The notes below the pieces were generated by a model. The model searched no databases, had not been told where the DNA came from, and saw only the letters and a program-made list of their open reading frames with translations. Positions 1 to 24,267 of a DNA stretch of 24,267 bases are shown piece by piece. Origin of the DNA: a virus; IMG/VR virus record IMGVR_UViG_3300009503_000123, positions 1 to 24,267 of that record; one strand, written 5' to 3'. Numbering within the stretch: the first letter of the stretch is position 1; each line of letters starts with the position of its first letter. The position numbers and the translations under genes were made by a program.

Positions 1-1125
1 AACGTCGGCGTGGAGGTACACCTGGGCGGTAAAACTGACCTGGCTATGCCCCAGGCGGTCGGCAATCACGCGCCAGTCCGCCCCGGCTTGCCGGAGGAGG
101 CTCGCATGCGTGTGCCGGAGATCGTGGAACCGGATCGGCGGGAGGCCGACGCGCCGGACCGCCCGGGCAAAGGCGCGTTCCACGCCGCGATGGGAGGCTG
201 GCGCCCCGACCGGCGTGGTGATCACCAGGCCGGTGGTCGGCCAGTCGCGGCCGAAGCGGGCCCGTGCCGTCGCTTGGATCTGCTCCTGGTGCGTCAACAC
301 CGCGCGGACCGCCGGATCGAGCCCCACGGGGCGGACGCTCCGGTGCGTCTTGGGCGGCCCAAAGGCTACGGCCGCTCCGCGCCGGCGGACCTGGCGGACC
401 CAGAGGAGGCTCTGGGCCGTGTCGATGTCGGTCCACCGGAGGCCCAGGATCTCGCCCAGCCGGAGACCCGTAAGCAGGGCGAGTGCCCAGGTGGCCCAAT
501 ACCAGTCGTCAGGGGTTGCGGCGAGAAACGTGGCCGCCTGCTCCAGGGTCCACCAGCGATCCACCCGGGGTGCGGGTGCGGGCGGTTCGACGGCCCGGGC
601 GGGATTGGTCGGCACCCAGCCCTGGCGGACGGCCCAGCCGAGGGCCGCGCGGAGGACCCGATAGGCGTTCGCGACCGTACTCGGACTCACCGGCCGGGGG
701 GGCGGCGGGGCGTCCGGTGCGGACGCCGGTCGCCCACGGGGGATCGGCGTCCAGGTCCGCCACGCAGCCAGGGCCTCCTCCACATGGGTGCGCGTCAGGT
801 CGCCGACGGCCACGGGGCCGAGGACCGGCGCAATGAACCGCGTGAGCATGAGCCGATAATTTTCAGTCGTGCTGGGCGACCGTTTGGGCCCCACGGCTTC
901 GGTGATGTACCGCTCGACCACCGTCGCGACACTCTGCCGGGCCGGATCGTCCCGGCGCTGGGCGTCCGCCTCAATCTCGGCCTGGCGCTCCCGCCAGATC
1001 CGGGCGGCCTCCGCCTTGGTGCCCGTTACGACGCGCGTTTCGCGGAGCCGTTTGCCGGTGGCCGGGTCCCGGCCGAGTTCCCACGTGAGGCGCCAGGATC
1101 CGGGCTTGTGGCGGCGGAGGTTCAT
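1..1125 (-). CDS. int: Tyrosine recombinase / phage integrase (C-terminus cut by window edge)
   Basis: Site-specific recombinase expected to integrate and excise the element at att sites. About 375 residues are visible and the frame stays open to the left edge, so only the extreme C-terminus is missing. Residues 1-60 resemble the AP2-like arm-binding domain (GTKAEAARIW). Residues 65-185 form the SAM-like core-binding domain (YRLMLTRFIAPVLG), containing a proline-rich insert near 130-148. The catalytic domain from about 190 has the full set: Arg in TGLRLGE (about 221), a Lys near 258, HDLRHTH (about 333-339), LGHS and the Tyr nucleophile in TAQVYLH. Its ATG overlaps the TGA of the upstream nuclease gene (ATGA), so the two are translationally coupled. 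attP may lie just beyond the left edge. Family assignment is secure; integration site and host are not visible. Confidence 0.95.
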   Translation of the reverse strand, partial: MNLRRHKPGSWRLTWELGRDPATGKRLRETRVVTGTKAEAARIWRERQAEIEADAQRRDDPARQSVATVVERYITEAVGPKRSPSTTENYRLMLTRFIAPVLGPVAVGDLTRTHVEEALAAWRTWTPIPRGRPASAPDAPPPPRPVSPSTVANAYRVLRAALGWAVRQGWVPTNPARAVEPPAPAPRVDRWWTLEQAATFLAATPDDWYWATWALALLTGLRLGEILGLRWTDIDTAQSLLWVRQVRRRGAAVAFGPPKTHRSVRPVGLDPAVRAVLTHQEQIQATARARFGRDWPTTGLVITTPVGAPASHRGVERAFARAVRRVGLPPIRFHDLRHTHASLLRQAGADWRVIADRLGHSQVSFTAQVYLHADV

Positions 1126-1844
1126 GGCGGGTCCACCTCGTCAGGACGGGCCTCCGGGATGAGGGATCCCGTCCGGGCGTCCAGGATGGCGGTCCAGGTG
1201 ATGCGTTGGGTCCCCCCAAAGAGCCAGGACCGGTGCAGGACGGCCTCGCCCGTCAGCCGGTAGACCCACCGGTCCCGCCATCGCCCCAGCCACCCCTCCT
1301 GGATCGCGCAGTGACGCACCTGGTCGGGGGCCGCGCCATACTGGGCGGCGAGCTTGACTGGAACTACCTCGTATGCCTGCCGGTAGAGCGCCTCCGGCTG
1401 TAACAAGTCCGGCGGAATGGGGCGATGCTGGCCCGCCGGCGGGAGGTCTTCCCAGCCCGTTTCCACGGTCTCCGGCACAACGACGGACAACAGGACGGAC
1501 AGGCGCATAGCCATCTCTTGAGCGGCCGTCGTGAAGCCCACGGGGCTCGCGACCACGCCCCAGTTCGCGCCGTAAAAACTCGTCGCGGCGTAGACGGCCT
1601 GGACCGCGTCCACGCCGAGGGGCCGCGCTTCGGCCTTACACTGAACGGCCCAGACGGGTGCGGTATCGTCCGGCCGGTTATAGAGGAGGACATCCGCCCC
1701 AAAATCGTGCGTGGGGGTCAAGCGGGCCGTGTAGCCCCGGAGGGCCGCTAAGGCCGCACAAAACGCCTCGTACCAGCGCCACTGCGTGCCGGGCCAGGGG
1801 GCCGTATGTTCAGGATCCGGCGGGGGCGTGAGCAGATCACTCAT
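1122..1844 (-). CDS. Mrr-family PD-(D/E)XK restriction-endonuclease-like protein
   Basis: 240-residue protein with an N-terminal Mrr_cat-like nuclease fold. Visible signature residues are Glu26 (WYEAF), Asp51 in FGADVLL and the Q-C-K of VQCKAE at 68-70, followed by the conserved stretch that pairs aggregation of substrate-like strands (ATSFYGANWGVVAS). The C-terminal half (about 125-240) has no fold I recognise. Mrr enzymes cut modified DNA, but here the gene lies between repressor and integrase, so superinfection exclusion or an accessory recombination role are both possible inferences. I chose ATG 1844, 17 bases after the repressor stop; an in-frame ATG at 1931 would overlap the repressor by 70 bases. 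No strong ribosome binding site precedes 1844, so translation may be coupled to the repressor. The stop overlaps the integrase start. Confidence 0.82.
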   Translation of the reverse strand: MSDLLTPPPDPEHTAPWPGTQWRWYEAFCAALAALRGYTARLTPTHDFGADVLLYNRPDDTAPVWAVQCKAEARPLGVDAVQAVYAATSFYGANWGVVASPVGFTTAAQEMAMRLSVLLSVVVPETVETGWEDLPPAGQHRPIPPDLLQPEALYRQAYEVVPVKLAAQYGAAPDQVRHCAIQEGWLGRWRDRWVYRLTGEAVLHRSWLFGGTQRITWTAILDARTGSLIPEARPDEVDPP

Positions 1845-1861
1845 CGGATCGCTCAGGGGTC

Positions 1862-2368
1862 TTATCCGACCTGATACTGGCCGCAGTGGGGGCATACGAC
1901 CCGCGCTAAGCCGGACCGATAAATGATCCAAAGGGCCTTATGGGGCCCAGGATCATCCCGGAGGGGACATGCAAAGGGTAAGGCTGTGATGACTTCTTCG
2001 TGATCTGAGCTCCGCCGCCATTCGTGGGTCGATACCCATTGCCTCAGCTTTAACCGGTCCGGTATGGGATTGGTAGTATCTTCCCCCAGTAACCATGCCT
2101 TGCTGATCCCTAGCCGGTGCGAAATCGTCGCCATCATGGCGGTGCTTGGGAGACTCCGGGCGTTTTCCCACTGTTCGACGGCCTGAATACTCACCCCGAC
2201 AAGACGGGCTATGTCCCGCCGACTCAGACCACGGTCCTCACGATACTCCCGCAGGCGCCCTCCCACTACCCGCTTCAGGTCCTCCATGATCTCAGAATCC
2301 CCGTCGCTGCGGCGCGGGTCAGGTGCTGCGCCAGTTTTCTCTGCGCGTTTCGTCTCTCTACTAACCAT
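1862..2368 (-). CDS. XRE/cI-like phage repressor with C-terminal zinc-ribbon-like tail
   Basis: 168-residue DNA-binding protein. Residues about 33-92 form a classic HTH_3 domain (LREYREDRGLSRRDIARLVGVS, then AVEQWENARSLPS and LGISKAWLL). It is transcribed away from the Cro-side gene at 2511, across a short divergent region with a promoter and inverted repeat, which fits a lysogeny repressor. Start ATG 2368 is chosen because GGAGGTGA lies about 8 bases upstream; the reading frame extends further to 2410 without a comparable site. The C-terminal part lacks the S24/LexA Ser-Lys autoprotease signature and ends with CPHCGQ, a single zinc-knuckle-like pair. Induction by RecA-stimulated self-cleavage is therefore not suggested by the sequence. 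The first 27 residues are charged and probably disordered. Confidence 0.85.
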   Translation of the reverse strand: MVSRETKRAEKTGAAPDPRRSDGDSEIMEDLKRVVGGRLREYREDRGLSRRDIARLVGVSIQAVEQWENARSLPSTAMMATISHRLGISKAWLLGEDTTNPIPDRLKLRQWVSTHEWRRSSDHEEVITALPFACPLRDDPGPHKALWIIYRSGLARVVCPHCGQYQVG

Positions 2369-2437
2369 CACGATCCTCACCTCCTCAGGCTGGCCTCTCT
2401 CATTCAACACCGAGTAAGCGAGCCATGCAACTCACTG

Positions 2438-2467
2438 TTGACATGTGGGTGCAAGCAGATCTAGCAT
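2438..2467 (+). promoter_or_regulatory. Probable rightward early promoter (PR-like)
   Basis: TTGACA at 2438-2443 is a perfect sigma-A -35 box. After an 18-base spacer, TAGCAT at 2462-2467 matches four of six -10 positions. The first rightward gene starts at 2511 with AGGAGG at 2498-2503. This would drive the long early operon. For the opposite strand the best candidate I see is a weak TTGCAT-N17-TTGAAT between about 2433 and 2405; I have little confidence in that one. Confidence 0.65.
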
Positions 2468-2485
2468 GTGAGCAAGTCGTGCTAG
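2441..2485. promoter_or_regulatory. Probable repressor operator: inverted repeat over the -10 box
   Basis: CTAGCA at 2461-2466 is the exact reverse complement of TGCTAG at 2480-2485 (centre-to-centre 19 bases, about two helix turns). The left arm covers the -10 box of the rightward promoter. A partial direct repeat, CATGTG(G/A)G followed by CAAG, occurs at 2442-2455 and 2466-2477. Position and symmetry fit binding by an HTH dimer, either the leftward repressor or the rightward HTH protein. Confidence 0.5.
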
Positions 2486-2510
2486 TAATTCCTGCGTAGG
2501 AGGCTAGCTC

Positions 2511-2774
2511 ATGGCGGAGAAGGGGCGGAAGTACCGTCGCGTAGCCGACATTGAATCCGAGTACGGCAAGCGCATCGACCAGGTGCTCTGGGAACTGTAC
2601 TACGCCCGACAGCTAACCCAGAAAGAAATTGCAGCAGAGCTAGGGCTGGATAGGACATCAATCATCCGCCTCATGAAGCGCCACGGAGTTCCGACGCGAC
2701 GCCCGACGTGGGTTTACGTCCAGGACGGGTCCCACAACAAGCCGGTCTTGATCCCCAAGTGGAGGAATCAGTAA
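2511..2774 (+). CDS. Small HTH protein, first rightward gene (Cro-position regulator)
   Basis: 87-residue basic protein. Residues about 24-58 contain a helix-turn-helix of the sigma-region-4/resolvase type (LTQKEIAAELGLDRTSIIRLMKRHGVPTR); the N-terminus is charged and the C-terminus is short and without a clear domain. It has an excellent AGGAGG seven bases before ATG 2511 and sits directly behind the divergent promoter, the position of Cro in lambdoid phages. Its fold differs from the XRE repressor opposite it, so it need not bind the same operator. The stop TAA overlaps the next ATG (TAATG), giving coupled translation. Function as an early regulator is inferred from position plus the HTH. 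Confidence 0.75.
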   Translation: MAEKGRKYRRVADIESEYGKRIDQVLWELYYARQLTQKEIAAELGLDRTSIIRLMKRHGVPTRRPTWVYVQDGSHNKPVLIPKWRNQ

Positions 2775-2983
2775 TGCCCATCATGAGCCTGCGGGCCTTT
2801 GCCCGGACCAACCACCTCGACCCCACAACGGTCCGCCGTTGGATCGCCCAAGGCATGCCCGCCCTGCGGGACGGGAACCGCTGGCGGATTCCGGCCACGG
2901 AGGCGGAAGCGTGGCTCGCCGCGCAGGCGCAGGCCCAGCGGGCGGGGTTGCCGTCCCCATCTCAGGAGGTGATCAGCCGATGA
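2774..2983 (+). CDS. MerR/excisionase-like small DNA-binding protein
   Basis: 69 residues, nearly all one winged-helix-type DNA-binding domain: MSLRAFARTNHLDPTTVRR, WIAQGMPALRDGNRWRIP, then EAEAWLAA. The 'helix - TVRRWI - G - P - R.GNRWRIP' order is typical of excisionase/AlpA/MerR-like HTH proteins that bend DNA or guide excision. In a phage early region an excisionase or early regulator role is likely, but the partner is unknown. ATG 2774 is favoured by GGAGG at 2761-2765 and by its one-base overlap with the preceding stop. A Gln/Ala-rich tail follows the domain. The stop overlaps the next start (ATGA). Confidence 0.8.
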   Translation: MPIMSLRAFARTNHLDPTTVRRWIAQGMPALRDGNRWRIPATEAEAWLAAQAQAQRAGLPSPSQEVISR

Positions 2984-3267
2984 CGATACCGTTTTCGCCC
3001 CACAAGTGGACATTCCGGGCGCAGGGGATGCCCGATGAGATCCGGGATCGGTTTCACGCCCATCGGCGCGTGTACTGGCACCGGACGGCCGATCCGGGGG
3101 AGGAAGGGGCCATCCACCACGTCGTGGGGCACGCGCTGGCCCAGATGGATCCCACGCGCACCTACGTCGTGGAGCTCATGGAGACGGACAGCGCCCCCGA
3201 CACATGGAACTTGACGCTGTGGATTTGGGCCGTGGATCGGGCCCCGGCGTCGCAGGAGGGATCCTGA
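2980..3267 (+). CDS. Hypothetical phage protein, 95 aa
   Basis: I do not recognise a family. The protein is soluble, His- and Trp-rich (HKWTFRAQGMPDEIRDRFHAHRRVYWHR) with an alternating strand-like C-terminal half (TYVVELMETD, WNLTLWIWAV). The start at 2980 is well supported: AGGAGGTGA lies 7-15 bases upstream and the ATG overlaps the previous TGA. A longer in-frame extension to 2839 runs over the preceding gene and is unlikely. It lies between two DNA-binding regulators in the early operon and is probably co-expressed with them. Confidence 0.7.
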   Translation: MTIPFSPHKWTFRAQGMPDEIRDRFHAHRRVYWHRTADPGEEGAIHHVVGHALAQMDPTRTYVVELMETDSAPDTWNLTLWIWAVDRAPASQEGS

Positions 3268-3268
3268 G

Positions 3269-3568
3269 ATGCCCTCCCCTGGTGCGGCTCACCTCGCGGC
3301 TCAGGCCCGGGCCCCCCACCTGATGGACGACCTGGGGCGGGTGGTCATCCCCGTCACGATCCGGCGACAACTCGGCTGGTCCGCCGACACGGCTCTGGTG
3401 ATTCGGCGCGACGGATCCCGCGTGGTGATTGAGCGATGGTCGGGGACCTGCGTGTTTTGTGGGGCCAACAGCGACGCCGAGCGGAACGTGTTGGGGCAGA
3501 CGGTCTGTGCGGCCTGCCGCGCGACGCTGCGGCAGGTGCTGGCGGAAGGGGGATCGACGCATGGATAG
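3269..3568 (+). CDS. AbrB/SpoVT-family transcription regulator with zinc ribbon
   Basis: 99 residues. After an Ala-rich leader, residues 19-57 are a swapped-hairpin AbrB domain (MDDLGRVVIPVTIRRQLGW, then LVIRRDGSRVVIERW). Residues 61-83 carry two Cys pairs, CVFC and CAAC, forming the zinc ribbon found in full-length AbrB/SpoVT-like regulators of Bacillota. Such proteins are dimeric or tetrameric transition-state DNA binders. An internal Met19 matches the usual family start, but AGGAGGG at 3254-3260 correctly positions ATG 3269, so the extra 18 residues are probably real. It may modulate host or phage early transcription. Family assignment is strong; targets are unknown. Confidence 0.88.
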   Translation: MPSPGAAHLAAQARAPHLMDDLGRVVIPVTIRRQLGWSADTALVIRRDGSRVVIERWSGTCVFCGANSDAERNVLGQTVCAACRATLRQVLAEGGSTHG

Positions 3569-3734
3569 GCACCGCGACACCTGTCCCAAGTGCGGCGCTT
3601 CGGCGATCCAGGTGCGGTATCAACGGAACGGGATGCAAGAATGGTTGGATATCCGCTGCGGGCGGTGTGGCTACGTAGGGACCCGGCCCGTCGGCCGGTC
3701 GTGGCCGCAAGGCCCGTGGAGGTCGCTCTCGTAG
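3561..3734 (+). CDS. Small zinc-ribbon protein, 57 aa
   Basis: Two Cys pairs, CPKCG near residue 8 and CGRCG near residue 33, make a compact single zinc ribbon with basic flanks (RPVGRSWPQ). It overlaps the end of the AbrB-like gene by eight bases and has GAAGGGGG upstream of ATG 3561. Comparable one-ribbon proteins in phages can bind nucleic acid or host RNA polymerase, but nothing here fixes a role. It is one of many small Cys-pair proteins in this operon. Confidence 0.72.
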   Translation: MDRHRDTCPKCGASAIQVRYQRNGMQEWLDIRCGRCGYVGTRPVGRSWPQGPWRSLS

Positions 3735-3752
3735 GCTCGTCGGCAAACAGCG

Positions 3753-3779
3753 ACCCCGCCGGGGCTCGGACGGCGGGGT
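3753..3779 (+). promoter_or_regulatory. Perfect 9-bp GC hairpin in the leader of the exonuclease gene
   Basis: ACCCCGCCG (3753-3761) pairs exactly with CGGCGGGGT (3771-3779) over a nine-base loop. It lies in the 72-base gap between the zinc-ribbon gene and the exonuclease start, one of the few intergenic gaps in the operon. No T-run follows, so it is not a standard intrinsic terminator; an RNA-stability, attenuation or processing element is possible. Confidence 0.5.
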
Positions 3780-3806
3780 GGCGAAGTCGGCAGGAGGTGC
3801 TTGCCT

Positions 3807-4763
3807 ATGACTTCTACCAGCAGTGTAACACCGATGATCGACCGGACGCAATATCTAGGGGGATCGGACGCGGCCGCCATTGCGGGCGTGGATCCGTACA
3901 AGAGTGCCTATAGCGTGTGGCTCGAAAAGACGGGGCAAAAACCCGTCGCCGTGGAGCCGCCTAGTGAGGCGGCCCGGTGGGGTCAACTATTGGAAGACCT
4001 CGTGGCCCGGGAATTCAGCCGGCAAACCGGCAAAAAGGTCCGCCGCACGACGGCCCGGCTCACCCACCCCCAGTACCCGTACATTGCGGGCCATATCGAC
4101 CGGTGGGTCCTGGGCGAGGGCCGGCCCGTGATCCTCGAGTGTAAGACGACGGGCGAGCGGCACGCCGGGGAATGGGCGGACGACCGCGTGCCGGAGCCGT
4201 ATCTGGTGCAGGTCCACCACTACCTTGCCATCACCGGCGCGTCCCATGCCTATGTCGCGGCGCTGATTGGGGGCCAAAAATTCGTCTGGCGCCGCGTGGA
4301 ACGGGATCCGCAATTGATTGAGCACCTGATCGCCTTGGAGACCACGTTCTGGGAGCAATTTGTCGTCCCCCAGACGCCGCCGCCGGTGGATGGGCACCCC
4401 GCCACGTGGGCGGCGCTCCGGAGCTTGTATCCCACGCACACGCCGGGCGCGGTCTATGACCTGCCGGAGGACCTGGGGAGCGCCCTCCTGCGCCGCTACA
4501 CCACGGCGCGGGCGCAGCGCGATGCGGCGGAAGCCGTGATGCAACAGTGCGTGGCGGAACTCCAGGCGCTGGCCCAGGACGCGGAAACCATTGTCTATCG
4601 CGGCCAGCGGATCGCGACGTGGCGGACCCAGACGCGCCGGACCCTGGACACGGAGGCCCTGCGCCGGGACCACCCCGACTGGGTGGAGCCCTACACGCGC
4701 GTCGTCACCCAGCGGCCGTGGCTGTGGGTCGGCCCCATGCGGGCCGCGAAGGAGGGACAGTAA
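3807..4763 (+). CDS. YqaJ-family viral recombinase exonuclease (lambda Exo-like)
   Basis: 318-residue PD-(D/E)XK exonuclease predicted to resect double-stranded ends so that the neighbouring RecT can anneal single strands. Motifs: GGSDAAAI with a following GVDPYKSAYSVW (18-38), GQLLEDLVAREF with Glu63, AGHIDRW with Asp98, and the catalytic ECKTT with Glu111 and Lys113. A QVHHYLAITG helix follows, as in the family. Length is typical. ATG 3807 lies about nine bases from AGGAGGT; the in-frame TTG at 3801 is too close to it. The gene is immediately followed by recT, a standard phage two-component recombination pair. Confidence 0.93.
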   Translation: MTSTSSVTPMIDRTQYLGGSDAAAIAGVDPYKSAYSVWLEKTGQKPVAVEPPSEAARWGQLLEDLVAREFSRQTGKKVRRTTARLTHPQYPYIAGHIDRWVLGEGRPVILECKTTGERHAGEWADDRVPEPYLVQVHHYLAITGASHAYVAALIGGQKFVWRRVERDPQLIEHLIALETTFWEQFVVPQTPPPVDGHPATWAALRSLYPTHTPGAVYDLPEDLGSALLRRYTTARAQRDAAEAVMQQCVAELQALAQDAETIVYRGQRIATWRTQTRRTLDTEALRRDHPDWVEPYTRVVTQRPWLWVGPMRAAKEGQ

Positions 4764-4765
4764 CC

Positions 4766-5902
4766 ATGGCACGAGGCACGCAGGCCCAAACCCAGGCCCT
4801 AGCCCAGCAGTTGCAGACGCGGGCCGCAGCGACCCCAGCCGGGGGCGGCCGGGGACGGACGGTGGCTGACCTGCTCCTCGCGGAGCGGGACCGGATCGCG
4901 GCCGTGCTGCCCAAAACCTTGACGCCCGAACGGTTGATCGCCGTCATGGTGTCGAGTCTCCGCACGACGCCCAAACTGGCCGAGTGTTCGCCCGAATCCC
5001 TCATCAGCAGTCTGCATTATTGTGCCGGATTGGGTCTCATGCCCGGACCGCTGGGGCACGTGTACCTCATCCCCTTCTGGAACAGCCAGCGGAAAGTCTA
5101 TGAGGCGCAGGCGGTGATCGGCTATCGGGGCCTGCTGGAACTCATCCGGCGGGGTAGTAGCATCCGCCTAGTCGCGGCCCACCCGGTCTGGCCGCAGGAT
5201 GTGTTCGAGGTCGATTTGGGGAGCCGGCCACAGGTGACGCACCGGCCGGCATTCGCAGCCCGGCAGGGCGAGCCGCACCTGTTTTACGCCCTCGCCGCCT
5301 GGGATCAGGAGACATGGGACATCGAGGTCATGACCCGCGCCGAGGTCGACGCGATTCGCGCCCGGAGCCGCGCCAAGGACAGCGGGCCGTGGGTGAGCGA
5401 CTACAACGAAATGGCCCGCAAGACCGTCCTGCGCCGGCTGGCGAAGCGCCTGCCGCTCGCCTGGGAAGCGGCGGTCGCGATTGGCGAAGAGGAAGCGCGG
5501 GAGTACGGCGACGAGACCGCGCAGCGGGCGTGGCAGGCCTTGGCCCCGGACGCGGGGCCCACTGTCGTGGACGTCCCTGCGCCGGCACCGGCGTCCGAAT
5601 CGGCCGCCGCACCCGCACCGGCAGCGCCCCCGGCGGACCCCCCGGCGGAGACCCGCGCATCAGATCCGGTCGCCGAGGCCAGCGCACCGCCCTGGTGGGG
5701 TGAGTATCAGGATTTGAGGACCCACCTAGGCGAGCAGAGTGCCGCGTACATCGTGAAGTCCGCGTTGGGGATCGCGCGGGGCGGGGCCGATCCCCGGACA
5801 TGGACGCCCGACGAGGCCGAGAAGGCCCTAACCGCGCTCCGGAAGACCTGGGCGGCGCGGCAGCGGGCCGAGGCGGCTGAAGGCGGTGAGGCCCGTGCCT
5901 GA
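4766..5902 (+). CDS. recT: RecT-family single-strand annealing protein
   Basis: 378 residues. The RecT core spans about 35-270: TVADLLLAERDRIAAVLPK, LTPERLIAVMVSSLRTTPKLAECSP, SLISSLHYCAGLGLMPG, then IPFWN...EAQAVIGYRGLLELIRRG and the C-terminal WVSDYNEMARKTVLRRLAKRLP. This order is diagnostic. An Ala/Pro-rich linker (about 275-310) leads to a C-terminal region of about 65 residues absent from minimal RecT, ending in a charged helix. It starts two bases after the exonuclease stop with GAAGGAGGG upstream. It promotes annealing of strands generated by the YqaJ-type nuclease, for recombination-dependent replication or repair. Confidence 0.93.
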   Translation: MARGTQAQTQALAQQLQTRAAATPAGGGRGRTVADLLLAERDRIAAVLPKTLTPERLIAVMVSSLRTTPKLAECSPESLISSLHYCAGLGLMPGPLGHVYLIPFWNSQRKVYEAQAVIGYRGLLELIRRGSSIRLVAAHPVWPQDVFEVDLGSRPQVTHRPAFAARQGEPHLFYALAAWDQETWDIEVMTRAEVDAIRARSRAKDSGPWVSDYNEMARKTVLRRLAKRLPLAWEAAVAIGEEEAREYGDETAQRAWQALAPDAGPTVVDVPAPAPASESAAAPAPAAPPADPPAETRASDPVAEASAPPWWGEYQDLRTHLGEQSAAYIVKSALGIARGGADPRTWTPDEAEKALTALRKTWAARQRAEAAEGGEARA

Positions 5903-6119
5903 GGCGATCTATGGCGTCCCCTTGAGCCCCGGCCACCCGCATTGGCCTGCGCTGCGGGCCGGCATGGCGTCCGCTCACACTGATGTTGTGCAACGCGGCG
6001 GGCGGCCGGTGGCTCTGGTGTTGGCCCCGCGCGATGCGTGGTGGCTGCTGGGCTATGCCTGGGCGTCCCGCACGCCGGTGCACCTCGTGGAACTCGTGTT
6101 GGAGGCGACGGAGCCATGA
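5895..6119 (+). CDS. Hypothetical protein, 74 aa
   Basis: Unrecognised small protein overlapping the end of recT by eight bases. GTG 5895 is favoured because GAAGGCGG lies about eight bases upstream; GTG 5886 is an alternative. It has a strand-helix pattern: ALRAGMASAHTDVVQRGGRPVALVLAPRDAWWLLGYAWAS, then a short amphipathic end. The 'QRGGRPVALVLAP' stretch resembles a small regulatory or antitoxin-like fold, but I cannot name one. The stop overlaps the next start (ATGA). Confidence 0.6.
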   Translation: MPEAIYGVPLSPGHPHWPALRAGMASAHTDVVQRGGRPVALVLAPRDAWWLLGYAWASRTPVHLVELVLEATEP

Positions 6120-6337
6120 CCGTGTGGCATTGGCTGGCCTCCGTCTGTCTGGGGCTCTGGATGGCGCTGCTGGTGGCCTTTCTGGGCTGGACCGTCGCGA
6201 CGGGCGGCCCGCCGCCCGGCGTGCCGATGCACTCGGACACGATGCCATGGCCGATCCGTCTCTGGCTGGGCTTCGGCCTCCTCGGATTCCTGAGTATGGG
6301 CGCTGCGACCTGGGCGGATAAGCGGCGGGGGTGGTGA
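6116..6337 (+). CDS. Small inner-membrane protein with two transmembrane segments
   Basis: 73 residues with hydrophobic helices at about 6-27 (WLASVCLGLWMALLVAFLGW) and 48-65 (LWLGFGLLGFLSMGAATW), joined by a Gly/Pro-rich loop and followed by a basic end (DKRRGW) that should stay in the cytoplasm. Its ATG overlaps the previous stop and its stop overlaps the start of another tiny membrane protein. No family recognised. Small phage membrane proteins often act in superinfection exclusion or host takeover; that is inference only. Confidence 0.68.
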   Translation: MTVWHWLASVCLGLWMALLVAFLGWTVATGGPPPGVPMHSDTMPWPIRLWLGFGLLGFLSMGAATWADKRRGW

Positions 6338-6483
6338 TGATGCGGCGCGTGCGCGTGCGGCCCTGCTCCCCGCTCTGGTGGGCCGGGCGGATCCTGGCGG
6401 GAGGCGCCACGGTTGGGTTCCTCTGGTTCGCGACGGTCGTGTTCTTGGAACTCGGCGCGGTCCTGGGAAGGGGGCAACCGTAA
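6337..6483 (+). CDS. Tiny single-pass membrane protein, 48 aa
   Basis: Reads MMRRVRVRPC, then one hydrophobic segment (LAGGATVGFLWFATVVFLEL, about 20-39), then a short polar end. The strongly basic N-terminus predicts an N-in topology. ATG 6337 overlaps the previous TGA by one base and the stop TAA overlaps the next ATG, so it sits in an unbroken coupled string, which is the main support for it being a real gene despite its size. Confidence 0.58.
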   Translation: MMRRVRVRPCSPLWWAGRILAGGATVGFLWFATVVFLELGAVLGRGQP

Positions 6484-6734
6484 TGGCGGCCGTCTATGCG
6501 CGACCCCCGCAGCGTCGCCTTCTGCCGGGTAGTGAGTGCGTCGCGGTGACGGTGTGGATCTGCGCGGTCTGCGGCTGGGCCATGGCGATCCGCCCCACCC
6601 AGTCGGTGCGCGAGGTCACGCTGCGCCGGATCTTGCACTACACGCTCGCGCACCGGGTCACCGCCGCCGAGGGCGTGCCGGGGCGGACGGTCGGCTGGTG
6701 CTGTATCCGGTCGCCGCGGGGGAGGGTGTCGTGA
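6483..6734 (+). CDS. Hypothetical Cys-rich protein, 83 aa
   Basis: Starts at the ATG overlapping the previous stop, with GGAAGGGGG nine bases upstream. It contains CAVCGWAM near residue 28 and a lone CC near residue 74, with His residues between (LHYTLAHR), which could form a C-C-H-C metal site. The middle (SVREVTLRRILHYTLAHRV) is probably helical. No family recognised. Its stop overlaps the next start (ATGA). Confidence 0.62.
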   Translation: MAAVYARPPQRRLLPGSECVAVTVWICAVCGWAMAIRPTQSVREVTLRRILHYTLAHRVTAAEGVPGRTVGWCCIRSPRGRVS

Positions 6735-7333
6735 TGGAACTGGGTTTGACCGGCGCGATCTGGGTGCTGGCAGATGGCGGAGCCCCACCGGATCATGTGG
6801 CCCGCGCCATCGAAACGCTCCGGGAGGCGCTGCGTAACGCGGAATGCCAACTCCCGCCCGGACCTCAGCAGGACGGCGCGGTCATCCTGGGTGACGTGCT
6901 CCGGAAAACCCACCAGTGGACGCTGGCGCAGCGCCACGTGGTTGCCGAGGCCGTGCAGGCCTGGGCCTGGGGCCCGTGGGACGAGGCGGATGTAGAGGCG
7001 TTGGAAGATCGCCTCTGGGACGCCGGCCTCGACTGGGTATTCGGTGACCACGACCCGCCCGCTGGACCGGTGTCTCGCCGGGCAACTCCCCGCCGCCGGC
7101 GACCGGAGTCCGTCCCCCGCGCCTATGATCTGTGCGGGCAGTCCGCACCTGCCGGATCCGCTGCGGTCGTGCCGGGGTGGTCACGTCTGTACGTGCACCT
7201 ACACATCGGGTGCAAGCATCTCGTCCAGACACTGTGGGCGTGTCCGACCTGCCGGAACCCTGCCAACTGGGTGTCGATGGTGGTCTATATGGAGTTCGAG
7301 GAGGCGACGGCCGATGTGGCGCCGACGCGGTGA
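6734..7333 (+). CDS. Hypothetical protein, 199 aa, helical N-terminus and Cys-containing C-terminus
   Basis: Residues 1-108 are helical (PPDHVARAIETLREALRNAE, LAQRHVVAEAVQAWAW, EADVEALEDRLWDAG). After an Arg/Pro-rich joint at about 110-125 comes a second part with CGQ, HLHIGCKHLVQ and CPTC, which could bind a metal. The change in character at about 7044-7110 coincides with a region where another frame is also open, so either two genes or an old frameshift were fused here; I keep one gene because the frame is continuous. No family recognised. It overlaps the next gene by 20 bases. Confidence 0.6.
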   Translation: MELGLTGAIWVLADGGAPPDHVARAIETLREALRNAECQLPPGPQQDGAVILGDVLRKTHQWTLAQRHVVAEAVQAWAWGPWDEADVEALEDRLWDAGLDWVFGDHDPPAGPVSRRATPRRRRPESVPRAYDLCGQSAPAGSAAVVPGWSRLYVHLHIGCKHLVQTLWACPTCRNPANWVSMVVYMEFEEATADVAPTR

Positions 7334-7529
7334 CCCCGACCCCGTGACCGTCCTGCGGGCGCAGTACGACGCGGCCCAGGCGGCCTACGAGGCGGCCCTG
7401 AGCCGCTTTGAAGAAGCGTCCGGGGCGTGGGTGGATCTGGCCCTGTATGACCTCGTCGCGGCCGATTGGCGGCGTCGGCAATTGTTGCGGGAACTCCGAT
7501 CCCTTCAGGGGAGGACGGATCATGGCTAG
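7314..7529 (+). CDS. Small coiled-coil protein, 71 aa
   Basis: Almost entirely helical and heptad-like: VLRAQYDAAQAAYEAALSRFEEASGAW, then DLALYDLVAADWRRRQLLRELRSL. No Cys and no transmembrane segment. GGAGG precedes ATG 7314 and it overlaps its neighbours at both ends (20 bases upstream, 8 downstream). Similar short helical phage proteins are often adaptors; no specific role can be assigned. Confidence 0.68.
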   Translation: MWRRRGDPDPVTVLRAQYDAAQAAYEAALSRFEEASGAWVDLALYDLVAADWRRRQLLRELRSLQGRTDHG

Positions 7530-7779
7530 CACGCGGGCTAATGTGGTCCGAACGGTACGGGTTGAGTACGACATGCTCCGGGTACCAGGACCTTGGCATG
7601 GCATTCCCACGCCGTGCGTCGTGGTCCACACGGAATACCACGGCGCGACCCTGGCTAGCGACAGAGTCTCCTTCCGCAACCTCCAGGAGATGTCCTGGGC
7701 GCAGTTCGAGGAGCTCGTGAACTGGCTGTGGGAGGTCCGGGAGACCGAACGGCAGCGGCGTCAGGAGGACCAGCCATGA
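7522..7779 (+). CDS. Hypothetical protein, 85 aa
   Basis: The N-terminal half is strand-rich (VVRTVRVEYDMLRVPGPWHGIP, CVVVHTEYHGATLASDRVSF) and the C-terminal half is a charged helix (WAQFEELVNWLWEVRETERQRRQ). I do not recognise a family. ATG 7522 overlaps the previous stop region and is preceded by GGGGAGGA. The stop is shared with the start of a 24-codon open frame that has AGGAGG in this gene's last codons. Confidence 0.66.
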   Translation: MASTRANVVRTVRVEYDMLRVPGPWHGIPTPCVVVHTEYHGATLASDRVSFRNLQEMSWAQFEELVNWLWEVRETERQRRQEDQP

Positions 7780-7850
7780 GCGTCAACGCCCACCGCATCA
7801 AAGGGAAATGCAGGACCCTGCCGCACGCTAGAAAGGGGGAAGACGCATGA
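7776..7850 (+). CDS. Possible 24-residue leader or micro-protein
   Basis: ATG 7776 lies five to eleven bases after AGGAGGA and overlaps the previous TGA; its own TGA overlaps the next ATG. The product is short, basic and has one Cys (HRIKGKCRTLPHARKG). It bridges what would otherwise be a 67-base gap. It may be a genuine micro-protein, or a coupling peptide that carries ribosomes to the 7847 gene. Confidence 0.4.
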   Translation: MSVNAHRIKGKCRTLPHARKGEDA

Positions 7851-8119
7851 CCGCCGTGCAAGCGCACCATCTCGCGCGCATGGAGCGCCTGGAGGCCCGG
7901 CACCCCGGGCGGTTTTGCTGGGCGGAACTCGCCACCCTGGCGGTGTATGGCCCGCGGGACCAGGGCCCCTACGCGCTCCACCGGGCCCAAGCGGGCGTGG
8001 CCGCGTGCCGGGCGGACTCGCTCGACGACGACTGCGGCTACTGCTACTGTGGCGCGTGGCATCGGGGGCGGTACGTGGGCGAAGGCGAGGGGGTAGCCGA
8101 TCATGGCCCGCCGCACTAA
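7847..8119 (+). CDS. Hypothetical Cys/His-rich protein, 90 aa
   Basis: Helical first half (HHLARMERLEARHPGRFCWAEL, then ALHRAQAGVAACRADSL) followed by a dense cluster DDDCGYCYCGAWHRG that can hold a metal with C-x2-C-x-C-x3-H spacing. Start at 7847 is supported by AAAGGGGGAAG and the ATGA overlap. No family recognised. It overlaps the next gene by 17 bases. Confidence 0.66.
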   Translation: MTAVQAHHLARMERLEARHPGRFCWAELATLAVYGPRDQGPYALHRAQAGVAACRADSLDDDCGYCYCGAWHRGRYVGEGEGVADHGPPH

Positions 8120-8288
8120 GGGGCCGAGTGCCCCACCCGCCCCCGGCACCCTTGCGGCGGGGCGGGCGGCGCGGCAAGCGGGGTGTGACCACCACCGGGG
8201 GATCACGGACGGGGAGCGGCATGTGTGTTTGCTGTGTGGGGCCGTCCTGACGCTCGCCGACGTGTTCCGGAATCTACCGTCGAGCTAA
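8103..8288 (+). CDS. Small zinc-finger-like protein, 61 aa
   Basis: Basic Ala/Pro-rich N-terminus (RRTKGPSAPPAPGT) followed by CDHHRGIT and CLLCGAVL, a C-H-H / C-x2-C arrangement that fits a zinc-binding knuckle. It ends 12 bases before the replication protein gene. The role is unknown; a basic tail with a zinc site suggests nucleic-acid contact, by inference. Confidence 0.66.
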   Translation: MARRTKGPSAPPAPGTLAAGRAARQAGCDHHRGITDGERHVCLLCGAVLTLADVFRNLPSS

Positions 8289-8300
8289 AGGGGTTTATTC

Positions 8301-9377
8301 ATGGCGTGGTTGGAGTCGCACCAATCGTTGGCGAACCACCGTAAGCTGTTGCGGTTGGCCGATCTCACGGGCGTTTCCGAAGTGACGCTCATTGGCCACC
8401 TCCACTTGTTGTGGTGGTGGGCGCTCGATAATGTCGGACCGGAAGGATGCTTGGAGGGGATCTCGGACCGGGCCTTGGCCGTCGCGGCGCGGTGGCCCGG
8501 GGATGCCGGGCAATGGACCCAGGCTCTCGTGATGTCGGGGTTCCTCGACGAGGATAGCCTCGGCGTCCGGTGGCTTCATGATTGGCACGACTACGCGGGC
8601 AAGCTCCTGGAGCGCCGCGCCGAAGACCGCGCCCGGAAGCGGGCCGGTACGCGCCGACCGGTCTCGTCGCCGTCCGGATCCGCTACGACGGAGGGTCCGG
8701 CACATCTCCCACGGAATTCCGATGGACTTCCTGCCGAAGTCTCTCCGCCATCCCCCGGAGACAGTTCGGAGCCTCGCACGAACCGCGTACGTACAGTACC
8801 CAACAGTACCGTACCTAACCCTACCGAACCGAAAGATCCCCCCCTCGGATTTGCTCCCGCAAATCCGGTCCCCCCCTTAGCTGACGCCGGGGGGGACCCG
8901 TCGGTGACCACACCGTCGGACGAACGGCCCGCCTTGCCAGAACCGCCGAAGCCGCGGCACCCTCCGCGCCGGCGCCAAGCCCCTGATGTGCGGGCCCTCG
9001 TGGCAGAGTGGCGGGCCGAGTTGACTCGCCTCGGTGTGCCCTTGGCGCCCGATTGGCATCTCATTGCGGGCAGCGTCGTGCAAACGTGGGTCGATCACGG
9101 CCGGTCGGTTGACGAGGCGCGTGATTGGTGGACCTGGGCGGCCGAGCACCCGTACTGGGCTGTCCATCGCCACGAGCCCCAGAAGTGGCGGGATAGCTTC
9201 GGGCAGTGGCGCCTCAGTCAAGGGGCCCCCCTGCCGCGCGACCGGCCCAACGGCCGCCCGCGCCAGGACTGGCTGGCCGGCGGAGCGGCGGTGGAGGCCC
9301 TGTTGCACGCCGACTGGGGACCGCCGCCAGCCACCACCCCGCCGGACGAGGAGGGACGGACGGATGACCCACCGTGA
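8301..9377 (+). CDS. Phage replication initiator / replisome-organizer-like protein
   Basis: 358 residues. The N-terminal domain (1-115) has the familiar phage replisome-organizer pattern: WLESHQSLANHRKLLRLADLTG, then HLHLLWWWALDN, GFLDED, WLHDWHDYAGKLLERR. A long Pro/Ser/Thr-rich linker (about 115-225) follows and then a second helical, Trp-rich domain (VRALVAEWRAELTRLGV, RDWWTWAAEHPYWAVH, about 228-310). This domain order and the overlapping downstream gene fit an origin-binding protein with a helicase-loader partner. DNA coding for the linker carries repeats and a hairpin that may be the origin itself. RBS is AAAGGGG, eleven bases before ATG 8301. Confidence 0.78.
   Translation: MAWLESHQSLANHRKLLRLADLTGVSEVTLIGHLHLLWWWALDNVGPEGCLEGISDRALAVAARWPGDAGQWTQALVMSGFLDEDSLGVRWLHDWHDYAGKLLERRAEDRARKRAGTRRPVSSPSGSATTEGPAHLPRNSDGLPAEVSPPSPGDSSEPRTNRVRTVPNSTVPNPTEPKDPPLGFAPANPVPPLADAGGDPSVTTPSDERPALPEPPKPRHPPRRRQAPDVRALVAEWRAELTRLGVPLAPDWHLIAGSVVQTWVDHGRSVDEARDWWTWAAEHPYWAVHRHEPQKWRDSFGQWRLSQGAPLPRDRPNGRPRQDWLAGGAAVEALLHADWGPPPATTPPDEEGRTDDPP
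8784..8867. other. Candidate replication origin within the initiator gene
   Basis: In the linker-coding part of the initiator gene, ACAGTACC occurs at 8793-8800 and again at 8803-8810, and GTACC again at 8811-8815. Then CGGATTTGC (8846-8854) and GCAAATCCG (8859-8867) form a perfect 9-bp hairpin with a four-base loop. The stretch is more A+T-rich than its surroundings. Lambda (ori inside O) and many Gram-positive phages keep their origin inside the initiator gene in such a linker. No DnaA box is claimed. Confidence 0.45.
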
Positions 9378-9942
9378 GGTACGCGCCTTAATCGCGTTCT
9401 GCGTGACCGCGCTGCCAGGGCTGACGGTGCCGCCGGAGCCGCAGCTCTCGCGCATGGTCGCGGTCTGGACCGATCTGCTGGGCGATCTGCCGACGGATGT
9501 GGCCCGGGCGGCCGTGCGGCGGGTGCTGATGGAGCAGACCGGCGCGTGGTGGCCGACCCCGGGGGCAATTCGGCACGCCGCTGCGCAATTGATGCAGCCC
9601 GCGCGACCCAGCGTGGAGGCCGCGTGGGGCCAGGTGCAAGGCGCTGTCCGCCGATACGGGTATTACCAGCCCGACGCCGCCCTCGCGACCCTGGATCCCC
9701 CCGTGCGGGCCGTGGCGGAGGCCCTGGGCTGGGAGGCGATCTGCTTGGGCGACCCCGACGTGCTCCGGGGTCAGTTCGCCCGGTACTACGCGGCGGCGGC
9801 GGAGGGGGTGGACCGGGCCCGCCGGCTGCCCGCCGACCTCCAAGACGGGGCCTTGCACGATCCGGGCGTATCCCCGACCGCGAGTCCGCCCCCCTTGGCC
9901 GATGTGCTCCGCCGGGCCCTGAGCCGGGAGGCACCGTCATGA
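9364..9942 (+). CDS. Probable replicative-helicase loader / initiator partner, 192 aa
   Basis: Overlaps the initiator gene by 14 bases. The pattern VRALIAFCVTALPGL, LSRMVAVWTDLLGDLPTDVARAAVRRVLMEQTGAWWPTPGAIRHAAAQL matches the helical domain seen in phage helicase-loader/inhibitor proteins (G39P-like) and similar replisome proteins: a 'W-x2-LL-x-D-LP-x-D-V-x-A-A' helix set followed by 'WWPTPGAIR'. The C-terminal half (SVEAAWGQVQGAVRRYGYY to FARYYAAAAEGVDRARRLP) is also helical. No Walker motifs, so it is not an AAA+ DnaC-type loader. Start ATG 9364 has GAGGAGGGA upstream. Confidence 0.7.
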   Translation: MTHREVRALIAFCVTALPGLTVPPEPQLSRMVAVWTDLLGDLPTDVARAAVRRVLMEQTGAWWPTPGAIRHAAAQLMQPARPSVEAAWGQVQGAVRRYGYYQPDAALATLDPPVRAVAEALGWEAICLGDPDVLRGQFARYYAAAAEGVDRARRLPADLQDGALHDPGVSPTASPPPLADVLRRALSREAPS

Positions 9943-10292
9943 CGCGGGCACGGACAGGGGTGGGCCAGTACCGCGCCGGCCGCCGCTTTGAGTGGCGCGT
10001 CCGGGACCGGCTGGAGCAAGCGGGCTGGACCGTCTGGCGCGTGGCGGGGAGTCGCACGCCGGTGGACCTGGTCGCCCTGCGGGCCGACGCGCCACCGGTG
10101 CTGGTGCAGGCCAAGCGCGACGGCTGGATTGCGCCGACGGAGCGGGCGGCGCTCGTGGCCTGCGCCGCGCGGGTCGGCGGCCTGCCGGTGGTGGCGTTCC
10201 CCGGCCCCAGTACCCGTGAGCCCGTCACGTGGGCGGTGGTGGTCGTTCCCGAGGATCGGCCCAGCAAGGGTCTGCGGCACTGGATGCCGTGA
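9939..10292 (+). CDS. Archaeal-Hjc-like Holliday junction resolvase / VRR-type nuclease
   Basis: 117 residues with the compact PD-(D/E)XK pattern of Hjc-like enzymes: GRRFEWRVRDRLEQAGWTVWRVAGSRTP (Glu near 18), VDLVAL with the metal-binding Asp, and VLVQAKRD. The E-x-K element reads Q-A-K, a substitution tolerated in related nucleases. The gene overlaps the helicase-partner gene by ATGA and follows the replication pair, which fits resolution of branched replication or recombination intermediates before packaging. It could alternatively be a structure-specific nuclease of the same fold. Confidence 0.8.
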   Translation: MTRARTGVGQYRAGRRFEWRVRDRLEQAGWTVWRVAGSRTPVDLVALRADAPPVLVQAKRDGWIAPTERAALVACAARVGGLPVVAFPGPSTREPVTWAVVVVPEDRPSKGLRHWMP

Positions 10293-10313
10293 CACGGGGA
10301 GGAGGGATAACTG

Positions 10314-10526
10314 ATGCGGTGTGCGGCCTGTGGCGCCATCATCGGGGATACGCGGGACGCGGCGGAGTTGCACTGGCGGGCCCGGCATCGCGACCAGCCG
10401 CGCTCGTGGCCGGCCAGATCGGGTCTACCGCCGGCTCCGCCCGACATCACGGCGCGGCGCCAGCCGCCCTTGTGGCGGCACGCGGGCCGGCGGAAGCGGC
10501 CGGTGGCGGGGACGGAGATGGGGTGA
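10314..10526 (+). CDS. Small C2H2-like zinc-finger protein, 70 aa
   Basis: Starts MRCAACGAIIG and continues to ELHWRARHRDQ: C-x2-C followed by H-x4-H, the spacing of a short C2H2-type finger. The rest is Pro/Arg-rich and basic (ARRQPPLWRHAGRRKR). A strong GGAGGAGGGA lies nine bases before ATG 10314. Nucleic-acid binding is likely from composition; the target is unknown. Confidence 0.68.
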   Translation: MRCAACGAIIGDTRDAAELHWRARHRDQPRSWPARSGLPPAPPDITARRQPPLWRHAGRRKRPVAGTEMG

Positions 10527-10531
10527 GCGCG

Positions 10532-10984
10532 ATGCCCCGGGTGTATCTCGCCGGCAAGATGGCGCCCGACTGGCGGCGGCAACTCGTCGAAGGCTGGGCG
10601 CAACTCCCGCTGGGGCAGACCGCCCCGATGCGCGACGGGTGGACCTACGGCGGACCGTGGGTGGTGCCGCCGCCCCGCCACCACGGGGACGCCCTCCGCC
10701 AGTGGCGGGAGGGGCTGGAGCGAGCCGACGCGGTGTTCGTGTGGGTCACGGATCTGCGGGCGTTTAACACGCTCGTCGAGGTGGGGGCCGCGTTGGCGTG
10801 GGGCCTGCCCGTCGGGGTCTACGGCCCGGCCACGGACTTGCAGACTGCCCTGCCCGAGTGGTGGTTGGTGCAGGCGTTGTGCCCGGATGTGGCCCCGATG
10901 CCGAGCGTGCTCGAGGCGTGGGAGCGGTTCCGGGCGTGGGCGGGCCAGCGCTGGGGGTGGCCCGGGGTGCGGAAGGAGGCGTGA
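10532..10984 (+). CDS. Nucleoside 2-deoxyribosyltransferase-like protein
   Basis: 150 residues. RVYLAGKM at the N-terminus, YGGPWVVPPPRHHGDA near 39-53, ADAVFVWVT near 65-73, and NTLVEVGAALAWGLPVGVYG near 79-98 follow the nucleoside 2-deoxyribosyltransferase fold; the Glu in TLVEVG (about 83) aligns with the catalytic nucleophile. Classical enzymes exchange bases on 2'-deoxynucleosides, while phage relatives may act in nucleotide salvage or on NAD-type signals; the sequence does not discriminate. A GTG at 10523 overlaps the previous stop (GTGA) and would add three residues; the ATG places the conserved strand at the usual distance from the N-terminus. Confidence 0.78.
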   Translation: MPRVYLAGKMAPDWRRQLVEGWAQLPLGQTAPMRDGWTYGGPWVVPPPRHHGDALRQWREGLERADAVFVWVTDLRAFNTLVEVGAALAWGLPVGVYGPATDLQTALPEWWLVQALCPDVAPMPSVLEAWERFRAWAGQRWGWPGVRKEA

Positions 10985-10987
10985 GCC

Positions 10988-11467
10988 ATGGCGGATGTGC
11001 CGAAGACGCTGTGCTTGGGTTGTCACCGCGAGGATCAGGACTTGGTGGTCAGTTTGCCCCAAGTCGGCATCTGCGCCGATTGCCTGACCGAGCGGGGGTG
11101 GACGTTGGATAGCACGGCCGACGTGCTCCAGCGACTCGGCGTCGGGTGGCTGGGCGGGGCCCAACCGGGGGCGGCGGTGACAGACGCGGAGGCGACGCCC
11201 ACGCTGGTGTCTAGCGCGGGCACGGCCCCGGAGCCACCCGCCTGGATGCGGCCCCGGCGGACGCGGTTTGTGGTCTGGGTGGGGACCTTGGAGGAGCTCG
11301 CCGCGTACCTGACGGCCATGACCGATGCCCGCGACGGTGGGCGGCGCGTGTATGTCCTGCGGGACGAGCCGATTCCCGCCTCCGACGAGCGGCGGTGGCT
11401 GCTGGAAGTGACGGAACCGGCGGACGAGGCCCCGCACGACGCGGCGCGTAGTGAGGAGGGATCGTGA
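10988..11467 (+). CDS. Hypothetical protein, 159 aa, N-terminal zinc ribbon
   Basis: Residues 1-35 hold two Cys pairs (CLGCHRED and CADC) as in ClpX-type or RNA-polymerase-type ribbons. A Gly/Ala-rich linker follows, then a strand-helix domain (FVVWVGTLEELAAYLTAMTDARDGGRRVYVLRDEPIP) ending in an acidic tail. No family recognised beyond the ribbon. It overlaps the next gene by one base (TGATG). Confidence 0.66.
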   Translation: MADVPKTLCLGCHREDQDLVVSLPQVGICADCLTERGWTLDSTADVLQRLGVGWLGGAQPGAAVTDAEATPTLVSSAGTAPEPPAWMRPRRTRFVVWVGTLEELAAYLTAMTDARDGGRRVYVLRDEPIPASDERRWLLEVTEPADEAPHDAARSEEGS

Positions 11468-12174
11468 TGCCCAAACGGCAGGCACTGGTGTTCGTTGACC
11501 CCGCGACGGCGCAGCCGCGCCCCCTGACGTGGACGGCGGTCGATGTCACGGTGGAGTACACGGAGCCGCTGTTGGGGACGGTCCCCCGCGACCCAGACGT
11601 GTATGCGCGATACCTGGCGCCCCGGGCCCCGGACACCGAGCGGGGGGCGGAAGAGATCGCCACGGTCGAGGCGGCCCCGGAGGACGAACCGTTGGGGCCC
11701 GCGTGGACGGGGTTTCACCGCGACGAGGAGGGCTACTTTGTCTATGACTATTTCGTCGCCGGGCATCTCCGCGAGTCCGCCTTGGAACTCAAGGACGCGC
11801 TCCAGATCCCGGCCTTGCGGAGCTATGTGGAACAGTACCTCGTGATCACGCCACGCCGCCTGCGGTTCCAATGGCCGCCGGGGTTTCATCCGGACCCGGA
11901 ACTCCCCCACCTGGAACGCTCGTTGCGGGCCAGGACGCGCCAGGGACCGCGTATTACCATCGTTCGGTCGGACTACGTCCCGGCGGGTACCCGGCTGCAC
12001 TTCCGCCTGCACCTGCTCACCAACGCCCACTTTTCGTGGGATGTGGTCCGCACGCTGTTCACGGGGCAGTGGCGCGGGATGGGCCAGTGGCGGAACGGCG
12101 GGTGGGGCCGCTACGACGTGGTGGGATGGGAACCTGTCACCGGGGAGGGCGTGGTGCCGGATCGGCGGCGATAA
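11467..12174 (+). CDS. Hypothetical phage protein, 235 aa, with RAMP/Cas6-like glycine motif
   Basis: A soluble protein. The N-terminal half has strand patterns (RQALVFVDPAT, WTAVDVTVEYTEPLLGTVP) and an acidic loop. The middle reads YFVYDYFVAGHLRESALELKDAL and LVITPRRLRFQWP. The C-terminal half has AGTRLHFRLHLLTNAHFSWDVVRTLF and then G-M-G-Q-W-R-N-G-G-W-G-R-Y near 204-216. The last element, G-x-G-x5-G-x-G, resembles the glycine-rich loop of RAMP-fold proteins such as Cas6, and the preceding 'G..L.F.L.L' strand fits that fold. No catalytic His/Lys set is evident. ATG 11467 is chosen over GTG 11464 because GAGGAGGG then has normal spacing. Confidence 0.7.
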   Translation: MPKRQALVFVDPATAQPRPLTWTAVDVTVEYTEPLLGTVPRDPDVYARYLAPRAPDTERGAEEIATVEAAPEDEPLGPAWTGFHRDEEGYFVYDYFVAGHLRESALELKDALQIPALRSYVEQYLVITPRRLRFQWPPGFHPDPELPHLERSLRARTRQGPRITIVRSDYVPAGTRLHFRLHLLTNAHFSWDVVRTLFTGQWRGMGQWRNGGWGRYDVVGWEPVTGEGVVPDRRR

Positions 12175-12191
12175 CCCAAGGCCAGGATCGG

Positions 12192-12378
12192 AACGGGACA
12201 GGTGTGGGCAGCAACGGGACAGGTGTGGGTGGCAACGGGACGGGGTGGCACCGGGTGGCAATGGGGGAGCGCTGGGCGGCAGTGGCCTGCGGGGCAGTGG
12301 TCCGGGGCAGCGCGGGATGGCGTGGCGCCGGGGGTGGCCGGCAACGGGCAGGCTGGGACGGCGACGGGCTCGGGTGGC
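12192..12378 (+). repeat. G-rich 21-base tandem repeats, degenerating rightward
   Basis: A unit beginning AACGGGACAGGTGTGGG and ending (T/C)(A/G)GC repeats at 12192-12212 and 12213-12233, then with changes at 12234-12259, 12260-12280 and 12343-12362. All copies have the same orientation and the plus strand is strongly G-over-C biased, with many GGG tracts. The block fills most of the 272 bases between the 11467 gene and the 12447 membrane protein. One frame is open across it, giving Asn-Gly-Thr-Gly-Val-Gly repeats, but there is no RBS, so I treat it as noncoding. Confidence 0.7.
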
Positions 12379-12443
12379 ATAGGGGAGCGGCGGGACAGGA
12401 TGGGAGGGCACGGGACGGCATGGGGAAGGCGGAGGATAGGCGC

Positions 12444-12465
12444 GTAATGGGTCGTGGCCCATTAC
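12444..12465. promoter_or_regulatory. Perfect 8-bp inverted repeat covering a start codon
   Basis: GTAATGGG (12444-12451) pairs exactly with CCCATTAC (12458-12465) over a six-base loop. The left arm includes ATG 12447, so in mRNA the start codon would be inside the stem. It lies directly after the G-rich repeats. It could be a translational control hairpin or a protein-binding palindrome. Confidence 0.55.
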
Positions 12466-12650
12466 CTATTCGAGCCGGCGTAGGACATGCCAGGACCCGT
12501 GCGGCGTTCTGGTGGGGCTGGACGGCGGGGGTCACGGCGGGGGTGCTCGTCGCCGCGCTGGCGGCCACGTTTGATGGCTGGTGGTGGACGGCGGGGATTC
12601 CCGTGGCATTGGCGGTAGGGGTGATTGGGGCATGGCAGAGCACCACCTGA
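12447..12650 (+). CDS. Small membrane protein with two transmembrane segments, 67 aa
   Basis: Basic N-terminus (RGPLPIRAGVGHARTR) followed by two hydrophobic helices: FWWGWTAGVTAGVLVAALAA (about 22-41) and WWTAGIPVALAVGVIGAW (about 45-62). ATG 12447 has GGCGGAGGA 11 bases upstream but is sequestered in an 8-bp hairpin; ATG 12420 is an alternative start adding nine charged residues. Unknown family. Its end overlaps the ASCH-domain gene by 19 bases. Confidence 0.6.
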   Translation: MGRGPLPIRAGVGHARTRAAFWWGWTAGVTAGVLVAALAATFDGWWWTAGIPVALAVGVIGAWQSTT

Positions 12651-12952
12651 AGATCGCGCCACCGTGGTTTGAGGCGGTGGCGAGCGGGCACAAGACGGTC
12701 GAACTGCGGCGGGAGGATAGCCGGCGGTTCGAGCCGGGGGATGTGTTGGTCCTGCGCGAATATCAGGCCCCGCATCTCGTCACGGTGCCGCCGCGCCCAC
12801 CGGAGTTTCCCACGGAGGATCTGGCCTGGGTGGCGGGCTACACCGGCCGCACCTGCCGTGTTCACGTGACCCACGTGCTGCGGCATGACGATGTGCCAGA
12901 CCTGCTGCCCGAAGGGGTGGCAGCGTTGTCGATCCGGCTCCTGGAGGCGTGA
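12632..12952 (+). CDS. DUF3850 / ASCH-like domain protein
   Basis: 106 residues covering a complete DUF3850 domain: HHLKIAPPWFEAVASGHKTVELRRED near 4-29, FEPGDVLVLREYQ near 33-45, YTGRTCRVHVTHVLRH near 70-85, and SIRLLEA at the end. The 'H.LKi..p.F.av.sG.KtvElR..D' and 'GDvLvLrEy' blocks define this PUA/ASCH-related family, thought to bind RNA or modified nucleotides. It is common in phage genomes as a single gene. The cellular target is unknown. ATG 12632 has a GGGGTGA stretch upstream. Confidence 0.85.
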   Translation: MAEHHLKIAPPWFEAVASGHKTVELRREDSRRFEPGDVLVLREYQAPHLVTVPPRPPEFPTEDLAWVAGYTGRTCRVHVTHVLRHDDVPDLLPEGVAALSIRLLEA

Positions 12953-12955
12953 GTC

Positions 12956-13150
12956 GTGACCACTAGGGTTCAAGACGGCACTGCGGCCCCGGATCCCAGT
13001 TACGGGCGGCCGGATCGGTGGTGCCGACAGTGCGGGGCGGCACTCATCGAGTGTCCTTGCTGCGAGGCCGTGTTTTGCTCGGAGTGCCGCGCGCTGGCCG
13101 AGGATCCGTTGTCTATTCACCGCGAGGAGGGATCTGACCATGCAGAGTGA
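12956..13150 (+). CDS. Small multi-Cys zinc-finger protein, 64 aa
   Basis: Starts with GTG three bases after the previous stop, behind GGAGGCG. Cys pairs CRQC, CPCC and CSEC between residues 23 and 45 could bind two zinc ions in a treble-clef or RING-like pattern. The remainder is charged (EDPLSIHREEGSDH). No family named. It overlaps the next gene by 11 bases. Confidence 0.66.
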   Translation: MTTRVQDGTAAPDPSYGRPDRWCRQCGAALIECPCCEAVFCSECRALAEDPLSIHREEGSDHAE

Positions 13151-13319
13151 GGTTGTGGGCGAACCGAGGGTACGGATCACCCTCCCGATCTCGGCCCAGC
13201 GCGGGCTGGTGGCGGAGATCACTTTGCGGGGGAAGCCGTGGGAGGCGCGGGATCTCGAGCGCGTGCAGCGGTACTTCTCGCTGCTGGTGGAGTTCACACA
13301 CGCGGAGGGTGAGTCATGA
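13140..13319 (+). CDS. Hypothetical protein, 59 aa
   Basis: A short strand-helix protein: EPRVRITLPISAQRGLVAEITLRGKPW then a helix (ARDLERVQRYFSLLVEFTH). No Cys. GAGGAGGGA lies 8-16 bases upstream of ATG 13140. Its stop overlaps the next start (ATGA), and without it there would be a gap in an otherwise fully packed operon. Function unknown. Confidence 0.65.
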   Translation: MQSEVVGEPRVRITLPISAQRGLVAEITLRGKPWEARDLERVQRYFSLLVEFTHAEGES

Positions 13320-13750
13320 GCCGACGGACGGTGCGGCATCGCGGTGTGGTGCTCGAAACGCCCCACGGGATCCTGTACTACGCCCATGTGGCCCCCGACC
13401 TCGACCCGCAGACCAAGGCGGCGCTCGATGCGCTGGCCGAGGGAGCGATTGGCGAGTGCCCGGTCCATGGGCCCGTGTGGGAAACCGAGACGGAGGATTT
13501 GGGAACCCCCGAGGGACGCATTTGCCTGAAGGACTGGGGCCAATGTCAGCGGCCGGTAACGGTGTGGCAGGAGGGGGATCAGAGGGTGGAGCTTGAAGCT
13601 CAATGCCCCGCGTGCGGGGCGTGGTCGCCTATTGTCCGGGACGACACCATGCCGCCGGGCGTCTTCCGGTGGCGCGACAGTGCGGCGGGGTGTCCGCACT
13701 GTGGGTATCCGGCGCTCGTGGAGAGCGAGGGCGATACGCGGGAGGGATAA
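13316..13750 (+). CDS. Hypothetical protein, 144 aa, with C-terminal zinc ribbon
   Basis: The N-terminal part is strand-helix (RHRGVVLETPHGILYYAHVAPDL, QTKAALDALAEGAIG). Cys residues at ECPVHG, ICLKDWGQC, QCPACG and GCPHCG allow at least one and possibly two zinc sites, the last pair forming a typical ribbon. No known family recognised. ATG overlaps the previous stop; it ends two bases before another Cys-pair mini gene. Confidence 0.66.
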   Translation: MSRRTVRHRGVVLETPHGILYYAHVAPDLDPQTKAALDALAEGAIGECPVHGPVWETETEDLGTPEGRICLKDWGQCQRPVTVWQEGDQRVELEAQCPACGAWSPIVRDDTMPPGVFRWRDSAAGCPHCGYPALVESEGDTREG

Positions 13751-13752
13751 CG

Positions 13753-13875
13753 ATGGCTCGGTGCGGTCGATGCGGGTTCGCTAGCTGGACGTGGCACTGG
13801 CTGTGGTTTCTCGGGCTGGGCTGGCGGCTGATGCCGGTCTGTCTCTGGTGCGGAGCGGTGCTATGGGTGGGGTAG
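13753..13875 (+). CDS. Very small Cys/Trp-rich protein, 40 aa
   Basis: Contains CGRCG at the start and CLWCG near the end, separated by a Trp-rich hydrophobic stretch (WTWHWLWFLGLGWRL) that may be a membrane-surface helix or a zinc-hairpin core. GGAGGGA lies eight bases before the ATG. It overlaps the next gene by 13 bases. Too short for family assignment; kept because of the RBS and the tight packing. Confidence 0.55.
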   Translation: MARCGRCGFASWTWHWLWFLGLGWRLMPVCLWCGAVLWVG

Positions 13876-14402
13876 ATCGTGACGCCCTCAACGCGGCGTT
13901 TGCGCGGCACGTGGGCGCGAAGCTGGGGCCGCAGGCGGCGTATGCGCCCGCGGAGCGGTGCCCGCAAGGGCATCTGAATGTGGATGAGGACGATGAGCCG
14001 TGCGCCGTCGGCGCCTTGTGTCACAGGTGCGCGCTCGACTACTGGTGGCCTTCTGTCGGCGTAACCTTGGAGGACCGCTTCCGGGAGGCCCGGAACCATG
14101 CCCATGATCCCCACTGGCACCCCGAGTGGCGCATCGGGCCGGGGGCCCCGCAGGACTTCTGCGGCTCGCTGGACCGGACGGTGTCGGCCTTGGCCGCGCT
14201 GGGGTTGATCTGGGACCTGACGGGCCCGCGCTATGCGGGGGATGGGGCCAGTGTCGTGGTGCGGGCGGATCCCTGGCCGCCAGCGGCGGACGCGGATGTA
14301 CCCGATTGGGGGCATCCGTCCGCCGCCATCGCGACCGCCCTCGTCCGGGCGGCCCTGCGGGTGCTGGAGCAGGAGGGTGTCCGTGGCGGGGCCACAGTCT
14401 GA
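13863..14402 (+). CDS. Hypothetical phage protein, 179 aa, resembling phage ABA-sandwich proteins
   Basis: Starts VDRDALNAAFARHVGAKLGP after MGG, contains CPQGH and CHRC (possible zinc site near 38-60), then two helix pairs (DFCGSLDRTVSALAALGL; GHPSAAIATALVRAALRVLEQEG) with intervening strands (GDGASVVVRADPW). The N-terminal 'R.ALN..FA..VG' helix and the C-terminal 'AI..AL..AALR.L' helix recall the phage ABA-sandwich family, but I cannot align it with confidence. ATG 13863 has GGAGCGG upstream. Confidence 0.6.
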   Translation: MGGVDRDALNAAFARHVGAKLGPQAAYAPAERCPQGHLNVDEDDEPCAVGALCHRCALDYWWPSVGVTLEDRFREARNHAHDPHWHPEWRIGPGAPQDFCGSLDRTVSALAALGLIWDLTGPRYAGDGASVVVRADPWPPAADADVPDWGHPSAAIATALVRAALRVLEQEGVRGGATV

Positions 14403-14679
14403 TGGCCTCGCGGAGGGGGCCTGGCTCGAACCCGTCGCGTGCGGCCGCTGCCGGATGGTGGTGGGCTATGTTCGGCATGCCCCCGAGGGTGGCCCGTTCG
14501 TGGGGCTCGATGCTGGGGGCAGCATCGTGGGCGCGGATAGACGCATCGATAAGGTGCGGCAGGCACTCCGGCGGCGGCATCCGTGCGGCGAGTCGCCGAT
14601 GATGGGCGCAGGGAGGGGATCCCATGGCGGTGTGGCATCGGACCCGGGCGGTGCAGCGGGGCACCACGGACGGGATTGA
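14383..14679 (+). CDS. Hypothetical Cys-containing protein, 98 aa
   Basis: GTG 14383 lies five bases after AGGAGGG. Residues 18-26 read VACGRCRMV and a later HPCGE gives the third Cys. The middle (GADRRIDKVRQALRRRHPCG) is a basic helix. The last 35 residues are Gly/His-rich, low in structure and overlap the next gene by 56 bases, suggesting loss of an earlier stop or a frameshift. Function unknown. Confidence 0.55.
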   Translation: MAGPQSDGLAEGAWLEPVACGRCRMVVGYVRHAPEGGPFVGLDAGGSIVGADRRIDKVRQALRRRHPCGESPMMGAGRGSHGGVASDPGGAAGHHGRD

Positions 14680-14995
14680 GTGGGCGGTTTGCCCGGCCCC
14701 GGTGGCGGGCGTCTATAACGGCTACGCGCGGCTGCCGGACACCCACCCGTGGCGACGATTGGATCGTGACGATATACCCGTGGAGACGCATGGGGAATTG
14801 ACTTATGGCCCCGATGAGGAGGGGTGGATCGGGTTCGATACGCTGCATCTGGGTGACGTATGGCCTGGCGTGTGGCCCCGGCACGCTGTCACCGACCCGG
14901 AGGAGTGTCAGACCGTGTGGTCCGTCGACCGGGTGGCGGCGGCCGCGCAGCACCTCGCGCGGCAGGTCGCCATGTCCTACGGGGCGGTGATGTAA
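14624..14995 (+). CDS. Hypothetical protein, 123 aa
   Basis: A Trp- and acid-rich soluble protein with strand-like pieces (GIEWAVCPAPVAGVY, GELTYGPDEEGWIGFDTLHLGDVW) and a C-terminal helix (VDRVAAAAQHLARQVAMSYG). No domain recognised. ATG 14624 is preceded by GGGAGGGGA. It overlaps the end of the 14383 gene; the overlap is longer than usual for this operon. Confidence 0.62.
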   Translation: MAVWHRTRAVQRGTTDGIEWAVCPAPVAGVYNGYARLPDTHPWRRLDRDDIPVETHGELTYGPDEEGWIGFDTLHLGDVWPGVWPRHAVTDPEECQTVWSVDRVAAAAQHLARQVAMSYGAVM

Positions 14996-14997
14996 CG

Positions 14998-15306
14998 ATG
15001 GTCTTACGCTTGCAGGCGACGGTCCTCGTCAACGGCGACCCAACCGCCTGGATTGGGGCCTGGCGCCAGTGGCTCAAGGGCCGGGGCGAATCGTGCGACG
15101 GGCTCCTGGATCCCCGCCCCGCCTATGGCGGCGTGCCGGCGCAGGTCCGGATCGACGGGCGCGTGCACACGAGTCTCAACGTGGACACGTGGATGGACAG
15201 TTTTGCGCTCTGGCTCCGGCCGCGAGGGGATACGGCCCACACGCTCCATGTGCTCCAGGTGGATCGCCCCACGCCGACCGCCCCGTCTGCCGGGAACGCC
15301 GGATAA
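14998..15306 (+). CDS. Hypothetical protein, 102 aa
   Basis: Strand-rich: LRLQATVLVNGDPTAWIGAWRQWL, PAQVRIDGRVHTSLNVDTWMDSFALWL, THALHVLQ-like end (TLHVLQVDRP). Alternating strands and a central Trp-helix suggest a small alpha/beta fold. No Cys and no membrane segment. It starts two bases after the previous stop. A 44-base gap follows, ahead of the sigma-like gene. Confidence 0.62.
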   Translation: MVLRLQATVLVNGDPTAWIGAWRQWLKGRGESCDGLLDPRPAYGGVPAQVRIDGRVHTSLNVDTWMDSFALWLRPRGDTAHTLHVLQVDRPTPTAPSAGNAG

Positions 15307-15350
15307 CCCCCCGCCGGGGCACTATCCTGCGGCCAAAGGGGGCGACCACG

Positions 15351-15914
15351 ATGGATCACGCCGACACCATTCGGCCCGAGGATCATCTGCGGCTCGTCAC
15401 GTGGGCCGTGCGGCGCTGGGGACGGGGCGATCCGGAGGAGGACTGGGGGACGGCGGCGGTCGCGTTGATGGAAGCCGCCCGGACCTACCAGGCGACACGG
15501 GGATCCTGGAGCAACTGGGCGGCGGTGTGCCTGCATCATGCGCTCCGCTCCGCCGCCGAGCGACAGCAACGCTGGGCGGACCGGGAATGGTTGTGGGTGG
15601 ACGCGCCGATACCATCGCCGACCGACGGCGACCCGGAGACCTGGGGGGCGATGCAGCCCGATCCCGTGGATAGCCTCACCCGCTGGTGGTGGCAGTGGTC
15701 GGAGTACGACTGGCGTGACTTGGCCCGGCGCGTCCGGGCGGCCGGCCCGTCCGTCTGGCGACTCTTCGTGGACTGCCTGCGCTGGCCGGAGGCGTCGATG
15801 GCCGAGCGGGCCCGTCGGCTCGGCTGGACACCCCAGAACGCCTACTACTGCCGGCAGCGCCTGCGGGCGGTCTTGTGGGCCGGGATGCAGGAACAGTTGG
15901 CGCGGAGTGCCTGA
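15351..15914 (+). CDS. Phage sigma-70-like factor / late transcription regulator
   Basis: 187 residues with two-domain sigma architecture. Region 2-like: DHLRLVTWAVRRWGRGDPEEDWGTAAVALMEAARTYQATRGSWSNWAAVCLHHALRS (about 11-67), including the 'D..-A..L..A...Y....G-W..WA' core. Region 4-like HTH: WPEASMAERARRLGWTPQNAYYCRQRLRAVL (about 145-176). A Trp-rich joint lies between. It could direct RNA polymerase to phage late promoters, replacing the ArpU/RinA-type activator often found at this position. The gene starts after AAAGGGGG and is the last regulator before the lysis-type genes. Confidence 0.75.
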   Translation: MDHADTIRPEDHLRLVTWAVRRWGRGDPEEDWGTAAVALMEAARTYQATRGSWSNWAAVCLHHALRSAAERQQRWADREWLWVDAPIPSPTDGDPETWGAMQPDPVDSLTRWWWQWSEYDWRDLARRVRAAGPSVWRLFVDCLRWPEASMAERARRLGWTPQNAYYCRQRLRAVLWAGMQEQLARSA

Positions 15915-15917
15915 CCG

Positions 15918-16181
15918 ATGCCGGCCTGGTGCGTCGGGATCCTCCTCTATCTCGGCCTCGGCGTCATCCACGGCCTCCTGGTGACCGGCCTCGCGGCCCG
16001 GGCGCGGCGGGGCTGGCCGGTCTGGACGACGGAGACGTGGCGGGGGTGGCTCGTGAATGGCGTCGCTTGGCCGGTGGTGGCCGCGGAGGCGCTGGTGTGG
16101 GGTGTGCAAGCGACGGGGGCAGCCTGTCGGGACCGGGGAGGGACACGACACGATGAGCACGGGGATGGTCCAACCGGCTAA
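15918..16181 (+). CDS. Small membrane protein, 87 aa (possible holin)
   Basis: N-terminal hydrophobic helix (WCVGILLYLGLGVIHGLLVTGLAA, about 4-27) and a second (LVNGVAWPVVAAEALVWGVQA, about 45-65) separated by a basic Trp-rich loop, with a charged C-terminus. Two helices, small size and position directly before a lysin-like gene fit a holin, but no family signature is visible. Its end overlaps the lysin gene by 29 bases. Confidence 0.6.
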   Translation: MPAWCVGILLYLGLGVIHGLLVTGLAARARRGWPVWTTETWRGWLVNGVAWPVVAAEALVWGVQATGAACRDRGGTRHDEHGDGPTG

Positions 16182-16959
16182 GGCCGGTCTGTGGGTGGAC
16201 TTTGGGAGCACGGGCCGGCCCGCCGACTGGTACCGGGCCCTCCAGGCCGGGAACACGGGGGGCCTGGGTCCGGTGGTCGGGGTGATCCTCGATTGCATGA
16301 CGGGGGGGTGGCCCACCGATTATCAGGCCGCCCTCGACGCGGGGCTGGAGGTCATGCTGTTCCAGGGATACTGGCCAAACGCTTGGACGGGCGGCCCGGC
16401 GACGGCGACCCTACGCGCGGCCATGGCGGTGCGACAGGCGCAGCAGGCGGGCTATCCGGCTGGCGCGATCCTCTGGCTCGACAGCGAGGACTGGCCGAGC
16501 ACGGTGACCGTGGACGCCTGGGCGCAGTGGATCAACGCCTGGAGTGCGGCCATCCGCTACGCAGGGTATGTGGACGGGATCTATGTCGGCGCGGGTCAAC
16601 CGCCCGGCGTCACGGCCCAGGATCTCTACCAACGGCTGAGCACGCAGCACTACTGGCGGTCGGCCAGTGCGGTCCCGGAGGTCGCCACCCGGGGCTACCA
16701 GATCGTGCAGACCCGGCTCGACCTGGCGGTGGCGGGCTATGCGGTCGATCTGGACACGGTGCATCCCGACGCTCTAGGGGATCTCCCGCCGGCCGTGGTC
16801 CCCGTCCCACCGGCGACCCCCGCCGCGCCCGCGAGCCCGACGGGTCCCACGCTGGCCCAGGTGGCGGCGGATCTCGCGACGGTGCAGCAACAGGTCGCCC
16901 AGGTGGCCGACACCGTGAGCCGGCTCGTCACGTGGGCCCGCCAGGGCGGATCCCTCTAG
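16153..16959 (+). CDS. DUF1906-type glycoside-hydrolase-like lysin
   Basis: 268 residues. A TIM-barrel-like domain covers about 10-205: GLWVDFGSTGRPADWYRALQ, AGLEVMLFQGYWPNAW, AGAILWLDSEDWPS, AGYVDGIYVGAGQPPGV, HYWRSAS, GYQIVQTRLDLAVAGYAVDLD. This order matches the Rv2525c-like (DUF1906) glycoside-hydrolase-like family; Asp and Glu in WLDSED are likely active-site acids. A Pro/Ala-rich linker leads to a short coiled coil (LAQVAADLATVQQQVAQVADTVS), which may mediate oligomerisation or anchoring. No signal peptide, so export would need a holin, plausibly the preceding membrane protein. It ends the rightward operon. Confidence 0.75.
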   Translation: MSTGMVQPAKAGLWVDFGSTGRPADWYRALQAGNTGGLGPVVGVILDCMTGGWPTDYQAALDAGLEVMLFQGYWPNAWTGGPATATLRAAMAVRQAQQAGYPAGAILWLDSEDWPSTVTVDAWAQWINAWSAAIRYAGYVDGIYVGAGQPPGVTAQDLYQRLSTQHYWRSASAVPEVATRGYQIVQTRLDLAVAGYAVDLDTVHPDALGDLPPAVVPVPPATPAAPASPTGPTLAQVAADLATVQQQVAQVADTVSRLVTWARQGGSL

Positions 16960-17355
16960 CTACGGGGACACGACGCGGAAGCTCCAGGTGCCCGTCGGGC
17001 CGGAGATCGTCAAGACGCCGTGCTGGAGGAGGTTGTCCCCGAAGAGCCCCTGCGCGGCGGGGTCGGGAATCGGCCAGGCCAACACCTCGACCTGCCGCAG
17101 GGTGCCCCCGTCCCGCAGATCGAGATCGACCCGGTAAGACGGCACGTGAATCGGGGCCCCGGCAATGCCCTGGACGGTGGCGGTCCGGCCGGTCGGCGGG
17201 GCTTGGATCGAGCGGAGAATGGAGGGGTCGAGCAGGGCGACCGTATCCCCGGTATCCACGCGCAACCGGACCCAAACCCCGGGAAGATCCGGGCGGGCCG
17301 GATTGCGGATCCGGGCGGTCAGGATGAGGCCGCCGTGGGGTGTCAGGGCGGGCAT
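16960..17355 (-). CDS. Retropepsin-like (clan AA) aspartic-protease-fold protein
   Basis: 131 residues. GLILTARIRNPARPDLPGVWVRLRVDTGDTVALLDPSIL carries the D-T-G triad of clan AA proteases in the right strand-loop context; the second half has GLFGDNLLQHGVLTIS, corresponding to the conserved '(L/I)(L/F)G.d.L....' strand. A single D-T-G per chain implies a homodimer. Start at 17355 has GGAGGAGG upstream; an extension to 17415 has none. It lies last in the leftward set, after a GC hairpin. Roles could be processing of virion proteins or only the fold without catalysis (the residue after D-T-G is Asp rather than the usual Ser/Ala). Confidence 0.62.
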   Translation of the reverse strand: MPALTPHGGLILTARIRNPARPDLPGVWVRLRVDTGDTVALLDPSILRSIQAPPTGRTATVQGIAGAPIHVPSYRVDLDLRDGGTLRQVEVLAWPIPDPAAQGLFGDNLLQHGVLTISGPTGTWSFRVVSP

Positions 17356-17380
17356 CGATGTAGCCTCCTCCGACGGGAAA

Positions 17381-17403
17381 CGCCCCGGAGAGGATCCGGG
17401 GCG
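17381..17403 (-). terminator. GC-rich hairpin, possible terminator or attenuator on the minus strand
   Basis: CGCCCCGGA and TCCGGGGCG form a perfect 9-bp stem with a five-base loop. Read leftward it is followed by TTTCCC, a very short T-run. It stands between the 65-residue gene and the retropepsin-like gene. A weaker GTAGG/CCTAC pair at 17405-17419 lies just upstream of it in that direction. Partial termination would lower expression of the protease-like gene. Confidence 0.45.
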
Positions 17404-17421
17404 TGTAGGACGCACCTACGG

Positions 17422-17619
17422 TTAGTAAGAAGCTCCTTTCCCGCGAGCCCATCTCCCGTACGCCTTGGCGCCCTTGCCCTGGGTCCGGGCCCGGTACATC
17501 TGGAAGCGAGCGGCGCACACCTGCGGATCCATGCCAAATTCCTGCACCTGTTTGATGCAGTAGTCGTTTTGGTCCACATTCGCGACGCCCTGGTCATAGG
17601 CCGGTGCCCAACTGGCCAT
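17422..17619 (-). CDS. Small hypothetical protein, 65 aa
   Basis: Mostly helical with two Cys: DQGVANVDQNDYCIKQVQEFGMDPQVCAARFQMYRART, then a basic Gly/Lys-rich tail (QGKGAKAYGRWARGKGASY). ATG 17619 lies behind GAAAGGGGG; a GTG at 17637 is possible but lacks an RBS. The basic tail suggests contact with DNA or phosphate groups. It is transcribed from a short region shared with the homing endonuclease on the other strand. Family unknown. Confidence 0.62.
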   Translation of the reverse strand: MASWAPAYDQGVANVDQNDYCIKQVQEFGMDPQVCAARFQMYRARTQGKGAKAYGRWARGKGASY

Positions 17620-17642
17620 TGGAAATCCCCCTTTCACCGCGC

Positions 17643-17671
17643 ACGATAATTGGTCCGCCGGGGAATATCGT
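17643..17671. promoter_or_regulatory. Symmetric divergent promoter-like motif (ACGATA-N17-TATCGT)
   Basis: ACGATA at 17643-17648 is the exact reverse complement of TATCGT at 17666-17671, with 17 bases between. Because 17 is the usual -35/-10 spacing, the same element reads as a promoter on both strands, towards the 65-residue gene and towards the homing endonuclease. TATCGT matches four of six -10 positions; ACGATA is a poor housekeeping -35. A TATCGTGGGG motif also precedes the 21998 gene start. Confidence 0.4.
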
Positions 17672-17705
17672 CATGAGCAGTACTACGGGCACTGAGGAGG
17701 GCAAA

Positions 17706-18416
17706 ATGAGTCGTAGCGTGCTCTACGGCCGTGGCGAGGAAGTGGTCGCGCGGTTTACGAAAGGCGAGACCGTGGCGTCGTTGGCCCAGAGTTTTGGGGT
17801 CCCCGAACTGGCCATCCGGCGTTTGCTCTCTCATAAAAGCGCAGGATTACGCATCCGGGCCTGGGAGGATCGTTATCGCCAGGTTCGGCACATGTCCGAA
17901 GCCCAGGCTGCGTACCTCGCGGGCCTCTTGGACGGGGAAGGGCATATTGGGGTGCGCTGGGCCGTGATTCGCACGGGCCGCTATCCGCGCGGCGGCGTGA
18001 CGGCAGCCCTGATCGTTAGCTTGACCAATACGAGCGCCGAGGTGATCCGATGGCTCGTCGAGACCACGGGCTGTGGGCGTGTCAATGGTCCGTATCAACA
18101 AGGTCTCCGACGCCCCAAATGGTACTGGCAGATATCCGGCTATCAAGCGTCGGCGGTCTTGAACCGGATCCGCCCCTACCTGATCATCAAGGCCCATGAA
18201 GCGGATCTCTTCCTCGAGATGGTCCGCCTCAAGGCCATGTCGGATCCGGTCCACGGACCGTTTAACCTCCGGCGCCAGGCCGAAATTGTAGCCGAGATGG
18301 CTCGGATCCAACGGCGGGGCGGCGGGAAGGGACCGGCCCGCAAGCCCGAAAACCTCGAACACATCCGGACCTATTTGCGGGACCACGGCATTCCCGCCGA
18401 CTTGTGGCCCGACTAA
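17706..18416 (+). CDS. Free-standing LAGLIDADG homing endonuclease with N-terminal HTH
   Basis: 236 residues. AYLAGLLDGEGHIGV near 76-90 is one LAGLIDADG motif with the catalytic acid in DGEG. The following strands (GGVTAALIVSLTNTSAEVIRWLVETTGCGRV, WYWQISGYQASAVLNRIRPYLIIKAHEADLFLEMV) match the single-motif LAGLIDADG domain, so it should act as a homodimer. Residues 8-42 form an extra HTH (EEVVARFTKGETVASLAQSFGVPELAIRRLL). ATG 17706 has GAGGAGGG upstream. It lies on the plus strand between two leftward genes and its stop codon overlaps the neighbouring leftward stop by two bases, as expected for a mobile intergenic insertion. Confidence 0.88.
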   Translation: MSRSVLYGRGEEVVARFTKGETVASLAQSFGVPELAIRRLLSHKSAGLRIRAWEDRYRQVRHMSEAQAAYLAGLLDGEGHIGVRWAVIRTGRYPRGGVTAALIVSLTNTSAEVIRWLVETTGCGRVNGPYQQGLRRPKWYWQISGYQASAVLNRIRPYLIIKAHEADLFLEMVRLKAMSDPVHGPFNLRRQAEIVAEMARIQRRGGGKGPARKPENLEHIRTYLRDHGIPADLWPD

Positions 18417-18733
18417 CGGGTCCCATGCCGCCAGTGGTCGAGCCACCGCGCGGCGGCGGCCGCGCCGGGATCCGCCGTCGTCCCGGCTTGTTGGAGATGC
18501 CGGGCTTCCGCCTGGATCTGGTCCGGGGACGGGATCGGGAACCGTTGGAGCGCGTCCAACACCGCTTCGGCCTGATCCGCCGTGGCGAGCTCGGCCGCCC
18601 GCTGGATGAGGGTGTCCCCGTCCATGTCCGTGGTCAGGTACTCCCGGCGGAGGTCGCAGAACGGCTCGCCATGCAGTTCGCAGTGCAGGGTGATGATGCT
18701 GTAGCAGATCCCGCAGTCGTCGCCGGGCTTCAT
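18413..18733 (-). CDS. Hypothetical protein, 106 aa
   Basis: The N-terminal 35 residues contain CGICYS, HCELHGEPFC, a C-x2-C...C-x2-H...C set that could bind zinc. The remainder is helical and acidic-to-neutral (TLIQRAAELATADQAEAVLDALQRF, then PDQIQAEARHLQQAG, AAAAARWLDHWR). GGAGGTGCGC precedes ATG 18733. Four bases separate it from the upstream stop. Unknown family; probably expressed with its leftward neighbours. Confidence 0.66.
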   Translation of the reverse strand: MKPGDDCGICYSIITLHCELHGEPFCDLRREYLTTDMDGDTLIQRAAELATADQAEAVLDALQRFPIPSPDQIQAEARHLQQAGTTADPGAAAAARWLDHWRHGTR

Positions 18734-18736
18734 CGG

Positions 18737-19141
18737 TTAGCGCACCTCCGCGCCCAGTTGGGTCAATAACGGCGTCAGGGTGTCCGGGGTGACCGGCGTG
18801 CATTGATGGTCCTGGCACAACCACTGCTCCGCCCCGCTCGCCACCAGCACGCCGACCGGCTGGCCTTGGCGGTACACTTCCCGGATGGTGGGCGTCGGTG
18901 GGGGCGGTGGTTGCAGGAACCCGACTTCGGGGGTGATCCCGCCGTGCGCGGCGCAGGCCCCGCGGACCTTCGTCCAGCCGTCTTCCACGGCCGCCGAGAA
19001 GGTTGGGGCTCGTCCGGACCGAAAATCGTCCCACGCCTGGCACATGACGATCTCCCGGAGACCCCGGAAGTCGTGGCAGGCGGCGTCGGACATGTGCTGG
19101 AGTTCGGCCAGCGCCTCCGAGCAGGTGGGGTAGACATGCAT
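18737..19141 (-). CDS. Hypothetical protein, 134 aa
   Basis: The first 65 residues are helical with Cys/His (CSEALAELQHMSDAACHDFRGLREIVMCQAWDDF, then FSAAVEDGWTKVRGACAAHGG). A Pro-rich linker (QPPPPPTPT) leads to a small strand-rich end (REVYRQGQPVGVLVASGAEQWLCQDHQC). GAGAGGAGGCG lies nine bases before ATG 19141. No family recognised. The 'C..A...L..M...A..DF..L' helix resembles adaptor-type folds only loosely. Confidence 0.64.
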   Translation of the reverse strand: MHVYPTCSEALAELQHMSDAACHDFRGLREIVMCQAWDDFRSGRAPTFSAAVEDGWTKVRGACAAHGGITPEVGFLQPPPPPTPTIREVYRQGQPVGVLVASGAEQWLCQDHQCTPVTPDTLTPLLTQLGAEVR

Positions 19142-19156
19142 GGGCCACGCCTCCTC

Positions 19157-19651
19157 TCAACGTGTTAAATCTTTGAACATGGGCGCGGCCGGGCCGGTGA
19201 TCCGGAAGACCCCGGGGCGGAAGCGTCGGCCCCGCCATTCCACCCACCCACTCTGCTGCAATTCCCGCAGCGTGTGCCACACCTGGACCCGGCTCAAGCC
19301 GGCCCACTGGGCGATCTGCCCGGTGGTCGCCGTGCCGAGGCCGTGGGGGAAGGCGCGGGTCAGGAGCGCGGTGTACACGGCCTTGCTGGACGGATGCAGG
19401 CGTGGGTCGGCCATGACCGTCTGGAGGGCCCGGATCCAATGCGCCCCGCCCGTCGGGGTCGCCCGCCGCATCAGGCGCCCGTCCGCGTCGAGGTCCAAGA
19501 TCTCCCACACATCGCCATGGCGCCGGACGTGGGTGGTGCAGTCGGCGCACCACCAGGTGCGGGGGGCTCCCCGTGTCGTCTCCTCCGTTTCGCGGAGGAG
19601 GGTCATCGGGCGTCCGCAGTCGGGGCAGGGGGGGTAGGTGGTCTGAATCAT
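19157..19651 (-). CDS. Zinc-ribbon plus winged-helix DNA-binding protein, 164 aa
   Basis: Residues 1-45 form a zinc ribbon (CPDCGRPMTLL ... WWCADCTTHVRRHG). Residues about 85-150 form a winged helix of the phage-Rep/initiator or MarR type: SSKAVYTALLTRAFPHGLGTATTGQIAQWAGLSRVQVWHTLRELQQSGWVEWRGRRF. The combination suggests a transcription factor or replication-associated DNA binder. It is located in the leftward set with its ATG overlapping the stop of the 139-residue membrane protein gene, so it may regulate the late genes. Specific targets are not visible. Confidence 0.74.
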   Translation of the reverse strand: MIQTTYPPCPDCGRPMTLLRETEETTRGAPRTWWCADCTTHVRRHGDVWEILDLDADGRLMRRATPTGGAHWIRALQTVMADPRLHPSSKAVYTALLTRAFPHGLGTATTGQIAQWAGLSRVQVWHTLRELQQSGWVEWRGRRFRPGVFRITGPAAPMFKDLTR

Positions 19652-20067
19652 CGGCCGCGCCGTCCCGCCGTGTGGGCCAGCGCCACCGTGGCGCCCACAC
19701 CCACCACGCCCAAGCCCAAGCCCAGCCAAGTGGCCCACGGCGGACTGGGCGTGATCACCGCCGCCGCCCGCCGCCAGAGGTGGGCTAGGGTGCCCGCCTG
19801 GACCGGCCCGCCCCAGATCGCCGCATACAGCGCTGGGCCCGTCGGCGGCGGCGTCGCGCGGGCGAGGGCCTGGAGGCGGGTCTGCACCTGCGCCGCCTCG
19901 GCCGCGAGCCACGGATACCCCGCCGTCGCGTAGTAGTCGTGGGCGTGCCGGATCTGTGCCGCCGCTGCGGCCAGCGTCGGCCCCACGGGGGCCCCGTGGA
20001 TCGCCGCTTCCACGTGTTGCGCCGCGGTCACGATGTCCGTATAGGCGGCCCAGGGATCGCCCGTCAT
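19648..20067 (-). CDS. C-terminally anchored helical protein, 139 aa
   Basis: Mostly helical (AYTDIVTAAQHVEAAIHG, LAAAAAQIRHAHDYYATAG, WLAAEAAQVQTRLQALARA), ending with one transmembrane helix (WATWLGLGLGVVGVGATVALAH) and a basic tail RRGR. An N-out or N-in orientation cannot be fixed; the tail favours a cytoplasmic C-terminus. ATG 20067 overlaps the stop of the 549-residue gene (ATGA), so both are made together. Unknown family; may be a membrane-bound partner of that large protein. Confidence 0.65.
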   Translation of the reverse strand: MTGDPWAAYTDIVTAAQHVEAAIHGAPVGPTLAAAAAQIRHAHDYYATAGYPWLAAEAAQVQTRLQALARATPPPTGPALYAAIWGGPVQAGTLAHLWRRAAAVITPSPPWATWLGLGLGVVGVGATVALAHTAGRRGR

Positions 20068-21713
20068 GACTGCACCAGCGCCTCCTCCGGCAACGGGGCC
20101 CCGACCCGGGTGGGTGTCGGGTTGGTCGGGCACGCGCCGGCGGCGGCGGCCGCTTCGCGGACGTGGCCCGCGATGGCTTGCGCCATGATGTCGGCCGCCC
20201 ATTCGGCCCGGTGCCGCATCACCGGATCCATCTGGGCGAGGGCGGTGTCCGCCTGGACCCGGACCTTGGCCGGATCGATCCGCCGCCCCGTATCGGTCTC
20301 GAAGGGCACGCCCGCTTTCAACAGCGCCAACAGGACGGCCGCTTTGGCCTCCCGCTCTTCGGGAATCTGGTCATAGGGCACATCCAGCGGCGGGTAGATA
20401 TCACACCGCCGATTGTGCAACAGACTGTGCGCCGTTTCCTCGGCCACGGTCGCCACATCCTGCGCGTCCTCGCTGAAGACCTGCGGCCCGAGGTAGAGCA
20501 CGTCCCCCGCCGGATAGTACGCGCCGAGGATCTGCCCCACATACCGGCCGTTCTCAATCAACGGGGGCAGGGGTTCCACCCGGACCGGCACGCGGCGCGC
20601 CGCCTCGAGCCGTAGGAGATTGGCGATGGCCCGCTCCGTCGCTGGCGTGGCGCCCAGCAAGGGGCGGAGATCCGTCCCGTCCGGCTGGTCCTCCAGAAAA
20701 CTGCTGGCGAGTTCGTCGGGGATCTGGGTGTTGATGTCCTCGTATTGCTTGCGGACCGCGTGCAGGAGCCGGTCCGCATACCGCTGCCGGTCGGCGGTGT
20801 ACGCCGCGTGCAGGGCTTGGGCCTGCTCCGCGAGGGCCCGGATTTCGGCGGGTGTCCGCTGCGCGAACGCCGCCTGGGCCGCCGTCCGGGCCACTTGGTC
20901 CGCCTCTCCGGCGACCCGCACCAAGTCCTCCGGGGTGTTAATCGCGTTGCTCACGGCTTGCCGGAGGCGCCGGAGCCGGGTAAAGGTGTCGTCGTCGAAC
21001 GCCGTCACGTCCAGGCGCTCGGCCGTCGCCAAGTACTGTTCCGCCCGCCGTCGGCGGGCCTCCACCTCCGGATGGTCGAGCGGATCGCCACTGCGGGTGA
21101 AGCGCGTGGCCTCTTTGAGGCCCGCGGCGGCGAGCAGGAGGGCTTGTCGTTGGGCCGCCGCGTCGTCGCCGCCGAGCAGGCTTTGATGGAAGGCTTCGAC
21201 CTGGGGTCGGTACTGATCCACCACCGCCTGCTGGACCCCGGGCCATTGCTTCCCTTCTGGCCAGTCGTGCTCGAGGAGAATCCCGGGTTCCTGCGCCGCC
21301 AGCGTCAGCCACTGCTGGCAGGTGGGGTCGCAGGTGCCGGCTTGTTCGGCCGCTTTGGCGGCCTGGTGCAGGGCCCCGGCGAGGCCGGCGAGATGGGCCG
21401 ACGAACAACTGAAGCAGTCGGTGTCGACCGAGGTTTTGCCCTCTTCCCGGAGGTACCGGGAGGACGGGGCGGATCCGGCCGAGGCCGGGGCGGACGGGGG
21501 GCTCAGGTAGCGGGCAAGGAGTTCCCGCTCGGCGTCGAGCAGGGCCTTGCGATCCGGCAGCGTCTCCCGCTGGTTGCGCTGCTGGGTCAGCCGGTCGAGG
21601 GCTGGAGCGGAGAAGGCCACGGCGGGTTCCACCCACCGGAGCCACGGCGCGTTCGGAAACGCCGTCCGCAGGAGGCCGACCGCCTGACGGGCCGGGTCCG
21701 CCCAGGATGCCAT
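20064..21713 (-). CDS. Large protein with degenerate ImmA/IrrE-like metallopeptidase domain, 549 aa
   Basis: The N-terminal part contains DCFSCSSAHLAGLAGALHQAAK, a C-x2-C-x3-H-L helix with a later CDPTC, suggesting a zinc site near 98-135. A long helical middle (about 185-330, Ala/Glu/Arg-rich) looks structural. The C-terminal region has VATVAEETAHSLLHNRR near 421-437 and EREAKAAVLLALL near 449-461; these two blocks follow the ImmA/IrrE layout, but the first zinc-ligand His of HExxH is replaced by Glu (E-E-T-A-H). It may be inactive or use a changed metal site. AAAAGGAGG precedes ATG 21713. It is the biggest leftward gene and could be a virion component or a processing factor. Confidence 0.7.
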   Translation of the reverse strand: MASWADPARQAVGLLRTAFPNAPWLRWVEPAVAFSAPALDRLTQQRNQRETLPDRKALLDAERELLARYLSPPSAPASAGSAPSSRYLREEGKTSVDTDCFSCSSAHLAGLAGALHQAAKAAEQAGTCDPTCQQWLTLAAQEPGILLEHDWPEGKQWPGVQQAVVDQYRPQVEAFHQSLLGGDDAAAQRQALLLAAAGLKEATRFTRSGDPLDHPEVEARRRRAEQYLATAERLDVTAFDDDTFTRLRRLRQAVSNAINTPEDLVRVAGEADQVARTAAQAAFAQRTPAEIRALAEQAQALHAAYTADRQRYADRLLHAVRKQYEDINTQIPDELASSFLEDQPDGTDLRPLLGATPATERAIANLLRLEAARRVPVRVEPLPPLIENGRYVGQILGAYYPAGDVLYLGPQVFSEDAQDVATVAEETAHSLLHNRRCDIYPPLDVPYDQIPEEREAKAAVLLALLKAGVPFETDTGRRIDPAKVRVQADTALAQMDPVMRHRAEWAADIMAQAIAGHVREAAAAAGACPTNPTPTRVGAPLPEEALVQS

Positions 21714-21728
21714 CCGCCCCGCCTCCTT

Positions 21729-21998
21729 TTAGTGGGTCTCCCCCGATGCGGTGGTGACCGAGGCCGCCGCGGCCGCCGCCCGGGCCGCCTGCGCCACCGC
21801 CGTCGCCCGATGGACCTGCGCCTCGACGACGCTGTCCCCGAGGATAAAGGCCATGACGACGCCGGACCCCCACGCGATCACGGACGAGGGCAGGCCGAGG
21901 TGGAGCCACCCGTTGAGTAAGAGGATGATGGCCGCGAGAATGACGGTGATCACGCGCCGGTTGCGGAGCGCATCCGCGACGATCTGGAGTTCGACCAT
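21729..21998 (-). CDS. Small two-helix membrane protein (holin candidate), 89 aa
   Basis: Short amphipathic N-terminus (VELQIVADALRNRR), two transmembrane helices (VITVILAAIILLLNGWLHLG, about 16-35; SVIAWGSGVVMAFILGDSV, about 40-60), then an Ala-rich helical tail (RATAVAQAARAAAAAASVT). AAAGGAGGGG lies before ATG 21998, behind a TATCGTGGGG promoter-like motif. Its neighbour upstream is a muramidase-like protein, so a holin role is reasonable but not proven. An Ala-rich tail could be a virion or membrane-assembly helix instead. Confidence 0.62.
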   Translation of the reverse strand: MVELQIVADALRNRRVITVILAAIILLLNGWLHLGLPSSVIAWGSGVVMAFILGDSVVEAQVHRATAVAQAARAAAAAASVTTASGETH

Positions 21999-22017
21999 GC
22001 GCGAACCCCTCCTTTCC

Positions 22018-22030
22018 GCCCCCCACGATA
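22018..22030 (-). promoter_or_regulatory. Promoter-like TATCGTGGGG motif before the 21998 start
   Basis: On the minus strand GGGCTATCGTGGGG lies 27 bases before ATG 21998, with the RBS directly after it. The same TATCGTG, followed by a G-rich stretch and the RBS, lies 24 bases before the 17619 start. I see no good -35 at 17 bases here, so this may be an extended -10 or a phage-sigma site. Confidence 0.35.
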
Positions 22031-22054
22031 GCCCTACCCGGCATGATTTTCTGG

Positions 22055-22612
22055 CTAGGGGCGGCGGAACCACAGGAAGCCTCCGACGAGGGTCCCCAGG
22101 CCGCCCACGAGGAGGCCCCAGCCCAGCCAATTGGGACCGGGCGGTGTGGGGGCGGCGGGCAAGGAGGCGGGCGGGCTGACCGACGCTGTCCCGGTCCCCA
22201 GCAGATTAGCCGGCGGGTTGGGCAACGCCGCGTAGGTGGCCGCGATGCAACTCATGTCCGTGCCCCATAACGCCATCTCCTGGGTCGCACGGAAGAAGAG
22301 ATCGGCGTTCCCGGTGCGGAGGGCGTGGACTAAGGTCGGGTAATACCCGTTGGTCAGGGTGGCCACCGTGGCCGCGATGCCCTGGGCCGGGGTGGGATAC
22401 GCCTTGACCCCGACACTGTTGACCGACACGCCGCCGTAACCCGGCTCCGTGGTGTTCAAGGGATTGTTCCACTGCCACGATCCGCCGGGCGTATGGGGCT
22501 TCTCACACCAGGACCACGCCGCGAGGAGCTTCAGACTCGTGGCGTTGGGCGGTACGCCGAGGGCTTGCAGGATAGCGGCGGCCGTCTGCCAGAACGAGAT
22601 GTCGGGGGTCAC
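22055..22612 (-). CDS. Muramidase/transglycosylase-like protein with C-terminal membrane anchor
   Basis: 185 residues. Residues 14-115 match a lysozyme-like fold found in Gram-positive phages: LGVPPNATSLKLLAAWSWCE, WNNPLNTTEPG, NSVGVKAYPTPAQGIAATVATLTNGYYPTLVHALRTGN. The catalytic Glu is probably in AWSWCEKP. A Pro/Ser-rich linker (about 140-160) leads to one transmembrane helix (WLGWGLLVGGLGTLVGGFLWF) and a basic end. Start is GTG 22612, 12 bases after the previous stop. A cell-wall hydrolase tethered to a membrane is unusual for a soluble endolysin and fits a virion-associated or membrane-displayed enzyme. Confidence 0.74.
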   Translation of the reverse strand: MTPDISFWQTAAAILQALGVPPNATSLKLLAAWSWCEKPHTPGGSWQWNNPLNTTEPGYGGVSVNSVGVKAYPTPAQGIAATVATLTNGYYPTLVHALRTGNADLFFRATQEMALWGTDMSCIAATYAALPNPPANLLGTGTASVSPPASLPAAPTPPGPNWLGWGLLVGGLGTLVGGFLWFRRP

Positions 22613-22624
22613 CGGCTTCGCCCC

Positions 22625-23323
22625 CTACCGTTCGATGATGATGTTCTGTTCGGACCGTGCGGCCCCTGCTGCGGCGATGTGACTCTCCCCCCAGACCCAG
22701 ACCCCGAAGATCACGGCCCCGATGCCCGCCGTCACAATCGCCGCCTTGTCGAGGAACGGCAGGGTCGCCCACCAGCCGGCCAGGCCCCCGGATGGCGGCG
22801 GTGTCTTGGTGATGGGTTGGACCCCCTGGGAGAGGGTCCACCGCGCCCCGAAGAGGCCGAAGAGCGATTGGAGGAGGGCAATCCCCACCAAGACGCCTAA
22901 GACAATGAGAATGATGGTGATGATCGGCCCCTGCCGCTTGACGGCGTTGATCCGGACACTGTCCAGGTTGGCGTCGTAGACGGCGAACCGGCCGCCGAAC
23001 TCGGACACGGGCCACCGCTCGATGGGCTGGCCCGCCTCCGGCCCGGTGCTGTAGGTGATCTGCCCGTTGGCCCACGCCTGTTGGATCTGGTCGGCGACTT
23101 GCGGTCCCACGTTGCCGATGAGAGGGATCGTCCAGCCCTGGAGATCCAGCAGGAGCCACGCGCCTTCCGGCGCGTTCTGCTCGGCTTGGACCAGGGCGGC
23201 ATTGACCACCTGTTCCAGCGCACTCGGGCCCTGGGTCGCGATCTGCCACGCGGTGGCGAGATCCACGGTCAGCAGGGTCCCGTCTTGCTGGCTGTCGGCC
23301 AAGGTGACTAAGGGGACCGCCAT
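22625..23323 (-). CDS. Membrane protein, 232 aa, two transmembrane segments
   Basis: The N-terminal 130 residues form a soluble domain (SALEQVVNAALVQAEQNAPEG, LLLDLQGWTIPLIGNVGPQVADQIQQAW, RFAVYDANLDSVRINAV). Then come two hydrophobic helices: IITIILIVLGVLVGIALLQSLFGLF (about 133-158) and AAIVTAGIGAVIFGVWVWG (about 196-214), joined by a Pro-rich loop. AGGAGGG precedes ATG 23323. No family recognised. It lies between the coiled-coil/membrane protein and the muramidase-like gene. Confidence 0.66.
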   Translation of the reverse strand: MAVPLVTLADSQQDGTLLTVDLATAWQIATQGPSALEQVVNAALVQAEQNAPEGAWLLLDLQGWTIPLIGNVGPQVADQIQQAWANGQITYSTGPEAGQPIERWPVSEFGGRFAVYDANLDSVRINAVKRQGPIITIILIVLGVLVGIALLQSLFGLFGARWTLSQGVQPITKTPPPSGGLAGWWATLPFLDKAAIVTAGIGAVIFGVWVWGESHIAAAGAARSEQNIIIER

Positions 23324-23326
23324 GGG

Positions 23327-23587
23327 CTACCCTCCTGCGGAATGGGTGAGGGACCAGTAGATGGACCAGGCAACGGCGGCCGTGGCGACGAGGAGGGACC
23401 AAGCCCGGCGCAACCACGCCCGGACGTGACCGCCCGCTTCCCGTTGAAACTCCAAGTGCGCGATCCGCCCACCGAGCGCATCCACCTTGGTCTCCACTTG
23501 GCCGACCTGTTGCTTGAGATCGTCCAACTGGCGCGTCAGCGTGTGCAGGTATTCGCGGAGCCAGCCGTCTTCGCCATAGCCGTACAC
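23327..23587 (-). CDS. XhlA-like coiled-coil protein with C-terminal membrane helix
   Basis: 86 residues. Residues 10-50 form a heptad coiled coil (LREYLHTLTRQLDDLKQQVGQVETKVDALGGRIAHLEFQRE); one transmembrane helix follows at about 62-80 (SLLVATAAVAWSIYWSL). This layout is that of XhlA-type hemolysin/holin-associated proteins in Gram-positive phages, though sequence similarity cannot be verified here. Starts with GTG after AAAGGAGG. Three bases separate it from the 232-residue membrane protein gene, so they are one unit. Confidence 0.66.
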   Translation of the reverse strand: MYGYGEDGWLREYLHTLTRQLDDLKQQVGQVETKVDALGGRIAHLEFQREAGGHVRAWLRRAWSLLVATAAVAWSIYWSLTHSAGG

Positions 23588-23605
23588 GCGCCGTCTGCCT
23601 CCTTT

Positions 23606-23650
23606 GCCCGCTACCCCCAGTGTAGCGGAGGACGGGCCGTTATCACGGGG
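23606..23650 (-). promoter_or_regulatory. Hairpin and weak promoter between phosphatase and coiled-coil gene
   Basis: CCGCTAC (23608-23614) pairs exactly with GTAGCGG (23622-23628) over seven bases. Overlapping it on the minus strand is GTGATA-N16-TACACT, matching four of six positions in each box, followed by GGGGG and then the RBS of the 23587 gene. It may start a lysis transcript or be an operator; no T-run follows. Confidence 0.35.
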
Positions 23651-24059
23651 TCCGGGCCGCGGCCCAGGCCCGCCACGCCGTCCACAGCGCCGCGTGCGGG
23701 GCGGCCAGCGGATGGACCCGTTGCAGATAGGCCCAGGCCGCGTCCGGGGTCATGTGCTCCCGGGCCACCAACACCGCGAGCACGGCGGCGGAGGACCGGC
23801 TGATCCCCTGGCCGCAGTGAATCAGGACCGGCTTGGGGAGGGCGTCGTACGCCGCGACCACCTGGTCGAACCACGCGGGACCGGGATCCTGGCCGTCGGG
23901 GACCCCCAGCCCCTGAACGGGGATGGCCGGATGCTGGTAGCCGCCGATACACTCGGCGCACACGTTGATCACGCTGTGCCACGGGGCCTCGGCGACATCA
24001 TCCGCTGTCCGGGGCCAGGATCCTTGCCAGAGCCGGTCGGTCACCCGGACTCGCAGCAT
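23643..24059 (-). CDS. Dual-specificity / tyrosine phosphatase-like protein
   Basis: 138 residues. VRVTDRLWQGSWPRTADDV opens the fold like small DSPs, VPDGQDPGPAWFDQVVAAYD holds the probable general-acid Asp, and PVLIHCGQGISRSSAAVLAVLVA has the complete P-loop H-C-x5-R-S (Cys near 82, Arg near 88). Such enzymes dephosphorylate proteins, inositides or RNA 5' ends. It is surrounded by membrane and protease-like genes of the leftward module. ATG 24059 suits the fold best; an in-frame GTG at 24065, four bases after the previous stop, adds two residues. No clear RBS, so coupled to the upstream gene. Confidence 0.85.
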   Translation of the reverse strand: MLRVRVTDRLWQGSWPRTADDVAEAPWHSVINVCAECIGGYQHPAIPVQGLGVPDGQDPGPAWFDQVVAAYDALPKPVLIHCGQGISRSSAAVLAVLVAREHMTPDAAWAYLQRVHPLAAPHAALWTAWRAWAAARTP

Positions 24060-24068
24060 GGCCACGGC

Positions 24069-24267
24069 CTACAACTCCACCGCGTCGGGATAGATGCTGA
24101 GCCGGAGCTTCGCCGGGTTCAGGAAGAACGCTAAGCCAGCCTGCTCCCAGAAGTTGATGCCGATGAGGGGCATCCCCTGGTACCCCGGCATGATCACCCC
24201 ACTGATGTTCGTCCAGGTGTGGGACCCAATGGTGATATCCAGCGTCGTCTCGTAGGCGGTGCTCTGC
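24069..24267 (-). CDS. C-terminal part of a retropepsin-like protein (N-terminus outside window)
   Basis: The last 66 residues are visible. TLDITIGSHTWTNISGVIMPGYQGMPLIGINFWEQAGLAFFLNP is a strand series with 'LIG-x-NFW', the place where clan AA proteases have 'L(L/I)G.dfL', as in the 16960 gene (GLFGDNLLQ). The end (KLRLSIYPDAVEL) is also strand-like. The D-T-G or D-S-G active site would lie beyond the window, so protease activity cannot be judged. It is the leftward gene just before the phosphatase. Confidence 0.5.
   Translation of the reverse strand, partial: QSTAYETTLDITIGSHTWTNISGVIMPGYQGMPLIGINFWEQAGLAFFLNPAKLRLSIYPDAVEL

Follow-up and report, generated by a model that had tools for sequence, protein, structure and literature searches.

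A probable replication origin of 11-bp iterons and pentamers inside a phage initiator gene, with two residues of a basic helix predicting the iteron word

Phage replication origins are hard to locate, above all in metagenomes. The virus record IMGVR_UViG_3300009503_000123, whose 24,267 bases were taken whole as the window analysed here, poses the question in a specific form: does the initiator gene at 8301 carry, within its own linker-coding DNA, the place at which replication begins? The initial annotation had put a candidate origin at 8784-8867, pointing to short repeats, a hairpin and a raised A+T content, and had suggested that the low-complexity linker may exist because its DNA is under selection. 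The central idea, that of an origin inside the initiator gene, is upheld by the sequence evidence: the gene belongs to an initiator family, and most relatives carry iteron and pentamer arrays at the matching place. Our reading is that the linker DNA from about 8693 to 8831 is very probably a replication origin, in which a basic helix of the initiator would read the iterons and the pentamers would open.

The product of the gene at 8301 matches phrog_9474, annotated as 'replication initiation protein', over aa 1-122 (E 1.6e-36), and the initiator of Paenibacillus phage Harrison shares 36% identity with it. No Pfam family matches the product at E<=0.1; RepA_N (PF06970), Phage_rep_org_N (PF09681), Lin1244_N and Phg_2220_C are among those without a match, and a search of solved structures by sequence gave no credible match either. 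Upstream there are genes for an exonuclease (YqaJ/RecE-like) and an annealing protein (RecT), and downstream, besides the gene at 9364, there is a weak match to an Hjc-like resolvase. The product of the 9364 gene matches phrog_9804, of unknown function (E 1.1e-24), and a very weak match to SPP1 G39P makes it a possible helicase loader. The genes around 8301 are an ordinary phage replication module. Elsewhere in the window, a dual-specificity phosphatase gene is found at 23643-24065 (-), with a DSPc match of E 1.5e-8 and the motif HCGQGISRS; 16960-17415 (-) gives a weak aspartyl-protease (retropepsin-like) match, PF13650 at E 3.6e-4, below the curated cut-off; and an ORF at 17604-18416 (+), which has no Pfam match, contains a LAGLIDADG-like motif, YLAGLLDGEGHIG, and possibly encodes a homing endonuclease.

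An AlphaFold2 model of the initiator (mean pLDDT 90.6 over aa 1-132) shows a helical basic region, in the form of a single helix that follows an N-terminal winged-helix domain (Table 1). Residues D109 (codon 8625-8627) and K113 (codon 8637-8639) lie about one helical turn apart in the modelled helix, which stops at about aa 117 and is followed by the low-complexity linker; no leucine zipper is evident. Foldseek by itself returned no significant structural match to the model. The best structural matches, which are weak, are RepA_N plasmid initiators (Z 4.5-5.4), and the DnaD N-terminal domain, also a weak match, ranks below them.

Table 1. Coordinates of the initiator gene, its predicted domains, the repeats and hairpins of its linker DNA, and the following gene (window positions).
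Feature	Position	Strand	Description
Replication initiator gene	8301..9377	+	358 aa; putative origin within
Winged-helix domain, N-terminal	8301..8597	+	aa 1-99; AlphaFold2 model
Basic alpha-helix	8583..8651	+	aa 95-117; AlphaFold2 model
Weaker iteron unit	8693-8703	+	GGGTCCGGCAC; directly upstream of the five-iteron array
Five 11-bp iterons (called with a matrix from relatives)	8704..8758	+	ATCTCCCACGG AATTCCGATGG ACTTCCTGCCG AAGTCTCTCCG CCATCCCCCGG
Junction	8759..8791	+	three degenerate 11-bp steps, G+C-rich end AACCGCGTACG, then pentamers
Pentamer array	8792..8831	+	eight units TACAG TACCC AACAG TACCG TACCT AACCC TACCG AACCG
First hairpin	8846-8867	+	CGGATTTGC-TCCC-GCAAATCCG
Second hairpin	8868..8897	+	GTCCCCCCC / GGGGGGGAC; adjoins first hairpin
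Possible helicase loader gene	9364..9942	+	PF11417 Inhibitor_G39P E 0.016, below curated cut-off

Within the linker-coding DNA, eight consecutive 5-bp units follow the consensus [AT]AC[AC]N. Runs of at least five such units occur at this place only in the whole window, where shuffles expect 0.00, and lag-5 self-similarity lies above that of synonymous-codon shuffles (p=0.01). The two copies of ACAGTACC ten bases apart that had first drawn attention to the segment are present, at 8793 and 8803, with a further GTACC at 8811; a single additional copy of ACAGTACC is found in the window, at 11832. The copies at 8793, 8803 and 8811 are parts of the pentamer array, and judging from the sequence they are probably not the main binding sites of the initiator, for which the 11-bp iterons are the likely candidates. 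The segment is also A+T-richer, as had been noted: it has 57% G+C vs 69% in the gene and ranks among the lowest 3-4% of 84-nt stretches in both gene and window. A run of C lies 3' of the pentamers in the window (8839-8845) and likewise in loci L048, L060, L363, L365 and L373.

Relatives were collected by an N-domain profile search, which yielded 80 viral loci; with loci from genome and phage collections added, 63 distinct genes were obtained, 62 of them long enough for analysis. The window protein itself, used as query, retrieved two relatives from viral contigs and three from genome contigs, whose identity to it over the matched part was 43-56%. Because the nearest relatives are too distant for a dS test, codon shuffles were used: synonymous codons were permuted within each gene, leaving the protein unchanged, and self-similarity was compared at lags 2-22. 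The initial annotation had named the absence of the repeats from relatives as a ground for refutation; most of the 62 carry repeats in the linker, with an array of 11-nt period directly upstream of an array of 5-nt period. A short G+C-rich junction separates the two arrays, with class-specific words (GACGGCGCA, GTCACGGGGC, GTGCAGGGGC).

The peptide repeats of the linker vary by clade (TVPNR, TVQYS, TGPDR, REEKR, VDKTR), and the period of the DNA is 5 nt. Over the 62 relatives, only lags 5, 10, 11, 15 and 22 stand clear of the shuffles, and lag 20 does so weakly. Single genes reach p<=0.05 at lag 5 in 42 of 62 cases and at lag 11 in 37 of 62, as compared to 2-11 cases at most other lags. The computed placement of the arrays is equally specific, in that the locus-wide maximum of self-similarity falls inside the linker, which makes up 7% of the locus, at lag 5 in 50 of 62 loci (window included) and at lag 11 in 45 of 62; control-lag maxima fall there in 6-14 of 62 loci. 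Repeat units are found in all three reading frames. Since the periods 5 and 11 are not multiples of 3, all frames are used and the shuffles are exceeded, it is the DNA that is selected and not the protein, which bears out the earlier suggestion about the linker. Loci L002 (3001-4176), L059 and L071 have linkers with a TCGGGGGCGA-like repeat in several frames and both orientations, together with a helix that lacks the usual pattern; that pattern is [NDE]-x2-R-[KMSQ]-x2-[SAHWY]-R.

Two residues of this helix, 109 and 113, predict the iteron word that is repeated in the linker. With the iteron classes of the training set assigned by eye, these positions were the best class predictors among all 115 columns of the N-domain; the columns of the winged-helix recognition helix rank under them, and that helix was discarded as the specificity determinant. 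The code was then applied, with the word patterns of the training set, to 65 new relatives that have <25% of 14-mers in common with that set, and in a stricter version to the DNA downstream of the helix codons only. In the stricter run it was correct in all 27 of the 27 callable new relatives, which represent three main types, while label permutation gave a mean of 11 and a maximum of 21 in 10,000. Taking training and new relatives together, D/K is paired with GTCC (34/34), N/K with GTCAC (13/13), N/M with CACGTGC (11/11) and E/S with GACC (6/6), and the remaining helix types go mostly with GTAAC or GTCAC. Iteron words overlap helix codons 108-113 in only 1 of 78 sequences; thus, the code is no by-product of coding, and the possibility that iteron DNA dictates the helix codons was rejected on this count. 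On a tree of aa 1-98 the iteron class changes approximately 27 times and the residue pair approximately 28 times, counts that are rough because many forks are weak, and the starred branches alone provide just 1-2 independent pairs per class.

The phage helix shares in part the spacing of the eukaryotic bZIP basic region, N-x2-AA-x2-[SC]-R, but the first Ala of that region (+3) is replaced by Arg. Among the iteron words are CRE/C-box, G-box and A-box-like cores, and we take several of the words to resemble bZIP sites. From sequence comparison of this kind, the likeness of helix and iteron words would be convergence at most, and homology is not claimed.

For the window, GTCC-type iterons were predicted because its helix carries D109/K113. 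An iteron matrix was built from 39 D/K relatives, with the window left out, and both strands of the window were scanned. The prediction was matched at 8704-8758, the top five-unit 11-bp array of the window, which scored 27.2 bits, with the next unrelated place at -0.8; against synonymous shuffles the array reached p=0.001 within the linker and p=0.0066 over the gene as a whole. The phase of these putative iterons meets the pentamers exactly (8704 + 8x11 = 8792). The window iterons are degenerate, lag-11 self-similarity not being significant when the matrix is left aside (p=0.22), and the call therefore depends on the matrix from relatives. They lie outside the limits first proposed for the origin, 8784-8867.

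Similar arrays extend beyond this protein family. Scanning IMG/VR at the DNA level, without regard to protein, returned at least 174 sites with pentamer arrays. Among the matches listed, 121 sites are ACC-type and 53 ACAG-type, of which 39 and 4, respectively, lie within ORFs with an 8301-type N-domain; many of the arrays among these matches are found inside initiator-like ORFs of other kinds, in some cases on the opposite strand, and at 51 of the 174 loci no long ORF covers the array. The array-bearing initiator-like ORFs that were scanned include matches to Phage_rep_org_N, Lin1244_N and Phg_2220_C. Some arrays sit in non-initiator genes, including cytosine-methyltransferase-like ones. Because arrays occur without a long ORF or in such genes, pentamers by themselves do not mark an origin. 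Loci L220, L231, L241 and L250 contain ACAGA pentamer arrays within cytosine-methyltransferase-like genes and not within initiators.

In 25 distinct ORFs outside the N-domain family, most of them initiator-like, 11-bp repeats precede the pentamers: in the 70 nt before the array, self-similarity is highest at lag 11 (0.39 vs 0.25-0.31 at lags 6-10 and 12-15). Loci L093, L094, L101, L102 and similar ones have initiator-like genes with VRLGKVRLGK linkers and pentamers on the opposite strand (TTACCTAACCTAACC). Of two well-studied phage initiators, TP901-1 Rep repeats at 15 nt, with no clear 5- or 11-nt period, and A118 gp49 repeats at 12 nt; the iteron-pentamer layout is not clearly seen in either, and both were set aside as clear cases of it. 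Taken broadly, a bZIP-like helix with a two-residue code on iterons, and pentamers serving as a DnaA-trio-like track across initiator families, might constitute a widespread origin type, a generalization for which we hold belief and doubt to be evenly weighed.

How such an origin would work can be proposed in outline. Three things are inferred: the iterons are bound by the helix, the pentamers are where the duplex melts, and replication starts at this place. The basic helix at the end of the winged-helix domain would bind within the major groove of the 11-bp iterons, residues 109 and 113 would select the iteron sequence, and initiator protomers would stack along the iterons, one per helical turn. 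The protein assembly might extend across the short G+C-rich junction to the pentamer array, where the duplex would open and the initiator, or a partner such as the loader, would hold one strand in steps of 5 nt. Helicase loading would follow, through the variable C-terminal domain and the product of the next gene. Pentamers are alike across initiators with differing helices and iterons are not, which makes it probable that a partner common to these initiators reads the pentamers or that they are recognised in a general single-strand mode.

The coupling of iterons to the helix points to likely binding and not, in itself, to initiation, and plasmid iterons often have a control role as well. The repeats could on these grounds be operator or incompatibility sites for the control of transcription or copy number, with replication starting elsewhere. 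We consider this unlikely, since it leaves no role for the pentamers and the G+C-rich junction that come after the iterons, does not explain why pentamer arrays are common to other initiator families, and is at odds with SPP1, TP901-1 and pSK41, in which repeats within the gene were shown by experiment to be the origin (PMC6316719, PMC8965321, PMC5703833).

Another candidate for the functional origin is the pair of hairpins at 8846-8897, which would serve as a single-strand initiation or primosome site to which the repeats are accessory. The perfect hairpin described by the initial annotation, a 9-bp stem closing a 4-nt loop, does exist, and is not rare alone, as there are three perfect stems of at least 9 bp in the window vs 2.0 expected. 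The second hairpin directly adjoins it, which accounts for the strong fold of 8780-8915 relative to its own shuffles (z -5.25); 8832-8907 has z -3.26, and 13 of 67 relatives have a fold z below -2 downstream of the array. However, a perfect stem of at least 8 bp is present there in just 6 of the 67 relatives, window included, and Rfam gave no match to the hairpin region. This scarcity removes the hairpin as a conserved part of the origin, and that the hairpins are the origin proper appears very unlikely. Least credible, and strongly disfavoured, is a neutral expansion by slippage in a disordered linker that the protein tolerates, which would suit the low complexity of the linker and the microsatellite-like pentamers of unrelated genes and of DNA outside long ORFs, but slippage within a gene should raise periods 3, 6 and 9, none of which is raised, the units diverge in sequence while the period stays, and iterons in three frames obey the two-residue code in new sequences.

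If the linker DNA is indeed an origin of the kind proposed, sequence alone would suffice to find the origins of many phages in which replication has never been studied. Two residues would give the iteron sequence, and hence which phages and plasmids should compete for replication. The odd TVPN, REEKR and VDKTR linker repeats of annotated initiators would be a by-product of selection on DNA.

Lambda ori lies in gene O and comprises four iterons of about 18 bp in the linker-coding part, plus an AT-rich region. The putative iterons of the window phage likewise fall within DNA that encodes the initiator's linker, but their lengths differ (about 18 vs 11 bp). Origins within initiator genes are already established for SPP1, TP901-1/Tuc2009 and RepA_N plasmids. 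In SPP1 oriL (gene 38) and TP901-1/Tuc2009 rep, experiments identified direct repeats within the initiator gene as the origin, and initiator, loader and helicase act in sequence, as proposed here (PMC6316719, PMC8965321). SPP1 has an AT-rich unwinding element where the window phage has pentamers (PMC6316719). Protein searches with the 8301 family recovered neither SPP1 gene 38 nor TP901-1 rep. In the RepA_N initiator pSK41 Rep, the N-terminal winged-helix domain binds boxes central in its own gene, the origin DNA encodes a linker whose protein sequence is dispensable, and recruitment of the replication machinery falls to the C-terminal domain (PMC5703833). The differences are that four Rep boxes are described in pSK41, as opposed to 11-bp iterons and then pentamers, and that pSK41 Rep contacts DNA through the winged helix (PMC5703833), whereas in the phage initiator it is the separate basic helix behind the winged-helix domain that specificity follows. 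A putative origin within the Phg_2220_C gene of Francisella phage KIRK has iterons and a 5-residue repeat, KDNNK x3, described for this one phage without periodicity analysis or residue code (PMC7924643). No description of the 11-bp and 5-bp layout or of the residue code was found in the open-access papers that were searched.

The arrangement also invites comparison with the bacterial chromosome. At oriC, duplex DnaA boxes are followed by a G+C-rich stretch and then by DnaA-trios that run away from the boxes (PMC10201434, PMC10797057). The basal unwinding system of oriC has 9-bp boxes and 3-nt trios, in contrast to the 11-bp and 5-bp elements of the window phage, and the initiator here is not DnaA; DnaA boxes with TA[GA] trinucleotide repeats are accordingly not what the linker holds. 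By analogy, we put forward as a hypothesis a parallel between the phage layout and this basal unwinding system, with its DnaA-trios and DnaD recognition element. If the proposed layout is right, it makes a question testable, namely whether phage origins use single-strand tracks read step by step, in the manner of the bacterial DnaA-trio.
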